From Arthrobacter sp. AQ5-05 (GTDB lineage: Bacteria; Actinomycetota; Actinomycetes; Actinomycetales; Micrococcaceae): a DNA stretch of 64,000 bases. The position numbers were made by a program, and so were the translations under genes. Below the pieces are notes generated by a model. The model was given only the letters and a program-made list of their open reading frames with translations. It ran no database searches and had not been told where the DNA came from. Below are positions 1 through 64,000 of the stretch, piece by piece. Location: assembly GCF_003287975.1 (NCBI RefSeq), contig NZ_QMKQ01000001.1, positions 248,001 through 312,000 on the forward strand. The letters are read 5' to 3'. Within the stretch, counting starts at the first letter, position 1, and every line of letters begins with the position of its first letter.

Positions 1-2
1 TG

Positions 3-836
3 GATCCTGCCCGTCGCCGGGTGGTGAACCAGCTGGGCGGCTGGCCCAAGGACCTTGACCCGCTGTCCTGGCAACCGCACCCGACGGTCTTCGAGAAGGC
101 CGCCGAGGCCGGGGTGCACACCGCCACGGTGTCCCTGTCCCAGTTCAAGGGCTCGGCGCTGACCGCTGCGGCGCTGCGCGGCCCGGTCTTCATGCCGGCC
201 GAATCCACGCATGCCCGCGTGCGGGCCACCTGCGAGGTGCTGGCGGCCAACCCGCGCGCCCTGGTCTACTGCTACTTCAACGAGCTGGACAAGGCCGGGC
301 ACCGCCACGGCAAGGGTTCGGCGCAATGGGGCAATGCGCTGGAGGACCTGGACTCGCTCATGCGGACCCTGGCCGCCCGCGTCCCGGCCGGCACCCTGCT
401 GCTGCTGACCGCCGACCACGGGATGGTCGACGTGGAGGAGAAGTGGCGGATCGACTACTCCGAGTTCCCCGACCTTCTCGACGGGGTGGAACTGACCGCC
501 GGGGAACCGCGCGGGGTGCAGCTGCACTTCGACGCCCGCACCTCCGAGGACCGCCGCGCGGCCGTGGCCGAGGCCTGGCGCGAACGCTTTGGCGCCAAGG
601 CCTGGGTGCTTTCCCGCGACGAGGCCATTGCGCACGGATTGTTCGGGCCGGTGGGCGAGGCGGTGCGTGAACGCATCGGGGACCTGCTGATCCTGGCCGC
701 CGAGGACGTGGCGTTCCTGGACGGGCGCAGGGTCAACCCCGCGGCGTTCGCGATGGTCGGGCAGCACGGCTCGTTGACCCGCGCCGAGTGCGAGGTCCCG
801 CTGCTGGTGCTGGCGAAGCCCGCGAAGAAGAAATAG
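3..836 (+). CDS. Alkaline phosphatase superfamily phosphodiesterase, 5' truncated
   Basis: This is the C-terminal 277 residues of a nucleotide pyrophosphatase/phosphodiesterase-like enzyme of the alkaline phosphatase fold, which cleaves phosphate esters with two metal ions. The frame is open to the window edge, so the true start and the first metal site with the nucleophile lie outside; the GTG at 21 is only an internal codon. Visible are YFNELDKAGH (a metal-binding Asp and His), TADHGM (Asp-His) and GQHGS near the end (His), which are the C-terminal metal ligands in family order. The natural substrate cannot be told. The gene ends just before a strong hairpin and is convergent with sepH. Confidence 0.85.
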   Translation, partial: DPARRRVVNQLGGWPKDLDPLSWQPHPTVFEKAAEAGVHTATVSLSQFKGSALTAAALRGPVFMPAESTHARVRATCEVLAANPRALVYCYFNELDKAGHRHGKGSAQWGNALEDLDSLMRTLAARVPAGTLLLLTADHGMVDVEEKWRIDYSEFPDLLDGVELTAGEPRGVQLHFDARTSEDRRAAVAEAWRERFGAKAWVLSRDEAIAHGLFGPVGEAVRERIGDLLILAAEDVAFLDGRRVNPAAFAMVGQHGSLTRAECEVPLLVLAKPAKKK

Positions 837-844
837 CACCCACG

Positions 845-895
845 CCAAGGGCCCGCACCCGGCAATCGAAACTTGCCGTGGGTGCGGGCCCTTGG
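845..895. terminator. Bidirectional terminator hairpin between the phosphodiesterase gene and sepH
   Basis: A 16-bp perfect inverted repeat (845-860 with 880-895) with a 19-base loop lies between two convergent genes. It can serve as a transcription stop for both. Confidence 0.75.
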
Positions 896-960
896 TGTGC
901 GCTCCGGGGCTCGCCCGGCCCGTCCGCTGGATGGCGCCGGGGCGAATCAGGTGGGGGAAG

Positions 961-2049
961 TCAGTCGTTGTTGTTGCGGCGCCCGAAGACGATCTCGTCC
1001 CAGCTGGGCACGGAGGAACGCTTGGCCTTCTTCTTGCCGCCGGCCTCGTCGTCGCCGGACTCGGCACCGTTCTCCGTGTCCTTGTCCTCGTCGGCGCCCT
1101 GCCGGGGGCCGGGCACCAGGGAGATCGAGGTGGTGCGGGTGCTGATGCCGTCGTAGAGCTTCGGCAATCCGTCGTCCAGCGGAGCGGGGCCGGCCAGGCG
1201 CGGGTCGTCGTCGGGGTGCGGGGAACGGGAGAGCATCGCGGCCAGGGCGTCGTCGCCCTCCTCGTCGATGCCCAGGCGCTGCCCGCGACGGGCGCTGAGC
1301 ACGTCCAGCAGTTGCTCGGAGTCGGCCACTGCGGCCTCGAAGTCCACCTCGTCGCCGTCGGCCTCGACATCGAAGGGGGCATCGGCGACGGCGGTCAGCC
1401 GGCGGGCGCCGACCGGGGCATCGAGCGGCTCGAGCTCGCTGAGCACCTGGGCCCAGCGGTTCGCGTTCTGCAGCGACTTGCGGCTGGGATGGAAGGCCCA
1501 CCTGGCCATCGATTCCTCGGAACCGGAATCCAGGGCGATGCTCGCATCGGTTTCGGGCAGCTCGAAGCGGGCCACCACGTCCCAGGAGCCGTCGGCGGCG
1601 CGCCAGGCATCCCAGGCAAGGGTCTCGTTGTCGATGCCCAGCGAGTGGATGCGGTAGGCGACCATTTCGCCGAGGTTGGCCGGCTCTTCGCCGAAGATGC
1701 TGCGGTAGCCGTCGTGGGTTTGCGGGGCCGAGACCTCGACGTTGCGGGCCTGGGCCGCGATGTATTCGCGTTCGGCCAGCACCGGGCCCTCGTAGCGCAT
1801 GATGCGTTCCAGCGGCATGCCCGAATCGGCTGCGACTTCCTCGGCGGTGGCCCCCGAGCGGATCCGGGTCTGGATGTCGCGCGGCGACAGCGGGGCAACG
1901 GGTGCCAGGGAACGATCGGCCCGGGCAGCTCGAGTCAATGCACTGCGCAGCGCTTCATCGATGGGCAGCACAAAGCTGTTGCCATCCTCGCTGCTCAGGT
2001 GCAGGCTCTCACCGTTCTCGTGGATGCCCACCAGTCGGAGTTGACGCAT
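961..2049 (-). CDS. sepH: Septation protein SepH (DUF3071)
   Basis: SepH is an actinobacterial cell-division protein that binds FtsZ and promotes its assembly. The N-terminal DUF3071 region begins MRQLRLVGIHENGESL and covers roughly the first 165 residues, with a helix-turn-helix-like stretch (SGATAEEVAADSGMPLERIM). The C-terminal half is acidic and low-complexity and ends in a Lys-rich tail before RRNNND. I chose ATG 2049 because GGAGG sits 6 bases upstream; the frame continues a few codons further without a site. The length (362 aa) is normal for the family. It is divergent from the DUF4193 gene across a 332-base gap. Confidence 0.9.
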   Translation of the reverse strand: MRQLRLVGIHENGESLHLSSEDGNSFVLPIDEALRSALTRAARADRSLAPVAPLSPRDIQTRIRSGATAEEVAADSGMPLERIMRYEGPVLAEREYIAAQARNVEVSAPQTHDGYRSIFGEEPANLGEMVAYRIHSLGIDNETLAWDAWRAADGSWDVVARFELPETDASIALDSGSEESMARWAFHPSRKSLQNANRWAQVLSELEPLDAPVGARRLTAVADAPFDVEADGDEVDFEAAVADSEQLLDVLSARRGQRLGIDEEGDDALAAMLSRSPHPDDDPRLAGPAPLDDGLPKLYDGISTRTTSISLVPGPRQGADEDKDTENGAESGDDEAGGKKKAKRSSVPSWDEIVFGRRNNND

Positions 2050-2381
2050 GACTATCCTCCACAAACCGTCGTGTTATGGGTAAAACTCTGCCACCTGCAC
2101 CGCCAAATACCTAAGAGGCGCCTTGGTGTGGCGCGCGGCGGCTTCATGATTATTCCCTCAAGGGAACGCAAAAACCGGTAAAACCGGGCAATAAATCCAG
2201 ACTTCGGCCCGGAAGATGCAATGATAATCAGGCCGTGGGGAACCGGGCACAAAAATGACCTGTTCTGCGTTGAATCATAGGCGCATCCAAACGCGCGGGT
2301 TGACCGTGGCACCAACATGGCCCGCCGGGCAACCCCGATACGAACGACAGCTTGAACCAAGCGGAGTGTGAAGCAGCAATT
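2050..2381. other. Divergent intergenic region between sepH and the DUF4193 gene
   Basis: This gap of 332 bases must hold both promoters. It is more AT-rich than its surroundings, especially 2140-2290. A GATAAT hexamer at 2223-2228 and a TTGACC at 2300-2305 are the only promoter-like words seen, and neither has a properly spaced partner. No coding frame with a convincing start or family match was found. Confidence 0.4.
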
Positions 2382-2690
2382 ATGGCAACCGACTACGATG
2401 CACCTCGAAGGCATGCCGAAGACGATGAGAAGCCCGAGGCAGTGCCCGAGCTGAAGGCGCAACGCAACACGAACACCAATGCCTCGAACCTCATTGACGA
2501 AGACGAAGCGGCACTGGCCGACAGCTACGAGCTGCCCGGCGCCGACCTCTCCGGCGAAGAGCTGGCGGTCATGGTGCTTCCGGCGCAGGCCGACGAGTTC
2601 ACCTGTGCCTCCTGTTTCCTGGTGCGGCACCGCTCGCAGATCGCCCTGGAAAAGGACGGTTTGCTGTACTGCACCGACTGCGAGGGCTAG
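2382..2690 (+). CDS. DUF4193 family protein
   Basis: Small conserved actinobacterial protein of unknown function (102 aa). It begins MATDYDAPR, the usual family start, which is why ATG 2382 was chosen over an in-frame codon 30 bases upstream. The central segment SYELPGADLSGEEL is the family hallmark. Two Cys pairs follow, FTCASC and YCTDC, which could hold a zinc ion in a ribbon-like C terminus. It is convergent with the DUF3093 gene across a terminator, the same arrangement as in mycobacteria. Confidence 0.88.
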   Translation: MATDYDAPRRHAEDDEKPEAVPELKAQRNTNTNASNLIDEDEAALADSYELPGADLSGEELAVMVLPAQADEFTCASCFLVRHRSQIALEKDGLLYCTDCEG

Positions 2691-2720
2691 GCGGAGGGCC
2701 AGGCCCTCCGGCGAACGACA

Positions 2721-2781
2721 AAGCGCCCGCCGCTTCCGCATCTCCCCGCGTTTCTGCGGGGGACGGAGCCGGCGGGCGCTT
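2721..2781. terminator. Bidirectional terminator between the DUF4193 and DUF3093 genes
   Basis: A 12-bp inverted repeat (2721-2732 with 2770-2781) has arms AAGCGCCCGCCG and CGGCGGGCGCTT and is followed by a TCTTGTTG tail on the plus strand. It separates convergent genes. Confidence 0.75.
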
Positions 2782-2808
2782 CTTGTTGCCGTGGGGGACC
2801 GATGGGGA

Positions 2809-3363
2809 CTAGGCCGTCTCCGGCCCGGCAGGGGAGTCCGGGGTGTGGGCGCTGTCCGGCTCGTTCCCGGCCTCCTGCGCCTCGCGGTACTGCACCATCA
2901 GCCCGCCCAGGACCGCGGTGAGTTCCTCCGGACGGCGGGTGGAAGCCAGCCAGTAGGGGGTGGCGTCGCGCTCATCGGTGATCTCGATGCGCACCACCGG
3001 GTCGATCCAGCCGCGGATGCACATGAAGGCGATGCCGTTCAGGCCCGGACCGCGCTGGTGGTAGGCGGCCGAACCGCGGTAGCCGGTGACCTCGCCGATG
3101 AACCCGCGCTCGATGGTGGCCCGTCCCACGCGCACGGAGTGGTCGGTGACCTCGATGACCGGGGTGTTCATGACCAGCGCGAAGGAGATCAGGCCCAGGG
3201 CGACGATCCCGGCAACGACGCCCCAGGAGATGCCAATGGGCATGAAAGCGACGGCGGCGGTGCCGCCCAGGCCCAGCGTCACGACCCAGATCCACCAGGC
3301 GGGCCACAGCTTTTCGCGGAAGAGGACGGGGGAAGATTGCATTGGGGAAGGGTTCTCGGCCAT
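2809..3363 (-). CDS. DUF3093 family membrane protein
   Basis: Conserved actinobacterial membrane protein of unknown function, 184 aa. After a short N terminus (MAENPSPMQSS) two hydrophobic helices follow at about residues 20-65 (WPAWWIWVVTLGLGG, then GVVAGIVALGLISFAL). A soluble domain with VIEVTDHSVRVG and GRATIER-type beta strands follows, and the C-terminal 30 residues are acidic and Pro-rich. The start is uncertain: ATG 3363, 3375 and 3342 are all in frame and none has a good ribosome site. It is divergent from dut. Confidence 0.82.
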   Translation of the reverse strand: MAENPSPMQSSPVLFREKLWPAWWIWVVTLGLGGTAAVAFMPIGISWGVVAGIVALGLISFALVMNTPVIEVTDHSVRVGRATIERGFIGEVTGYRGSAAYHQRGPGLNGIAFMCIRGWIDPVVRIEITDERDATPYWLASTRRPEELTAVLGGLMVQYREAQEAGNEPDSAHTPDSPAGPETA

Positions 3364-3501
3364 ACCCACAAGCATAGGCGGTGGGCCGTTGCCCCGACGC
3401 CATCGCGAACGGCGGCAAGGGACTAGAGTTAAGGGCGAAACGCGCGCGTTCGCACCGACGGCGCGCACACCCCAACCCGAACCCCCTGGAGTGGAAAACA
3501 C

Positions 3502-3972
3502 ATGTCCGAATCGAGTGTCGATATCGCCCTGAAAATGCTTGATCCCGAGCTTCCGGTTCCAAGCTATGCGCACGAAGGGGATGCGGGAGCCGATCTGTGC
3601 GCCCGCGAGGACGTCACACTGGAGCCGGGGCAGCGCGCCTTGGTTCCCACCGGTGTTTCCCTGGCGCTGCCGCTGGGCTTCGTCGGACTCATCCACCCGC
3701 GCTCCGGCCTGGCGACCAAGCACGGATTGACCGTGGTCAATGCGCCCGGAACCGTCGATGCCGGGTACCGTGGTGAGTTGAAAGTCACGTTGTTGAACAC
3801 GGATGCAACCACCCCGATCGTGCTGAAGCGCGGGGACCGCATCGCCCAACTGGTGATCCAGCGGGTCGAACGGGCCCGTTTCATCCAGGTGCAGGAACTT
3901 GATGACACCGCGCGCGGCGCCGGCGGCTTTGGCTCCACCGGCGGTTTTGAAGCCGCAACCACCAGCCACTAG
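3502..3972 (+). CDS. dut: dUTP diphosphatase (dUTPase)
   Basis: Hydrolyses dUTP to dUMP and pyrophosphate, keeping uracil out of DNA and supplying dUMP for thymidylate synthesis. All five trimeric dUTPase motifs are present in order: DAGADLCA (about residue 27), [10 protein letters not shown] (about 64), the uracil-binding hairpin [15 protein letters not shown] (about 80-95), [10 protein letters not shown] (about 112) and the C-terminal Gly-rich [10 protein letters not shown] that closes over the active site. The length of 156 aa is typical. It heads a co-directional group with the DUF3710, OB-fold and DUF3159 genes. Confidence 0.97.
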
Positions 3973-4020
3973 GTACGGCCGCCGAAATCCCGCGGCCGAC
4001 ACAGCAAGAGAGCTACCTCA

Positions 4021-4824
4021 ATGATTTTCAAGCGCAAGAAGAAGGCCGAAGCCCAGGCGCAGCCCGAGCAGACGATCGCCGAGCTCAACGCCGCGGCCGA
4101 GCAGGCCAAGGAACCGGCCGGGAAGCTCCCGACCGCCGCCGAACCTGCGCCCGCCCAGGGCTCCGGGGAAACCGCCGCGGCACCGGCCGTCGTTCGGGAC
4201 ACCGCCCAGGGCCCCTTTGACGGGGACGACTTCGAGGACCACGACGGCTACCTGGACCTCGGCGCCCTGCTGATCAAGCCGGTCCCCGGGCTGCAGCTGC
4301 GCCTCGAGGTCGAGGAATCCACGCAGCGGGTCATCGCGGTGGCCCTGGAGATCGGCGCCTCGCGCATGCAGCTGCAGGTCTTTGCCGCACCCAAGACCGA
4401 TGACCTGTGGCCCGGGATCTCCACGCAGATCGCCACCGGGATCGCCGACCAGGGCGGGGAAACCGAAATGGTCCCCGGCCGCTTCGGCAACGAGCTGCTG
4501 GCCCGGGTTCCGCAGACGGCTCCCGACGGGCGCCAGGGCCATGTGGTGCTGCGCTTCCTGGGCATCGACGGCCCGCGCTGGTTCCTGCGTGCCGTGATCG
4601 GCGGCGCCGCGCTGACCGACATGGAGGAAGCCAAGACCATGGAGGATGCACTGGCCCAGGTCGTGGTGGTGCGCGGAGACACCCCGATGCCCCCGACCGA
4701 GCTCTTGCCGTTGACGGTTCCCGCCGGCGCGCTGGCCCGCCCGAACGAGGCCCCGGATGCCGCGGAGCAAGACCCTGACACCGAGCGCCCCGAACGCGGC
4801 CCGGAAACCACCCAGATCGGCTAG
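4021..4824 (+). CDS. DUF3710 domain-containing protein
   Basis: Conserved actinobacterial protein of unknown function, 267 aa, always found near dut in this group. The N-terminal ~65 residues are charged and Ala/Glu-rich (MIFKRKKKAEAQ start) and probably disordered. The DUF3710 core follows, with GYLDLGALLIKP, a WPGISTQIATGI segment, and DGPRWFLRAVI near residue 190. The acidic C-terminal tail overlaps possible upstream codons of the next gene. No catalytic motif is evident. Confidence 0.88.
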   Translation: MIFKRKKKAEAQAQPEQTIAELNAAAEQAKEPAGKLPTAAEPAPAQGSGETAAAPAVVRDTAQGPFDGDDFEDHDGYLDLGALLIKPVPGLQLRLEVEESTQRVIAVALEIGASRMQLQVFAAPKTDDLWPGISTQIATGIADQGGETEMVPGRFGNELLARVPQTAPDGRQGHVVLRFLGIDGPRWFLRAVIGGAALTDMEEAKTMEDALAQVVVVRGDTPMPPTELLPLTVPAGALARPNEAPDAAEQDPDTERPERGPETTQIG

Positions 4825-4828
4825 CGAC

Positions 4829-5239
4829 GTGCCCAAGGACAAGGCGCCCAAGGCCAAGCGGGGCCAGCCGGCACCCGCCGCGGATCCGGCCGCGGCAGGT
4901 GCACTGCCGCAGACCGGAATCCAGCGACTGGCCTCGCTGGCCGAACTTCCGGTGCGCGGTCGCATCGCCCACCGCGGCTATGTCGAATCCATCACGATCC
5001 TTCCCCCGCAGCAGGCCCCGGCCTTCACCGTGACGATCGTGGACCACCCGGCACCCCCGGGGGGCCGCCGCAATGCGGTGCCGCACCTGCGGCTGGTCTT
5101 CGTGGGCCAGCGCCGCGTGCCCGGGCTCCTGGCCGGGTCCAGGATCCGCTACGAAGGCATGGTCGCGCCCATCGATCTGGTCCCCACGATCTTCAACCCG
5201 CGCTACGAAATCCTTCCCGAGCGCTCCGCCGCCAAGTAA
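4829..5239 (+). CDS. OB-fold nucleic-acid-binding domain protein
   Basis: Small basic protein with a predicted OB fold of the type found next to DUF3710 and DUF3159 genes in actinobacteria (Rv2694c-like). The N terminus is Lys/Ala/Pro-rich; the beta-barrel region runs from LAELPVRGRIAHRGYVESI through LRLVFVGQRRVPGLLAGSRIRYEG to the C terminus. I chose GTG 4829, four bases after the DUF3710 stop, over an in-frame ATG at 4757 that would overlap the previous gene by 68 bases. Neither has a clear ribosome site, so the start is tentative. The role is unknown; binding of single-stranded nucleic acid is inferred from the fold only. Confidence 0.75.
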   Translation: MPKDKAPKAKRGQPAPAADPAAAGALPQTGIQRLASLAELPVRGRIAHRGYVESITILPPQQAPAFTVTIVDHPAPPGGRRNAVPHLRLVFVGQRRVPGLLAGSRIRYEGMVAPIDLVPTIFNPRYEILPERSAAK

Positions 5240-5298
5240 CAGGTGCCCGGCAGCGCCCCCATCCACCGCACCACGCCACCCAAGGACAAGACAGCGCC

Positions 5299-6027
5299 AT
5301 GAGCGAGCACAGCGAAGAAACCCCCAAGCCCGAAGACCCCGGCGCGGACAGCGGCCCGAGCGCCGAGGACGTGGCCCGGCGCATTGGTGCCAATGCCGGG
5401 ATCGAACGCCGCGACGACGGGCAGATCGACGTGCTCAAGACCATTGGCGGGGTGCGCGGGCTGGTCGAGTCGCTGCTTCCGGGATTGGTCTTCCTGGTCA
5501 TCTTCACCCTTTGGCAGCAGCTGAACCCTGCGCTGATCGCCTCGGTGGCGGTGGCCGTGGTGTTCACCGTGGCCCGCCTGGTGCGCCGCGGAACCCTCAC
5601 CCAGGCACTGACCGGGCTGGTGGGCGTGGCAATCTGCGCGATCTTCTCCCGCGTCACCGGGGAGGCCAAGGACTACTACGTCCCGGGTTTCTACACGAAC
5701 CTGGCCTACGGCGGCGCGCTGGTCGTTTCGATCCTGGTTCGCTGGCCGCTGATGGGCGTGATCTTCGGTTTCATTCGCTCGGAAAACACGAAATGGCGCT
5801 CCAACAAGGCCCGCACCAAGGCCTACGCCTGGGCGACATGGATCGTGGTGGCGGTCTTCGCCGCCCGCCTGGCCGTGCAGGTTCCGCTGTACTTCGCCGA
5901 CAACGTCGCGGCCCTGGGCGCCGCGCGCCTGGCCATGGGGGTCCCGCTGTATGCCGCGGGCCTGTGGGTCGCCTGGATGGTTTCCCGCCCGCACCCAGGA
6001 ACCCCGGCCACCGACCCGGCCCCGTAG
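5299..6027 (+). CDS. DUF3159 domain-containing membrane protein
   Basis: Integral membrane protein of unknown function, 242 aa. A hydrophilic N terminus of about 45 residues precedes the conserved IDVLKTIGGVRGLVESLLPG segment, followed by about six membrane helices, including pairs around residues 60-100 and 135-165 and the last near 215-235. Conserved features include EAKDYYVPGF and the basic loop NTKWRSNKARTKAY between helices. It closes the dut-DUF3710-OB-DUF3159 run and is convergent with ceoC, only 20 bases away. Confidence 0.88.
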   Translation: MSEHSEETPKPEDPGADSGPSAEDVARRIGANAGIERRDDGQIDVLKTIGGVRGLVESLLPGLVFLVIFTLWQQLNPALIASVAVAVVFTVARLVRRGTLTQALTGLVGVAICAIFSRVTGEAKDYYVPGFYTNLAYGGALVVSILVRWPLMGVIFGFIRSENTKWRSNKARTKAYAWATWIVVAVFAARLAVQVPLYFADNVAALGAARLAMGVPLYAAGLWVAWMVSRPHPGTPATDPAP

Positions 6028-6047
6028 TCAAGGGCCGGCGCCGCCGG

Positions 6048-6722
6048 CTACCGCTCTTCGGGCTCCGAGTTGCGCAGCACCGCGCGCAGCTGGTCCTCGG
6101 CCAGGATGGTGGTCACGAAGAACAGCTCGTCCCCGCCTTCGACGACATCGTCGGGGCTGGGGGCCAGCGGCACGTCGTCGCGCAGGATCGCCACCACCGT
6201 GGCGTCGTCCGGCCACGGCACCGAGCCCAGGGTGCGCCCGATCAAGGCAGAATCGTGCGGCACGGTGAACTCCACCATCGACACGACCCCGGACTGCAAG
6301 GTCATCAGGCGCACCAGGTCGCCGATCTCCACCGCCTCCTCGACCAGGGCGGTCATCAGGCGCGGGGTGCTCACCGCGACGTCCACGCCCCAGGCGTCGT
6401 CGAACATCCAGTCGTTCTTCGGATTGTTGACCCGGCCCACGGTGCGCCCGACCCCGAACTCGCTCTTGGCCAGCAGGGAAACGACCAGATTGACCTTGTC
6501 GTCGCCGGTGGCCGAGACGACCACGTCGACCTCCTCGAGCTTGGCCTCCTTGAGCACCGAGAGCTCGCAGGCGTCGCCGAAGAGCCAGCGCGCACCCTGG
6601 ACCCCGGCCCGCGAGACGACCTCGGGCTTTTCGTCGATGAGCAGCACCTCGTGCCCGTTGGTGATCAATTCCTTGGCAATGGAACTTCCCACGGAGCCTG
6701 CTCCGGCAATCATGACCTTCAT
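6048..6722 (-). CDS. ceoC: Trk-type K+ uptake regulator, RCK/TrkA-N protein (CeoC-like)
   Basis: Cytosolic NAD-binding regulator of potassium transport. The N-terminal Rossmann domain starts MKVMIAGAGSVGSSIA (GxGxxG) and has an acidic residue ending beta-2 (LLIDEKPE) for the NAD ribose. The RCK_C domain covers about residues 135-215 (MVEFTVPHDSALIGRTLGSV). The 224-aa length is that of a single-RCK TrkA. Its ATG overlaps the stop of ceoB by 4 bases (ATGA), so the two are translationally coupled and probably form a heteromer. The K+ pore partner may be the divergent permease upstream, by context. Confidence 0.9.
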   Translation of the reverse strand: MKVMIAGAGSVGSSIAKELITNGHEVLLIDEKPEVVSRAGVQGARWLFGDACELSVLKEAKLEEVDVVVSATGDDKVNLVVSLLAKSEFGVGRTVGRVNNPKNDWMFDDAWGVDVAVSTPRLMTALVEEAVEIGDLVRLMTLQSGVVSMVEFTVPHDSALIGRTLGSVPWPDDATVVAILRDDVPLAPSPDDVVEGGDELFFVTTILAEDQLRAVLRNSEPEER

Positions 6723-7405
6723 TGTGCGTTCTGCTCCGTGGTTGGCTTGGGGGCGACGGAAAGGACCTTTTCGATGTCCTTGCCGGCATTGATCGGCATC
6801 ATCGCGTGCACGATGTCGCCTTGCTGCAGCCGCATGCCGGGCACCGGCAGCACCCCTTCGCCAAAGCGCGAGAGGTAGGCGATGCGGATCGGGGCGGCGG
6901 CCTCGAGCTCCTCGAGCCCGTAGCCGTACCAGCCCTCGTGGACGTTGACCTCGCCGAGGATCAGCCGGCCGGAAGCCTCGCGGAAATCCCCGTTGAGCGA
7001 GTGCTCGGGCAGGATCCGGCGCAGCACCTGATCCGAGCTCCAGCGGACCGCGGCGACCGTGGGGATGCCCAGGCGCTGGTAGATCTCCGCGCGCCCGGGA
7101 TCGTAGATCCGGGCCACCACGTGCGGGACGTGGTAGGTTTCGCGGGCCACCCGGGTGGCCAGGATGTTGGAGTTGTCGCCGCTGGAGACCGCGGCAAAGG
7201 CGTAGGCCTCGGAGATGTTTGCCCGTTCCAGGGTTTCGCGGTCGAATCCGACCCCGGAGACCTTCAGCCCGGAGAAATTGCGCCGCAACCTGCGGAAGGC
7301 GCGGTCATCCTGGTCGATGATGGCCACCGAGTGGCCGGCGTCGTCGAGCGTGTGGGCCAGGGTCACCCCGACCCGGCCGCAACCCATGATGACGAAGTGC
7401 GCCAT
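6719..7405 (-). CDS. ceoB: Trk-type K+ uptake regulator, RCK/TrkA-N protein (CeoB-like)
   Basis: Second potassium-transport regulator, first gene of a two-gene operon. It begins MAHFVIMGCGRVGVTLA with the GxGxxG dinucleotide loop and has VAIIDQDD as the acidic end of beta-2. TrkA-N extends to about residue 130 and RCK_C (LILGEVNVHEGWYGYGLEEL) follows. ATG 7405 was chosen because it begins the conserved fold directly and has GGGGAT upstream; an in-frame codon at 7459 would add 18 unconserved residues. It is divergent from the APC-family permease gene, 156 bases away. Confidence 0.9.
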   Translation of the reverse strand: MAHFVIMGCGRVGVTLAHTLDDAGHSVAIIDQDDRAFRRLRRNFSGLKVSGVGFDRETLERANISEAYAFAAVSSGDNSNILATRVARETYHVPHVVARIYDPGRAEIYQRLGIPTVAAVRWSSDQVLRRILPEHSLNGDFREASGRLILGEVNVHEGWYGYGLEELEAAAPIRIAYLSRFGEGVLPVPGMRLQQGDIVHAMMPINAGKDIEKVLSVAPKPTTEQNAQ

Positions 7406-7561
7406 GATCCATCCCCTTGTTCCCACCATGTGCCTGCGGTCCTCCGCGGCACGGTTCACTACCAGTGTTTCACGGTTCGGGGCCCGGATGCGTGATTGTT
7501 CACGTGCCCGGGTCCGGTGTGGTGTATGACAGGGCAGGGCAAAGACGGCTAGCTTTGGATC

Positions 7562-9610
7562 GTGCTTTCATTCCTTGCCGCGCTGAAGCGGATTCTGGTG
7601 GGGCGCCCCTTCAGGACCGAGAGGCTGAAGCAGGCGCCGCTTCGCAAACGCCTCGCGCTGCCCATTTTCTCCGCCTCCGCGTTCTCCTCCATCGCCTACG
7701 CCCCGGACGAGGTGATGCTCACCCTGGCGCTGGCCGGGCTGGGAGCCATGGCATTCTCGCCCTCGGTGGGCCTGGCCGTCATGGTCGTCATGCTGGTCAT
7801 CATTGCCTCCTACCGGCAGTCGGTGAAGGCCTACCCCTCCGGTGGCGGGGACTATGAGATCGCCTCGGTGAACCTGGGGCACCGCGCCGGGACCACCGTG
7901 GCGGCTGCCCTGCTGGTGGACTTCGTGCTCACCGTCGCCGTGTCGATTTCCTCGGCATCGCACTACGTGGTCGCCGCGTTCCCCGCCATGGCCGGGTCCC
8001 AGACGTGGATCGCGATCGCCGGGGTCGTGATCCTCGCGGTGCTGAACCTGCGCGGGCGCGGGCGCTCCCGGATCGGCAGCGCGGCACCGGTGTACCTGTT
8101 TGTCGGGGTGGTCTTGGTGATGCTGGCTGCCGGCGGAATCCTGGCCGCGACCGGGAACCTGGGCACCGCACCGAGTGCCGGGTTCGAGGTCGTCCCGGAC
8201 CCGGACTACCCGCACGGGCTCACCGGGCTGGCCGGGGTGCTGCTGGTGCTGCGCGCCTTCTCCACCGGCTCGGCCGCGCTGACGGGCGTGGAGGTCCCGA
8301 TCTCCAACGTGCACACGCTGGCCGCGCCCAAGGCCCGCAATGCGGCGACCGTGCTGCTGCTGCTGGGGCTGATTGCCGGCGCGTTGACCCTGGGAACCAT
8401 GTACCTGGCCCGGGCCGTGCAGGTCCACGTGGTCGAGGACCCGGCCACCGGGCTGCGCCTGGACGGCGGGCCGATTCCGGCGGACTACATCCAGCACCCG
8501 GTGCTGGGCCAGCTGGCCGAGGCGATCTTCGGCGGCGAATCGGTGGGCCTGTACCTGGTGCTGGCCTTGACCGTGGCGGTGCTGCTGATGGCCTCGCACA
8601 CCTCCTTCAATTCCTTCCCGAACCTGGCCTCGCACCTGGCCACCGACGGCTACCTGCCCCGCCAGCTGCGCACCCGCGGGGACCGGCTGGGCTTCTCCAA
8701 CGGCATCGTGGCCCTGGCCATTGCCGCCATCGTGCTGATCTGGGTTTTCAACGCCCACGTGCCGACGCTGATCCAGCTCTACGTGGTGGGGGTGTTCGTC
8801 TCCTTCACCCTCAGCCAGCTGGGCATGATCAGGCACTGGGGCCGCGAACTGGCCCAGACCCCGGACAAGCGGGTGCGCGCCCGTATCCACCGCTCGAGGC
8901 TGCTGAACCTGGTGGGCTTCGGCCTCACCGCGGCGGTGCTGGTGATCGTGCTTGGCACCCGGCTGGTGCACGGCGCCTGGCTGGCGGTGCTGGGCATCGC
9001 GGTGCTCTTCTTCATGATGGACGCGCTGCACCGGCATTACGTGCAGGTCGACGGGGAACTGGCCATCGGCGCCGAGGACTCGGCCACCGCGCTGCCGGCC
9101 CGCGTGCACGCACTGGTGCTGGTCTCCACGCTGCGCAAGCCGGTGCTGCGGGCCGTGGCCTTCGCCCGCGCCGCCCGGCCCTCGAAGCTTGATGCCATCG
9201 TCGTGGACGCTGACTCCGAGCGCACCGAGGCGACGCTGAAGCAGTGGGAAGCACTGGGCATCCCGGTGCCGATCACGGTGCTGGCCTCCCCGTACCGGGA
9301 GATCTCCGCGCCGCTGATCGAGTACATCCGCTCCATCAAGCGCGATTCCCCGCGCGACTTGATCGTCGTCTACATCCCCGAATACGTGGTGGGCCGCTGG
9401 TGGGAGCAGCTGGTGCACAACCAGACGGCGATGCGCATCAAGAACCGACTGCACTACGAGCCCGGGGTCGTGGTGGCCTCGGTGCCGTGGCGCCTGGCCT
9501 CCTCGGACGTCTCGACGTTCCTGGGTCCCACCGAGCAGGGCTCTGCCGGGGCCAAGCCCCGCAACACTTCCGCAACACTTCCGATCTCCAAGCCGAAAGA
9601 CACTCCATGA
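7562..9610 (+). CDS. APC-superfamily permease, KimA-like (probable K+/H+ symporter)
   Basis: Large membrane transporter of 682 aa. About 12 hydrophobic helices fill residues 30-490, and a soluble C-terminal domain of about 150 residues follows (ALVLVSTLRKPVLRAVAFARA onward), as in KimA of Bacillus. The first helix carries IFSASAFSSIAYAPDEV, the conserved substrate loop of this subfamily. KimA imports K+ and is inhibited by c-di-AMP; the neighbouring CeoB/CeoC proteins fit a potassium role, but older annotation would say amino-acid permease. The start is GTG 7562. The stop overlaps the next ATG (ATGA). Confidence 0.82.
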   Translation: MLSFLAALKRILVGRPFRTERLKQAPLRKRLALPIFSASAFSSIAYAPDEVMLTLALAGLGAMAFSPSVGLAVMVVMLVIIASYRQSVKAYPSGGGDYEIASVNLGHRAGTTVAAALLVDFVLTVAVSISSASHYVVAAFPAMAGSQTWIAIAGVVILAVLNLRGRGRSRIGSAAPVYLFVGVVLVMLAAGGILAATGNLGTAPSAGFEVVPDPDYPHGLTGLAGVLLVLRAFSTGSAALTGVEVPISNVHTLAAPKARNAATVLLLLGLIAGALTLGTMYLARAVQVHVVEDPATGLRLDGGPIPADYIQHPVLGQLAEAIFGGESVGLYLVLALTVAVLLMASHTSFNSFPNLASHLATDGYLPRQLRTRGDRLGFSNGIVALAIAAIVLIWVFNAHVPTLIQLYVVGVFVSFTLSQLGMIRHWGRELAQTPDKRVRARIHRSRLLNLVGFGLTAAVLVIVLGTRLVHGAWLAVLGIAVLFFMMDALHRHYVQVDGELAIGAEDSATALPARVHALVLVSTLRKPVLRAVAFARAARPSKLDAIVVDADSERTEATLKQWEALGIPVPITVLASPYREISAPLIEYIRSIKRDSPRDLIVVYIPEYVVGRWWEQLVHNQTAMRIKNRLHYEPGVVVASVPWRLASSDVSTFLGPTEQGSAGAKPRNTSATLPISKPKDTP

Positions 9611-10959
9611 GCACGCACGAAAACATCCTGAAGGTGCGCCTGGGCGCTCCTGCCCACGGCGGACACACCGTCGCTCGCCACGAGGGCCGGGTGATCTTCG
9701 TGCGCCACGGGATCCCCGGCGAACTGGTGTCCGTCGCCGTGCGCGAGGACGGCGAGAAGGCCCGCTTCTGGCGCGGCGACGTCGTGGAGGTCCACGAACC
9801 GGCCGAATCCCGGGTGCCGCATTTCTGGACGCAGGCCGATTCCCTGCACGCGGCTGCACGCGGCGCGCTGCCGGTGGGCGGCGCCGAATTCGGGCACATC
9901 TCCCTGGAGGCCCAGCGCGAGATCAAGGGCCAGATCTTCGTTGAGCAGCTGGCGCGCCTGGGCGGCATCGATGCCGCCGAGCACGGCTTTACCGGGGTGC
10001 GGGCCCCCGAGGGCGAGAGCGAGGACGCGCTGGGCTGGCGCACCCGCACGGCGTTCGCCGTCGATTCCAAGGGCCGCCTGGCCATGAGCCCCTTCCGCTC
10101 CAACGACCTGGTCCCGGTCAAGGAAATGCCGCTGGCGCACCCGAAGATCAACGAGCTCAAGCTCTGGGAACTGCCACTGGTGGGCATCAGCCGCGTCGAG
10201 GTTGCCGTCGGATCGGGGGAGGACTCCGGGGTGCTGGTGCTCTTCGTCGAGGACGGAACCGTCGCCGGGGCCGCCGGGCGCGCGGCCAAGCGCCTGCCGG
10301 AGTGGGCCTCCGCCGCCTCCGTGACCCAGGTCGGCGGCTCGGTCGCCGACGGCCGGGGGGTCCTGCAGCGCCTGCGCGGGCGCACCTGGCTTTCCGAGTC
10401 GGTTGCCGGGCACGACTACCGCATCACCGGCGAGGGCTTCTGGCAGATCCACCGCCTGGCGCCCGCGGCCCTGGTCGAGCGCGTCATGGCCCAGCTGGCA
10501 CCGGGCTACGGTGCCCGGGTTGCCGACCTCTACGCCGGCGCGGGGCTCTTCAGCGCCCCGCTGGCCAAGGCCGTGGGGGACGACGGCATGCTGTTGTCCA
10601 TCGAGGGTGCCCCGGGCACCAGCAAGGACGCTCTCAAGAACCTGCGCGAATTTCCCCAGGCGATCATTTCCCAGGGCCGCGTCGAGAAGACGCTGTCGCG
10701 GGAATTGAACACCCGCAAGGCCAAGCTCGACTCGATCGTGCTTGATCCGCCGCGCACCGGTGCCGGCAAGGCAGCGGTCTCCGCGATGGTCCGTTCGGGC
10801 GCCAAGAAGATCTCCTACGTTTCCTGCGACCCGGCCTCGTTCGCCCGCGACACGGCCGACCTGGGCACTGCCGGTTTCCGCCTGGACCAGGTCGAGGTCA
10901 TCGACCTGTATCCGCACACCCACCACATGGAGACCGTCGGATTGTTTGTTCGCCGCTGA
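9607..10959 (+). CDS. TRAM-domain class I SAM-dependent RNA methyltransferase (RumA/TrmA-like)
   Basis: Probable uracil-5 methyltransferase acting on rRNA or tRNA. Residues 1-60 form a TRAM RNA-binding domain (LGAPAHGGHTVARHEGRVIFVRHGIPGE). The SAM-binding motif is VADLYAGAGLFSAPLA. The catalytic Cys lies in SYVSCDPASFARD, and LDPPRTGAGK is the DPPR motif. The Fe-S cysteines seen in RumA are not evident, so the cluster-free type is likely. ATG 9607 overlaps the permease stop by 4 bases. 450 aa is the normal size. Confidence 0.9.
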   Translation: MSTHENILKVRLGAPAHGGHTVARHEGRVIFVRHGIPGELVSVAVREDGEKARFWRGDVVEVHEPAESRVPHFWTQADSLHAAARGALPVGGAEFGHISLEAQREIKGQIFVEQLARLGGIDAAEHGFTGVRAPEGESEDALGWRTRTAFAVDSKGRLAMSPFRSNDLVPVKEMPLAHPKINELKLWELPLVGISRVEVAVGSGEDSGVLVLFVEDGTVAGAAGRAAKRLPEWASAASVTQVGGSVADGRGVLQRLRGRTWLSESVAGHDYRITGEGFWQIHRLAPAALVERVMAQLAPGYGARVADLYAGAGLFSAPLAKAVGDDGMLLSIEGAPGTSKDALKNLREFPQAIISQGRVEKTLSRELNTRKAKLDSIVLDPPRTGAGKAAVSAMVRSGAKKISYVSCDPASFARDTADLGTAGFRLDQVEVIDLYPHTHHMETVGLFVRR

Positions 10960-10970
10960 GCGATGATGTG

Positions 10971-11006
10971 ACCCCGCTGAACCCGAAAATGTCGGGTTGG
11001 CGGGGT
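10971..11006 (+). terminator. Terminator hairpin after the RNA methyltransferase gene
   Basis: The arms ACCCCGCTGAACCCGA and TCGGGTTGGCGGGGT pair with one bulge around a 5-base loop, 12 bases after the stop codon. There is no long T-run. Confidence 0.7.
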
Positions 11007-11023
11007 TCGATGGGCGGCGGGGG

Positions 11024-11087
11024 ATAGACTGTCTATAGCTCTGTCGCAAGAAACCACGAGTTGAACTCAGTTAGGATCGCCTAACTG
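11024..11087 (+). promoter_or_regulatory. Palindromic control region upstream of acnA
   Basis: Two inverted repeats lie between the terminator and aconitase. The first is ATAGACTGTCTAT (11024-11036), a 6-bp arm palindrome around one base. The second has 8-bp arms CAGTTAGG and CCTAACTG (11068-11075, 11080-11087) around ATCG. The word TAGGAT (11072-11077) inside the second could be a -10 element. Such dyads suggest binding of a dimeric repressor; the regulator is not known and no acnR-type gene follows acnA here. Confidence 0.5.
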
Positions 11088-11140
11088 GATTTCCTTGTGG
11101 GTGTGCAACGAAGATGAAAAATCCGGCGAGAGGAGTCCCC

Positions 11141-13846
<2,706 letters not shown>

Positions 13847-13862
13847 CCAGTTAGCGCAGATC

Positions 13863-13922
13863 AACGCACCGCAAGGGCGGACCGTACCGGAGCAATCCGG
13901 AACGGCCCGCCCTTGCGGCGTT
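13863..13922 (+). terminator. Terminator after acnA
   Basis: A long stem pairs AACGC-ACCGCAAGGGCGG with CCGCCCTTGCGGCGTT, with an inner CCGG/CCGG part and an AGCAAT loop. It starts 17 bases after the acnA stop. Confidence 0.75.
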
Positions 13923-14051
13923 AAGGTCAAGGCATCTCCCGCCTTTCCCCGCCGCAGCGCCGGCAAGGGTGCATTTTCATGGCAATCCTGCCGGTTATGG
14001 GCTTTACTGGTCCTAATACCCCTTGACGTCGTGGGAATGAGGTCGAACATC

Positions 14052-14471
14052 ATGGATTCGGGCCAGCTGGTGTGGATCATCGTCATCGCCGTAGTTGTAT
14101 TGGCACTGCTGGGGTTGGCGCTGTTCTTCGCGCAACGGCGGAAGAAGGAAAAAGACCTCGAACAGGCAAAAACCCTCCGCGAGGCGGCAGCAGAGGAGGA
14201 ACTGGACGCGCGGGAAAAGGAAGCCCGGGCAGCCCGGGCGGAAGCGGACGCGCAGCAGGCGCGCGTTGACGCCGACCGCCTTCAGGACGAAGCCCGGAGA
14301 CTCAACCACGGCGCCGAGTCGGCGCGATCCAGCGCCCGCGAACGAGCCAGACATGCCCGGTCGCTCGATCCGGATTCGGATGCCGGGGCAAGCCGTGGGC
14401 AGGACCCCGACGATGAGCGGCAGGAGCCGGTTCGCAACCCCCACCGGGATGAAGGCACTGCCGAGCGCTGA
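14052..14471 (+). CDS. Small membrane-anchored charged protein, unknown function
   Basis: I do not recognise a family. The 139-residue product starts MDSGQLVWIIVIAVVVLALL, one membrane helix at about residues 6-26, followed by a basic stop-transfer cluster (RRKKEKD). A long Ala/Glu/Arg segment with heptad-like spacing (residues 35-100) suggests a coiled coil or extended helix, and an acidic disordered tail follows. ATG 14052 was chosen for GAGG nine bases upstream; an in-frame ATG at 14037 is possible. The topology would place most of the protein in the cytosol. Confidence 0.65.
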   Translation: MDSGQLVWIIVIAVVVLALLGLALFFAQRRKKEKDLEQAKTLREAAAEEELDAREKEARAARAEADAQQARVDADRLQDEARRLNHGAESARSSARERARHARSLDPDSDAGASRGQDPDDERQEPVRNPHRDEGTAER

Positions 14472-14476
14472 GACGG

Positions 14477-14509
14477 GCCCCCGTGCCCCGACCGGTTGCG
14501 CACGGGGGT
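14477..14509. terminator. Bidirectional terminator between the small membrane protein gene and arsC
   Basis: The arms CCCCCGTGC (14478-14486) and GCACGGGGG (14500-14508) form a GC-rich hairpin directly abutting the arsC stop codon at 14509-14511. It separates two convergent genes. Confidence 0.65.
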
Positions 14510-14928
14510 CAGGCGGTTGTCGTGCCGAGCTCGGCTTTCAGAGCCGCCACCCGGGCAGCGAGGTCGTCGCGGAGGAACACCATGCGCTCGCGCTCGGTGG
14601 ACAGTTCGACCGGGGCCTCGGCGGGAACCCAGCGCTCCATCGTGACGCCCTCGAGCTCGGGCACCTGGGCCTCGCCCACGATGACGACCCGGTCCGCGGC
14701 ACGCAGCGCCTCCTCGGTCAGCGCGGTGGGGACCTCGGCACGCATGTCCGCGCCCAGCTCCGCGACAACGTCCGCGGCCAACTCGTTGATGTGCTGGGCC
14801 GGGAGCAGACCGGCCGAAAGGACCTGCACGCCCGTACCCGCGGCCTGGCGCAGCAATGCGGCGGCGAGCTGGGACTTGCCCCCGTTGGTGTTGCAGACGA
14901 AGAGGACATTGGGTTTCGTCTCTGGCAC
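14509..14928 (-). CDS. arsC: Low-molecular-weight phosphatase-fold arsenate reductase / arsenate-mycothiol transferase
   Basis: Protein of the LMW tyrosine-phosphatase fold. The N terminus NVLFVCNTNGGKSQLA carries the P-loop, but it reads C-x5-K rather than C-x5-R. Lys in this place, with NGGKSQ, is what I recall from the actinobacterial arsenate-mycothiol transferases, which join arsenate to mycothiol before reduction by mycoredoxin. The conserved acidic late loop is present as ERWVPAEAP rather than the usual DP pair. The start is GTG 14928 with AAGGA about 10 bases upstream. No arsR or arsenite pump gene lies nearby. Confidence 0.75.
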   Translation of the reverse strand: MPETKPNVLFVCNTNGGKSQLAAALLRQAAGTGVQVLSAGLLPAQHINELAADVVAELGADMRAEVPTALTEEALRAADRVVIVGEAQVPELEGVTMERWVPAEAPVELSTERERMVFLRDDLAARVAALKAELGTTTA

Positions 14929-15158
14929 GGCGGCAGATCCTTTACTGGTGGTCGGGGTCGGGAAGCCGGCCCATCTCTTCCCTCCATCCTATGGTCCAGG
15001 GCCCTCGGGCGCCTATGCCGAGGGCGCCGGCCGCAGGCGCGACGCAAGGGAACCGCTTGGACCCCGCCCGGGAGGTACTCCGTGCCATCGCCCGACACCT
15101 CCAACACCGTGCGGCCGCGGCCCGCGGCCCGACGGGTCGATGCCGACCGGGATACGCC

Positions 15159-16903
15159 GTGAGTGAGCCGAAACCGGCAGCCGGGGGATTCCGTGGGCAA
15201 CCCTCCATCGAGCCCCACGACGTTGTCGAGGAAACCCGGGCCGCTGGAGTCCCTGCCCAATACGGGGTTGCTCCCCGGGTGCGGGTGGGCCGTGGCCGCT
15301 GGCTGAACCTGCTGTGGCTGATGCCGCTGGGCTTCGTGGACCTGTTGGCCGCGGTCGCCGTGGCCAAGGGCCTGCGCGAAACCGCGGGGGCCGCGGACTT
15401 CCTCAGTCAGCACCCCGGCACGGTGCTGCCCGCCGGTGCCGAGGAGGCCGCGGGCTTCCCTCCGTGGTGGGCTGGCAGCACTTGTTGAACATGGTGCCGC
15501 TGATCCCGATCATCCGCTCCGGGGTGACGATCATCGCCGACCGCCCGGCTGTACTGGACAAGTAACTCCACGCCCGGCAGGGACTGGTTCAGGGTCCAGG
15601 GGCCCGTCCCCGCCGACCCGCTGTACATCGCCAAGGAAGACTCGATCACGCTGCCCGATTCCATCGGGATGCCCGGACGGCGGCACTTGATCGGGCTGGC
15701 CCGCTGGTGGCACCTGGGCGTGGACACGCTGTGGCTGGCCAACGGGATCGTGTTCCACCTCCTGCTGTCCACCTCCGGACGCCGGCTGCGTTTGGTGCCC
15801 ACCAGCTGGGAGGCATTCCCCAACGCCGTCTCGGTCGCCGTGCAGTACCTGTCCCTGGATTGGCCCACCGACCACGCCTGGACCGGGGACAACTTCCTTC
15901 AGATGCTGGCCTACTTCGTCACCGTGTTCATCGCCGCGCCACCGGACCTTCTCACCGGGCTGGGCATGTACCCGGCGCTGTCCACCAAGTTCCGGTGGAT
16001 CAGCAGGTTCTTCAGCATCCAGGTGGCCCGTTCCCTGCCTTTCCTGGTTCCTGGTGTGGTTCCTGGTGTTCATCGTGATGCACGTGTCGCTGGTCATCGC
16101 CACCGATGCGCTGCACAACCTGAACATGATGTAGGCCAACAGGGACGAGCCGCACGGGTGGGCCGGCTTCCGGATCTTCGCGCTCTCGCTGGCTGTCATG
16201 ACGGTGTTCTGGGTGGCGGCCACCCCGTTCAGCCACCGGCACCGGCGGGTGGTCCGGCGGGTGGGCTACGCGCTCAGCGGGCCCGGCAGCGACTCTTCGA
16301 GCATCTGGATTCGAAGCCGGGCCGGTACACCGAAAAGGACATTTCCCCCTACCTGTGGCACAACGGCAAGTACCCGGTGGGCGAGGACCACCAGCAGCTG
16401 AGTGACGGGAACCTTGCCGAGTATCGGCTGCAGATCTCCGGGCTGGTGGTGAACCCGGTCGCGCGGAGCCTTCAGGAATTGCGTGCGCTGGAGCACCACG
16501 AGCAGATCACCCAGCATTTCTGCATCCAGGGCTGGTCCGGTGTCGCCAAAGGGGGAGGGGTGTCCATCGGCACCGTCCTTGATTCGGCCAGACCGGATCC
16601 GAAGGCGAAATGGGTGATCTTCTACTTATTCGCCGAGGTCCGGACGGCGGGATCTACTACGCCGTGCAACCCATCGAGCAGATGCGCCACCAACTCACGA
16701 TGCCGGCCTACGACATGAACGACGGGGAACTGTCCTTCGGCCACGGGGTTCCGCTGCGGCTGCGCCACGAGGTCCAGCTCGGCTTCAACCTCGTGAAATG
16801 GAGCAAGGGCATCGAATTGGTGGAGGACTTCGGGCCATTCGGCGGCGGCGAGGGCGGGTACAACAACGAATTCGAGTTCTTCGGCTACCGGCAATCGAGC
16901 TGA
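15159..16903 (+). pseudogene. Decayed molybdopterin-dependent oxidoreductase with cytochrome b domain
   Basis: Pieces of one protein of about 575 aa can be read in succession in different frames. The N terminus VSEPKPAAGGFRGQPSIEPH starts at GTG 15159. A membrane cytochrome-b-like region follows (RLYWTSNSTPGRDWF, LARWWHLGVDTLW, LSLDWPTDHAWT), then a sulfite-oxidase-fold Mo domain (HEQITQHFCIQGWSG with the molybdenum Cys, then QLTMPAYDMNDGEL, FFGYRQSS). Frameshifts fall near 15470, 15548, 16042, 16285 and 16635, and a TAG at 16132-16134 replaces an expected Tyr codon. The many independent lesions mean an old inactivation and not one sequencing slip. The intact protein would be a membrane-bound molybdoenzyme. 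Confidence 0.88.
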
Positions 16904-16916
16904 GTCGCGTCCCGTC

Positions 16917-16938
16917 CGAAGGTTTTCCGGAACCTTCG
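16917..16938 (+). terminator. Hairpin after the molybdopterin pseudogene
   Basis: The arms CGAAGGTT and AACCTTCG pair around a 6-base loop, 14 bases past the last stop of the pseudogene and before the dxs promoter region. Confidence 0.5.
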
Positions 16939-17086
16939 CCGCAGCCCCGCGCAGCAGGTGGACGGCGGGACCCGCCGCCCCTGCCCGGGGGAGCAACGAT
17001 GTGGCGTGCACCGCCATGGTACCCGGGTCCCAACCCGTACGCGGTAAGATTGAACGGGTATTTGTCATCTCGAAAGGACTGCCTCC

Positions 17087-19054
17087 GTGCCATTGCTTCA
17101 GACCATCAAGGAACCGCGGGACCTTCGTGGCCTGGACGCGGCCCAAATGCAGCAATTGGCCAAGGAAATCCGCTCGTTCCTGATCAAGAACGTGGCTCGA
17201 ACCGGCGGACACCTGGGCCCGAACCTCGGCGTGGTCGAGCTGACCCTGGGCATCCACCGGATCTTCGATTCGCCCACCGACTCCATCATCTTCGACACCG
17301 GGCACCAGTCCTACGTGCACAAGCTGCTGACCGGCCGCCAGGACTTCTCCACGCTGCGCCAGGAAGGCGGGCTCTCCGGATACCCGGAACGCGCCGAATC
17401 GGTGCACGACATCGTCGAATCCTCGCACGCCTCCTCCTCGCTGTCCTGGGCCGACGGGATCTCCCGCGCCCGCAAGCTCACCGGCGAGGCCGAGCGCTAC
17501 GTGGTCGCCCTGGTGGGCGACGGCGCCCTGACCGGCGGCATGGCCTGGGAAGCTGTCAACAACATCGCCGCCGACAAGGACCGCCGGGTGGTCATCGTGG
17601 TCAACGACAACGGCCGCTCCTACGCCCCGACCATCGGCGGGCTTGCCGACCAGCTGGCCGGGCTGCGCCAGCGCCTGGACCAGTTCCGCACGCACCCCGC
17701 CTACGAAGACACCATGGACAAGCTCAAGAACCGCCTGAAGGACTCGGGTGCCGTGGGCCAGTTCGCCTACAAGTCCCTGCATGCCACCAAGAAGGGCATC
17801 AAGGACTGGTGGGCCCCCCAGGGACTCTTCGAGGACCTGGGCATGAAGTACATCGGCCCCATCGACGGGCACAACCAGGGGGCCGTCGACGAAGCGCTGC
17901 TGCAGGCACGGAAGTTCGCCGGCCCGGTCATCGTGCACGCGCTGACCGAGAAGGGCCGCGGCTACGCACCTGCCCGCGCCGACGAGGCCGACCAGTTCCA
18001 CGCCGTGGGGGTCATCGACCCGCAGACCGGCGAACCGGTCTCCAAGGCCTCGGCCCGCTCCTGGACCTCCGTCTTCGGCGAGGAAATCGCCGACATCGCC
18101 GACGAGCGGGCGGACATCGTCGCCATCACCGGGGCGATGCTGCAACCGGTGGGCCTGAAGACCATGTCCGAACGCCACCCCGACCGCGTGCTGGATGTCG
18201 GCATCGCCGAGCAGCACGCGATGACCTCCGCCGCCGGCCTGGCCTTCGGCGGCCTGCACCCGGTGGTCTGCGTCTACGCGACCTTCCTGAACCGCGCCTT
18301 CGACCAGCTGCTCATGGACGTGGCCCTGCACAAGGCAGGGGTCACCGTGGTCCTGGACCGCGCCGGGGTCACCGGCCCCGACGGGCCCAGCCACCACGGC
18401 ATGTGGGACATGGCACTGATGCAGATCGTCCCCCACCTGCACCTGGCCGCCCCGCGCGACGCGGTGCGGCTGCGCGAGGAATTGCGCGAGGCGGTGGCCA
18501 TCAAGGACGCGCCCTCGGTCATCCGATTCTCCAAGGGCAGCGTGGGACCGGAGATCGTCGCGATCCAGCGCCTGCACGACGGCGTGGACATCCTGGCCAA
18601 GCTCGGCGCCGGCGAGGAACGCGACGTGCTCATCGTCTCGGTCGGCGCCATGAGCGAACTCTGCCTGGACGTCGCGGCGCGCCTGAACGCCCAGGGCATC
18701 ACCGTCACCGTGGTCGACCCGCGCTGGGTGCTTCCGGTGCCACGCTCCATCATCGGCCTGGCCGCCCGCCACCGCATCGTCGTCTGCGTCGAGGACGGCG
18801 TCCGCGCCGGCGGCGTGGGATCGCGGATCCGCCAGGAAATGCGGGCTGCCGGGGTCGACACGGCGCTGAACGAGGTCGGGCTGCCCACCGAGTTCCTCGC
18901 CCACGGCACCCGCGGGGAGGTCCTGGAGCGGGTCGGGCTCACCGCCGACCGGATCGCCAACGACACCCTGGCCCAGGTGCTGGGCACCAAGGTCCCCTTC
19001 GCCCGGCCGCTGCCCGGGGCCGAGATGCCCACCGGACAGATTCCCCAGCTGTGA
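17087..19054 (+). CDS. dxs: 1-deoxy-D-xylulose-5-phosphate synthase
   Basis: First enzyme of the MEP isoprenoid pathway: condenses pyruvate and glyceraldehyde 3-phosphate with thiamine diphosphate. The N-terminal domain has [14 protein letters not shown] with the catalytic His, [15 protein letters not shown], and the ThDP-Mg motif [16 protein letters not shown]. The middle pyrimidine domain shows [17 protein letters not shown] with the essential Glu, and [15 protein letters not shown]. The length is 655 aa. The start is GTG 17087 with AAGGAC eight bases upstream; TAAGAT at 17045-17050 could be the -10 box. The stop overlaps the next start (GTGA). Confidence 0.97.
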
Positions 19055-19650
19055 GCGCAGCAGCACCGGTGCCCGCGAACCTGCCCCGGGACCCGGCCGG
19101 CGCCGCCCCCGGGGACCTGGTGGTGGCCCGCGCCTGGAAATACGACGGGCACCCGCACTGGGTGGTGCCCGGGCGCTACCTGGGCGCGGATACCCATGGC
19201 CATTGGATCTACCAGCCGGCAGGCTCGCTGGTTTCGCGTCCCGGCCACGGACACTGGGCCGACACCGATGCGGTCTGCCTGGTGCCCCGTGCCGGAGAAT
19301 GGCTGGGCACGTTCTACGACGACCCCGCCGAGGACTTCCGCGTGTACCTCGATCTGTCCACCCAAATCGGCTGGCGCGAACTGGCCCGCGGCGGCTGGGA
19401 AGCGAACTCCGTTGACATGGACCTTGATGTCGTCGACTCGCGCTCGCGCGGGATCTACCTCGATGACGAGGACGAATTTGCGCAGCACGCCGCGGCCATG
19501 GGCTACCCGCCGGCGCTGGTCCGGAGCATCGGGGCCGAGGCACGGACACTGCTGCGTGCCGTCGGGCAGGGGCAGGCCCCCTTCGACGGCACCGCCACCG
19601 GCTGGCTGGCCCGCGGCCGCACCGAATTTTCACAGACACCATCCCGCTAA
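19051..19650 (+). CDS. DUF402 domain-containing protein
   Basis: 199-aa protein with the DUF402/FomD-like beta-barrel. The core runs from [19 protein letters not shown] through [33 protein letters not shown], which carries the Asp-rich metal-binding strands typical of the family. Some relatives are nucleoside phosphate phosphatases and RNA-capping-related hydrolases; the activity here is unproven. GTG 19051 overlaps the dxs stop by 4 bases, so it is translated in coupling with dxs. Confidence 0.82.
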
Positions 19651-19663
19651 GGAGCACCACCAT

Positions 19664-20236
19664 ATGTCAATAGTTCGCACCTACCGCCGCGACGAAGATG
19701 GAACCCTGTACTTCCGCGAGGCCTGGTTCTCCACCTACGAGGGCGAGGAACTTGGCCAGTTCGTCGTCAACCACGGCACCGTCGGGCACATGTCCACGAC
19801 CGAGACCGCCAAGGACGTCAACGAGGCCACCGCGGTGGGGCTGCTGGATGCCTTCACCGAGCAGTGCCAGATGGACGGCTTCGCGACCATCACGGACGCC
19901 GACCAGGGCTGGGTCATCGTGCAGTACGCGCTGAAGACCGCCGAGGGCACCGACCGCGACCGCTACCTGGAAGCCACGGCCAAGGAGGCCCTGGTGGGCC
20001 ACCTGGCCTGGCGCGGGCTGGGAACCGTGGAGTCCTCCGACTTCGCGACCCGCAAGCTGAACATCAGGATCCTCTCGCCGGAGCCGAAGAAGGCCGTGTC
20101 GGCCATCAAGACCTGCCTGCGCGAAGCCAAGCTGGACTTCACCAAGCTGTCCATCGCGACCGCGCCGTTCGAGGATGTCGAGAAACTCCGCCAGGCCTAC
20201 CCGCTGCCGGCCAAGGCACCCTTCACCCTGGGCTAA
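19664..20236 (+). CDS. Conserved hypothetical protein downstream of dxs
   Basis: A 190-aa protein without a domain I can name. It begins MSIVRTYRRDEDGTLYFREAW and contains ELGQFVVNHGTVGHMSTTET and a C-terminal region KKAVSAIKTCLREAKLDFTKLSIA. Mixed alpha/beta composition, no signal peptide or membrane segment. ATG 19664 has AAGGAG upstream. It lies 13 bases after the DUF402 gene and ends at a terminator, so it is the last gene of the dxs transcript. Confidence 0.8.
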   Translation: MSIVRTYRRDEDGTLYFREAWFSTYEGEELGQFVVNHGTVGHMSTTETAKDVNEATAVGLLDAFTEQCQMDGFATITDADQGWVIVQYALKTAEGTDRDRYLEATAKEALVGHLAWRGLGTVESSDFATRKLNIRILSPEPKKAVSAIKTCLREAKLDFTKLSIATAPFEDVEKLRQAYPLPAKAPFTLG

Positions 20237-20245
20237 GTGCCCCGG

Positions 20246-20284
20246 ACAAACGCCCGGGAACGAGGAATCGTTGCCGGGCGTTGT
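20246..20284 (+). terminator. Terminator of the dxs operon
   Basis: The arms ACAAACGCCCGG and CCGGGCGTTGT (20246-20257, 20274-20284) pair around a loop of about 16 bases, ten bases after the stop. The right arm is shorter by one base. Confidence 0.7.
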
Positions 20285-20309
20285 GCTGCCCGAATGCGGT
20301 GCGCCGTGG

Positions 20310-20933
20310 CTACCATGGATCCAGATTCGTGGAGGGGTCCAGAGGACCGCGGCCGGCCAGCCAGGCCATGAACAATCGCTTTTCGGCGGGGTTGCCAAGC
20401 CTATCCGGGGCGGTTGCGAGGAGCACCTGGAGATCCCAGCCCACATATTCCTCGGGCCAGTCCAGTGGCGTGTAGCCGAGCCCGAGATCCACATGGTGCA
20501 TTTCCACTTCGCGCAGCCGGTGGGCGGGGCAGCCCGAAACGCCGTAGTGCCCTCCGCCGAGGAAATGGCCGTTGGGCCACCCGGCGTCGGAGGACCGGTC
20601 GAACACCGCTTCCAGGTGCGCCATGCTGCTGCGGAGGTCGGCAACGACCTGAACGGCAGGCCTTCCGGCCCCATCCTCGATCTCGTCAAGGCGCTGGCCT
20701 TCTCCGCTTGCGTACTTGGGAACATCCTGCCCGTCCAGGGCGCCGGCCAGGCGTCGCGCGTGCGCATCGGCGTTGCGGGCCAGATGGATCAGGACATGGC
20801 CCACGCTCCAGCCCGGCAGTTGGCTCGGTGCGCGAACCTCGGGGTCCGCCAGGTTTGCCACATTGCCCATCAACCGCGCCTGCGCCTCGCGGCACAGCCG
20901 GGAGGCGCGCTCCGGATCGTTCTCAAGGTCCAC
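20310..20933 (-). CDS. Maleylpyruvate isomerase-family (mycothiol-dependent, DinB-fold) protein
   Basis: 207-aa four-helix DinB-superfamily protein of the mycothiol-dependent maleylpyruvate isomerase type. Visible family features are LPGWSVGHVLIHLARNADAH (first metal-binding His in the second helix) and REVEMHHVDLGLGYTPLDWP (His pair in the third), which would bind a divalent metal. Members carry out mycothiol-dependent isomerisation or thiol transfer; the true substrate is unknown, and no maleylpyruvate pathway genes are nearby. The start is GTG 20933 with AGGA upstream. It is one of three DinB-fold genes within 2.4 kb. Confidence 0.82.
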   Translation of the reverse strand: MDLENDPERASRLCREAQARLMGNVANLADPEVRAPSQLPGWSVGHVLIHLARNADAHARRLAGALDGQDVPKYASGEGQRLDEIEDGAGRPAVQVVADLRSSMAHLEAVFDRSSDAGWPNGHFLGGGHYGVSGCPAHRLREVEMHHVDLGLGYTPLDWPEEYVGWDLQVLLATAPDRLGNPAEKRLFMAWLAGRGPLDPSTNLDPW

Positions 20934-21068
20934 GGCTGCACCATCCTTTCCTGTTCACTTTCACTCTTGCCCACGCGATTCTTCCACACGCGTCTCGGGC
21001 GTCGTCCACCGGGCCACCAGGTCCACGACGCTTCCGTGTCCAAGGCTGCCCGTGGCGCTGCCCGGGAC

Positions 21069-21704
21069 TCAGGAACACCGCGTCCGCAGGGTTTCGACGC
21101 CTTCCCCGGTGAGCTGCCCGCAGTAGGCGCCGCGTCCGGCCATGGCCATCACCAGCGCCAGGGTTGTGCCCGTGACGAGCGGGCCGGCACCGCTGGCGAA
21201 CGGGCCGTCGGTGGCCTCAAGCCGCAAACCGGCCGTGTTCGTCTTGCCCGGCACGGTGAAGTCCACCTTCGCGAGGAAGCGGGCGACCGCGGTGGCGGCC
21301 GCCACGTCGACGTCGTGAGCGATTCCCAGCGGATGGCGGATGTCTTGGCCGTGGATGACCACCTCGCCCACCCATGCCTCGATCGGCCCAAACGTCGAGG
21401 TGGTGCTGGTCTCGATCGCACGAAAGCGTGCCAGCGTTTCGGCGGGTGTTGCACCGCGGTGCTCGGCCAGCCGCCGGTCGTTGTGCAGGTCGAAATCGAA
21501 TCTGGCACCGAGCACGCTGGCAACCCAGCGGGCCGGGCCAACGCTTGCCGCCGCGGTCAGGTGCGCAACAACATCCTCCACGCTCCAGCGCCCGCACAGC
21601 GAGCCGGTTGCCCACCGGGCATCCTCGAGGCCGGCAAGATCCCGGGACAGGGCCGCGCGCTCGGCGTGCGCCCAGGACCAGAGCCGGTTGCGTGCGGTGT
21701 TCAT
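21069..21704 (-). CDS. Maleylpyruvate isomerase-family (mycothiol-dependent, DinB-fold) protein
   Basis: Second DinB-fold protein, 211 aa. It begins MNTARNRLWSWAHAERAAL and has CGRWSVEDVVAHLTAAASVGP and EAWVGEVVIHGQDIRHPLGI, the two His-containing metal-site segments of the mycothiol isomerase group. The C-terminal domain ends LALVMAMAGRGAYCGQLTGEG, as in this family. I chose ATG 21704 (GGAG about 11 bases upstream); the open frame extends 68 codons further without conserved sequence. It is not obviously a recent duplicate of the gene at 20310, being quite different in sequence. Confidence 0.82.
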   Translation of the reverse strand: MNTARNRLWSWAHAERAALSRDLAGLEDARWATGSLCGRWSVEDVVAHLTAAASVGPARWVASVLGARFDFDLHNDRRLAEHRGATPAETLARFRAIETSTTSTFGPIEAWVGEVVIHGQDIRHPLGIAHDVDVAAATAVARFLAKVDFTVPGKTNTAGLRLEATDGPFASGAGPLVTGTTLALVMAMAGRGAYCGQLTGEGVETLRTRCS

Positions 21705-21889
21705 GGGCAAGGTTTCTCCGAACGTAGGCAACGGGGCATGGTCGAGAAGTCTAGCAAGCCGATGCCGCTGCCGGCATCCGGGAACGCCCACGCCGGTGGT
21801 ACCGTGGGCTCGCGGCCACCCGAGTGGCCGCCGCACACCATCCCGCCCGGCGGCCCTCGCCGTGGCGAGCTGCCCCCGGGAGGACCAGC

Positions 21890-22642
21890 ATGGCAATCTT
21901 CGGCCCAAGCGATGACCTGCACGGATCGAGATTCAACGACACAGACCTGCGCGGATCCTGGTTCAATGGCTGCGACCTCTCGGATGCGACGATGCGCGGG
22001 GGCAACATGCAGGGAGCCGAGATCGATGACCCCTGGCTGCTGCGGGACGGGGGAGTCCTGCTGGTCAACGGCATTGATGTGGTGCCCTTTGTGCGTGCGG
22101 AACTGCTGCGCCGCTTCCCGGGCAGGGCAACGATGCGGGCCGCGGACCCCGAGGGATTGCGCGCCGCCTGGGCGGCGGTGGAGCAGGCCTGGGCATCCAC
22201 CATGGAGCGGGCCGCGGCGCTGCCGGCGGGGGTGGTCGACGAGTCGGTGGACGGGGAATGGTCCTTCTCCCAGACGCTGCGGCACCTGGTCATGGCCACC
22301 GACATCTGGCTGCGCCTCACCATCGAAGGCATCGAGGCCCCGTTCCATCCCCTGGGCCAGCCCAACGACGGTTTTGCGGAGTACGGCTACGACGCCTCCG
22401 TCTTCAGTCCCGGCGTTCCCGCCTACGCCGAGGTGCTCGAGGCCAGGGCCGGGCGCGTGGCGATGGTGCGCGGGTTCCTGGCCAGGCTCACCGACGGTGA
22501 TCTCGAGGACAAGCACCCCAACCCCTGGAGCCCGCACCGCGAGGAGAGCACGCGCTCCTGCCTGCACGTGATCCTGTCCGAGGAATGGGAACACCTCCGC
22601 TTTGCCGTGCGCGACCTCGACGCCCTCGCGAAACGTGTTTGA
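21890..22642 (+). CDS. Pentapeptide-repeat/DinB-fold fusion protein
   Basis: 250-aa protein with two parts. Residues 1-50 carry a short run of pentapeptide-like repeats (GSRFNDTDLRGSWFNGCDLS, then ATMRGGNMQGAEI). The rest is a DinB_2-like four-helix bundle with EWSFSQTLRHLVMATDIW and a final SEEWEHLRFAVRDLDAL, where the His residues fit the metal site. ATG 21890 has GGGAGG six bases upstream. It is divergent from the mycothiol-isomerase-like gene at 21704 and probably shares its control region. The role is unknown. Confidence 0.8.
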   Translation: MAIFGPSDDLHGSRFNDTDLRGSWFNGCDLSDATMRGGNMQGAEIDDPWLLRDGGVLLVNGIDVVPFVRAELLRRFPGRATMRAADPEGLRAAWAAVEQAWASTMERAAALPAGVVDESVDGEWSFSQTLRHLVMATDIWLRLTIEGIEAPFHPLGQPNDGFAEYGYDASVFSPGVPAYAEVLEARAGRVAMVRGFLARLTDGDLEDKHPNPWSPHREESTRSCLHVILSEEWEHLRFAVRDLDALAKRV

Positions 22643-22657
22643 CGCAGGGCACGAAAA

Positions 22658-22702
22658 ACGGGCGGCGCCCTCACCGATTCCTCGGTGAAATGCCCCGCCC
22701 GT
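22658..22702. terminator. Bidirectional terminator between the DinB-fusion gene and argG
   Basis: A two-tier hairpin: outer arms ACGGGCGG (22658-22665) and CCGCCCGT (22695-22702), and an inner stem TCACCGA/TCGGTGA. A run of five A bases flanks the outer arm, so the leftward transcript (argG) ends in U residues. Confidence 0.8.
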
Positions 22703-22737
22703 CCCGGCAGCCCAAGCGGGCCGCCGGCATGGTGCTT

Positions 22738-24249
<1,512 letters not shown>

Positions 24250-24348
24250 TCATACTTGAATTTTCCGGGGGCCGTGGTCGCGGGCCCGTGCCGGTGGCGC
24301 CCCCGCGGGCGGAACCGGATGCATAATTATTTGAAGGGATGAATCCTT

Positions 24349-25332
24349 ATGAGTACTGTGGAGTATCGCCGTTTGGGCAGTTCCGGACTGGTGGTTTCGG
24401 CCGTCGGGCTCGGCTGCAACAACCTGGGCCGCGCCGGGACCGCCACCGAGGACCAGGCCGGAACCGACGCCGTCATCAACGCCGCACTTGAGTCGGGAAT
24501 CACATTCTTCGACGTGGCCGACACCTACGGCCGGGAGCCCGGTCTCGCGGAAACCATGCTCGGGGCGGCGCTGGGCAAGCGCCGCGACGAAGTCGTGGTC
24601 GGCACCAAGTTCGGCATGGACATGGGCGGGGCCAACGGCAACGACTTCGGTGCCCGCGGCTCGCGCCGCTACATCGTCCGCGCCGTGGAGGCCTCGCTGC
24701 GCCGGCTGGGCACCGAGTACATCGACCTGTACCAATTCCACAGTCCGGACCCGCTGACCCCCATCGATGAAACGCTGGCAGCCCTCGATAACCTGGTGGC
24801 CGCCGGCAAGGTGCGCTACATCGGGCACTCGAACCGCGCCGGCTGGCAGATCGCCGAGGCCGAATTCACCGCCCGCAGCTCCGGGGGAACGCGCTTCATC
24901 TCCTCGCAGAACCACTACAACCTGCTGGATCGGCGCGCCGAGCTCGAGGTGGTCCCGGCCGCGGAGGCATACTCGCTGGGCCTGCTGCCGTACTTCCCGC
25001 TGGCCAACGGGCTGCTCACCGGCAAGTACTCCGCGGGGCGGGCCCCGGAAGGCTCCCGGCTGACCCACGCCCGGACGCACCTGATGCACACCGTGGACTT
25101 CGGGCAGCTGCGCACCTTCTCCGATTTCGCCCGCGAGCGCGGCTTCACCGAACTTGAAATCGCCTTCTCCTGGCTCGCCGCCCAACCTTCGGTCGCCAGC
25201 GTCATAGCCGGGGCCACGCTGCCCGAACAGGTCGCGCAGAACGCCGCGGCGGTCTCCTGGAAGCCGTCGGAAGAAGACCTGGCAGAACTCGACACGATCT
25301 TCCCGCGCGTCCCGAAGATCGCGCTTTTCTAG
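24349..25332 (+). CDS. Aldo/keto reductase
   Basis: NADPH-dependent oxidoreductase of the (beta/alpha)8 AKR superfamily, 327 aa. The catalytic tetrad can be placed: Asp55 and Tyr60 (FFDVADTYG), Lys87 (GTKFG) and His131 (YQFHSPD). The cofactor end SVASVIAGATLPEQVAQN is present. It resembles the YghZ/Tas group; the substrate is unknown. ATG 24349 has GAAGGG about nine bases upstream, and a CATAAT at 24322-24327 may be the -10 box. It lies 3 bases before the nucleoside hydrolase gene, so the two are co-transcribed. Confidence 0.9.
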   Translation: MSTVEYRRLGSSGLVVSAVGLGCNNLGRAGTATEDQAGTDAVINAALESGITFFDVADTYGREPGLAETMLGAALGKRRDEVVVGTKFGMDMGGANGNDFGARGSRRYIVRAVEASLRRLGTEYIDLYQFHSPDPLTPIDETLAALDNLVAAGKVRYIGHSNRAGWQIAEAEFTARSSGGTRFISSQNHYNLLDRRAELEVVPAAEAYSLGLLPYFPLANGLLTGKYSAGRAPEGSRLTHARTHLMHTVDFGQLRTFSDFARERGFTELEIAFSWLAAQPSVASVIAGATLPEQVAQNAAAVSWKPSEEDLAELDTIFPRVPKIALF

Positions 25333-25335
25333 GCC

Positions 25336-26406
25336 ATGAGCCAACCGCGCATCCGGATCCTGCTCGACAACGACACCGGGATCGACGACGCCCTGGCCCT
25401 GGCCTACCTGGCCGCCTGCGAACACGTCGAAATCGTGGCGGTCACCGCGACGCCCGGCAACGTGGAAGCCGACCAGGTCGCGGCGAACAACCGGGCGCTG
25501 CTGGCGCTGTGCGGGGCCCCGCAGGTCCCGGTGCTCATCGGGGCACGAAAACCGCTGGCCCTCCCGCTGCTGACCACCCCGGAAACCCACGGGCCGCAGG
25601 GCGTCGGGTACGCCACACTGCCCGAGCCCGGACCGGCGGACCCGGGTGCGGGGGAGCGGGACGCGGTCGATCACTGGATCGAGGCGGCCCGCGCCAACCC
25701 CGGGGAGCTGACCGCGCTGCTGAGCGCCCCGCTGACCAACTTCGCGCTCGCGCTGCGCCGCGAACCGAAGCTGCCCTGGCTGCTGGGCAGGGTCGTGATC
25801 ATGGGCGGGGCCTTCTACCACCAGGGCAACACCACCCCGACCGCCGAGTGGAACACGCACGTGGACCCGCACGCCGCCGCCGAGGTCTACGCCGCGTACA
25901 CGGCCGCCGCAGAGGCCGGGCTGGAGGCGGCCAAGCTGCCGATCGTCTGCTCGCTGGATACCACCGAGCGCTTCGAGATGCACCCCGAACTGCTCACCGA
26001 CCTGGCCGCGGCCGCCGGGTGCACCGAACCGGAGACCGTGCGCGAGGACGACCCGGAAGGCACCCGCAGCACTGCCTCGAACCCGCTGGTGCGCTACCTG
26101 TCCGACGCGTTGCGCTTCTACTTCGAGTTCCACCGCGACTACGACCAGGGCTACATCGCCCACGTGCACGACTTCTTCGCTGCCGGGATCGCCGCCGGCA
26201 CCCTCGAATACAAGAGCCGGGCAGCGAACGTGGCAGTGGAAACCGAATCCCCGCTGCTCATCGGCACCACCGTGGCGGACTTCCGCGCGCTCTGGGGCAA
26301 GCCGGCCAACGCCCACGTGGTCACCTGGAACGACCCGGCCGCAGGATTCGCCGAGCTCGTCGAGAAACTCGGTGCGCTGGCCCGGCGGGTGACACCGGTG
26401 CCCTGA
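25336..26406 (+). CDS. Nucleoside hydrolase (IunH/RihA-like)
   Basis: Cleaves the N-glycosidic bond of ribonucleosides or an analogue to free base and sugar. The calcium-binding signature ILLDNDTGIDDALAL is at the N terminus (the DxDxxxDD cluster), and the second ligand region is VVIMGGAFYHQGN with AEWNTHVDPHAA. The length of 356 aa is slightly long for the family. Downstream genes encode a complete ECF importer, so the substrate is probably an imported nucleoside or N-glycoside; which one cannot be seen. Confidence 0.9.
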   Translation: MSQPRIRILLDNDTGIDDALALAYLAACEHVEIVAVTATPGNVEADQVAANNRALLALCGAPQVPVLIGARKPLALPLLTTPETHGPQGVGYATLPEPGPADPGAGERDAVDHWIEAARANPGELTALLSAPLTNFALALRREPKLPWLLGRVVIMGGAFYHQGNTTPTAEWNTHVDPHAAAEVYAAYTAAAEAGLEAAKLPIVCSLDTTERFEMHPELLTDLAAAAGCTEPETVREDDPEGTRSTASNPLVRYLSDALRFYFEFHRDYDQGYIAHVHDFFAAGIAAGTLEYKSRAANVAVETESPLLIGTTVADFRALWGKPANAHVVTWNDPAAGFAELVEKLGALARRVTPVP

Positions 26407-26485
26407 GCTAGAATCGTTGACCGGGTCGAGGTGACATAGGCCCGCACTCCACACCCGCTTCTGCGTACCCGAGGAACACCACGCC

Positions 26486-27292
26486 ATGTCACCGAACCTG
26501 ATCCTGCCCCAGACCGCCACCGGGCACCCGCTGCGCCGCCGGATGCTGGCCGCCGCCGGGGCCCTGCTGCTTGCCGGAACCTACACCGCGCTGGTCCTCA
26601 CCCAGCCCACCGGCCTGACCGACGGGCTGGGCCAGACCGTGGCACTGGCCACCTTCGCCGCCTACCTGGCCGCCGCACTGCTGCTGCTGGCCGCAGTGCT
26701 GCCCGAACTGCCGGTGGCCACCCTCACCCTGATCCCCGTGGCGCTGGCGCTGAACATCGTGCTGGGCCAGTTCGTCGGTTCCGTGATGGTCCCGCTCTAC
26801 CTGGACTCGCTGGGCACCGTGCTGGTCGGCTTCCTGGCCGGGCGCCGGGCCGGTGCCGCCACCGGCGTGCTCGGCACGCTGATCTGGTCGCTGTTCAACC
26901 CGACGGTGCTGCCGTTTGCCGCGGGAGCCGCACTGGTCGGCTTCCTGGCCGGCACCGCCGCCCGCTTCGGCACGCTGCGCCGCCCCTACCTGGCCCCGGT
27001 GGCCGGGCTGGCCGTCGGCGTGCTGGTGGGAGTGCTCTCCGCCCCGGTCGCCGCCTTCGTCTTCGGCGGCACCTCCGGGGTCGGCACCGGCGCGCTGGTC
27101 GCCGCATTCCGTTCCATGGGCGATTCGCTGCTCTCGGCGGTGACCAAGCAGGCGCTGATCTCCGATCCCGGGGACAAGGCCATCGTCTTCCTGCTCGCCG
27201 CGCTGCTCATCTACGCGCTGCCCGGCCGGCTCAGTGCCGGCTTCGCGTTTGTGCGCCGCCACAACGTGCTCGGCTCCCACGGCTCCAAATAG
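26486..27292 (+). CDS. ECF transporter S component
   Basis: Substrate-binding membrane subunit of an energy-coupling-factor importer, 268 aa. Helices occupy most of residues 20-250. The region LALNIVLGQFVGSVMVPLYLDSLGTVLVGFLAGRRAG, between about residues 87 and 125, has the motif arrangement seen in S components of the group that carries an aspartate in an LD pair, here LYLDSLGT. The downstream EcfT and double-ATPase genes complete the transporter. The preceding gene encodes a nucleoside hydrolase, so nucleoside-like substrates are the first guess. There is no TPP or FMN element before it. Confidence 0.82.
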   Translation: MSPNLILPQTATGHPLRRRMLAAAGALLLAGTYTALVLTQPTGLTDGLGQTVALATFAAYLAAALLLLAAVLPELPVATLTLIPVALALNIVLGQFVGSVMVPLYLDSLGTVLVGFLAGRRAGAATGVLGTLIWSLFNPTVLPFAAGAALVGFLAGTAARFGTLRRPYLAPVAGLAVGVLVGVLSAPVAAFVFGGTSGVGTGALVAAFRSMGDSLLSAVTKQALISDPGDKAIVFLLAALLIYALPGRLSAGFAFVRRHNVLGSHGSK

Positions 27293-27300
27293 CAGCTCCC

Positions 27301-28059
27301 ATGCCCCGCACCTGCCAGCTGCACCCCTTCACCGTGCTCGCCCTCGCCGCAGCGGTCACCGCCACCACCACGGCGGCAGGCCGCTGGTGGCTCAGCGTCG
27401 CGGTGCTGCTGGCATGCCTGCTGCTGGCTGCCTGGGCGCGGCGTGCCCGCAGGCTTGCCGGGCTGGCTGCGGCCATCCTGGCGCCGGCCTGGGGCTCCCA
27501 GCTGCTGATCCACGGGATGGCGGACACCGCCGGCGGCCACGTGCTGGCCGCCGCGGGCCCGCTGCGGATCACCGCCGAGGGGCTGGCGACCGCCGGGGCG
27601 CTGGGCTTGCGCACCGGGGTCCTGGTGGCGGCGGGGCTGCTGTGCACGTTGCTGATCGACCGGCACGAGCTCATTGCCGCGGTGGACCTGTCACCTGCCC
27701 CGCCGCAGCTGGGCTACCTTCTCGCGGCCACGCTGTTTCTGCTGCCTGCCCTGGAGCGGCGGCAGCGGGCCATCGGCCAGGCGCAATCGCTGCGCGGGGC
27801 AACCCCTGGAGGCGGGCCGCGCGGCTGGTTCCGCCGCGTGAGGCTGCGCTCGGTGCCGCTGGTGCTCGGTGCCCTGCAGGACGCCGCGGACCGCTCCGCC
27901 CACCTGGCCGCGCGCGGCTTCCCGGCCGCGGGGCCGCACACCCGCCTGCGCGAGGTGCAGGACTCGGCCGCCCAGCGCCGGGTGCGCCGGATCGCCCTGG
28001 CCTGCACCGTGCTGGGCCCGGTCGCGGTGCTGGCACCTTCCTGGATGGGTGCCGCGTGA
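27301..28059 (+). CDS. ECF transporter T component (EcfT/CbiQ family)
   Basis: Transmembrane coupling subunit, 252 aa, with about five hydrophobic helices in residues 10-150 and 225-250. The coupling-helix motifs that touch the ATPase grooves are recognisable as AQSLRGATPG and HLAARGFPAAG (Ala-Arg-Gly types). It begins 8 bases after the S gene and overlaps the ATPase gene by 4 bases (GTGA), so the three subunits are made together. Confidence 0.85.
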   Translation: MPRTCQLHPFTVLALAAAVTATTTAAGRWWLSVAVLLACLLLAAWARRARRLAGLAAAILAPAWGSQLLIHGMADTAGGHVLAAAGPLRITAEGLATAGALGLRTGVLVAAGLLCTLLIDRHELIAAVDLSPAPPQLGYLLAATLFLLPALERRQRAIGQAQSLRGATPGGGPRGWFRRVRLRSVPLVLGALQDAADRSAHLAARGFPAAGPHTRLREVQDSAAQRRVRRIALACTVLGPVAVLAPSWMGAA

Positions 28060-29486
28060 GCGCGGGCCAGAACGCCGTGCTCGGGCTGGAACTGGCACGC
28101 TTCCGCTATGCCGGGGCCTCCCGCGACACGCTTTCCGGGATCAGCCTGTCCCTGGCGCCGGGCTCGCTGACGGTGGTCCTGGGGGACTCGGGATCGGGCA
28201 AGTCCACGCTCGGAGCCGTGCTGGCCGGGATGCTGCCGCGCCACGACGGAGACGCGCTGGACGCGACGCTTCACCTGGCCGGCCAGGAGATCCGCCACCG
28301 TCCCGGCGCAGCGGTGCGCATCGATCCGGTCGGCTGGGCACGGCAGGTCGGGCTGCTGCCCCAGGATGCGCGCCACTTCCTCTCCGGGGTGCGCGCGACC
28401 GTGGCGGAGGAATTGGCCCTGGGCCTGGAGAACGCCGGGGTTCCCCGCGCGCAGATGCGCCGGCGGATCGCCGCGCTCGCTGACCAACTGGAACTGCACG
28501 AGTTGCTTCAACGCGATCCGGCCAAGCTCTCCGGCGGGCAGGAACGCCTGGTGGCGCTGGCGGCGCTCGGGCTCGATGCGCCGGCGGTGCTGGTCCTGGA
28601 CGAACCGCTGGCCGGCCTGGACTCCCCGGCTGCGGCCCGGATCTGGGAACTGCTGGACCGGCTGCGCGGTGGCGGCACCGCGCTGGTGCTGCTCGCCCGT
28701 GCCCTGGACCGGCTGGCGGCCGGCGCCGACACGGTGCTGGCCCTGCGCGAGGGCAGCTGCCACGCGATGGACACCGCTCTGCCGACCAGTGCCGCACCCG
28801 TGGCACCTGCGGCGCGCCGGGCACCGGGGGCGGAGCTGCTTCTCGGCTTCTCCGGGGTCGGGATCGGCTACCCGGGATCAGCAGGCCCCGTCGTTCAGGG
28901 CCTTGACCTGAAGGTGCGTGCCGGTGAATGCGTGGGGCTGGCCGGGCCCAACGGAAGCGGCAAGACCACGGTGCTCAAGGCCGCCGCCGGCCTGCTGCGC
29001 CCCGGCGCCGGGCAGGTGCACGGCAGCTCGCTGGCCGCCGGCACCGTGGGCCTGCTGCTGCAAAACCCGTCCGACCAGCTCTTCGAGCGCACCGTTGCCC
29101 GCGAGGTGGCCTTCGGCCTGCCCAAGCGCGGCCCGGAGGTGGCGCGGATCCCTGCGGTGCTGGCCTCGCTGGGCCTGGACGGGCATGCCCAGGCCCACCC
29201 CTACGAGCTGCCGGCCTCGGCCCGCCGGATTGTCGCCCTGGCCACGGTGCTGGTGCGCGAGCCGGGGGTGTTGCTGCTTGACGAGCCGACCGAGGCATTG
29301 GACGCGGACGGGTTGGCAAGGCTGCACGCGGCGCTCGCGGCGGTGCTTGACCGCGGAGGGGCGGTGCTGCTGGCCACCCACGATGAGGCGTTCATGGCCG
29401 CCACCGCGCACCGGGTGCACCGTATGGGCCCGGCCGTGCCCGCTGGGACAGGACCGGTGGCCCCGGGTAGAGTGGGGGAACTTTAG
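28056..29486 (+). CDS. ECF transporter ATPase with two fused ABC domains
   Basis: 476-aa ATPase with two ABC domains on one chain, like YkoD. Domain 1: Walker A GDSGSGKST (residues 43-51), signature LSGGQ (158-162), Walker B LVLDEP (179-184); the switch-His position reads LARALDRL, so the His is missing. Domain 2: Walker A GPNGSGKTT (297-305), Walker B LLLDEPT, switch His in ATHDEA (His442), but the signature place reads LPASARR instead of LSGGQ. One composite ATP site is therefore canonical and the other lacks both signature and His. GTG 28056 overlaps the EcfT stop. Confidence 0.9.
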   Translation: MSAGQNAVLGLELARFRYAGASRDTLSGISLSLAPGSLTVVLGDSGSGKSTLGAVLAGMLPRHDGDALDATLHLAGQEIRHRPGAAVRIDPVGWARQVGLLPQDARHFLSGVRATVAEELALGLENAGVPRAQMRRRIAALADQLELHELLQRDPAKLSGGQERLVALAALGLDAPAVLVLDEPLAGLDSPAAARIWELLDRLRGGGTALVLLARALDRLAAGADTVLALREGSCHAMDTALPTSAAPVAPAARRAPGAELLLGFSGVGIGYPGSAGPVVQGLDLKVRAGECVGLAGPNGSGKTTVLKAAAGLLRPGAGQVHGSSLAAGTVGLLLQNPSDQLFERTVAREVAFGLPKRGPEVARIPAVLASLGLDGHAQAHPYELPASARRIVALATVLVREPGVLLLDEPTEALDADGLARLHAALAAVLDRGGAVLLATHDEAFMAATAHRVHRMGPAVPAGTGPVAPGRVGEL

Positions 29487-29514
29487 GCCGGGGCAGATTG
29501 GCGACGGGAGTGGA

Positions 29515-30177
29515 ATGCCGCATGAGTTTGAGCGCTGGGAAGTGCTGGTGCGCGATGAGGCGCGCGTCGGGGTGCTCTACCGCTTGCTGGAATCCAGTGT
29601 CCTGCTCACCCGCGTCTGGGTCGAGGGAGACGGTGAGCCCTACCGTGCCGAGTCGCGCCTCCGTCTGGAGCCCGGGAACGGAAGCTGGGAACTGAGCTGG
29701 TACAGGGACCGGAACCTGGGCATGGCCAAGCTGATGCGCCGGGAGCCGCAGGGCCTGCCCTCCGGCTCCATGCCGAGCTACGGAGATATCCTGATGCTGT
29801 TCAAGGCCATGGAGGATCCGGGGAGCCCGTTGCACTACTGGCGGCTGAACGAGGCTGCCTGGGACGCGCAGGATGCCAACGGCCACCTGGGCGCCGAACC
29901 CAATGCGCACATCCAGCGGGTCGGTGCGCTCGAACAACTGCCCATCCCGTTGGGTGCCACGGTGTCGACCCACCGCTACGAGGCATGGGCCGACGGGGTC
30001 CTGGTCGCCACGTACTGGGTCGATGAAGGCAACGAATTGGTGTGCACGCTGTGGGGCGTGGACCTGCACAGCTACCGGGTGCCGGGGACGGCCAGCGAGG
30101 CCGGATGGATGTCGCTGTCCGGGCTCGACGACGGAACCATCGAGTTCATGACCAGGGGCTTTGACGCGGGTTCCTGA
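29515..30177 (+). CDS. Conserved hypothetical protein
   Basis: A 220-aa soluble protein that I do not recognise. It begins MPHEFERWEVLVRDEARVG, contains WELSWYRDRNLGMAKLMRRE and PSYGDILMLFKAMEDPGSP, and ends LSGLDDGTIEFMTRGF. There is no signal peptide or membrane helix. ATG 29515 has GGGAG upstream. It lies 28 bases after the ECF ATPase gene, so it could be the last gene of that transcript, but no functional link is visible. Confidence 0.7.
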   Translation: MPHEFERWEVLVRDEARVGVLYRLLESSVLLTRVWVEGDGEPYRAESRLRLEPGNGSWELSWYRDRNLGMAKLMRREPQGLPSGSMPSYGDILMLFKAMEDPGSPLHYWRLNEAAWDAQDANGHLGAEPNAHIQRVGALEQLPIPLGATVSTHRYEAWADGVLVATYWVDEGNELVCTLWGVDLHSYRVPGTASEAGWMSLSGLDDGTIEFMTRGFDAGS

Positions 30178-30183
30178 CGGCTC

Positions 30184-30819
<636 letters not shown>

Positions 30820-30848
30820 GGCTGGTCGGCTCCTTCGGGACAAGAAAA

Positions 30849-30877
30849 TGGGTAGGCGCCCACCGGGCACCTACCCA
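30849..30877 (-). terminator. Rho-independent terminator of the Rieske gene
   Basis: The arms TGGGTAGG and CCTACCCA (30849-30856, 30870-30877) flank a GC-rich loop. On the minus strand the stem is followed by TTTTCTTG, a true U-tract. It ends transcription of the Rieske gene at 30930 before the cysteine hydrolase. Confidence 0.85.
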
Positions 30878-30929
30878 CCAACCTATGACGCCTTGCCCTC
30901 CAAGGGAAGGGATGCCGCCTCCAGCGGCC

Positions 30930-31409
30930 CTAGACGTAGATCAGGACCTTGTCGCCCTTGATTTCGGCGGCGAAGCGCTCCAGTGCGGCACGGGCCGGAC
31001 CGGCAACGGCACTGCCGTCCTCGGGTTGGAAGTAGGAGCCGTGGCAGGGGCAGTAGAAGGCCTCGCCGTTGGGATCCTTGGTGGTCACCGCGCAGCCCTG
31101 GTGGGTGCAGATCGCGGTGTAGGCCAGCACCGTCTTCTCGTTGGGGCGGAAGAGCAGGAACCCTGCCTGCTTTCCGGCTTCCTCGCCCCGGGTGCGCACC
31201 GCGGCGACCGACAGCCGCGTTCCCACGGGCAGCTCGGCCACGGTGGCCACGACGGTTCCCTCGCCTTCGGGTGCCGGGGGAGCGGAAGGCTCGTTGTTCG
31301 GTGCGGCCGAGGAACCGTCGCCGCAGGCGGCCAGTGCCAAGGTGGCGCTGGCGGCCACGGTGGTGCCGACGAAGGCGCGGCGCGTGCAATCAGGGATGGG
31401 CAAACTCAT
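30930..31409 (-). CDS. Rieske [2Fe-2S] lipoprotein, Tat-exported
   Basis: 159-aa exported electron-transfer protein. The N terminus has a twin-arginine motif (TRRAFVG), a hydrophobic stretch and a lipobox LAAC, so it is a Tat lipoprotein anchored outside the membrane. The cluster ligands are the Cys and His of CTHQGC and CPCHGS, in normal order and spacing. The linker is Pro/Ser/Gly-rich. Start uncertain (31409 or a Met a few codons upstream). It follows a paralogue at 31494-31925. The electron partner is unknown. Confidence 0.88.
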   Translation of the reverse strand: MSLPIPDCTRRAFVGTTVAASATLALAACGDGSSAAPNNEPSAPPAPEGEGTVVATVAELPVGTRLSVAAVRTRGEEAGKQAGFLLFRPNEKTVLAYTAICTHQGCAVTTKDPNGEAFYCPCHGSYFQPEDGSAVAGPARAALERFAAEIKGDKVLIYV

Positions 31410-31493
31410 GGGACCCATCATTCCATGCGGGCGCACCGCGCAAGCGCAGCCAGGGCTGCGATGTCACTTACAACCGTGCCGGGTTGCCGCCCG

Positions 31494-31925
31494 CTAGAGG
31501 AGGATCTTGACCTCGGGTCCATCCACCTCGGTGGCGAAGCGGGCCAGGGACTTCGGGGCCGGACCCTGGATGACCGAACCGTCCAGCTTCGAGTACTCCG
31601 AGCCGTGGCAGGGGCACTTGAAGATCTCGCCGCTGCCGGTGCCGACCTTGCACCCCTGGTGGGTGCACACCGAGGTGTAGGCCAGGACCGTTGACTCGTC
31701 GGGGCGGTAGAGCAGGTAGCCGGCACCGTTGACGGTGACCGAGGCGGTGCCCTTGACCGGCAGCTTGGCCAGCTCGATCGCGTCGAAGGGCTTGCCGGTG
31801 GCTTGCGGGAGATCCTGGGCCTTCCCGCCGGAGCCGCACGAAACCAATGTCACCGCGGCGCCGGCAACCAGGGAGGCCTCGATGACGCTTCTGCGGGTGG
31901 GCATGAGGGCGATGTGCTGTTTCAT
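31494..31925 (-). CDS. Rieske [2Fe-2S] lipoprotein, Tat-type signal
   Basis: 143-aa paralogue of the gene next to it. The N terminus [22 protein letters not shown] has the twin Arg, a hydrophobic core and a lipobox with a Cys at about residue 30. The cluster ligands are again CTHQGC and CPCHGS, spaced as in Rieske proteins, followed by [13 protein letters not shown] 31925 and an in-frame ATG at 31904 are both possible and neither has a clear ribosome site. The pair probably arose by duplication; both are on the minus strand with an 84-base gap. Confidence 0.87.
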
Positions 31926-32004
31926 AACCAAAGTGTCGCGCACATTCGGGCCAAGGTCGATGGATGGGAGCCGGGATTATTTTTCGCCCGGATCTTCTGG
32001 AGAC

Positions 32005-32050
32005 GGTGAAGGCCGGATGCCGGCCAAAACGCCGGCACCCCGCCTTCACC
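32005..32050 (-). terminator. Hairpin after the fadB-like gene
   Basis: Nested inverted repeats: GGTGAAGGC/GCCTTCACC outside and TGCCGGC/GCCGGCA inside, 24 bases past the stop of the fadB-like gene on the minus strand. There is no U-tract. Confidence 0.6.
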
Positions 32051-32073
32051 TGCCCTGCTGCAAGGGAACCGGT

Positions 32074-34203
32074 TTAGTGCTGGTGGAACTTCTTGCCGTT
32101 GACCCGCTCGGAGGCGCCGACCTGGTCAAGGTACGGGGTGATGCCGCCCAGGTGCATGGGCCAGCCGGCACCCATGACCATGCACAAATCGATGTCCTCG
32201 GGACCCGCTACGACACCCTGGGCGAGCATCAACCCGATTTCCTGGGCCAGCGCGTCCTGGGTGCGCACCAGCAGTTCCTCGGAGGTGCTCGGGGTGTTCC
32301 CGAACTCCAGCAGCCCCAGCGTGGAGGCCGGGATTTCCATCCCGCCGTCGCCGGTGGGGGCCCAAAGGGACTTGATGCCGTTTTCGATGAGCACCTGCTG
32401 GTTGCCCGAGACGCGGAAGCGCTCGCCGAAGGCGGCATGCAGCGACTCGGAGACGTGGTGGGCCACCGGGATCCCGACCATGGCCAGCAGCTTGAACGGG
32501 CTCATGGGCAGGCCCATGGGACGCAGCGCGCCGTCGGCCACCGAGGCCTCGGTGCCGTCGTCAAAGGCGTTGGCGATCTCGCCCATCAGGCGCAGCAGGA
32601 TCCGGTTCACCACGAAGGCCGCCTCGTCCTTGACCAGCACGCTGGTCTTGCGCAGCGATTTGCCCAGGGCGAAGGCGGTGGCCAGGGCGGTGTCGTTGGT
32701 CCATTGGGTCCGGGCGATCTCCAGCAACGGCATCTGGGCGACCGGGTTGAAGAAGTGGAAGCCGACCAGCCTTTCGGGGTTGTCCAGGTCCCGGCCCATC
32801 TCGGTCACCGACAGGGAGGAGGTGTTGGTGGCCAGGATGCACTCGGGGGACACCACGGCCTCGACCTCGGCAAAGACCTGCTTCTTGAGGGCAAGTTCCT
32901 CGAAGACCGCCTCGATGACGAAGTCGGCATCCGCAAAGGCCTGTTTGGACACCGAGCCGGTGACCAGGGCCTTGGTGCGGTTTGCGGCGTCGGGGGAGAT
33001 GCGGCCCTTGGCCAGCTGCCTGTCGACCTCGGAATGGATGTAGGACAGGCCCTTCTCGACGCGTGCGGCGTCGATGTCGGTGATGACCACCGGCACCTTC
33101 AGGTTCCTGGCGAAGAGCAGCGCGAGCTGCCCGGCCATGAGCCCGGCCCCGACCACGCCGACCTTGGTGACGGGGCGGGCGAGCTTCTTGTCCGGGGCGC
33201 CGGCGGGTCGCTTGGAGCGCTTTTGCACCAGGTCCAGGAATGCGTACACGGTGTTGTGGAAGGCGTTGGTCTGCATCATTTCGGTCAGCGCCGCGATTTC
33301 CAGGGCCGCCGATTCCTTCTGGGTGATCGACGCTCCGGCCTCGAAGACCTCCAGCACCTTGGCCGGGGCCGGGGCGGCGTTGGAGGTCTTGGCCTCCACG
33401 AAGGCCCGGGCCTTGGCTGCGGCGGCCGCCCAGCGGGCCGACACCCCGGGGTTGCCGTTCGGTTCCACGGCGTTCGGGCGCGGGACCTCGGCGCCACCGA
33501 GCACGTTCCCGGCCCAGAGCAGGGATTGCTCCAGGAAGTCCGCGGGCTCGAACAAGGCATCGGCGATGCCGAGCTTGAACGCCGCGGCCCCGTTCAGCGA
33601 GCGGTTGTTGTTCAGCGGGTTCTCGATCATCACCGTCATGGCCGCCTCGGGGCCGGTCAGGCGCGGGAGCCGGTAGACCCCGCCCCAGCCGGGGATCAGG
33701 CCGATGAAGGCCTCGGGCAGCCCGATGCCGTTGGCCCCGGTGGAGACGGTGCGGTAGGAGCAGGCCAGGGCGATTTCCAGCCCGCCGCCCAGGGCGACGC
33801 CGTTGATGAACGCGAAGGTCGGCACGCCCAGGTCGGCCAGCAGGTCGTAGCAGGCATGGCCCAGGGTGGCCATGGCCGCCCCGTGTTCGGGGGAGGCGAG
33901 GTTCTTCACGCCGTTGAGGTCCGCGCCGGCGACCAGGAAGTAGGGCTTCCCGGTCACCGCCAGCGCGGCGATCGCACCGTTGGCGGCCCGTTCCTTCTGC
34001 GCGGTGAGCGCCGCGTGCAGTTCCAGCAGGGTGTTGGGGCCCAGCGTGGTGGGTTTGGTGTGGTCGAACCCGTTGTCCAGGGTCAGCAGCGCAAGCGTGG
34101 CGCCGCCGGGCAGCACCACGTCTTCGACGAGGGAGTGGGTGATGATCTCGTCGGGGACCAGGGCGGCGAGGGAAGCGAAGTTTTCAATGGTGCGCGAGCT
34201 CAT
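32074..34203 (-). CDS. fadB: Fatty-acid oxidation multifunctional protein: enoyl-CoA hydratase / 3-hydroxyacyl-CoA dehydrogenase
   Basis: 709-aa protein joining two beta-oxidation activities. The N-terminal crotonase domain (residues 1-~300) has GGGLEIALACSYR and PEAFIGLIPGWGG, the oxyanion and catalytic Glu region. The NAD domain starts VGVVGAGLMAGQLALL near residue 345, with HFFNPVAQMPLLEI containing the catalytic His, and the 3HCDH C-terminal domain follows (VNRILLRLMGEIANAFDDG). It is located 3 bases after the thiolase gene, the usual fadA-fadB order, and is probably in one transcript. Substrate chain length is not clear. Confidence 0.93.
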   Translation of the reverse strand: MSSRTIENFASLAALVPDEIITHSLVEDVVLPGGATLALLTLDNGFDHTKPTTLGPNTLLELHAALTAQKERAANGAIAALAVTGKPYFLVAGADLNGVKNLASPEHGAAMATLGHACYDLLADLGVPTFAFINGVALGGGLEIALACSYRTVSTGANGIGLPEAFIGLIPGWGGVYRLPRLTGPEAAMTVMIENPLNNNRSLNGAAAFKLGIADALFEPADFLEQSLLWAGNVLGGAEVPRPNAVEPNGNPGVSARWAAAAAKARAFVEAKTSNAAPAPAKVLEVFEAGASITQKESAALEIAALTEMMQTNAFHNTVYAFLDLVQKRSKRPAGAPDKKLARPVTKVGVVGAGLMAGQLALLFARNLKVPVVITDIDAARVEKGLSYIHSEVDRQLAKGRISPDAANRTKALVTGSVSKQAFADADFVIEAVFEELALKKQVFAEVEAVVSPECILATNTSSLSVTEMGRDLDNPERLVGFHFFNPVAQMPLLEIARTQWTNDTALATAFALGKSLRKTSVLVKDEAAFVVNRILLRLMGEIANAFDDGTEASVADGALRPMGLPMSPFKLLAMVGIPVAHHVSESLHAAFGERFRVSGNQQVLIENGIKSLWAPTGDGGMEIPASTLGLLEFGNTPSTSEELLVRTQDALAQEIGLMLAQGVVAGPEDIDLCMVMGAGWPMHLGGITPYLDQVGASERVNGKKFHQH

Positions 34204-34206
34204 GGC

Positions 34207-35445
34207 TTAGGCATCCTTTCCGAAGTCTGCGTGGTGCGGGTTTTCCCAGATGACGGTGCCGCCCATGCCCAGGCCGATGCACATGGTGGTCAGCCCGTAG
34301 CGGACCGATGGGTCCTGTTCGAACTGGCGGGCCAGCTGGTTCATCAGCCGTACGCCCGAGGAGGCCAGCGGGTGGCCCACCGCGATGGCGCCGCCGTAGC
34401 GGTTCACCCGCGGGTCGGTGTCCTTGATCCCGTAGTGGTCAAGGAAGGAGAGCACCTGCACGGCGAAGGCCTCGTTGATCTCGAACAGGCCGATGTCCTC
34501 GATGCCCAGACCGGCCTGGGCCAGGGCCTTTTCGGTGGCGGGGACCGGGCCGATGCCCATGACCGAGGGGTCGACCCCGGCGAAGGCGTAGGAGACCAGG
34601 CGCATCTTCACGCTTAGCCCCAGTTCCTCGGCGGCCTGCGCGCTGGCCAGCACCGCGGCGGTGGCCCCGTCGTTCAGGCCCGCGGCGTTGCCGGCGGTGA
34701 CCCGGCCGTGGGCGCGGAAGGGGGTGCGCAACCCGGCCAGCGATTCAAGGGTGGTGCCCGGGCGCGGGGGTTCGTCGGTGGTGCGCAGCGTGAAGCCCTC
34801 GGACGGGCGGCGCGCGGCGACCGGGACCAGATCCGGCTGGATGTCTCCGGCCGCGTAGGCCGCCGCCAGCTTGGCCTGGGAGGCCACGGCATAGGAGTCG
34901 GTGCGTTCCTTGGTGATGGCCGGGAAGCGGTCGTGCAGGTTCTCGGCGGTGTTGCCCATGTTCAGGGCCGCCGGGTCCACCAGGCGTTCGGCGGCGAAGC
35001 GCGGGTTCGGGTCGGCACCGGCACCCATGGGGTGGTTGCCCATGTGCTCGACGCCGCCGGCGATCACCACGTCGTAGGCGCCGAAGGCGATGGAACCGGC
35101 GGTGGTGGTCACCGCGGTCATGGCCCCGGCGCACATCCGGTCGATGGCAAATCCCGGGACCGATTGCGGCAGTCCGGCCAGCAGTGCGGCGGTGCGTCCG
35201 ATGGTCAGTCCCTGGTCGCCGGTCTGCGTGGTGGCCGCGATGGCCACCTCGTCGATGCGTTCGGGCGGCAGCGAGGGGTTGCGGCGCATCAGCTCGCGGA
35301 TGCATTTGACCACTAGGTCGTCGGCGCGGGTGCCGTGGTACATACCCTTCTCACCCGCCTTGCCGAAGGGGGTGCGGACGCCGTCGACGAAGACGACGTC
35401 GCGGACGCTGCGCGCATGGCGCGTGTTCACTGGCTGGGGGCTCAC
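34207..35445 (-). CDS. fadA: Acetyl-CoA C-acyltransferase (thiolase)
   Basis: Cleaves 3-ketoacyl-CoA with CoA in the last step of beta-oxidation. The nucleophilic Cys lies in DRMCAGAMTAV near residue 105, the His in NEAFAVQVLSF, and the C-terminal catalytic Cys in TMCIGLGMGGTVIWE with GHPLASSG before it. 412 aa is typical. I chose GTG 35445, which has AAGGAG upstream; the open frame extends 14 codons further. It forms an operon with the fadB-like gene downstream. Confidence 0.95.
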   Translation of the reverse strand: MSPQPVNTRHARSVRDVVFVDGVRTPFGKAGEKGMYHGTRADDLVVKCIRELMRRNPSLPPERIDEVAIAATTQTGDQGLTIGRTAALLAGLPQSVPGFAIDRMCAGAMTAVTTTAGSIAFGAYDVVIAGGVEHMGNHPMGAGADPNPRFAAERLVDPAALNMGNTAENLHDRFPAITKERTDSYAVASQAKLAAAYAAGDIQPDLVPVAARRPSEGFTLRTTDEPPRPGTTLESLAGLRTPFRAHGRVTAGNAAGLNDGATAAVLASAQAAEELGLSVKMRLVSYAFAGVDPSVMGIGPVPATEKALAQAGLGIEDIGLFEINEAFAVQVLSFLDHYGIKDTDPRVNRYGGAIAVGHPLASSGVRLMNQLARQFEQDPSVRYGLTTMCIGLGMGGTVIWENPHHADFGKDA

Positions 35446-35541
35446 CGGTACTCCTTGTGATCGGGATGTGGATGTGATCCACCCCATACGCTACTGGTGA
35501 GTAACTTAGAGTGCAAGCCGGACGCTCCCGGGCACGAAAAA

Positions 35542-35587
35542 GCCGGGCAGGTGATTCCCGGATATTCCCGGAAAAAACCTGCCCGGC
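35542..35587 (-). terminator. Rho-independent terminator of the RNase D gene
   Basis: Perfect 11-bp arms GCCGGGCAGGT and ACCTGCCCGGC (35542-35552, 35577-35587). On the minus strand the stem is followed by TTTTTC, so it ends leftward transcription just past the RNase D stop at 35594. Confidence 0.9.
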
Positions 35588-35593
35588 CGATCA

Positions 35594-36910
35594 TCAGCGC
35601 TTGGCCAACTCGTCCGGATCCAGCAGCGCCACGGTCAGCACCGGGCCCACCAGGTCGATCTGCCACTGCCGGGCACCCAGGGCCCGCAGGGCGTCCGCCA
35701 CGGTGTCCGGGTCGATCTGTGCCGGCGGGCTCCAGCACAACCGGCGCAGCGTGTCCGGGGTCAGCAGGTTCTCCGTGGGGATGTTCAGTGACTCGGCCGT
35801 GCGCGACACCCATGCGCGGGCGGTCTGCAGCCGGGCGGCGGCCACCGGATCCTTGTCGGCCCAGACCTTTGGCGGCGGCGGGGCGTTGTTGGGGACCTGG
35901 TTCGGCGGCAGCTCGGAGGTGGTGGAGGCGTCCTGCAGGGCGCGCAGCCACTTCGGGGCGTCCTTGGCCGCCGAGCGGCCATGGAAGCCGGGGGTCTTCA
36001 GCAGTGCGGGGACACTCTTGGGCATGGCTTTGGCCGCGGCGACCAGTGCCGAGTCCGGGATCAGCCGGCCCGGTGCGGTGTCCCTGGTCTGGGCCAGGGA
36101 CTCGCGGGTCTCCCAGAGGGCGCGGACCGCGGCCAGGGTCCGGCGGTCGCGGATCTGGTGCAGGCCCGAGGTTCGGCGCCACGGGTCAACGCGCGGCGGG
36201 GCCGGGGGCGCGGTGCGCACGGCCTCGAACTCCTGTTCCGCGAAATCGAGCTTGCCGTCGGCCTCGAGGATCTTGATCAGTTCGACGCGCAGCTCGTCGA
36301 GCACCTCGACGTCCAGCGCGGCGTAGCGCAGCCATGGCTCGGGCAGCGGGCGGGTGGACCAGTCGGCGGCCGAGTGTTCCTTGGCCAGGCGCAGCCCGAG
36401 CAGGGCTTCGACGGCGGGGCCCAGGCCCACGCGCGGCAGCCCGGCGATGCGGGCGGCCAGTTCGGTGTCGAAGAGGCGGGCCGGGTCCAGGCCGAGTTCG
36501 CGCAGGCACGGCAGGTCCTGGGAGGCGGCATGCAGGATCCAGGTCTCGTTCCCGATGGCCTCCTGGATCGGATTGAGGTTCTCGAAGGGAACCGGGTCGA
36601 TGAGCCAGCTGCCGGAGCCCTCGCGGCGCAGCTGGACCAGGAAGGCGCGCTGGCCGTAGCGGAAGCCCGAGGCCCGTTCGGCATCCACTGCCACCGGGCC
36701 GGTGCCCGCGGCGATGGCGCGCGCTGCGCGCGCCAGTCCCGGTGCGGTGGTGATGACCTCGGGAACCCCGTCGCGCGGCATGTCCAGCACGACCGGTTCC
36801 CGGGGCTCGGGCTGCGGTGCTTCTTCGATTCCCTCGGGCTGCGGCGGAGCGGTTGATGCGTCGGCTGCGGCGCCCGGGGCTGGTTTGGTGGCGTGGTGGG
36901 TACGGGTCAT
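35594..36910 (-). CDS. rnd: Ribonuclease D with HRDC domain
   Basis: 3'-5' exoribonuclease of the DEDD group, for 3' maturation of tRNA and other stable RNA. Catalytic positions are visible: DAERAS (Asp and Glu of ExoI), ILHAASQDLPCL (ExoII Asp) and RYAALDVEVL (ExoIII Tyr and Asp). The HRDC nucleic-acid-binding helices follow from about residue 245 (RRTLAAVRALWETRESLA). The N-terminal 45 residues are Pro/Ala-rich and probably disordered. 438 aa. It is followed by a strong terminator and preceded by the DUF3000 gene. Confidence 0.92.
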   Translation of the reverse strand: MTRTHHATKPAPGAAADASTAPPQPEGIEEAPQPEPREPVVLDMPRDGVPEVITTAPGLARAARAIAAGTGPVAVDAERASGFRYGQRAFLVQLRREGSGSWLIDPVPFENLNPIQEAIGNETWILHAASQDLPCLRELGLDPARLFDTELAARIAGLPRVGLGPAVEALLGLRLAKEHSAADWSTRPLPEPWLRYAALDVEVLDELRVELIKILEADGKLDFAEQEFEAVRTAPPAPPRVDPWRRTSGLHQIRDRRTLAAVRALWETRESLAQTRDTAPGRLIPDSALVAAAKAMPKSVPALLKTPGFHGRSAAKDAPKWLRALQDASTTSELPPNQVPNNAPPPPKVWADKDPVAAARLQTARAWVSRTAESLNIPTENLLTPDTLRRLCWSPPAQIDPDTVADALRALGARQWQIDLVGPVLTVALLDPDELAKR

Positions 36911-36975
36911 GATGTAACCGATTCTAGTACCGATTGCCCGGGGGCCGGATTCCGGCCGGCCGGAAGGGCTCGGTT

Positions 36976-37593
36976 TTAGGAGAGCCGGCGGTGCGGCAGC
37001 GCGGTGACCCCGCTGGGCAGCGGCGGCAATCCGGCGAACGTGCAGACCATGTCGGCCCAGGCCTCCAGGTGGGTGGAGATGTCGTGGTCACCGGGGGTCC
37101 AGGAGGCGCGCAGCTCGATGTCGATGGTCTCGGGGCGGTCCGCCAGGGTCCCGTAGCTTTCGGAGAGCACGCGGGTGGTGGTGCCCCCGGCCTGGCGGTA
37201 GTCGGCGCCGGATTCGTTCAGCGAGTCCAGCAGCCAGGTCCAGGCCACGGAGCCGAGCATGGTGTCGTTGCCCATCTCCGATTCCATGCGGGCCCGGATG
37301 TAGGTCACGATGCGGAAGGTGCCGTCCCAGAGGGCGGAGCCCGCCGGGTCGTGCAGCAGCACGAAGCGCCCGGTGGCCAGTTCCTCGGCGTGCACCTGGG
37401 CGGCGGTTTCCGCCTTGGAGCGCGCCACCCGTTCGTGGACGTCGGCGGACAGCGCCAGGGCATAGGGCGCCAGGCGGGCCGGTGCCGGGATCTCCTGAAG
37501 GCGGATTTCGCGCCGGCAGCTGGCGCGGCGAACGGCAGCCAGGGCTTCGAGGAAGGCCGGCGGCACTGCTTGGACTGGTCCGTTTGATGTCAC
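36976..37593 (-). CDS. DUF3000 domain-containing protein
   Basis: 205-aa actinobacterial protein of unknown function, usually next to rnd. Conserved segments are RREIRLQEIPAPARLAPYA, GRFVLLHDPAG and GTFRIVTYIRA, with WTWLLDSLNESGADY later. It is a soluble mixed alpha/beta protein without catalytic signatures. The start is GTG 37593, since an upstream ATG overlaps in another frame with an immediate stop. It lies 65 bases before rnd on the same strand. Confidence 0.9.
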   Translation of the reverse strand: MTSNGPVQAVPPAFLEALAAVRRASCRREIRLQEIPAPARLAPYALALSADVHERVARSKAETAAQVHAEELATGRFVLLHDPAGSALWDGTFRIVTYIRARMESEMGNDTMLGSVAWTWLLDSLNESGADYRQAGGTTTRVLSESYGTLADRPETIDIELRASWTPGDHDISTHLEAWADMVCTFAGLPPLPSGVTALPHRRLS

Positions 37594-37645
37594 ATGGCGA
37601 GTCTAAAGTGTGGCCGTGGCTTGGCTGCTTGCGGCACGCCGGGGA

Positions 37646-37668
37646 GCGGGTGCGTGTTGCGCACCCGC
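37646..37668 (-). terminator. Terminator after the threonine aldolase gene
   Basis: The arms GCGGGTGCG and CGCACCCGC (37646-37654, 37660-37668) pair around TGTTG, about 20 bases past the stop on the minus strand. Confidence 0.65.
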
Positions 37669-37689
37669 CCCGCGGGCCGGCGGAGCAAC

Positions 37690-38745
37690 CTACCGGGCGG
37701 CAAGTTCCTCGATCAGCGCGGCCACGAAGGAATCCACGTCCGCCTCGGTGGTGTCGAAGGAGCACATCCAGCGCACCTGGCCCGCGGCGCGGTCCCAGTC
37801 ATAGAAGCGGAAGCGCTCGCGCAGCGCATCGGCCACCGCGTTGGGCAGCGCGGCGAACACGCCGTTGGATTCGGTGGGGTAGACCAATTCCACGCCGTCG
37901 GTCGCCTGGACCGCACTCGACAGCCTTGCCGCCATGGCGTTGGCGTGCGCGGCCGAGGTCCGCCACAGATCGGTGCCGTAGAGGGCCAGCAGCTGGGCGG
38001 AGATGAAGCGCATCTTGGAGGCCAGCTGCATGTTCATCTTGCGCAGGTACTTCATCGAGTCGGCCGGTCCATCGGTCAGGGTCACGATGCCCTCGCCGAA
38101 CATGATGCCGTTCTTGGTGCCGCCCAGCGACAGGATGTCGATCCCGGTGCCGGTGGTCATCTCGCCCAGGCCCACACCGAGCGCGGCGGCGGCGTTCGAA
38201 AGCCGGGCCCCGTCCATGTGCACGCGCATGCCAAGCGAGTGGGAGTGCTCGGTGATGGCGCGCAGTTCCTCGAGCGTGTACAGGGTGCCGAGCTCGGTGG
38301 ACTGGGTCAGCGAGACGGCCAGCGGCTGGGCGCGGTGCTCGTCTCCCCAGCCCCAGGCTTCCAGGTCGATCAGCTCGGGGGTGAGCTTGCCGTCGGGGGT
38401 CGGCACCGAGAGCAGCTTCATGCCGCCCACGCGTTCCGGGGCGCCGTTCTCGTCCACGTTGATGTGGGCGCTGTTGGCGCAGATGACTGCGCCCCAGCGC
38501 GGCAGCAGCGACTGCAGGGCGGTGACGTTGGCGCCGGTGCCGTTGAACACCGGGAAGATCGTGGCGGTGTCGCCGAAGTGCGAGGCGATGACGCGTCCGA
38601 GTTCCGCGGTGTACTCATCCTCGCCGTAGGAGACCTGGTGCCCGCCGTTGGCCGCGGCCAGGGCCGCAAGGACCTCGGGGTGGACGCCGGAATAGTTGTC
38701 CGAGGCGAAGCCGCGTACCGAGGAATCATGGATCGAGGAAGTCAC
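37690..38745 (-). CDS. ltaE: Low-specificity L-threonine aldolase
   Basis: PLP enzyme that cleaves L-threonine and related beta-hydroxy amino acids to glycine and aldehyde. The substrate/PLP region begins RGFASDNYSGVHPEVL; the PLP lysine is in DILSLGGTKNGIMFGE, and MRVHMDGARLSNAAAALG holds the PLP-nitrogen Asp. 351 aa is normal. The start is GTG 38745 with AGGAC about 10 bases upstream. It is last in a leftward group with an SDR enzyme and a DUF6421 protein. Confidence 0.93.
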   Translation of the reverse strand: MTSSIHDSSVRGFASDNYSGVHPEVLAALAAANGGHQVSYGEDEYTAELGRVIASHFGDTATIFPVFNGTGANVTALQSLLPRWGAVICANSAHINVDENGAPERVGGMKLLSVPTPDGKLTPELIDLEAWGWGDEHRAQPLAVSLTQSTELGTLYTLEELRAITEHSHSLGMRVHMDGARLSNAAAALGVGLGEMTTGTGIDILSLGGTKNGIMFGEGIVTLTDGPADSMKYLRKMNMQLASKMRFISAQLLALYGTDLWRTSAAHANAMAARLSSAVQATDGVELVYPTESNGVFAALPNAVADALRERFRFYDWDRAAGQVRWMCSFDTTEADVDSFVAALIEELAAR

Positions 38746-38820
38746 TGGAGAAAAGTCCTATCGAGGGGGATTGCGGGGGAAAAATGCACCGGGGCGCGGC
38801 GGCTGCCGCGCACCCGTTGT

Positions 38821-39549
38821 TCAGAGGCTTGGCAGGTGGATCCGGGCGCCGTTGATCGCGGAGGCATCCGCAGTGAACAGGTCCACGGCGGCCTGGCCCA
38901 GGGCGGTGACGTCGGTGAAGCCGGCGGTGTTGCGCTCGGGGTGGGCCTCGCGGGAGTCTGCGTCGGTGAACGCCTTGATGACCCAGGTGAGGGCCGCGGC
39001 GCGTTGCGGGACGGGGTCGGCCTTGCTGCCGGACTGGGCGGTGCGCAGCTCCGCGGCCACCGATCGCATCCAGGCCTCGGCTCCGGCCTTGGCGGTGGTG
39101 TAGTTTGCGTTGGAGCCGGTGGGGGAATCCACGGCGGTGGCCGAGACGATGGCGACGCGTCCGCAGCGCGAGGCCACCAGGTCGTCGCGGAACACCCGGG
39201 TGGTGTTGCGCAGCGTGGTGACGACCTGGGTGTGCAGGAACTCGGCGTCGTCGTCGGACTGCCCGGCCAGACCCTTGCCTCCGCGCCAGCCGCCGACCAG
39301 GTGCAGCAGCCCGTCGATGGGCCCGCGCTCGGTGTCGATCAGCGCGTGCAGCTCGGTCACCGCGGCGTGGTTGGCCAGGTCGACCTCGTAGCGCCCGTGC
39401 ACGAAGGGCAGCCGCTGTTCCAGCCGCTGTGCATTGGATCCGGCGGCCAGCACCGTGGCGCCGGCCTCGCACAGGGCGTGTGCCGCCGCGACGCCGGAGG
39501 CGGAGCTCGCCCCGGCAATCAGTATTGTCAGATCCTTGAGGTCAGCCAT
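38821..39549 (-). CDS. Short-chain dehydrogenase/reductase (SDR)
   Basis: 242-aa Rossmann-fold oxidoreductase. The cofactor loop is GASSASGVAAA, deviating from the classical TGxxxGxG by lacking the second Gly, so nucleotide specificity is uncertain. The catalytic Tyr-Lys pair is in YTTAKAG, with an upstream Ser in IVSATAVDS. LVGGWRGGKG is unusual and Gly-rich. It lies between a threonine aldolase and a DUF6421 gene; a beta-hydroxy acid or amino acid substrate would fit that context but is a guess. Confidence 0.85.
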   Translation of the reverse strand: MADLKDLTILIAGASSASGVAAAHALCEAGATVLAAGSNAQRLEQRLPFVHGRYEVDLANHAAVTELHALIDTERGPIDGLLHLVGGWRGGKGLAGQSDDDAEFLHTQVVTTLRNTTRVFRDDLVASRCGRVAIVSATAVDSPTGSNANYTTAKAGAEAWMRSVAAELRTAQSGSKADPVPQRAAALTWVIKAFTDADSREAHPERNTAGFTDVTALGQAAVDLFTADASAINGARIHLPSL

Positions 39550-39589
39550 GGAAAAGATTCTAGCCTCCGTTGGGTGTGCTGTCGGTGCG

Positions 39590-40963
39590 TTAGATGTTCG
39601 AGGTGCCGGTGATGCCCACGGTCGATTCGATGACCGGGCGCAGTTTCTTGGCCAGGGCCTCGTAGAACATCGACAGCGGGAACTCGTCGTCCATGACCTG
39701 GTCGGTCATCTCGCGCAGCGGAGAGGTCAGCGGCAGCGCGTCTGGGCCCTTGGCCCAGACCGAGGCCGGGTGCGGGGTCAGCGTGGCGGAGACCAGCTCG
39801 TAGGCCGCAAGCCAGTGGGCGATCTTCGGGCGGTCGATCGAGCGCCAGTACAACTCGTCGATGGCATGTCCCAGGTTCGAGACGACCTCGGGGACCTGGT
39901 CCCAGTCGATCGACAGCTTGGTGTCGGTCCAGTGCAGGACGTGGTGCTGGTGCATCCAGGCGAAGAGCAGTTGCCCGCCGACCCCGTCGTAGTTGCGGGT
40001 GCGGGTCCCGGTGATGGCGAAGCGGAAGATCCGGTCGAAGATCACCGCGTACTGGACCAGCTTGGCATGGTGGAGGGTGGCCGTATCGGCGGTCGCGTCC
40101 TGGGCGATCTTGACGCATTCGCGGAAGGCCGTCAGGTCGCAGCGCAGCTCCTCCAGGGAGTAGAGGAAGAACGGCATGCGCTGCTTGATCATGAACGGGT
40201 CGAAGGGCAAATCCCCGCGCATGTGGGTGCGGTCGTGGATCAGGTCCCACATCACGAAGGTTTCCTCGGTCAGGGACTGGTCCCCGAGCATCTCCGCGGC
40301 GTCGGCGGGCAGTTCGAGGTTGGTGATCTGCGCGGCGGACTTCAGCACCCGGCGGAAGCGCGCAGCCTCGCGGTCCTGGAAGATCGCACCCCAGGTGAAG
40401 GACGGGGTTTCGCGGATGGCCACGGATTCGGGGAAGAGCACCGCTGAGTTGGTGTCGTAGCCCGGGGTGAAGTCCAGGAAGCGCAGCGGGACGAAGAGCT
40501 TGTTGGAGTAGTCCCCGGCCTCCAGCGCGGCAATGAACTCGGGCCAGATGACTTCCACCAGCACGGCCTCGAGCAGCCGGTTGGTGGAGCCGTTCTGCGT
40601 GTACATCGGGAAGAGCACCAGGTGGCGCAGCCCGTCCTCGCGGGCCAGCTGCGGCTGGAAGGCCAGCAGGGCCTCGAGGAAGTCGGGGATGCCGAACCCG
40701 GCCTGTTCCCAGGCGGCCAGGTCGCGGTGCAACGCCTGGAAGTAGTCGGCGTCGTGCGGGAACTGCGGGGCCAGCGCTTCAAGGGATTCGGTGATGGTTC
40801 CCAGCAGCGCGGCGGCGCGGGGCTTGTCGGAGTCCTCGGGCACCGAGCCGTCCTGGACCTGGAGGCCCTGGAACTCGGTGGCTGCGGCTTTCAGGGCCAG
40901 CCACGATGCGGAGTTGACGAGTTCAGAGTTGGACAGCGGCTTGGGAAGAGTTGCCTGTGACAT
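39590..40963 (-). CDS. DUF6421 family protein
   Basis: 457-aa protein of a family without known activity, as far as I know. It starts MSQATLPKPLSNSELVNSA. Notable are the His-rich segment HQHHVLHWTDTK near residue 345, EETFVMWDLIHDRTHMRGDLPFDPF and FKLV-like helical repeats; several His, Asp and Glu residues are conserved-looking and could bind a metal, but no fold can be assigned by eye. There is no signal peptide or membrane helix. AAGGGG lies upstream of the start. It heads the leftward group with the SDR and threonine aldolase genes, so a shared pathway is plausible. Confidence 0.75.
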   Translation of the reverse strand: MSQATLPKPLSNSELVNSASWLALKAAATEFQGLQVQDGSVPEDSDKPRAAALLGTITESLEALAPQFPHDADYFQALHRDLAAWEQAGFGIPDFLEALLAFQPQLAREDGLRHLVLFPMYTQNGSTNRLLEAVLVEVIWPEFIAALEAGDYSNKLFVPLRFLDFTPGYDTNSAVLFPESVAIRETPSFTWGAIFQDREAARFRRVLKSAAQITNLELPADAAEMLGDQSLTEETFVMWDLIHDRTHMRGDLPFDPFMIKQRMPFFLYSLEELRCDLTAFRECVKIAQDATADTATLHHAKLVQYAVIFDRIFRFAITGTRTRNYDGVGGQLLFAWMHQHHVLHWTDTKLSIDWDQVPEVVSNLGHAIDELYWRSIDRPKIAHWLAAYELVSATLTPHPASVWAKGPDALPLTSPLREMTDQVMDDEFPLSMFYEALAKKLRPVIESTVGITGTSNI

Positions 40964-41187
40964 GGTGGGAGACCCCTTTCGTTACGGCCGGACGCGCCGT
41001 GGATGCTGTTGATATTTCCTGGATCCAGCGTATCGAGAGGTCATCATCACTGATTGAAAATTGGCCTGAGCATAAGCAGTGCTGTTGCATGCGACGGCAC
41101 TGCGGGGACCAAGGCATACGTGCGGGGAATGCTCGGGTTTGGCACGGCCGGAATGCGTCCCGGCGCCGGGAGCAAGGCCCGCTGCGG

Positions 41188-41628
41188 CTAGGTCGTCTTC
41201 AAGCGCAGCGAGACCGAGTTCATGCAGAAGCGCTGGTCGGTGGGGGTGTTGAAGCCCTCGCCCTCGAATACGTGGCCCAGATGCGAATCGCAGGCCGCGC
41301 AGCGCACCTCGACGCGAACCATGCCCAGGGTGGAATCGCGGATGTAGCGGACGCGGTCCTCGGCCAGCGGCGCGAAGAACGAGGGCCACCCGCAGCCGGC
41401 ATCGAACTTGGCGTTGGAGGTAAAGAGTTCCTGGCCGCAGGCCCGGCATTCATAGACACCCTCGGTGGTGGTGTCCCAGTATTCACCGGTGAAGGGGCGT
41501 TCGGTGCCGGCCTTGCGCAGGACCTGGAATTCGTCCGGGGTCAATTCGGTGCGCCATTGCTCATCGGTCTTGGCGACGCCGGGCGAGACGGGGGTGTTGG
41601 ATTCTTTGGGGCTCTGGATATCACTCAC
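41188..41628 (-). CDS. msrB: Peptide-methionine (R)-S-oxide reductase MsrB
   Basis: Reduces methionine-R-sulfoxide in proteins. Zinc ligands are the pairs CRAC and CAAC; the catalytic Cys is in RFCMNSVSL at the C terminus, and YIRDSTLGMVRVEVRC and HLGHVFEGEG are MsrB signatures with active-site His and Glu. I chose GTG 41628 (146 aa), which gives the usual length; an upstream ATG in the same frame would add 18 residues. The start has no good ribosome site. It is divergent from the alpha/beta hydrolase gene. Confidence 0.93.
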   Translation of the reverse strand: MSDIQSPKESNTPVSPGVAKTDEQWRTELTPDEFQVLRKAGTERPFTGEYWDTTTEGVYECRACGQELFTSNAKFDAGCGWPSFFAPLAEDRVRYIRDSTLGMVRVEVRCAACDSHLGHVFEGEGFNTPTDQRFCMNSVSLRLKTT

Positions 41629-41739
41629 ATCACGCACAACACCAAAGGCGGCGCGCTCATTCCCGCACCTGTCCGGCGACATGGATCGGCTGCGGAAGTT
41701 CATCGGGCCCAAACCACAAGGTGGCAGCCGTAGTTTGCA

Positions 41740-43005
41740 ATGATGGTAGGCATGAAGGAAAATCTTTCCCCCAAGCCCCCTCACGCACCCTCGGCAGGCA
41801 AGGGCCTGAGCTGGGCGCTGCTGGGCGTGGGCGTCGGCGCCGCGGCAGGATCGATCTTTGCCGGCAGCGTCTCGGCGCTGGCCGCCTATTTTGCCCGCCG
41901 CGTGGTGACCCCCGATGCGGAGCCGGACCAGAGCCTGGAGATCCTCGCACTGGTGCCCACCGCCGAGGGACAGGACGTGATCCTGTCGGCGGACAAGGAT
42001 TCCACGGCACCGGGCCGCTACTCGCTGTTCTTCTCCGCCGACACAGGCCATGCGCGTCTGGGCGAACCCAAGGGATACCGGTTCGGGGACGGCACAGTGA
42101 CCCGGTCCGTGGAAAAAATCTACTTCGGGGACCTGTCGGCCGCGGTGCGCGGACGGCTTTCCGGGATCGTCTACGACTCGCCCGCGGACCTCGGGGCCAC
42201 CTACCAAGACGTCGAGATCCCGATCCTCGGCGGCATGGCCCCGGCCTGGTACGTCCCCGGGGACACCCAGGCGGAGACCTGGGCCATCTGCGTCCATGGC
42301 CGCGGGGCCAACCGCAAGGAGGGTTTGCGCGCGCTGCCGGTGTTCGAGCGGCTGGGGATCAGCGCGCTGCTGGTCTCCTACCGCAACGACGGGGTGGCCC
42401 CCGCCGCAGTGGACGGACGCTACGGGCTCGGGGCCACGGAATGGCCCGACATCGAGTCGGCCATCGACCACGCCGTGGCCAACGGTGCCCAGGAGGTCCT
42501 GCTCTTTGGCTGGTCCATGGGCGGGGCCATCGCCCTGCAGGTGGCCGACAGGTCCCGGCAGGCACGGAAGATCGGCGCCCTGGTGCTCGACGGACCGGTG
42601 ATCAACTGGATCGATGTGCTCTCGCACCAGGCCAAGCGCAACCGCATCCCCGAGGCCGTGGGCGACTTCGGCCAATGGCTGCTGGGCAACAAGGCCGGAC
42701 GCTGGATGACCGGGCTGGCGGCCCCGCTGGATTTGAAGATCCTGAACTGGGTCGAACGGCACGACCAGTTGCGGGTCCCCACCCTGATCCTGCACAGCGA
42801 GGACGACGACTTCGTGCCGATCGGCCCCTCCGAGCAGCTCGCCGCACTGAACCCGCAGATGGTGGGGCTGCGGCGATTCAGCCGGGCCGGGCACACCCGG
42901 GAATGGAACGTGGACCCACAGCGTTGGGAAGCGGAGGTGACCGCCTTCGTCCAGGGCGTGCTGGAGGCCCCGCGCCCCGGGGACACCATTGCGGGCCCGG
43001 ACTAG
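41740..43005 (+). CDS. Membrane-anchored alpha/beta hydrolase
   Basis: 421-aa serine hydrolase. A hydrophobic segment at about residues 22-50 (LSWALLGVGVGAAAGSIFA onward) anchors the N terminus. The catalytic residues fit: nucleophile Ser in LFGWSMGGAIA, Asp in LHSEDDDFVP, His in SRAGHTREW. The oxyanion loop is CVHGRGANRKEG. The substrate is not known. The first codons MMVGMKEN leave the exact start open (41740 or 41752). It is convergent with ybaK, only 17 bases away. Confidence 0.88.
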   Translation: MMVGMKENLSPKPPHAPSAGKGLSWALLGVGVGAAAGSIFAGSVSALAAYFARRVVTPDAEPDQSLEILALVPTAEGQDVILSADKDSTAPGRYSLFFSADTGHARLGEPKGYRFGDGTVTRSVEKIYFGDLSAAVRGRLSGIVYDSPADLGATYQDVEIPILGGMAPAWYVPGDTQAETWAICVHGRGANRKEGLRALPVFERLGISALLVSYRNDGVAPAAVDGRYGLGATEWPDIESAIDHAVANGAQEVLLFGWSMGGAIALQVADRSRQARKIGALVLDGPVINWIDVLSHQAKRNRIPEAVGDFGQWLLGNKAGRWMTGLAAPLDLKILNWVERHDQLRVPTLILHSEDDDFVPIGPSEQLAALNPQMVGLRRFSRAGHTREWNVDPQRWEAEVTAFVQGVLEAPRPGDTIAGPD

Positions 43006-43022
43006 GCCCCATGCCGGTGCCC

Positions 43023-43532
43023 TCAGTGGCCGGCGATGTGCGCGACCTCGGCCTCGGTCAACCGCTGCAGGTCCGCCGGGGCCAGCTCCAGGTCCAATCC
43101 GCGGTGTCCTCCGGAGACATAGATGGACTCCAGCGCCATGGCACTGGTATCGATGATCGTGCGCGACTTGTTGCGCTGCCCCAACGGCGAGATCCCGCCG
43201 CGCACGTATCCGGTACGCCGCTCGGCCACGGCCGGGTCGGCCATCTCCACCTTCTTCAGCCCCAGGGCCGAAGCCATGGCCTTGAGATCCAGCGAGCGGT
43301 TCACCGGAACGATCCCCACCGCCAGCGCCCCGGCCCCCGGTTCACCAGTGGCCACCAACAGCGTCTTGAACACCCGGGCCGGGGGTACCCCGATCGCCTC
43401 GGCGGCTTCCATCCCGTAGCTGGCGGAGGAGGGGTCATGGCTGTAGGCGTGCATCGTGTAGGGGACCGCCTCGCGGTCCAGCAGCGTGGTGGCGGGGGTG
43501 CCCGTCGAGTGGGCAAACTTTTTCTTGGCCAT
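43023..43532 (-). CDS. ybaK: Cys-tRNA(Pro)/Cys-tRNA(Cys) deacylase YbaK
   Basis: Clears Cys wrongly attached to tRNA-Pro. The YbaK/EbsC fold is visible from TPATTLLDREAVPYTMHAY to the C terminus, with KTLLVATGEP holding the catalytic-type Lys and TGYVRGGISPLGQ the substrate loop. 169 aa. ATG 43532 was chosen because MAKKKFAHSTGTPA is the family start and GGAAAG is upstream; a Met 5 codons earlier is possible. It follows sufE across a strong inverted repeat. Confidence 0.92.
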   Translation of the reverse strand: MAKKKFAHSTGTPATTLLDREAVPYTMHAYSHDPSSASYGMEAAEAIGVPPARVFKTLLVATGEPGAGALAVGIVPVNRSLDLKAMASALGLKKVEMADPAVAERRTGYVRGGISPLGQRNKSRTIIDTSAMALESIYVSGGHRGLDLELAPADLQRLTEAEVAHIAGH

Positions 43533-43560
43533 GGGTCTTTCCGGCATCCTTCTTAAACGT

Positions 43561-43592
43561 GTTTGGGCGCCGGCATGTGCCGGCGCCCAAAC
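43561..43592 (-). terminator. Terminator hairpin between sufE and ybaK
   Basis: A 15-bp perfect inverted repeat (43561-43575 with 43578-43592) with a 2-base centre lies 18 bases past the sufE stop on the minus strand. The T-run after it is weak. Confidence 0.7.
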
Positions 43593-43610
43593 ATCGAAAT
43601 TGCCTGCGGC

Positions 43611-44060
43611 TTAGGAACCGGCAGCGGCAACCCGCTCGCTGACCTGTCGCTTGATACGGGCAAGCATGGCAGTCATGCCACGCAAACGCAATGGCGTCAG
43701 GGCCCTGGTCAAGCCCAGCAGGTTGGGCATGTCGTCGGGGACGGCCAGCACCGCCGCGGCGGGCAACCCGTCAAGTCCCTGGTGCAGCACCGAAGCGAAC
43801 CCGCGGGTGGTGGGCGCCTGCGGGGGAGCGGAGAAGAACAGCGAGACCTTGTGCTCCCCGGCCGGTTCGACCTCGATGTTCAGGAACAACGGAGTCTGGC
43901 ACTCCACAACCTGTTCCAGCAGGTCCGGGTGCTCGGACAGGCGCGCCGGAAGCTCGGGCAGTTCCTCGGAAAAGTCCAGGAGCATCTCCAGACGCTCCTG
44001 CTCGGTGACCGACTGGAAGTCCTCGACGATCTCGGCCAGGGCCTGGGGCATCTCACCCAT
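43611..44060 (-). CDS. sufE: SufE family sulfur acceptor protein
   Basis: Accepts sulfur from a cysteine desulfurase for Fe-S cluster assembly. MPQALAEIVEDFQSV starts the fold; the acceptor Cys is in LLEQVVECQTPLFL near residue 55, and FSAPPQAPTTRGFASVLHQGL is the second conserved segment. 149 aa. ATG 44060 is five bases from the sulfurtransferase stop, so the two are likely one transcript, the common actinobacterial sseA-sufE pair. Confidence 0.92.
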   Translation of the reverse strand: MGEMPQALAEIVEDFQSVTEQERLEMLLDFSEELPELPARLSEHPDLLEQVVECQTPLFLNIEVEPAGEHKVSLFFSAPPQAPTTRGFASVLHQGLDGLPAAAVLAVPDDMPNLLGLTRALTPLRLRGMTAMLARIKRQVSERVAAAGS

Positions 44061-44064
44061 GCGG

Positions 44065-44973
44065 CTAGGCCCCGAATCCTGCGGGAACTGCACCGGGCTC
44101 CGAGCCCTTCACGATGGGAACGCGCACGGCGTTGCCCCACTCGGTCCAGGAACCGTCGTAGTTGCGCACGTTCTCGAAGCCGAGCAGGAACTGCAACGCA
44201 AACCAGGTGTGGCTCGAGCGCTCGCCGATGCGGCAGTACGTGATGATGTCATCGCCCACGGCCAGCCCGGCCTCGTTCAGGTAGATCGCCTCGAGCTCCG
44301 CACGGGACTTGAAGGTCCCGTCCTCGGCCGCGGCACGGCCCCACGGCACCGAAGCCGCCGAGGGGATGTGGCCGCCGCGAAGCGTGCCTTCCTCCGGGTA
44401 TGCGGGCATGTGGGTGCGCTCGCCGCTGTACTCCTCGGGGGAACGCACATCGATCATCGGCTTGCCGAAGTGGCCCAGTACCTCGGGCATGAAGGCACGG
44501 ATGACCGAATCGTCGCGTTCGATGACCGGGTAGCTGGTCGTGGCAACAACCGGCTTCTCGCGGGTCAATTCACGGTCTTCGGCGATCCACTTGTCGCGGC
44601 CGCCATCGAGCAGGCGGACGTCCTCGTGGCCGAACAGGGTAAAGACCCACAGGGCGTATGAGGCCCACCAGTTGGACTTGTCGCCGTAGATGACCACGGT
44701 GGAATCGCGGCTGATGCCCTTGGCTGCCATCAGCTCGGCGAAGCGCTCGCCGTCGACGTAGTCGCGGGTGTCTTCGTCGTTCAGCTCGGTGTGCCAGTCG
44801 ACCTTGACCGCTCCGGGAATATGGCCCGTGTCGTACAGCAGGATGTCCTCGTTGGACTCGAGGACCACCAGGCCCGCGGTGGACAGGTGGGCCGCCAGCC
44901 AATCGGTGGACACCAGCCGTTCCGGGTGGGCATAATCGGCAAATGAAGGATTGGAGTCGATGGGCAGGCTCAT
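44065..44973 (-). CDS. sseA: Thiosulfate / 3-mercaptopyruvate sulfurtransferase (two rhodanese domains)
   Basis: 302-aa protein with tandem rhodanese domains. The inactive first domain holds [20 protein letters not shown] and [10 protein letters not shown]; the second has the catalytic loop [11 protein letters not shown] near residue 255. The CRIGER loop resembles thiosulfate sulfurtransferases more than the CGSGVT of mercaptopyruvate types. ATG 44973 was chosen for GAGG upstream and the usual [20 protein letters not shown] beginning; the open frame extends 37 codons further. It is operonic with sufE and divergent from zapE. Confidence 0.93.
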
Positions 44974-45229
44974 TGTTATAGACCTCGCAACAAGAAAAAT
45001 GGGGGATGGTGCTGCATCCAGCCTAGCCACCGTGCGCGCCCCGGGCAGCGCGAAGGAGTCATCCAACGCCATATTTCGCTTCAAGCGTCCGCAATTGCGC
45101 TATAAGCGACCGACGCCACGGATCCCATTTAGGGGATGCCCGAGGTCTGGGCATAAAATGGCTGGGGCGTGTCTCTGCGCCAAAAACGCCCGTCACAGCC
45201 TTCCGAAGACTTAAGGACCGTCCAGCCGT

Positions 45230-46267
45230 ATGGCCACGATTACGAATCTTTCCCAACGGACCCCCACGGTCTCCATTGACGATCTTCTCGCCGGCTTCCA
45301 CCCGTCGTACCGCTTCGGCGAGGTTTCCTTCGAGACCTACCGTCCGGACCCGGCATGGCCCACCCAGGCCGAGGCGGTCACCAAGCTCAGGGGCTTCGCC
45401 TCGACCATTGGCAAGTCCCGGGGCGGCTTCCTCTCCAACCTCTTCGGCAAGAAGAAGATCGAGAAATCGGGCATGTACCTGGACGGCGGGTTCGGCGTGG
45501 GCAAGACCCACCTGCTGGCCTCGTTGTGGCATCTGGCCCCGGGCCGCAAGGCCTTCGGGACCTTCGTCGAATACACCAACCTCGTCGGCGCGCTCTCCTT
45601 CCGCCAGGCGGTTGACGTGCTGAGCACCTACTCGTTGGTGTGCATCGACGAATTCGAACTCGATGACCCGGGGGACACCGTGTTGATGTCCCGCCTGATG
45701 CGTGAGCTCTCGGATGCCGGCGTGAAACTGGCCGCGACTTCCAACACCCTCCCCGGTGCGCTGGGCGAGGGACGCTTTGCCGCCGTGGACTTCCAGCGCG
45801 AGATCAAGGTGCTCGCCGAACAGTTCGACGTGCACCGCGTGGACGGCGTGGACTTCCGCCACCGCGGCCTGCCAGACGCACCGACGCCGCTGGACGATGG
45901 CGCCATCGAGGAGTTCGCCACCCAGCGCTATGGTGACAAGACCTACGCCATCGATGAGTTCTCCGACCTGGTCGCACACATGTCCAAGGTCCACCCCAGC
46001 CGCTACCGCGCATTGATCGGCGACACCGACGTGCTGGTGCTGCACAACGTGGAGACCATCACCGAGCAATCGGTCGCCCTGCGCTTTGTGGTGCTGGCCG
46101 ACCGGCTCTACGACAAGGACGTGCCGATCGTTGCCTCCGGCAAGCCCTTCTCCGAGCTGTTCACCCCCGAAATGATGGCCGGCGGCTACCAGAAGAAGTA
46201 CTTCCGCGCCGTATCCCGCCTCACCGCACTGGCCCGCGAGGGCCAGACCGGCGACCCGGTGCTGTAA
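45230..46267 (+). CDS. zapE: AFG1-like ATPase ZapE
   Basis: 345-aa AAA+-type ATPase of the AFG1/ZapE family, which associates with the division ring in E. coli under stress. Walker A is GGFGVGKTHLLA near residue 90, Walker B is LVCIDEFELDDPGD near 137, and sensor-1 is AATSNTLPGALGEG. The substrate/arginine region is YQKKYFRAVSRLTAL at the end. It is slightly short but complete. ATG 45230 has AAGGAC upstream. It is divergent from sseA. Confidence 0.92.
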   Translation: MATITNLSQRTPTVSIDDLLAGFHPSYRFGEVSFETYRPDPAWPTQAEAVTKLRGFASTIGKSRGGFLSNLFGKKKIEKSGMYLDGGFGVGKTHLLASLWHLAPGRKAFGTFVEYTNLVGALSFRQAVDVLSTYSLVCIDEFELDDPGDTVLMSRLMRELSDAGVKLAATSNTLPGALGEGRFAAVDFQREIKVLAEQFDVHRVDGVDFRHRGLPDAPTPLDDGAIEEFATQRYGDKTYAIDEFSDLVAHMSKVHPSRYRALIGDTDVLVLHNVETITEQSVALRFVVLADRLYDKDVPIVASGKPFSELFTPEMMAGGYQKKYFRAVSRLTALAREGQTGDPVL

Positions 46268-46275
46268 CCACTGCG

Positions 46276-46348
46276 AAAGGCCGTGACCGTCCCGTCCCCG
46301 GCAAACCTCTTGGCTTGGCGGGGGAGCGGGAGCAGGTCACGGCCTTTT
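46276..46348. terminator. Bidirectional terminator between zapE and benE
   Basis: The arms AAAGGCCGTGACC and GGTCACGGCCTTTT (46276-46288, 46335-46348) pair perfectly around a long loop that may form an inner stem. A T-run follows the right arm. It separates convergent genes. Confidence 0.85.
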
Positions 46349-46369
46349 CCATGCCCGGGCACCGGGAGA

Positions 46370-47566
46370 TCAGCGGCGTTTGCGCTCGATCAGCAGGCGC
46401 AAGACCAGCCCGGCAAGCAGTGCCCAGAAGGCTCCGCCGATCCCGGCGAAGCTCAGGCCCGAACCGGCAATCAGGAACGCAACCAGTGAACTCATCCGGC
46501 TCGTGGGATCCGACAGCGCCGAGGATGCGGAGGCGCCCAGCGTGCCCAGCAGTGCCAGGCCTGCGGCGGCTTCCAGCAGCCCCTCCGGGCTCGCGGTGGC
46601 CAGGGCAGTGATCGCGGCCGAGGCGAGGCCCAGGACGATGTAGAAGCCGCCGGAGGACACCGCGGCAATCCAACGCCTGGAGCGGTCCTCCCCGGCTTCG
46701 TCCCCGGCGGCCAGGGCCGCGGAGATCGCGGCGAGGTTGATGGCGTGTCCGCCAAAAAGGGCCGCAGCGGCGCTGCCGAAACCGGTGGAGAGCATCGAGG
46801 CCCGCCACGGCGTCTGGTAGTTGAAGCTGGCCAGCACTGCCACGCCTGGGACGTTCTGCGAGGCCATTGTGACCACGAAGAGCGGCAGGGTGATGGCCAT
46901 GAAGGCCTCGAGGCTGAAGGCCGGTGCGGTGAACTGGAGGGTGGGCAGCAATTCGTCCATGACACCGGGACCACCGGCCTGTCCCATCGAGAACCCGGCA
47001 ATGCCCAGCGCCGCCGCCATGGCCGCGGGAACTGCCCAGCGGGGGCTCAGCCGCAGGAACACGAGCCAGACCACGATGACCGGGGCGACATAAAGCGGGA
47101 TGGTGGACAGCGCCACGAAGGGAGCCAAGCAGAGCTTGAGCAGAACACCGGCCAACATGGCCTGGGCCAGCGACACGGGGATCGCTGCCAGCAGCCGGCC
47201 CAGCCAGGGGATGGCGCCGGTTGCGGCAATCAGCACACCGGTCATGAGGAAGGCCCCGACGGCTTGGTCCCACCCGAAGTTCACGGTCGCAGCCCCGGCG
47301 AGCAAGGCTGCTCCGGGGGTTGACCAGGCGGTGGTGATGGGTCGTTTGGTGAACCAGGCCAACCCCACGGCACATATGGCCAGGGCTATGGTCAGGGCGA
47401 AGAGCCCCGACGCCGCCTGGGCATCGGTGGCGCCGACGGCCTTGAGCCCGGTGAGCACCACGGCGAAGGAAGAGGTGTAGCCGACCAAGGCCGTCACCAA
47501 TCCCGCCATGATCGGTTGCGCGGGTGGGGCCCTTGTCGAAAGGCCGCGTGTTGCTGTGGGTCTCAA
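46370..47566 (-). CDS. benE: Benzoate/H+ symporter family protein BenE
   Basis: About 398-aa membrane transporter with 10-12 helices, homologous to BenE. Conserved segments are MAGLVTALVGYTSSFAVVL, LAWFTKRPITTAWSTPGAA, and the central MASQNVPGVAVLASFNYQTP, typical of the NAT-like substrate region of this family. The substrate may not be benzoate. The start is TTG 47566, which has AAGGAA about eight bases upstream; a TTG at 47584 also opens the frame but lies at the base of a terminator. No aromatic-degradation genes are near. Confidence 0.85.
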   Translation of the reverse strand: MRPTATRGLSTRAPPAQPIMAGLVTALVGYTSSFAVVLTGLKAVGATDAQAASGLFALTIALAICAVGLAWFTKRPITTAWSTPGAALLAGAATVNFGWDQAVGAFLMTGVLIAATGAIPWLGRLLAAIPVSLAQAMLAGVLLKLCLAPFVALSTIPLYVAPVIVVWLVFLRLSPRWAVPAAMAAALGIAGFSMGQAGGPGVMDELLPTLQFTAPAFSLEAFMAITLPLFVVTMASQNVPGVAVLASFNYQTPWRASMLSTGFGSAAAALFGGHAINLAAISAALAAGDEAGEDRSRRWIAAVSSGGFYIVLGLASAAITALATASPEGLLEAAAGLALLGTLGASASSALSDPTSRMSSLVAFLIAGSGLSFAGIGGAFWALLAGLVLRLLIERKRR

Positions 47567-47582
47567 ATCGTATTTTCCTTGC

Positions 47583-47634
47583 AAACGACAGGTGCCGGTT
47601 CCGCCTCACGGCGGTACCGGCACCCGTTTGTCGT
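47583..47634 (-). terminator. Terminator hairpin after the antitoxin-like gene
   Basis: A long inverted repeat pairs AAACGACAGGTGCCGGT and its inner TCCGCC with GGCGG-TACCGGCACCCGTTTGTCGT, with a TCAC loop. It lies between the antitoxin-like gene and benE on the minus strand. Confidence 0.75.
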
Positions 47635-47670
47635 GCCTAGGGCAAATGTCCTAGTGAACCAGGCGTGGGC

Positions 47671-47895
47671 CTAGACGGTAGGCGTATCGTCTCCGTCGGC
47701 CTTGTCGAGGAGGCCCTTTGCGCCGTCATGAACCTTGTCGACGTGCTCGGCGAACTTGCCGCCGGTCTTTTCGTCGATGAAGTTGCCGGCGTTATCGATG
47801 GCCTCACCGATCTTGCCCGAGTTTTCTTGAATCAACTCGGCCGCCTTCTCCTTCAGTCCTTCGGCCTTGCCCTTCAGCTCGTCAAAAATAGACAA
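47671..47895 (-). CDS. Small MT0933-like antitoxin-family protein
   Basis: 74-aa Lys/Gly/Asp-rich protein starting MSIFDELKGKAEGLKEKAAE and holding IDNAGNFIDEKTGGKFAEHVD. This is the MT0933/Rv0909 antitoxin pattern, also close to CsbD-like stress proteins by composition. In M. tuberculosis Rv0909 is paired with a toxin; no toxin gene adjoins here, so a stress or orphan role is equally possible. The start is TTG 47895 with AGGAGG upstream, a very strong ribosome site. Confidence 0.78.
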   Translation of the reverse strand: MSIFDELKGKAEGLKEKAAELIQENSGKIGEAIDNAGNFIDEKTGGKFAEHVDKVHDGAKGLLDKADGDDTPTV

Positions 47896-48228
47896 AAGGC
47901 ACCTCCTCTCGATAATGGGGACCCGGAAAGCCCCCGTCTGTGAATCATCCTATGCCGAGCCGATGGCGTTTCAAGGGCATTTGCGTGATCTTTTGAAAAT
48001 ATTCGCGCTGACCACGTCCGATTTGGCCATATGTGGCTCGGGAGCGTGGGTGAGCTGGCCGAGCAATTTCGGCGGGTCGGCCGGTGGCGCACCACTTCGC
48101 GACGACGACCGGCAGTCGGACTGCCTGTGGTGAGACCGTCCGACAGGCCACCGCCACCCTCGAGTTGCAGAGGCTACGGCCATGAAACAAGACCCGGGAC
48201 GCCGACCGGCGGGCTCGTCGTTAAACGC
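47896..48228. other. Intergenic region without recognised gene
   Basis: About 330 bases between the antitoxin-like gene and the tRNA terminator. Only short shadow frames are present, none with a ribosome site and family match. The AT-rich part around 47980-48030 could hold the antitoxin-like gene promoter. No repeat or RNA family was recognised. Confidence 0.4.
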
Positions 48229-48263
48229 GTAGGCCGTCTGGTTCGGGAGAACCAAACGGCCTA
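48229..48263 (-). terminator. Terminator of the tRNA array
   Basis: The arms TAGGCCGT-C-TGGTTC and GAACCA-A-ACGGCCTA pair with one mismatch around GGGA (48229-48263), just downstream (leftward) of the last tRNA-Gly gene. Confidence 0.75.
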
Positions 48264-48268
48264 CATAT

Positions 48269-48344
48269 TGGAGTGGACAACGAGGTTCGAACTCGCGACC
48301 TCAACCTTGGCAAGGTTGCGCTCTACCAGCTGAGCTATGTCCAC
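48269..48344 (-). tRNA. tRNA-Gly(GCC)
   Basis: The cloverleaf runs from G 48344. Acceptor GTGGACA pairs with TGTCCAC, the anticodon stem-loop is CAACC-TTGCCAA-GGTTG with anticodon GCC, and GTTCGAA forms the T-loop. CCA appears encoded after the discriminator (48269-48271). The anticodon stem has A-U where the two other copies have G-C. Confidence 0.95.
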
Positions 48345-48377
48345 ATGAACAATCAATACCAACAGTATAGATCGTCG

Positions 48378-48449
48378 TGGGCGATACTGGGATCGAACCA
48401 GTGACCTCTTCCGTGTCAGGGAAGCGCGCTACCGCTGCGCCAATCGCCC
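48378..48449 (-). tRNA. tRNA-Val(GAC)
   Basis: Acceptor GGGCGAT pairs with ATCGCCC; the anticodon loop is CTGACAC with anticodon GAC, and GGTTCGATCCC is the T-arm. No CCA is encoded. 72 bases. Confidence 0.95.
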
Positions 48450-48608
48450 GTAAGGGGTGCTGCACCTGAACTATAGCGTGGATCCGCGTTTTGCAGTACA
48501 GCTGCACCATCCACACGTATCTTCATTCGGGTACTGCGGTGTCTTCCTTTCGGAAAACCCAAAGAAATAAGGACCCCTCTTCCATGGAATTGAGGTCCAT
48601 TTCTTCAG

Positions 48609-48681
48609 AGTGGACAACGAGGTTCGAACTCGCGACCTCGACCTTGGCAAGGTCGCGCTCTACCAGCTGAGCTATGTCCAC
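48609..48681 (-). tRNA. tRNA-Gly(GCC)
   Basis: Same as the copy at 48269 except for the anticodon stem, CGACC/GGTCG, and no encoded CCA. 73 bases. Anticodon GCC. Confidence 0.95.
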
Positions 48682-48715
48682 GTGAAAAACCAACGCACCT
48701 GGTGCGGGTTCTTCG

Positions 48716-48787
48716 TGGGCGATACTGGGATCGAACCAGTGACCTCTTCCGTGTCAGGGAAGCGCGCTACCGCTGCGCCAATCGCCC
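48716..48787 (-). tRNA. tRNA-Val(GAC)
   Basis: Identical in the body to the Val copy at 48378 as far as read: acceptor GGGCGAT, anticodon GAC. 72 bases, no CCA encoded. Confidence 0.95.
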
Positions 48788-48811
48788 ATACTGCTGCATC
48801 ATCTTACTACG

Positions 48812-48882
48812 AGGTGGGGACGGGATTCGAACCCGCGTAAACGGCTTTGCAGGCCGGTGCCTCGCCTCTCGGCCACCCCACC
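48812..48882 (-). tRNA. tRNA-Cys(GCA)
   Basis: Acceptor GGTGGGG pairs with CCCCACC; the anticodon loop is CCTGCAAAG with anticodon GCA, and GGGTTCGAATCCC is the T-arm. 71 bases, the normal length for tRNA-Cys. Confidence 0.95.
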
Positions 48883-48943
48883 ATAACCAATCGGAATAAA
48901 CCGCTCGGTTTGATCGGCAAGCCGATCCGGTGAATCAAATGCG

Positions 48944-49016
48944 AGTGGACAACGAGGTTCGAACTCGCGACCTCGACCTTGGCAAGGTCGCGCTCTACCA
49001 GCTGAGCTATGTCCAC
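48944..49016 (-). tRNA. tRNA-Gly(GCC)
   Basis: Third Gly copy, with the CGACC/GGTCG anticodon stem. It is the promoter-proximal tRNA of the array, since all six are read leftward. 73 bases; no CCA encoded. Confidence 0.95.
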
Positions 49017-49227
49017 ATGAAAGAAGCGCAATCCGCCTGGAATGTTTCCGTTCCGTTTGGCTGCGTTCCAACGAGTAAAAACTCTATACGACGTTTCCCC
49101 AAAGCTCCAAATCGGCGCATTCCAGGCCCGACTTTTAGTGAAGATCCTTGTGATCCCGGGGTTTCGGACTGGCCCGGAAAAGCCGCCAAGGGACAAAACG
49201 TCGCCGGAACGTGGAAAAATCTTCCTT

Positions 49228-50079
49228 ATGACTTCTCCAGCGCTGGCCCAGCAAACGGATTTTGGGCGCATGTATGCCAGAAAAATCGGCGAACTTCCGG
49301 AGGTTCCCTCCATCACCACCGTCATCGGGCAGGAAAAAATGAGCCTGGATGGTTGGATAGGTCACATGGCCGCCACCGCCGTGGTGCAAGACCCCCGACT
49401 GGGGGAAGCCGTCGGGAATCCGGCCAAGCTCAAGGCCCTGGCACGCCAGGCCTCCAATGCCGCCGCCGACTACCGGGACGGTGCCGCGGCCCGCGGCGAC
49501 CGCGTGCACCAGTACTGCGAACAAATAGCCCTGCGGGCCATGGGCAAGCCGCACCAGGCAGCCCAGGCCCGCGAGGCGCTGGCCGCGAACAACGAGGAGC
49601 CCTTCGCCGGCCGCTTCGACGAATGGTGGGACACCTACCAGGTGCAGCCACTGGCCGCGGAAGTCACCGTGTGGAACTCCAATGTCGGGTACGCCGGAAC
49701 CCTGGACCTGGTCGCCACCATCGGCGGGCGGCTGTGCCTGATCGACTACAAGACGCGGGGCACCGGCCGGGACGGGCGGGTCAAGTCGCTGGATCCGAAG
49801 GTCATCATGCAGCTGGCGGCCGGAGCCAAGGCCGAGGAAATGGTCGTTGACCCCGCCGCCGGAACCTGGGAACCGTGGAAATACTCACAAGACCCCATGC
49901 TCCTGGGCGTGGCCATCGGCCAGACCGAGGTGCAGACGGTGATGGCCAATCCGGAGGTCCTGCCCGCGTACTGGTCGAAGTTCTGGTCCTTGCGACAGGT
50001 CTGGGAAGCCACCCAAAAAGTCAGCAAGGCCGGGATCGCGCTGCACGAGGTGGGCCCGCCCCCGCCGCTTGCGCAGTAG
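49228..50079 (+). CDS. PD-(D/E)XK nuclease superfamily protein
   Basis: 283-aa protein with a RecB/Cas4-like nuclease core. The hallmark is GYAGTLDLVATIGGRLCLIDYKTRG (residues about 153-178): an Asp in TLDL, then IDYK as the (D/E)XK pair after two strands. GDRVHQYCE upstream is the usual helix with the His of RecB-family nucleases. The N-terminal region carries PSITTVIGQEKMSLDGWIGHMAA. It resembles phage-type exonucleases. ATG 49228 begins the conserved portion, though the open frame extends 62 codons upstream; the ribosome site is weak. It lies between a tRNA array and an IS remnant, so it may have arrived by transfer. Confidence 0.75.
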   Translation: MTSPALAQQTDFGRMYARKIGELPEVPSITTVIGQEKMSLDGWIGHMAATAVVQDPRLGEAVGNPAKLKALARQASNAAADYRDGAAARGDRVHQYCEQIALRAMGKPHQAAQAREALAANNEEPFAGRFDEWWDTYQVQPLAAEVTVWNSNVGYAGTLDLVATIGGRLCLIDYKTRGTGRDGRVKSLDPKVIMQLAAGAKAEEMVVDPAAGTWEPWKYSQDPMLLGVAIGQTEVQTVMANPEVLPAYWSKFWSLRQVWEATQKVSKAGIALHEVGPPPPLAQ

Positions 50080-50213
50080 CCCTGTCGGTGAATAGCCCAT
50101 GCCTGATGGTGTGGGTTTCCGCCCGCGCCTTCGCCGGTGGGATCGACAAGGCGGTGGGCGCCCGATCGGCGGAGACCACGGTGTTGTCTGACGAGGCCAA
50201 TTCCGTGCCCCGA

Positions 50214-50669
50214 TCACTGCCGTGAAATCGATCTTGCGGTGCAGGCGCTCCTTGAGTTTCCCGACCAGGGCGCGTTGACGGTGATGTGTTTGCCGTTGAT
50301 CCGGGTGGGCTTGAGGTCCCGCGACTGGGGGATGTCGATGCCCGTTTTCGCATGGCGCTTTTTGAATCTAGGGGCCTGGGCGGGGTGCCCGGAACCCCGG
50401 CAGATCTTCCGCGCCTGGAAGTGGTTTTTCCACACCGACTGGGCCGCTTGGGCCGGGAGGTCGGCAAACCAGGTGTACTCCCCGTCCTTGCGGATATTCG
50501 TGATTTCCCGGGTGTACCGGTCAAGCCCGAAGCGGAAGCCGTTGGCCTCCCAGGAAGCGTGCACGAGGTTCCACAGGGCGCGGGCGGCATGGCCCTGGCA
50601 TACCAGCACAGCGTCCTGCCAGGGTGTGGGATACACCCGGAAGCGGTAATTTCTTCTGCCGGATTCCAT
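50214..50669 (-). pseudogene. TnpB (OrfB, IS605 family) N-terminal remnant
   Basis: The N terminus MESGRRNYRFRVYPTPWQDA, then CQGHAARALWNLVHASWEAN, DLPAQAAQSVWKNHF and PRFKKRH, is the helix-turn-helix start of TnpB proteins. The frame shifts near 50270: the following segment reads LVGKLKERLHRKIDFTAVIG in another frame. The RuvC-like catalytic domain and zinc finger are absent. It cannot be an active RNA-guided nuclease. Confidence 0.8.
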
Positions 50670-50699
50670 GCCTCCACGTTCCCCGGGAGGCGGCCGGCC

Positions 50700-51110
50700 G
50701 ACACGGACCGTGGAAACCTCCTCACCGGGTACGGAACCGGGACCCGCGGAGCACCCCCGTGTTCCCCGTGACCCGTTCCGGCTGCGTCGCCGGTTCTTCG
50801 ACCAGGCGATGCCGGGCACAGGCCACCGGGCCACGGAACAGGCCCGTGCGGGCCTCGATGCCAAACAGGTGGGATCCAACGGCCAACACGACCACGTGCA
50901 CATGCTGGCAAACGTTCCGCCCGCCAGGGAACCGGCCGTCCCTGCCGGTTCCCCAGGGGGCCGGGCAGGAACCTGCGCCGCAACACCACCACGAGTCTCC
51001 AGCACTTCCTGCGGGGCAGGCATTTCCGGCCATGCCCCAATCCTTGTGGGGCATTCGGCGGCCCGGCGCAGACCCTGTCGGGCGGCAAATCCAAGGCCAG
51101 CAATCCCCGA
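50700..51110 (+). pseudogene. TnpA (IS200/IS605 HUH transposase) remnant
   Basis: One frame reads RFFDQAMPGTGHRATEQARA and then NGQHDHVHMLANVPP, where the HVH (50893-50901) is the HUH metal-binding motif of IS200 transposases. The C-terminal part must be read in a second frame and no catalytic Tyr context is found. No usable start codon with a ribosome site was found. This is a fossil. Confidence 0.7.
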
Positions 51111-51293
51111 AGGCGTAACGAGGGATTGGTAGTTGGTTCGCCAATCACCCATACACCTGAAGGGACTAACACCCACCCTTCGGTAGACTGTTCAGCGGGG
51201 GACCGCCGCGCACCTTTTGGATTCGGTCGCGCACGCCCCAACCATCCACAGCACATTGCCGGAACCCCGCCGGCCGAAGGGAGATGCGACCGC

Positions 51294-51869
51294 ATGGCCG
51301 TCTTAGGCATTCGCATTGTTGGCGACCCGATCCTCAGGACCCGCGCAGACGAGGTCACCGAATTCGGGCCGGAGCTGCGCAAGCTCGTCGCGGACATGGA
51401 CGAAACCATGGAAAACGTTGAAGGTGCCGGCCTCGCCGCACCCCAGGTCGGCGTCTCGCTGCGGGTATTCACGTACCAGATCGCAGGAGAACGCGGGCAC
51501 CTGATCAACCCGGTGCTCGAACTCGGCGAGGACTACCAGGACGACGTGACCGAGGGCTGCCTGTCCATCCCGGGCCTGGGCTACCCGGTGCGTCGGCGCC
51601 AATGGACCCGGGCCACCGGGGTCGACGTGGACGGAAACCCCGTGGTCGTGGAGGGCGAGGGATTCCTGGCCCGCTGCCTGCAGCACGAGACCGACCACCT
51701 GGACGGGATCCTGTACATCGACCGGCTTGAGGGCGAGCTGAAAAAGGACGCCTTCCGCAAGCTTCGCGATTCCAGCTACAACCAGGTCGCGGCAAGCACC
51801 GTGACCAAGCGCAGCTCTGCCCTGGGCTCCAGCTTCGGCGCCGGTGCAAGTTTCGGGAACCAATCATGA
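51294..51869 (+). CDS. def: Peptide deformylase
   Basis: Removes the formyl group from the N-terminal Met of new proteins. The three motifs are GAGLAAPQVG (about residue 43), EGCLSIPG with the metal Cys (about 91) and QHETDHLDGIL with the two metal His (about 133). 191 aa. I chose ATG 51294 with AGGGAG upstream; the open frame extends 56 codons into the IS region. It overlaps fmt by 4 bases (ATGA), giving a coupled def-fmt pair. Confidence 0.96.
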   Translation: MAVLGIRIVGDPILRTRADEVTEFGPELRKLVADMDETMENVEGAGLAAPQVGVSLRVFTYQIAGERGHLINPVLELGEDYQDDVTEGCLSIPGLGYPVRRRQWTRATGVDVDGNPVVVEGEGFLARCLQHETDHLDGILYIDRLEGELKKDAFRKLRDSSYNQVAASTVTKRSSALGSSFGAGASFGNQS

Positions 51870-52804
51870 GGGTCCTGTTCGCCGGCACCCCGCAGGTCGC
51901 CGTGGTCTCCCTTGACCAGCTGGTGAACGACGGCTTCGACGTCGTGGCCGTGCTTACCCGCGAGGACGCCCCGGTGGGGCGCAAGCGCGTGATGACCCCG
52001 TCCCCGGTCGCGGCCCGCGCCGCGGAGCTGGGCATCGAGATCATCCACGCCAACCGCATTGACGAGACAACCCAGCAGCGCATCGCCGCGCTGGAGACCG
52101 ACATCGCCGCGATCGTGGCCTACGGCGGGCTGGTTCCCGAAAAGGCACTGGGCATTCCCCGCCTGGGCTGGATCAACCTGCACTTCTCGTTGCTCCCTGC
52201 CTGGCGCGGAGCCGCCCCGGTGCAGTACTCGATCATGGCCGGGGACGACATCACCGGCGCTGTGACCTTCCAGCTGGAAAAGGGCCTGGACACCGGCCCG
52301 GTCTTCGGCACGTTGACCGAGGCCATCGACCCGGCCGATACCGCCGGCGACCTGCTTGGCAGGCTCGCGGTCTCCGGATCGGTGCTGCTGTCCCAGACGC
52401 TCTCGGGCCTGGACACCGGTGCCGTGGTGGGCGTGCCGCAGCAGGGCGAATCCAGCTACGCGCACAAGCTCACCCTGGTTGACGGCAAGATCGACTGGAG
52501 CGCCCCGGCGCTGGTGATCCGCCGGCGTATCAACGGCGCCACCCCCGATCCCGGCGCCTGGACCGAGATGGACGGGCAGCGGTTCAAGATCGGCCCGGTC
52601 TCCCCGGCCACCGACATTGATTCCCTGTCACCCGGCCAGGTGCAGATCACCGGCGGCAAGCAGCCGCGCGTCGTGGTGGGCACCGGCTCGCACGGAGTGG
52701 AACTGGCCCTGGTGCAACCACCGGGCAAGAAAATGATGAATGCAGCAGATTGGGCGCGAGGGATTCTCGCGTCCGGAACCGTGGATGAGGTGAAATTCGC
52801 ATGA
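51866..52804 (+). CDS. fmt: Methionyl-tRNA formyltransferase
   Basis: Formylates Met-tRNAfMet with 10-formyltetrahydrofolate. The catalytic region is INLHFSLLPAWRGAAP with the Asn, His and SLLPxxRG signature near residue 108-120. The C-terminal domain (QGESSYAHKLTLVDGKIDW onward) binds the tRNA. 312 aa. It overlaps def at its start and rsmB at its end, so def-fmt-rsmB are translationally chained. Confidence 0.96.
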   Translation: MRVLFAGTPQVAVVSLDQLVNDGFDVVAVLTREDAPVGRKRVMTPSPVAARAAELGIEIIHANRIDETTQQRIAALETDIAAIVAYGGLVPEKALGIPRLGWINLHFSLLPAWRGAAPVQYSIMAGDDITGAVTFQLEKGLDTGPVFGTLTEAIDPADTAGDLLGRLAVSGSVLLSQTLSGLDTGAVVGVPQQGESSYAHKLTLVDGKIDWSAPALVIRRRINGATPDPGAWTEMDGQRFKIGPVSPATDIDSLSPGQVQITGGKQPRVVVGTGSHGVELALVQPPGKKMMNAADWARGILASGTVDEVKFA

Positions 52805-54354
52805 GCGAATTCGGGCAGGGACGTTCCGACCGTCCGCGACGCAACGAAACCAACCGCGGCGGTGGCCAGGAACGCCGCGACGACGCCGGCCGCACCCGCA
52901 ACCGCGGGGGAACCGGGCCACGCAAGTTCAGCGCCTCCGCGCCCTCGACCCGCAACCGCCGCGCCGACCAGGCCCGGCTGACCGCTTTCGAGGTGCTGCG
53001 CGCCGTGGCCGAAAACGACGCCTACGCCAACCTGGTGCTCCCGGCCCGGATCCGCGAGCACCACCTGGACCGCCGCGACGCCGGATTCGCCACCGAACTG
53101 ACCTACGGCGCGCTGCGCGGACAGGGCCTGTACGACGCGATCCTGGCCCGCTGCGTCGACCGCCCGCTGGATGAGCTGGACCCCGCCGTGCTGGACGCGC
53201 TGCGCCTGGGGGCCCACCAGCTGCTGGCCATGCGGGTTCCCAACCACGCGGCCCTGGACGAGACGGTGTCGCTTGCCCGCATGGTCATCGGCGCCGGCGC
53301 CTCCGGCCTGATCAACGCGGTGCTGCGCAAGGTTTCGCTCAAGGACCTGGAAACCTGGAGCGAGGAGCTGGTCGCCGGGATCACCGACGAAAACGCCGCC
53401 GCCGCACTGGTCCACTCGCACCCCGAATGGATCGTGCGGGCGCTGCGCCAGGCGCTGGTCGCCCACGGGCGCGACGCCGCCGAGATCACCGAGCTGCTTG
53501 TCGCCGACAACCTGGCGCCCGTGGTGAACCTGGTGGCCCTGCCCGGCATCGGCTCGCTGGACGAGGCACTGGACGCCGGTGCGGAACCCGGAACCCTGGT
53601 GGCCGATTCGGCCTACTACCAGGGCGGGGACATTGCCCGGCTGGGCTCCGTGCGCGAAGGAAGCACCCGCGTGCAGGACGCAGGCTCCCAGTTGGTCGCC
53701 CGCGCCCTGGCGCAGGTTCCGCTGCCGGAGGGCGGGGAAGACACCTACTGGTTGGACTTGTGCGCCGGCCCCGGCGGCAAGGCCGCCCTGCTGGCCGCCC
53801 TGGCCGCCGGACACGGAGCGAAGCTCACCGCCAACGAACCGGCCCAGCACCGAGCCGAACTGGTCTCCAAGGCCCTGGTGGCCATCGACCCCGACACCTG
53901 GATGATCTCGGTCCGTGACGGACGGGAATACGGCGAGGCCGAGTACTCCGGCGGATACGACAGGGTCATGGTCGATGCGCCGTGCTCGGGCCTGGGCGCG
54001 CTGCGCCGCCGCCCTGAATCGCGTTGGCGCAAGACCCCGAAGGACGTTGCCGAACTCACCGTCCTGCAGGGCGAGCTGCTCGATGCGGCGCTTTCCGCCG
54101 TGCGCGTGGGCGGGGTGGTCGCGTACGTGACCTGTTCGCCGCACCCCGCCGAGACCGTGGCCGTTGTCGATGACCTGCTGTCCCGGAACAAGCACGCGAA
54201 GCTGCTGGACACCGGGGCTGCACTCGAATCCGCCGCGTTGCCGGGCTTGGCCTCCGCGGCCCGTCCCGTGGGCGAGGGCAGCACCATCCAGCTGTGGCCG
54301 CACATCCACCGCACCGATGCCATGTTCATGGCGTTGTTCACCCGCACCGCCTAG
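52801..54354 (+). CDS. rsmB: 16S rRNA (cytosine-967-C5) methyltransferase RsmB
   Basis: RsmB/NOP-type methyltransferase. A low-complexity Arg/Gly-rich N terminus of about 60 residues precedes a NusB-like domain (RLTAFEVLRAVAENDAYANL). The SAM site is LDLCAGPGGKAALL; the two catalytic Cys lie in DAPCSGLGALRR and TCSPHPAE. 517 aa, longer than E. coli RsmB because of the basic extension. It follows fmt with a 4-base overlap. Confidence 0.95.
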   Translation: MSEFGQGRSDRPRRNETNRGGGQERRDDAGRTRNRGGTGPRKFSASAPSTRNRRADQARLTAFEVLRAVAENDAYANLVLPARIREHHLDRRDAGFATELTYGALRGQGLYDAILARCVDRPLDELDPAVLDALRLGAHQLLAMRVPNHAALDETVSLARMVIGAGASGLINAVLRKVSLKDLETWSEELVAGITDENAAAALVHSHPEWIVRALRQALVAHGRDAAEITELLVADNLAPVVNLVALPGIGSLDEALDAGAEPGTLVADSAYYQGGDIARLGSVREGSTRVQDAGSQLVARALAQVPLPEGGEDTYWLDLCAGPGGKAALLAALAAGHGAKLTANEPAQHRAELVSKALVAIDPDTWMISVRDGREYGEAEYSGGYDRVMVDAPCSGLGALRRRPESRWRKTPKDVAELTVLQGELLDAALSAVRVGGVVAYVTCSPHPAETVAVVDDLLSRNKHAKLLDTGAALESAALPGLASAARPVGEGSTIQLWPHIHRTDAMFMALFTRTA

Positions 54355-54417
54355 ACACCCGGCGCACATCCGTGCGGCGCACATCCGCCGCGCCCCAGAC
54401 AGGAGCCACAAAAGCAC

Positions 54418-55089
54418 ATGCGTACCTGCCAGATCAACCCGTCGATCCTCTCCGCGGACTTCACAAACCTGGAGCGCGAACTCACCCGGATCCACACGGC
54501 CGATGCGGTGCACGTCGATGTCATGGACAACCACTTCGTGCCCAACCTGACCATCGGCCTGCCGGTGGTGGCGCGGTTGAACGAGGTCAGCGAGTTGCCG
54601 CTGGATGTGCACCTGATGATCAGCGACGTGGACCGGTGGGGACCGGGCTACGCCGAGGCCGGTGCGGCCTCGGTGACCTTCCACGCGGAGGCCTCCGCCG
54701 CACCGGTGAAGCTGGCCCGGGACCTGCGGGCCGCCGGTTCGCGCGCCGCCATGGCGCTGCGCCCGGCCACTGCCATCGAGCCGTACCTGGACATGCTCCC
54801 GGAGCTGGACATGGTGCTGCTGATGACGGTGGAGCCGGGGTTCGGCGGCCAGGCGTTCCTGGACCTGGTCCTGCCCAAGATCCGTCGGGCGCGCAAGGCC
54901 ATCGACGGCACCGGGCTGCCGATCGCCCTGCAGGTCGACGGCGGGGTCACCCGCGAAACGATCCTGCGTGCCGCGGAGGCCGGGGCCGATGTCTTCGTGG
55001 CCGGCTCCTCGGTGTACGGGACGGCGGATCCCGCCGAGGCAGTGGTCACATTACGAAACCTCGCAGCCGCCACACCGGTTTCCATGTAA
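54418..55089 (+). CDS. rpe: Ribulose-phosphate 3-epimerase
   Basis: Interconverts ribulose 5-phosphate and xylulose 5-phosphate in the pentose phosphate pathway. The TIM-barrel starts [20 protein letters not shown] with the Ser/Asp region, and [24 protein letters not shown] and [10 protein letters not shown] carry the metal ligands and catalytic Asp pair. 223 aa. It lies 63 bases after rsmB and just before the FMN riboswitch; ribulose 5-phosphate is a substrate of the downstream ribBA, which makes the location fitting. Confidence 0.95.
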
Positions 55090-55110
55090 TACTAAGAGCT
55101 ACAACTACAC

Positions 55111-55254
55111 AACGTGCTCCGGGGTCGGTGTAAGTCCGAACCGGCGGTTATAGTCCGCGACCCAAGCCACAAGATCCCTGAGGGGATCCCACGGCCTGGT
55201 TGAACTGGTGAAATTCCGGTACCGACAGTTAAAGTCTGGATGGGAGAAGCACGT
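55111..55254 (+). ncRNA. FMN riboswitch (RFN element)
   Basis: The conserved RFN parts are present: the closing stem ACGTGCT/AGCACGT (55112-55118 with 55248-55254), GGGGTCGGTGTAAGTCCGAA, ACCGGCGGTTATAGTCCGCGACCC and, at the 3' end, TGGTGAAATTCCGGTACCGA with GACAGTTAAAGTCTGGATGG GAGA. FMN binding would shut off expression of the genes behind it. It lies between rpe and ribM. Confidence 0.95.
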
Positions 55255-55283
55255 ACACGCAAAACCTGCGCCCTCGTTGGTGC

Positions 55284-55338
55284 GCAAGGGCAGGACCAGG
55301 GAAACCCCAAGGTTTCCCGAGGAACCCACAGCCCTTGC
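55284..55338 (+). promoter_or_regulatory. Leader hairpins downstream of the FMN riboswitch
   Basis: Two nested inverted repeats lie between the aptamer and ribM: outer GCAAGGGC/GCCCTTGC (55284-55291, 55331-55338) and inner GGGAAACC/GGTTTCCC around CCAA (55299-55318). The leader from the aptamer to ATG 55411 is 156 bases. There is no T-run, so control at translation or Rho-dependent stopping is more likely than a simple terminator. The role is inferred from location. Confidence 0.5.
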
Positions 55339-55410
55339 CCAACGGCTCGGCCATGAAGGTGGAACCGTCGTATAGAACCCCCGGAGCCATCGCGGCTTGA
55401 CAGGAGGACG

Positions 55411-56112
55411 ATGGATTTTCTGCGGTGGCTCATTGAAGCTTTCAATTCTTACATCACGGTGGGCAGCAGCGCGCTGCTTGTCCGCGAAGTGGTGGGCAAC
55501 GTCTTCGGGCTTGCCTCCGCCTTGGGCGGCATCCGCCGCAAGGTCTGGGCCTGGCCGGTGGGCATCATCGGCAACATCCTGCTGCTGACGGTATTCCTTG
55601 GCAGCATCTTCGGCCACGACCAGACGGCAAACCTGCTGGGCCAGGCCGGACGCCAAATCATGTTCATCGCCGTGTCCTTCTATGGCTGGCAGCGCTGGAA
55701 GTCGAGCCGGGAATCCGGCGGCAGCGCCGTCATCCCGCGCTGGGCCACCGGCACCGAACGCATATCCCTGGCCGTGGTCATGGTCGTCGGCACAGTCGCG
55801 CTGACCCCCGTTTTCGGGACCCTGGGATCCTACGAACCGGTGTGGGCGGATGCCTGGACCTTCGTCGGATCGCTCCTGGCCACCTATGGCATGGCCAAGG
55901 GACTGGTCGAGTTCTGGCTGATCTGGGTCATCGTCGACGTGGTCGGCGTCCCGCTGCTCTTCAGCGCCGGATACTACGCCAGTGCCTTCATGTACCTGTT
56001 CTACGGCTGCTTCACGCTGGTCGGGTTCTTCATCTGGTGGAAGGCCAAGAACGACTCCAAGCCCGGCATCGAGACCGAAATGCCCGATCCCAGGGTGAAG
56101 GTGAATCCCTGA
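55411..56112 (+). CDS. ribM: Riboflavin transporter of the PnuC family (RibM/PnuX)
   Basis: 233-aa membrane protein with about seven helices. PnuC-family features are VVGNVFGLASALGGIRRKVWAWPVG (first conserved loop) and VDVVGVPLLFSAGYYASAF near the C terminus. PnuC proteins carry nicotinamide riboside, but the FMN riboswitch right before it and the downstream rib genes point to riboflavin uptake, as in RibM of Corynebacterium and Streptomyces. ATG 55411 has AGGAGG about five bases upstream. It overlaps ribD by one base. Confidence 0.9.
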   Translation: MDFLRWLIEAFNSYITVGSSALLVREVVGNVFGLASALGGIRRKVWAWPVGIIGNILLLTVFLGSIFGHDQTANLLGQAGRQIMFIAVSFYGWQRWKSSRESGGSAVIPRWATGTERISLAVVMVVGTVALTPVFGTLGSYEPVWADAWTFVGSLLATYGMAKGLVEFWLIWVIVDVVGVPLLFSAGYYASAFMYLFYGCFTLVGFFIWWKAKNDSKPGIETEMPDPRVKVNP

Positions 56113-57164
56113 TGGAAACCCCACGCGCAACCGCAGCCATGCGGCTTTCCCTGGAATTGGCCCGCCGCGGCACCCGAGGCGCAAACCCGCTGGTCGGCGC
56201 CGTCATCGTCGATGCCGAAGGCACAATCCTGGCCACCGGCCACCACCGGGGCGCAGGCACCCCGCACGCCGAGGCCGACGCACTGAACCGCCTGGGCCCC
56301 ATCGAACCGGCCGCGGCACGAGCCGCCACCATGGTCGTGACGCTCGAGCCCTGCAACCACACCGGCCGCACCGGGCCCTGCTCGCGGGCCATCATCGATG
56401 CCGGCATTGGCAACGTCATCTTCGCCGTCACCGACGGCGGCACGGACTCCGGCGGGGGAGCGGCGACGCTGCGCGCGGCCGGGGTGGAGGTCAGCCAGGG
56501 GCTGCTGGAAGCGGAAGCCACCGAGCTGAACCACCGCTGGTTCGCCGCCCGGGCCGCACAACGACCCTTCACCACCTTGCACCTGGCCCAGACACTGGAC
56601 GGACGGATCGCCGCGGCGGACGGCACCAGCCAATGGATCACCTCCCCGCGCTCCCTGCTGCACGCCCACGAGGTCCGCGCCCGCGTCGGAGCCATCGTGG
56701 TGGGCACCGGAACCGTGTTTGCCGACAACCCACGGCTCAACGCCCGCAACGAACACGGCGAGCCCTTCGAGCACCAGCCCCGGCGCATCGTCATGGGCCT
56801 GCGAGACATCCCCGCCGACGCGGCCCTGAAGGCCGACGGGAACTGGGAACAGGTCCGCACCCGCGACCCGCACCAGGTCCTGGCGCTGGTTGCCTCCCGC
56901 GGAATCGACCACGTGCTGCTCGAAGGCGGGGCCTCGATCGCCACCGCATTCCTGGCCGCAGACCTGGTCGATGAGATCTTCCTCTACCAGGCACCCATCT
57001 TCCTGGGCGCGGGCCGCGGCTCCGTCGGGGAGCTGGGCATTGCGACCCTCTCGGCCGCCCGGGCCTTCCGCCTCGATCCCGTCGACGGCGAGGCCGTGCG
57101 CATCCTGGGCCCCGACACCCTCACCCACCTTGAACCCATGCCAACGGGCACCGGCACACTCTAA
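56112..57164 (+). CDS. ribD: Bifunctional diaminohydroxyphosphoribosylaminopyrimidine deaminase / reductase RibD
   Basis: Carries out the second and third steps of riboflavin synthesis. The N-terminal zinc deaminase domain has TPHAEADAL (zinc His and catalytic Glu) and LEPCNHTGRTGPC (two zinc Cys). The C-terminal reductase domain starts TLHLAQTLDGRIAAADGTSQW, with VGTGTVFADNPRLN and VLLEGGASIATAFL for NADPH. 350 aa. Its ATG shares one base with the ribM stop (TGATG), so translation is coupled. Confidence 0.95.
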   Translation: METPRATAAMRLSLELARRGTRGANPLVGAVIVDAEGTILATGHHRGAGTPHAEADALNRLGPIEPAAARAATMVVTLEPCNHTGRTGPCSRAIIDAGIGNVIFAVTDGGTDSGGGAATLRAAGVEVSQGLLEAEATELNHRWFAARAAQRPFTTLHLAQTLDGRIAAADGTSQWITSPRSLLHAHEVRARVGAIVVGTGTVFADNPRLNARNEHGEPFEHQPRRIVMGLRDIPADAALKADGNWEQVRTRDPHQVLALVASRGIDHVLLEGGASIATAFLAADLVDEIFLYQAPIFLGAGRGSVGELGIATLSAARAFRLDPVDGEAVRILGPDTLTHLEPMPTGTGTL

Positions 57165-57175
57165 GGAACCAACAC

Positions 57176-57808
57176 ATGTTCACCGGAATCATCAGCGGCA
57201 TGGGCCGCATCGAGGCCATGGAATCCTCCCCGGAAACCGACTCGGTCATCCTGCGCATCACCGCGCCGAACCACACCGAGAACCTGGAACTGGGCGGGTC
57301 CATCGCCGTCAACGGCGTCTGCCTGACCGCCACCTCCATCAGCGGGGACACCCTGTCCCTGGATGTCATGGGCGAGACCCTGCGCCACACCACCATCGGC
57401 GCCCTGGCGGCGGGCGAGGGCATCAACCTGGAACGCTGCGTGCAGGCCGGCGGGCGGCTGGACGGCCACGTCGTCCAGGGCCACGTCGACGGCGTCGGGC
57501 AGCTGCTCGAGCACGAGTCGCTCGGGGCCTGGGACCGCTTCCGCTTCTCCATCCCCTTCGAATTGGCCCGGTACGTGGCCAAAAAGGGTTCCATCGCGAT
57601 CGACGGCATCTCGCTGACCGTCACCGAGGTCTCGGCCGCCAGCGAGAAGGAGCAGTGGTTCGAGGTCGGGATCATCCCCACCACCCTGCGCGAAACCACC
57701 CTGGGCCAACGCGTGCCCGGTTCCTCGGTCAACCTCGAGGTAGACGTCATGGCCAAGTACGCAGAGCGCTTGGCATCCTTCAACACCCCCGAAAGCAGCG
57801 CATCATGA
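57176..57808 (+). CDS. ribE: Riboflavin synthase alpha subunit
   Basis: Dismutes 6,7-dimethyl-8-ribityllumazine to riboflavin and the pyrimidine. Two homologous lumazine-binding barrels are visible: MFTGIISGMGRIEAME at the start with NGVCLTATSI, and SIAIDGISLTVTEVS in the second half with VDGVGQL between. 210 aa. It lies 11 bases after ribD and overlaps ribBA by 4 bases. Confidence 0.95.
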   Translation: MFTGIISGMGRIEAMESSPETDSVILRITAPNHTENLELGGSIAVNGVCLTATSISGDTLSLDVMGETLRHTTIGALAAGEGINLERCVQAGGRLDGHVVQGHVDGVGQLLEHESLGAWDRFRFSIPFELARYVAKKGSIAIDGISLTVTEVSAASEKEQWFEVGIIPTTLRETTLGQRVPGSSVNLEVDVMAKYAERLASFNTPESSAS

Positions 57809-59088
57809 GCATCGATCCCATTCGCCTGGATTCCATCGACGCGGCCATCAGTGCCATGGCCGCCGGCCAGGCCGTCGTGGTGGTCGACGACGCCGACCGC
57901 GAGAACGAGGGCGACATCATCTTCGCCGCCGAGTTCGCAACCCCCGAGCTGATGGGCTGGACCATCCGCCACTCCTCGGGCGTGGTGTGCACCCCGATGA
58001 CCGGTGAACGCGCCGACGCCCTGGGCCTGCCTCCCATGGTGGAAAACAACCAGGACGCCAAGGGCACCGCCTACACCGTCTCCTGCGACGCCGCCCACGG
58101 CACCTCCACCGGCATCAGCGCAGCCGACCGGGCATTGACCTCCCGCATCCTGGCCGACCCGGCCTCCGGCCCCGAGCTGATCAACCGCCCCGGCCACATC
58201 TTCCCGCTGCGCGCGGTCGACGGCGGGGTGCTGGTGCGCCGCGGCCACACCGAGGCCAGCGTCGACTTGTGCAAGGCAGCCGGCCTGGAGCCGGTCGGGG
58301 TCATCGCCGAGCTGGTGCACGACGACGGATCCATGATGCGCCTGCCGGCCCTGCGCGAGTTCGCGGACTTGTGGAACATCCCGCTGGTCAGCATCGAGGA
58401 CCTGGCCGCCTGGCGCGCCGCCTCCGACGCCGAGCCGGCCGTGGGCACCAGCGCCGCGGCCGTGCAGGGCGGGCCCGAGGTGCGGGTACCGACCCCGCAC
58501 GGGGAATTCATGGTCCGTGCCTGGCGCGAACGAAGCAGCGGCATCGAGCACCTCTCGCTCAGCGCCACGGGGCCCGACGGAACCATGGCGCGCGAGCCGC
58601 TGGTGCGCGTGCACTCCGAATGCCTGACCGGGGACGTCTTCGGCTCCTACCGCTGCGATTGCGGCGAACAGCTCGAAGCGGGCCTGGCGGCCATCAACGA
58701 ATACGGCGGGGTGCTGGTCTACCTGCGCGGGCACGAGGGCCGCGGCATCGGGCTGGCCAACAAGATCCGCGCCTATGCGCTGCAGGACGGCGGTGCCAAC
58801 ACCGTGGCCGCCAACGAGCAGCTGGGCCTGCCGGTCGACGCCCGGAACTACGACGCCGCCGCGGCGATCCTCCACGCGCTGTCCATCCAACGCATCCGGT
58901 TGATCACCAACAACCCGTTGAAGGAAGAATGGCTGGAGCAGGCGGGAATCGCCGTCACCGAGCGCGTCCCCACCCGGGTGGCGGCACGGCCCGAAAACCT
59001 TGAGTACCTGCGCACCAAGCAAAATTTGATGAACCATTCATTGCAATTGCCAACCACCGAAAACACCAACCCAGGAGTGAAATCATGA
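57805..59088 (+). CDS. ribBA: Bifunctional 3,4-dihydroxy-2-butanone-4-phosphate synthase / GTP cyclohydrolase II
   Basis: Makes both starting units of riboflavin. The N-terminal RibB domain has [16 protein letters not shown] and [28 protein letters not shown]. The C-terminal RibA domain has [23 protein letters not shown], where three Cys bind zinc, and [22 protein letters not shown], the catalytic region. 427 aa. Chained by ATGA overlaps to ribE before and ribH after. Confidence 0.96.
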
Positions 59089-59567
59089 GCGGACACGGAG
59101 CACCCCTCGTCGGAGCCGACGAACTGGCGGCAGCGGGGGAGGCCGGCATGCGCGCGGTCATCGTCGCGGCCAGCTGGCACACCCAGATCATGGACGGACT
59201 GGTTGACGGGGCGCTGCGCGCCGCCGCCGACGCCGGGATCAAGACCCCCGAGGTCATCCGCGTGCCGGGCACCTTCGAACTCCCGGTGGCCGCTTCGCGC
59301 CTGGCCCACTCCTACGACACCGTCATCGCGCTGGGCGTCGTCATCCGTGGCGGCACCCCGCACTTCGACTTCGTCTGCCAGGGTGCCACCATGGGCCTGA
59401 CCGACGTGTCCGTGCGCACCGGGGTCCCGGTCGGCTTCGGCGTGCTGACCTGCGACACCGAGGAGCAGGCCATCGCCCGTGCGGGCCTGGAGGGCTCCGT
59501 GGAGGACAAGGGCTACGAGGCCATGAGCGCCGGCCTGCAGACCGCCTTGGTGTTGACCCGGCGCTAA
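59085..59567 (+). CDS. ribH: 6,7-dimethyl-8-ribityllumazine synthase
   Basis: Joins the butanone phosphate and the pyrimidine to lumazine. Conserved parts are [54 protein letters not shown] with the catalytic His, and [21 protein letters not shown]. 160 aa, forming icosahedral or pentameric shells in the family. Last gene of the rib run. Confidence 0.96.
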
Positions 59568-59725
59568 GGCAGACAGTTTGGCACCGCCGCCCGCTCCACC
59601 GGCACCCGCATAGCGGGAACAGCGCCGCCGGGGGCGCGGGCGTCGTCGTGTCCGGGGCACGGGGCATCCCGGAAGGCCCTTTCCCCGCCGAGCCAGCGGC
59701 GCAGGGGCGAGGTCCCGTAGTCCGA

Positions 59726-60815
59726 CTACTCGTTCGCGATTTCTTCGCTTGGCGCATCGTGGCTGCCATAGGGCCTGGCTCCGGCGGCAATGGTGATGTT
59801 CAGGCGGGCCGCACGATGCGGGCCGAAGGCGACGTAGCACACGCCGTTGCCGTCGTAGCCGGGGAGTACCGGCCGAGCGGTTGATGCGCGCGGCAATCGC
59901 GTCAACCACCACGGCACCCTGCCCCTCGGCGAAGATCCCGGCCTTGGGGGGTGCCGACGCTGGTGACATCCCCGATGGCAAAGACCTCCGGGTAGGAGGT
60001 TGGGAGGGTCAGCGGATCCACGGGGATCCAGCCCCCGAGGGCCATTCCGGATTCGGCAACCACCTTCGGGACCACGTGCCTGGGCACCCCGGGGAACAGG
60101 TCGAAGGGCATGGCGGTGCCGTCGTCCAGCACCAGTTCCCCGCCCGCCGGGTCCAGCCGTTCGATCACCTTCCGGGGATGCCACGCGATGCCGCGCTCGG
60201 CAACGGCCTCGAGCAGCGCCTCGGAGGCCGCCGGCACCGGCGGCACGGGAGTGCGCAGCGGCATGACCAGGGCGATTTCGGAGCGTTCCCGCAATCCCCG
60301 GGAGACCAGCGGTCATGCACCAGGAATGCCGTTTTGCTGGGTGCCGGCGGGCACTTGAACGGTGTCGAGGTGACAGCGATGACCGCCTGGCCGCCGTCGA
60401 AGTCGTTCAGTGCCTCCCGCGCGGCCAGGGCGCCCGCGACACTGTAGTACTCATTGCCGCACTCCAGAAGCCCGGGTGTCGCGGACGGGTCGAGGTCCGC
60501 GCCCAGGGCCACCACCAGGTAATCCGCCTCGCAGGTACCTGAATCCGTCTCCACGGACTTGGCCGCCGGGTCGATGGACAGGATGGTGGCGCGCACATGC
60601 TTCACCCCGGGCTTGTCGAGCTGGCTGCAGGGATGGCTGGCCTCGGCCAGGGTGGGCCTGCCGAACATGACAGCGAGCTTGGAGAAGCCGAACATGAAGT
60701 GCCCGTTGCGGTCGATGAGCATGACCTCGATGCCGGCACCGAAACGTTCCGAGAGCCCCGCCGCCACCTCGAGCCCGCCGAAGCCGGTACCCAGCACCAA
60801 GACCTGCGTGGACAT
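59726..60815 (-). pseudogene. Decayed NAD(P)/FAD-dependent oxidoreductase (sulfide:quinone reductase-like)
   Basis: Reading leftward from 60815, MSTQVLVLGTGFGGLEVAAG begins an FAD Rossmann fold, with ADYLVVALGADLDPSATPG as the second conserved segment. A frameshift near 60310 moves reading to the frame holding RSEIALVMPLRTPVPPVPA and VFAIGDVTSVGTP; another near 59955 to AGIFAEGQGAVVVDAIAARI; a third near 59885 to YDGNGVCYVAFGPHRAARL, which ends at 59726. Each piece is in order and would complete a protein of about 360 aa. With three frameshifts it is not functional as one chain. Confidence 0.85.
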
Positions 60816-60993
60816 GGGACCAACTCCATCTGTCAGGTGACGAGCTATCTTCGACGGTATGGCCGCCCGGTGGCGTGGTCAAGGCACGGGTTTACCGAGT
60901 CGAAGGAACTCGCCCGACCCAAGGCATGGATCATTCGCTCAAGTCCATTCGGCTCGGCCTCGCTCCGCGGGACACGCCCCATGGGCGGAAGTG

Positions 60994-61665
60994 CTATTGG
61001 CTGACTACCGAGATTCCCGAGCCGAGCTCGACCCGGGCTTTCCCCGCCGGCGATTCGATCTGGACTCTGAGGGGCCCGCGGGCAGGCAGAGACACCTTGT
61101 TCGGAAACCAGAGCCGGTTCCGTTGCACAACGACCAGGAGCCCCTCATGGCTGCCCATGGAGGCGAAGGTGCTGGAGCAATCGTAAAAGATGGGGATGGC
61201 CAACCTCTCGGACAGCATGGCCACGGTGTCCAGCACGTCCTCGACGCCGATCCCGACTTCACTGATGGACAACATCTGCGGATTTTCGCCCTTGCCGGTC
61301 ATCGTGGCGGCATCGGCGTCGCGTGCGATGAACTCCAGGATGATGCCTTCGGGTCCCAGGAAATACAGCGAACGGGAATTCCATCCATCCGAACCGAGGA
61401 TGACCTCAGAGCCGCCCGCCTGGAGCAGCGGGACGCGACGGGCCAACCATTCGTGGGCCAAGTCAAACTCCGCCGGCAGGATTCCGAAGGCCAGGTGGTG
61501 GACACCGTCAAGAATATCCCCGGCACCCAGCATCAGGCGGCTTGGGCCAATGGCAACCTCCGCGCCAGTTGGAGTCGTTTTGACCGGTAACAGCAGGACG
61601 TCGCGGTAGAACCGCACCGCTTTGACGAGGTCATGGACGGTGATGGAGACGCTGGGGATTTTCAT
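60994..61665 (-). CDS. VOC (glyoxalase/bleomycin-resistance) family protein
   Basis: 223 aa, two VOC-type half domains. VSITVHDLVKAVRFYRDVLLLPV begins the first; VHHLAFGI and GIILEFIARD give His and Glu ligand candidates. The second begins LSISEVGIGVEDVLDTVAML. Members isomerise, cleave or sequester small molecules; the substrate is unknown. AAGG lies upstream of ATG 61665. It is second in a leftward unit behind the SoxR-box-like promoter, so induction by redox-active compounds is likely, and a detoxification role would fit. Confidence 0.85.
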   Translation of the reverse strand: MKIPSVSITVHDLVKAVRFYRDVLLLPVKTTPTGAEVAIGPSRLMLGAGDILDGVHHLAFGILPAEFDLAHEWLARRVPLLQAGGSEVILGSDGWNSRSLYFLGPEGIILEFIARDADAATMTGKGENPQMLSISEVGIGVEDVLDTVAMLSERLAIPIFYDCSSTFASMGSHEGLLVVVQRNRLWFPNKVSLPARGPLRVQIESPAGKARVELGSGISVVSQ

Positions 61666-61713
61666 TCTTTGGATGCCTTCTCTGGGAGGTGGATGCCACG
61701 GGACGCATTCGGG

Positions 61714-61941
61714 TCAGATGATTCTCGAGCCACGGCTTCCGGCCAAGAGCATCCGGGGTGATTCGTGTGGCCGCGGGATGCTCGCGCTTCGCTTTGGGTT
61801 TCCTGTCTCGCGGAGCTGTTTCCCCAGGAGCCGCAACCTCCGGCGTTGTTCACGGGCGGAGATTGCCAGCTGCCCCGAATCTTGTTCCGGGTTCCCGGCA
61901 GAGGCGGCTTCGCGTGCGTTGTTGATCAATGTGGCCGTCAT
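61714..61941 (-). CDS. Small hypothetical protein in the SoxR-controlled unit
   Basis: 75-aa basic protein MTATLINNAREAASAGNPEQ with Arg-rich middle (REQRRRLRLLG) and no known domain. ATG 61941 has GAGGAAA about five bases upstream, a good ribosome site, and the next gene starts 48 bases after its stop. It is the first ORF downstream of the SoxR-box-like promoter. It could be a real small protein or only leader sequence; coding character is moderate. Confidence 0.5.
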   Translation of the reverse strand: MTATLINNAREAASAGNPEQDSGQLAISAREQRRRLRLLGKQLRETGNPKRSASIPRPHESPRMLLAGSRGSRII

Positions 61942-61972
61942 GGGTTTCCTCGTGTTCGTGGGCGTAGGCACC

Positions 61973-62003
61973 ATGGAACCAGCTAAAGCTAGCTTGAGGT
62001 CAA
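61973..62003 (-). promoter_or_regulatory. SoxR-box-like operator and promoter in the soxR divergent region
   Basis: On the minus strand, TTGACC (62003-61998) is followed by a 19-base spacer and then TTCCAT. The spacer overlaps CCTCAAGCTAGCTTTAGC (61999-61982), close to the SoxR box CCTCAAG-n4-CTTGAGG: the first half is perfect and the second matches 5 of 7. The 19-base spacing is the over-long spacer expected for a MerR-family activator such as SoxR. It faces the small ORF and the VOC gene. Confidence 0.75.
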
Positions 62004-62028
62004 GCCGGTGGTGTGCAAGCATGGGCGC

Positions 62029-62514
62029 ATGACCCCCGCCACGCCCAGGAGCCTATTGCCCATCGGTGAAATTGCGAGCAGGGCGGGTCTGTCGGTACCC
62101 GCCGTGAGGTATTACGAGTCCCGAAACCTCGTCACCTCTGAACGAACCGCCGGCAACAAGCGAGTCTTTCGCCGCTACACCCTGCGACGGCTAGCCGTCA
62201 TTGCCGCCGGGCAGCGAGTGGGCCTCACCCTGGCTGAGATTGCCGAAGCGCTGGCCGAGCTCCCCTCGGACAAGGCCCCGACCCAGGACGATTGGCATCA
62301 GCTCAGCACGCATTGGACGCTGCTGGTGGCACAAAGAATCCGCCAACTGGAAAAACTCCAGGGATCACTCGATGACTGCATCGGCTGCGGTTGCCTCTCC
62401 CTCAAGAAGTGCCACCTCTTCAATCCCCAAGACGAGGCGGCATCCGAAGGCCCGGGTTCGCGGTGGGTTCGCAGGAGTCTGGAAACCAACGACGCAGAGG
62501 AAATCCACGGCTGA
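62029..62514 (+). CDS. soxR: Redox-sensitive transcriptional activator SoxR
   Basis: MerR-family regulator whose [2Fe-2S] cluster senses redox-cycling compounds or superoxide. The winged helix starts LLPIGEIASRAGLSVPAVRYYESRNLV; a dimerising helix follows; and the cluster ligands are the SoxR-specific C-x2-C-x-C-x5-C (CIGCGCLSLKKC) near residue 120. 161 aa. ATG 62029 gives the family N terminus; a GTG 21 bases upstream is in frame. No clear ribosome site. It lies divergent from its apparent target across the SoxR box. Confidence 0.95.
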   Translation: MTPATPRSLLPIGEIASRAGLSVPAVRYYESRNLVTSERTAGNKRVFRRYTLRRLAVIAAGQRVGLTLAEIAEALAELPSDKAPTQDDWHQLSTHWTLLVAQRIRQLEKLQGSLDDCIGCGCLSLKKCHLFNPQDEAASEGPGSRWVRRSLETNDAEEIHG

Positions 62515-62645
62515 ACGCCGCCCGCTGCTGGAACGGCCATGACGATTCCAGGTGGATGGCGACTCGAAGGAGATTCGTCGTGCGGCCTGCCCGAACCCAG
62601 CCATTTATCGCGGCAGCGAAGCCAACTGTGTGTGAGAATCTTCCC

Positions 62646-63404
62646 ATGTCCAATGAACCAGGAATCTGGCAGAACACCACACATGCCCGGGCAATGGAAG
62701 TCGACGTCGGCCGCCTTGGGGGAATCCGGCGCGACCCGACATTCAATTCACGCAACCGGGACTTGCACTTGGTCCCTGAGGTTCTGGCCTATCCGGCCGA
62801 CGAAGCCACGGATCAAGGTGAGGGCTCCGCACTGATGACGTTGCATCCGGACGGTTCGATTTCCGTGGCTGACAACGGGCGAGGAACCGGCACCCGGAAG
62901 GATGCTCATGGCCGCACCGTCAGGAAGCCGGTCATGGCCACGAAGGATCTCAGGTTCTTTGATTCCGCTGACGCGCCGTTACTGCCCGACGGGCAGCCTC
63001 GCCGAGGCATGTCCGTGGTTGCAGCCTTGAGCAGATGGCTGGTCCACACCAATCGGCACACGCACGGTTCATGGACCCGGCGCTACGAACGGGGCCTCCC
63101 CGTGACGGACTTGATCCCGTTGGCGGACAACGGAACGACCGGAACAACGGTGCACTTCCTATCCGGTCCACCCTGCGCGCCCGCGCCGAGATATTGGTAT
63201 CCGAGCTCGAAACCTTGAGCGAGGCCCTTGCTCCTGTTCTCTCCGTTGAGGTTCGAGATTGTCGATCTTGAATGCACGACCGTCAACGGCCGACCCGACG
63301 ACACCGTGCGCCGAGGAGCATTTCTCGGACGGTGGCTCGCTCTCGGCGTCGAGCTGAATAGGTACCAGCCTTTGCCGATCCGCGACGCCGGCGTCCGGCC
63401 ATGA
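62646..63404 (+). pseudogene. Frameshifted GyrB-like (GHKL) ATPase-domain protein
   Basis: From ATG 62646 the frame shows LHLVPEVLAYPADEATDQG and VADNGRGTGTR, the GHKL ATP-site motifs of GyrB/ParE, then GMSVVAALSRWLVHTNRHTHG and ERGLPVTDLIPLADN and GTTVHFLS. After about 63165 the reading passes to another frame (RARAEILVSELETLSEALAPVL), then returns near 63245 to the first frame (FEIVDLECTTVNGRPDDTVRR) and ends at 63404. The ATP-site Asn of DNS is replaced (AYP), so activity was probably lost. It would be an ATPase-domain-only protein of about 250 aa, without topoisomerase domains. Confidence 0.72.
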
Positions 63405-63458
63405 TTGCGTCAGGATTGCACGAGGGCCCGGAGCCGAGCTGGAGAGCGCCTGGTGTGA

Positions 63459-64000
63459 CTACATCTGCCGTGCAACGGCAGGCCGCTGGAAAACCAGCAA
63501 GGCGTCGGCGACCAAGTCGTGGGGGTATCGATCCCAGAGAATCTCGGTGGTGCCCACGAGGGCGAGGTGCTGCCCAAGCGCGCGTTTGCAGTCGCGAATC
63601 AGGTGGGTGGTGAGGTCCATGTGGTGGATGTCGGCAAGGTTCCACACCACGAAGCCGCCGGGCACAACCAACCGGGCGCATTGGGCTGCAACGAGTCCGA
63701 GCTCGGCCAGGTAGCGGTCGTAGTCGCCGTCGTTTTCCACGTACGCGGTCAGCGGGTCGGGCTCGTGGTTTTCCGCCGTCATGTACGGGGGAGACGCGAC
63801 GATGAGGTTGATGTCTGCGTCGGGCAGGGTCGACTCGGCGCCGCGGACGAGCCGCAGCAGTTCCCTGGCGTCGCCCTCGATGATGTGGGCGTTGGGCAGC
63901 CGTTCATGCAGGTAGTCCACGCGCTCGGGCAGCAGTTCGATGCCCAGTGCTTCCCGCCCCAGTGCGATTGCCCGTACGAGGGTGGTGCCAAAGCCTGCGA
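63459..64000 (-). CDS. DNA methyltransferase (N4/N6 amino-type), 5' part outside the window
   Basis: The frame is open to the right edge. AGFGTTLVRAIALGREALGI, at the edge, is the SAM motif I (the FxGxG type). The catalytic motif IV follows as VASPPYMTAEN, an (S)PPY typical of N4-cytosine or N6-adenine DNA methyltransferases. FVVWNLADIHHMDLTTHLI and a DRYPHDLVADALLVFQRP C terminus follow. Upstream target-recognition sequence is not in the window. A RNA-modifying relative is less likely but cannot be excluded. Whether a restriction enzyme is linked is not seen. Confidence 0.75.
   Translation of the reverse strand, partial: AGFGTTLVRAIALGREALGIELLPERVDYLHERLPNAHIIEGDARELLRLVRGAESTLPDADINLIVASPPYMTAENHEPDPLTAYVENDGDYDRYLAELGLVAAQCARLVVPGGFVVWNLADIHHMDLTTHLIRDCKRALGQHLALVGTTEILWDRYPHDLVADALLVFQRPAVARQM

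Follow-up and report, generated by a model that had tools for sequence, protein, structure and literature searches.

Introduction

Salvage of queuosine through a nucleoside hydrolase and an ECF transporter has been described in C. difficile, where queK, encoding a nucleoside hydrolase for queuosine, and qrtT, encoding an ECF S component, lie in one operon (PMC11477304, PMC11130926). The usual queuosine-precursor transporter, QPTR, carries bases (PMC11570991). Queuine salvage is predicted for the majority of gut Actinomycetota, many of which lack transporters (PMC11130926). As for the ECF machinery, the T component and the ATPase of other ECF transporters cycle the S component through the membrane, and cryo-EM structures with different nucleotides in the two ATP sites have suggested consecutive ATP binding and possibly non-synchronous hydrolysis (PMC10368641).

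Here we analyse an operon of a nucleoside hydrolase (NH) and a complete ECF transporter (NH-ECF) from the 4.65 Mb genome of Arthrobacter sp. AQ5-05, a member of the Micrococcaceae. The window is the whole stretch of DNA that was analysed, 64,000 nucleotides of contig NZ_QMKQ01000001.1. A literature search found nothing on CD3073, the S family to which this transporter is distantly related, and nothing that connects an ECF transporter and a nucleoside hydrolase with Micrococcaceae; queuosine scavenging by such a system is, as far as we searched, undescribed for these bacteria. We consider it probable that the operon encodes a dedicated ECF importer and a cytoplasmic, QueK-like hydrolase that together salvage queuosine as queuine, with transport driven mainly by one of two ATP sites.

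Results

A conserved operon joins a nucleoside hydrolase to a dedicated ECF transporter

The genes and motifs of the locus are listed in Table 1. The fused ATPase starts with a GTG codon and overlaps the stop of the T gene by 4 nt. In nearly every close orthologue, and these come from several genera, the NH, S, T and ATPase genes stand side by side in one orientation. Judged by S, the nearest named relatives are Paeniglutamicibacter psychrophenolicus and Arthrobacter sp. C2 (96%), which places the source in Paeniglutamicibacter or among its close kin. A sequence-only reading of the window had linked both the hydrolase and the aldo/keto reductase (AKR) to the transporter. The link to the hydrolase stands: among close orthologues, no other gene accompanies S as constantly as NH. 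The AKR is a loosely linked neighbour that is missing from the locus in many genera; it was left out of the pathway because only 14 of 31 distinct loci have it and Glutamicibacter lacks it. Neighbours conserved outside the operon were set aside as ordinary synteny.

Table 1. Features of the NH-ECF locus, with positions in the window
Feature	Position	Strand	Remarks
Aldo/keto reductase (AKR)	24349..25332	+	PF00248; ends 3 nt upstream of NH
Nucleoside hydrolase (NH), IU_nuc_hydro family	25336..26406	+	PF01156, 253.6 bits
ECF S (substrate-binding) component	26486..27292	+	Distant relative of ECF_S_CD3073 (NF045596), below cut-off
ECF T component, CbiQ family	27301..28059	+	PF02361, 44 bits
Fused double ECF ATPase	28056..29486	+	Two PF00005 stretches
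Walker A of domain 1, GDSGSGKST	28182..28208	+	Part of degenerate site 1
Signature of domain 1, LSGGQ	28527..28541	+	Part of intact site 2
Arg215, replacing the switch His of domain 1	28698..28700	+	Site 1
Walker A of domain 2, GPNGSGKTT	28944..28970	+	Part of intact site 2
LPASARR, replacing the signature of domain 2	29208..29228	+	Site 1, partner of Walker A 1
Switch His442 of domain 2	29379..29381	+	Site 2

Regulatory elements were also sought. An Rfam scan of positions 22000-31000 at E <= 1 gave no match, and hence no preQ1 riboswitch. A consensus scan between the genes found no sigma-70-type promoters or terminators, a result that says little at this GC content. No relatives of S were found in plasmid records.

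Like QueK, the hydrolase combines a nucleoside hydrolase fold with intact catalytic residues. In the orthologue alignment, the metal- and ribose-contacting residues D11, D13, D17, D18, N42, N165, E171, N173 and D279 are invariant, and H278 is nearly so (at least 90%). No signal peptide was apparent by eye. Given these conserved residues and the lack of an apparent signal peptide, NH is expected to be a cytoplasmic enzyme whose substrate is a ribonucleoside brought in from outside.

The S component matches the NCBIfam profile NF045596 (ECF_S_CD3073) with 80.8 bits (E 9e-23), below the cut-off of 180 bits, and carries two N-terminal helices more than that family. Its structural model (mean pLDDT 85) retrieved PanT, RibU, FolT, ThiT and BioY in a Foldseek search at probabilities of 0.96-1.00, but with E values of only 0.1-0.7; the plausible PDB matches, weak as they are, are all ECF S components. 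The profile match below cut-off and the weak Foldseek matches agree in assigning the ECF S fold. Against Pfam, including PF12822 (QrtT) and PF06177 (QueT), S gave no match at E <= 0.1. A vitamin was rejected as the substrate because S had no sequence match at cut-off and only a weak one to FolT, in line with the sequence-only reading, which hinged on S not closely matching a known vitamin transporter.

Both coupling Arg motifs of the T component, SLRG and AARG, are conserved in orthologues, and the Arg is kept in all common variants, so both ATPase cassettes should still be mechanically coupled. With an S fold, a T component bearing two Arg motifs and two ATPase domains, the system falls among the ECF transporters (type III ABC importers).

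Motif losses of the fused ATPase fall in one composite ATP site

In a double ABC ATPase, site 1 is built from the Walker A, Q-loop, Walker B and switch of domain 1 together with the signature of domain 2, and site 2 is the reverse. The sequence-only reading had noticed that domain 1 has LSGGQ without a switch His and domain 2 a switch His without a signature, and had deduced from this one degenerate and one complete site. The residues are as it described (Table 1). Site 1 of the window protein has kept the Walker A Lys, the Q-loop Gln and the Walker B Glu (VLVLDEP in domain 1, VLLLDEP in domain 2) and has lost its His and the partner signature.

The asymmetry recurs in 55 non-redundant orthologues (below 90% identity). 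None of them has a canonical second signature, and hence none has LSGGQ in both domains; the fourth-position Gly of this signature is likewise found in 0/55. The switch His of domain 1 (H1) survives in 12 of 55. The remaining residues of site 1 are more often retained, with the Walker A Lys in 41/55, the Gln in 43/55 and the Walker B Glu in 41/55 (lost in 14). In one genus (g13) Lys, Gln and Glu have gone together (GPQGAGTST, LGDDP, VLVLDQP), and site 1 would there, by sequence, be fully dead. LSGG[QE] of domain 1 is present in 55/55, and site 2 is complete in all five features (Walker A 2, Q2, Walker B 2, H2 and LSGG[QE] of domain 1) in the 54 orthologues that are read in one frame; L053 departs from this solely because its second domain sits in another reading frame. 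The alignment confirms that the losses are all in one composite site and that this asymmetry is conserved, which is as expected if one site carries catalysis. The structural model of the ATPase matches closed, ATP-bound twin cassettes, e.g. DppD (8wdb), and the best NCBIfam families for its domains are ECF_ATPase_2/1, below their cut-offs.

For comparison, a set of 27 fused ATPases was collected from other ECF systems of actinobacteria. Their second signature is usually LSxGQ and is strictly canonical (LSGGQ/LSAGQ-type) in four; Ser or Thr is kept in 27/27 and the fourth-position Gly in 26/27, and H1 is present in 21/27 and absent in 6/27. The claim that such asymmetry is unusual for ECF importers thus needs dividing: fused ECF ATPases commonly have a slightly weakened second signature, skewed the same way, while the joint loss of Ser, both Gly and Gln in that signature is special to the NH-linked family, which forms the extreme. 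Distant CD3073-type systems, whose ATPases are fused or separate, also have a canonical first and a degenerate second signature.

These data bear on whether the change is functional. If the second signature had merely drifted neutrally, both sites would hydrolyse ATP at similar rates, and the tolerance of LSxGQ by other fused ECF ATPases, as well as the Lys, Gln and Glu kept in site 1 of 41-43 of the 55 orthologues, the window's included, would fit. We hold this to be unlikely, as losses occur only in site 1, extending in genus g13 to all three of Lys, Gln and Glu, and site 2 is invariant. A motor with one main catalytic site is the reading we prefer. Site 2, made of Walker A, Q, Walker B Glu and His of domain 2 and LSGGQ of domain 1, would be catalytic, and site 1 would bind ATP structurally or hydrolyse it poorly; some residual activity of site 1 is possible in the window protein, since its Walker A Lys and Walker B Glu are kept.

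NH-ECF is enriched where QPTR is missing and TGT is present

Queuosine was considered as the substrate because C. difficile pairs QueK with the ECF S component QrtT. A first sample comprised 61 Micrococcaceae genomes, all with TGT, along with genomes of other families. Seven of these Micrococcaceae lack QPTR, of which six carry S and the seventh is an 82% complete genome; S was found in 0/26 genomes without TGT.

The second sample comprised 295 Micrococcaceae genomes with a completeness of 95% or more. The S component is present in 43 of the 48 genomes lacking QPTR versus 98 of the 247 bearing it (Fisher test 5e-11, a value that ignores kinship; 1.3e-5 when stratified within genera, with the same caveat). 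The five genomes with neither S nor QPTR were predicted beforehand to lack TGT, and exactly those five lack it, the other 43 having it. All four same-genus controls that have QPTR and no NH-ECF possess TGT. Among the 15 QPTR-lacking genomes of that genus, agreement of this kind would arise by chance in 1 of 3003 cases on the assumption of independent species, an assumption that does not fully hold. In the genomes tested, the system occurs only together with TGT, all carriers having it. QPTR losses are confined to six genera and so amount to few independent events. Genera g7 and g28 are uninformative for this pattern, as every sampled member carries the operon.

Three genomes of another family (G063, G079 and G095) have TGT and neither QPTR nor NH-ECF, so further transporters must exist. 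In addition, the TGT substrate pocket was inspected as an indicator of queuine use. Its motif in Micrococcaceae, GGALEKE, is neither the preQ1-type GGLAVG nor the described queuine-type GG[LS][AS]G and lies outside published rules; distant carriers have the preQ1-type GG[LY]SVGE.

QPTR shares the operon in one genus

Genus g13 includes five genomes with both systems, and in each of them QPTR is either embedded in the NH-ECF operon or follows it immediately, in the same orientation. It follows the ATPase in three of them (L057, L145, L147) and stands between NH and S in the other two (L146, L148). In other genomes examined QPTR is found near TGT, which supports its role in Micrococcaceae; no TGT was seen within the operon loci fetched. 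Since a 2017 study reported yhhQ (QPTR) as not clustered with ECF genes (PMC5372724), the shared operon appears not to have been noted before.

The alternative that has to be weighed most seriously for the substrate is general ribonucleoside scavenging, in which the ECF transporter takes up purine or pyrimidine nucleosides and NH frees base and ribose for salvage and carbon. The family of NH (IU_nuc_hydro) and its closest PDB match, the pyrimidine-specific RihA, are compatible with such a function. Furthermore, distant relatives of S (30-35% identity) have neighbours that fit ordinary ribonucleosides: adenosine deaminase in L060, a ribose operon (RbsD, ribokinase and ribose ABC genes) in L110 and PfkB kinases in L111. 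The substrate may therefore differ within the wider S family; NH is nearby in four of these distant loci (L059, L061, L110, L111) and was not found near S in L060, L112 and L113. Neither a nucleoside deaminase nor a base phosphoribosyltransferase was recognised beside close orthologues, and general scavenging leaves unexplained the presence of S in 43 of 48 QPTR-lacking genomes, the loss of TGT in the other five and the placement of QPTR inside the operon in 5/5 genomes of g13. We regard it as improbable.

Discussion

A model for queuosine salvage

The sequence-only reading had proposed uptake and cleavage of a nucleoside or N-glycoside that is not known. Uptake and cleavage agree with the conserved NH-ECF operon, and a more definite substrate can now be put forward. 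Queuosine is the most likely substrate, because NH-ECF stands in for QPTR in genomes that keep TGT and have lost QPTR, and because the two systems occupy one operon in g13. The presence pattern and the shared operon fit queuosine, the queuine base or preQ1 alike, among which the nucleoside queuosine is most likely. That the ECF transporter carries a precursor base (queuine or preQ1) and NH serves another, unrelated nucleoside pool would suit the base specificity of QPTR, which NH-ECF apparently replaces, and the fact that a genome with QPTR alone needs no hydrolase, but it is very unlikely, given that NH is so constant beside S in close orthologues and also accompanies it in distant ones, and that the same gene pairing serves queuosine in C. 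difficile.

For salvage of queuosine itself, we infer substrate, direction of transport, hydrolysis and ATPase mechanism from the computed genes, motifs and conservation, from the distribution of NH-ECF, QPTR and TGT, and from the operon shared with QPTR. The S component would capture a queuosine precursor outside the cell, most likely the nucleoside queuosine, and T and the fused ATPase would reset or drive S, cycling it through the membrane. NH would then cut queuosine into queuine and ribose, and TGT would insert the queuine into tRNA. The system would work beside QPTR or in its place. Counting against this model are the few independent losses of QPTR, the neighbours of distant S relatives that suit ordinary nucleosides, the lack of any Rfam match near the operon, the low profile score of S with no QrtT or QueT match, the TGT pocket motifs and the three TGT-bearing genomes of another family with neither transporter. 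As to whether a queuosine ECF importer with its own hydrolase and a one-site ATPase has displaced QPTR in several lineages of Micrococcaceae, we see the chances as evenly balanced.

Many queuosine-scavenging bacteria are without a known transporter (PMC11130926), and NH-ECF is a concrete candidate for a queuosine transporter in a large soil family. If the model is true, it fills a missing step of actinobacterial queuosine salvage and provides, as far as our literature search shows, the first naturally one-site ECF motor. These proteins also offer a natural test of whether one functional ATP site suffices for an ECF motor or whether it requires two.

Comparison with known systems

The queK-qrtT-queL operon of C. 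difficile resembles the window system in combining a nucleoside hydrolase with an ECF S component, for cells unable to make queuosine. There, S relies on a shared, general-purpose ECF module, and the operon further includes QueL and a preQ1 riboswitch (PMC11477304). In contrast, the window system has a dedicated T component and fused ATPase and an S component of another family, and neither a QueL-like gene was recognised in the operon nor a riboswitch found. QPTR (YhhQ, COG1738, PF02592) is alike in the proposed import of queuosine precursors and appears exchangeable with NH-ECF in Micrococcaceae; however, it is a single-protein transporter without an ATPase, and its gene is unrelated to those of NH-ECF.

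The ATPase also has its counterparts. Other fused ECF ATPases likewise hold two cassettes in one chain with the second signature off consensus, but keep Ser and Gly (LSxGQ), whereas the NH-linked family is usually without Ser, both Gly and Gln. Members of the putative S family ECF_S_CD3073 in other actinobacteria share the pairing of a canonical first with a degenerate second ATPase signature. Finally, ABC transporters with one degenerate site, such as TM287/288, BmrCD, TAP and MRP1, share with the window protein one consensus and one degenerate site, its degenerate residues all falling in one composite site and the other being canonical. These are exporters, and what marks them out is a missing Walker B Glu (PMC7544095); in the window protein, which belongs to an ECF importer, this Glu of site 1 is kept.

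Variants of the operon and its downstream neighbor

In Arthrobacter sp. Leaf141, a gene judged by eye to be disulfide-reductase-like lies in antisense between the nucleoside hydrolase (NH) and S-component genes, and the S, T and ATPase genes are therefore separable from NH. At locus L053 (genome G044), the two ATPase domains lie in different reading frames, which may reflect a frameshift, a sequencing error or a separate gene. The protein encoded just downstream of the window's ATPase has no match in Pfam or NCBIfam and is kept mainly among close relatives within the genus.

Coordinates of the operon variants and related genes
Feature	Location	Profile match
Protein just downstream of ATPase	window 29515-30177	
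Antisense gene between NH and S, Leaf141	L085:4356-5777	
ATPase domains in different frames, G044	L053:9033-10625	
Protein with ECF S-like membrane domain, own genome (C11)	L114:7335-8594 (about 51.3-52.6 kb)	NF045596, 77 bits
Adenosine deaminase, G018	L060:8390-9523	
Ribose operon, CD3073-type ECF genes and NH, G138	L110:2411-11731	

Related S-like proteins and divergent ECF systems

A further S-like protein, encoded in the window's own genome, carries a long N-terminal region, helix-turn-helix-like by eye, before its S-like domain, and could be a membrane-bound one-piece regulator. Its gene is flanked by a peptide/nickel-type ABC importer on one side and urease genes on the other, and several related genomes hold weaker S-profile matches of this kind.

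The divergent CD3073-type ECF system of G018 has an adenosine deaminase gene immediately upstream, beside the S component, which suggests an adenosine-like substrate for this branch. G138 has its CD3073-type ECF genes flanked by a ribose operon (PfkB, a ribose-type ABC importer and RbsD) on one side and a divergent NH on the other.

tRNA-guanine transglycosylase (TGT)

Three genomes from another family of the same order (G063, G079 and G095) have TGT, and neither QPTR, the usual queuosine-precursor transporter, nor the NH-linked ECF system was found in them; another such transporter should therefore exist there. In Micrococcaceae TGT genes, including that at L165, the substrate pocket reads GGALEKE, which differs from both the preQ1 type (GGLAVG) and the described queuine type (GG[LS][AS]G).

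Follow-up and report, generated by a model that had tools for sequence, protein, structure and literature searches.

In E. coli, soxS is transcribed divergently from soxR, and the SoxR box lies between the −35 and −10 elements of the soxS promoter, inside a 19-base spacer. In Streptomyces coelicolor, the direct targets of SoxR are genes for drug handling that have a box within their promoters (SCO7008, SCO1178, SCO1909, SCO2478, SCO4266 and SCO0320ext). They encode a transporter and enzymes of redox or tailoring function, and the regulon is induced by an endogenous redox-active antibiotic (PMC4146615). This SoxR is activated by toxoflavin, actinorhodin, pyocyanin and plumbagin, but not by paraquat (PMC5288332).

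Toxoflavin is degraded by the lyase TflA/TxDE of Paenibacillus polymyxa (structures 3pkv and 3oul), which has a two-domain VOC fold. The enzyme binds Mn(II) through His60, Glu113 and Glu138 and requires Tyr103, mutants of each being inactive; it needs O2, Mn and a reductant, and acts on the reduced form of toxoflavin (PMC3143149). Phenazine resistance by EhpR is described as following the principle of the bleomycin and mitomycin resistance proteins (PMC3175449).

We analysed a 64-kb stretch of the genome of the soil actinobacterium Arthrobacter sp. AQ5-05, hereafter the window, in which a second SoxR paralogue, soxR2, faces a gene for a two-domain VOC protein. The layout is that of the E. coli pair, divergent and with a box in a 19-base spacer, but the predicted target is an enzyme gene and not a second regulator. 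In S. coelicolor the box likewise sits within the promoter; however, no VOC lyase belongs to that regulon, whereas the window pairs a second SoxR with a single enzyme gene. The VOC protein resembles TflA/TxDE in its two-domain fold, its ligands and the positions of Tyr103, Trp189 and Arg187, and differs from it in sequence (22% identity), in its pocket residues and in having its gene under a SoxR box. EhpR too is a VOC-type protein conferring resistance to a redox-active drug (PMC3175449), but the protein of the window has retained the whole metal triad, and its match is to TflA.

The papers that we searched contained no link between SoxR and TflA. In the literature covered, which leaves out most subscription journals, no paper joined SoxR with "vicinal oxygen chelate", and in PMC5288332, one of the papers mentioning both toxoflavin and SoxR, toxoflavin figures only as an inducer. 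We found no published report of a pairing between SoxR and a toxoflavin-lyase-like enzyme, and a mention elsewhere is possible.

Results

A second SoxR gene and its divergent promoter

The soxR2 gene (62029..62514, plus strand) encodes 161 aa from an ATG, with an in-frame alternative GTG start at 62008. Its product scores 183.8 bits against the SoxR profile TIGR01950, whose curated cut-off is 116.9, and its translation carries the cluster motif CIGCGCLSLKKC, of the form CX2CXCX5C. The full set of cluster cysteines noticed in an earlier, sequence-only reading of this DNA is therefore present, and on these features the product is a genuine SoxR. Orthologues exist in 6 of 15 genomes of the genus, with dN/dS values between 0.11 and 0.22 in genus comparisons.

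Between soxR2 and the divergent unit lies the SoxR box GCTAAAGCTAGCTTGAGG (61982..61999, no strand assigned), which agrees with the consensus CCTCAAGYTARCTTGAGG at 16 of 18 positions. The half reading CCTCAAG, the first in the minus-strand reading, is perfect, as had been claimed. This is the sole site with at most 3 mismatches in the window, where shuffled sequences lead one to expect 0.05, and the best of the four such sites in the whole 4.65-Mb genome (reversed control, 0). The box is enclosed by a minus-strand promoter made of a −35 element TTGACC (61998..62003) and a −10-like TTCCAT (61973..61978) separated by 19 bases, the placement that the sequence-only reading had given. TTGACC is invariant in six genus genomes. 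The −10 matches TATAAT at only 3 of 6 positions, yet it is conserved among relatives as TTC(C/G)AT, and the whole −35/box/−10 stretch is nearly invariant in the genus alignment. Genome-wide, TTGACCTNAAGN4CTT has a single occurrence, at this promoter.

A box within an over-long-spacer promoter that adjoins soxR2 makes the divergent unit a putative member of a SoxR regulon. The box is retained in all six genus genomes that have soxR2 with an adjoining VOC gene, and the loss of the box from close relatives keeping the genes, named beforehand as evidence against SoxR control, was not seen. Both the 75-codon ORF and the two-domain VOC gene of the unit are open as first reported. SoxR2 would control a small ORF and a toxoflavin-lyase-like gene, a target unlike those of S. 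coelicolor SoxR, and non-canonical as had been proposed.

The small ORF

The first gene of the divergent unit is a basic leader ORF of 75 codons (61714..61941, minus strand). Its frame is open over six genomes, with one in-frame 3-base deletion, and its dN/dS is 0.54, against 0.88 when columns are shuffled (0 of 200 shuffles as low, six genomes). The most constrained part runs from codon 58 onwards (dN/dS 0.37). The ORF is probably translated. Comparison with the Pfam families gave no match for it.

In G012 and G013 a deletion has removed the start of the ORF, and two loci (L050 and L052) are without it, leaving 99 and 69 bases from the end of the box to the VOC start codon. Because relatives lacking an intact ORF keep the soxR-box-VOC arrangement, an essential partnership was ruled out. 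To judge from these alignments, the ORF is weakly constrained and dispensable for the arrangement. Of the VOC/small-ORF pair, for which a search beside soxR in relatives had been suggested, the VOC gene recurs over four families; the small ORF has been lost or damaged in several relatives that keep the arrangement.

The VOC protein, a remote homologue of toxoflavin lyase

The VOC gene (60994..61665, minus strand) encodes 223 aa. A PDB profile search with 34 VOC homologues placed toxoflavin lyase TflA/TxDE (3pkv, 3oul) first, over nearly the full length (1.7e-30); the next family, FosB, matched the N-terminal half only, at about 1e-9. With the AlphaFold model (mean pLDDT 93.6), the TflA/TxDE entries were the top four of 1028 PDB matches in a fold search, with TM values of 0.79-0.84, the leading match standing at 0.83. 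Residue mapping assigned His60, Glu113 and Glu138 of TxDE to the predicted metal ligands H57, E111 and E136, and the catalytic Tyr103 to Y101, all of them invariant in 34/34 homologues. The third predicted ligand, Glu136, is contributed by the second domain, which is also the case in TxDE, and Trp189 and Arg187 of TxDE are also retained among the homologues.

The wall against which toxoflavin stacks in TxDE (Phe94, Phe172, Leu190) reads G91, S169 and F187 in the VOC protein. Over the 34 homologues, the TxDE pocket residues F94, F96 and F172 are replaced (mostly F94 by G and F172 by S, A or P), and L170 and L190 have become Phe. The Pfam family TxDE (PF18711) gave no match to the VOC protein at E ≤ 0.01, and matched one of the 34 homologues, at 5.5e-4. 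Because of the low identity, the unmatched Pfam family and the changed stacking wall, we name the protein a remote toxoflavin-lyase homologue, and not a toxoflavin lyase proper. With the triad and the tyrosine retained and wall residues changed, the protein probably performs TxDE-like chemistry, and probably on a different substrate. Since the pocket differs, toxoflavin is unlikely to be the compound acted upon, or at least the only one.

Metal-free drug-binding VOC proteins of the EhpR/Ble type have no conserved complete metal site; in the VOC protein the triad is complete and invariant. This bears on the proposal, made in the sequence-only reading, of a redox-drug sequestration system, of which the defence against redox-active drugs stays the most likely role and the sequestration gives way. 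A SoxR2-controlled protein that only binds the drug, in the manner of EhpR or the bleomycin-binding proteins, has precedents in the VOC fold, including one for a redox-active phenazine (EhpR; PMC3175449), and the pocket wall does differ from that of TxDE. A pure binder, however, need not keep a triad and a catalytic Tyr without exception in 34/34 homologues, and both sequence and fold give the lyase as best match, so that sequestration is unlikely. The complete triad, the catalytic Tyr and the TflA homology make degradation the better reading, and an enzyme is what best accounts for the features of the VOC protein.

It could also be a metal-dependent enzyme for another class of substrate, such as a FosA/FosB-like thiol transferase or a dioxygenase that cleaves the ring of a stress metabolite, induced through SoxR2 in general redox stress. 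The weaker FosA/FosB matches are in keeping with this, but they stop at the N-terminal half whereas TflA is matched over nearly its full length, and the third ligand is delivered from the second domain in the TxDE way; we consider this alternative quite improbable. The reading of a degradative, toxoflavin-lyase-like enzyme is the one retained below.

Distribution, linkage and relocation

Among 15 genomes of the genus, whose named members include Paeniglutamicibacter, a VOC match was found in 7 and soxR2 in 6, and in all six soxR2 genomes the VOC gene adjoins with the box between. Some VOC genes are broken (L012, L014 and L015), by a stop in G012 and a frameshift in G009, and as a remnant in G004; soxR2 is intact in G009 and G012 despite this. 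Intact VOC genes have dN/dS values of 0.22-0.39 within the genus, leaving out the pair G012 and G013, in which a dropped stop codon shifted the alignment. As the VOC gene is frameshifted, stopped or a remnant in relatives, the soxR2-VOC trait is, on this comparison, accessory and being lost in places.

At the level of the family the distribution is patchy (29 of 295 genomes). A single-sequence scan of the genome contigs found nothing, and an alignment scan used instead found 19 loci. A phylum-wide search, in which the best 7 candidates per genome were scored, gave at least 3 matches, and a plasmid search gave five distant homologues, the Cryobacterium copy being without a box. The same 253-aa VOC protein is present at L053, in the Micrococcaceae genome G212, and at L079, in a record titled Sporosarcina beigongshangi REN13; the name on that record is probably wrong.

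Across the order, the nearest SoxR relatives include seven loci outside the near-identical group in which a homologous VOC gene adjoins soxR. Six have a box with at least 10 of 12 core matches between the two genes (L058, L104, L105, L106, L111 and L113), and the seventh (L112) has only 8 of 12. The VOC-linked SoxRs form one clade (97/95) spread over four families of the order. Starting from the VOC gene, a box with at least 10/12 matches lies within 350 bases at 12 of 28 loci (null mean 0.36, maximum 4), many of these loci being related and not amounting to 28 independent tests. Some VOC homologues are without a box. Two genomes, G037 and G212, have soxR2 at a distance from the VOC gene, with a box retained at each.

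In the window, a gene for a PnuC-like transporter followed by ribD, ribE, ribBA and ribH (55411-59567, plus strand) precedes the soxR2 unit. Toxoflavin being a flavin analogue, a link with this operon was considered and dropped. The unit sits beside ribH in G000, G008 and G006 and elsewhere in the other genus genomes, so the adjacency carries no message. Next to it is a minus-strand gene for an FAD oxidoreductase similar to sulfide:quinone reductases (59726-60815). It is spread over two frames (60165-60815 and 59902-60294) and is apparently a frameshifted pseudogene; G008 and G006 have 87% identical homologous segments in the corresponding position. On the other side, in the same three genomes, soxR2 is adjoined by a truncated gyrB/parE-like N-terminal fragment (62641-63400, plus strand), possibly also a pseudogene.

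The recurrent linkage, the boxes and the differing genomic sites together support a soxR2-VOC functional unit that relocates. That the locus is instead decaying, with no current function, is very unlikely: patchiness, broken copies, flanking apparent pseudogenes and a variable site within the genus would fit, but soxR2 and the VOC gene are both intact in the window and evolve at the low dN/dS values given above, and box and linkage persist over four families.

Core SoxR1 and the two operator classes

A core SoxR, SoxR1, about 46% identical to SoxR2, is present in 15/15 genus genomes. At the six core loci examined, the 3′ end of soxR1 touches or overlaps a box of the CCTCAACCwwGGTTGAGG type, set in a TTGACC promoter with a 19-base spacer, and downstream lie a flavin reductase gene and then one for an Fe/Mn superoxide dismutase. 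At G000:C1:426588-428382 (L095:2589-4383), the overlapped box is a perfect CCTCAACCAAGGTTGAGG and the flavin reductase belongs to PF01613; the core operator without mismatch occurs once in its own genome. In two core-type SoxRs (L145 and L146), CIACGC replaces CIGCGC in the cluster motif.

The operators differ at box positions 7 and 12, which are C..G for the core SoxR and G..C for SoxR2. C..G boxes go with SoxRs of the VSALH type and G..C boxes with those of the VPAVR type (loci L016-L036 and L103-L156), and the SoxR tree shows a single change of class. The VOC gene bears a C..G box in genomes of genus g20 and in three from Nocardia, all of them with a core/His-type protein as the closest SoxR; in G018, G227 and G058, which gave no SoxR match, it has no box. 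The exception is G180, which has a core-type SoxR only, yet a G..C box. That operator class follows SoxR type in most genomes is a lead from these comparisons.

Other genes divergent from R-type SoxRs, seen in sequence only, encode an LLM-class oxidoreductase-like protein (L110), MFS transporters (L114-L116 and L125) and proteins of the metallo-beta-lactamase fold (L120 and L122); L117 is a further locus of this group.

Discussion

We think it fairly probable that soxR2 and the VOC gene form a sense-and-degrade pair, in which SoxR2 would detect a redox-active compound and bring about the synthesis of a toxoflavin-lyase-like enzyme for its oxidative breakdown. SoxR2 would bind the single box between the two transcription units, and a redox-active compound would oxidise its [2Fe-2S] cluster. 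The oxidised protein would then remodel the promoter with the over-long 19-base spacer, and transcription of the leader ORF and VOC gene would follow. With Mn(II) and O2, the enzyme would most likely oxidatively break down a redox-cycling heterocycle or quinone in its reduced state. As toxoflavin induces SoxR and the enzyme that SoxR2 would control is toxoflavin-lyase-like, the compounds sensed and destroyed may belong to the same class. It is tempting to speculate that the flavin reductase beside the core SoxR supplies the reduced substrate.

A broader proposal, on which we place somewhat less than even confidence, is that this actinobacterial lineage runs two insulated SoxR channels. The core channel would answer general redox stress through CCTCAACCwwGGTTGAGG, with the flavin reductase and superoxide dismutase. 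SoxR2, with the operator class CCTCAAGnnnnCTTGAGG, would serve a single toxoflavin-lyase-like enzyme acting to destroy a specific redox-active antibiotic in its reduced form, the pair moving from genome to genome as a cassette. Because of the G180 exception, this reading is a lead and not a result.

Outside the enteric bacteria, most published SoxR targets are transporters or oxidoreductases whose substrates are not known. The soxR2 unit would tie SoxR to a class of enzymes whose structure has been solved and whose known substrate, toxoflavin, is a documented SoxR inducer; since one compound is both lyase substrate and inducer, the idea that SoxR senses the drug its target destroys is directly testable. 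SoxR1 and SoxR2 offer a natural pair of paralogues with different operators, and the VOC family provides candidate enzymes for the degradation of redox-active antibiotics.
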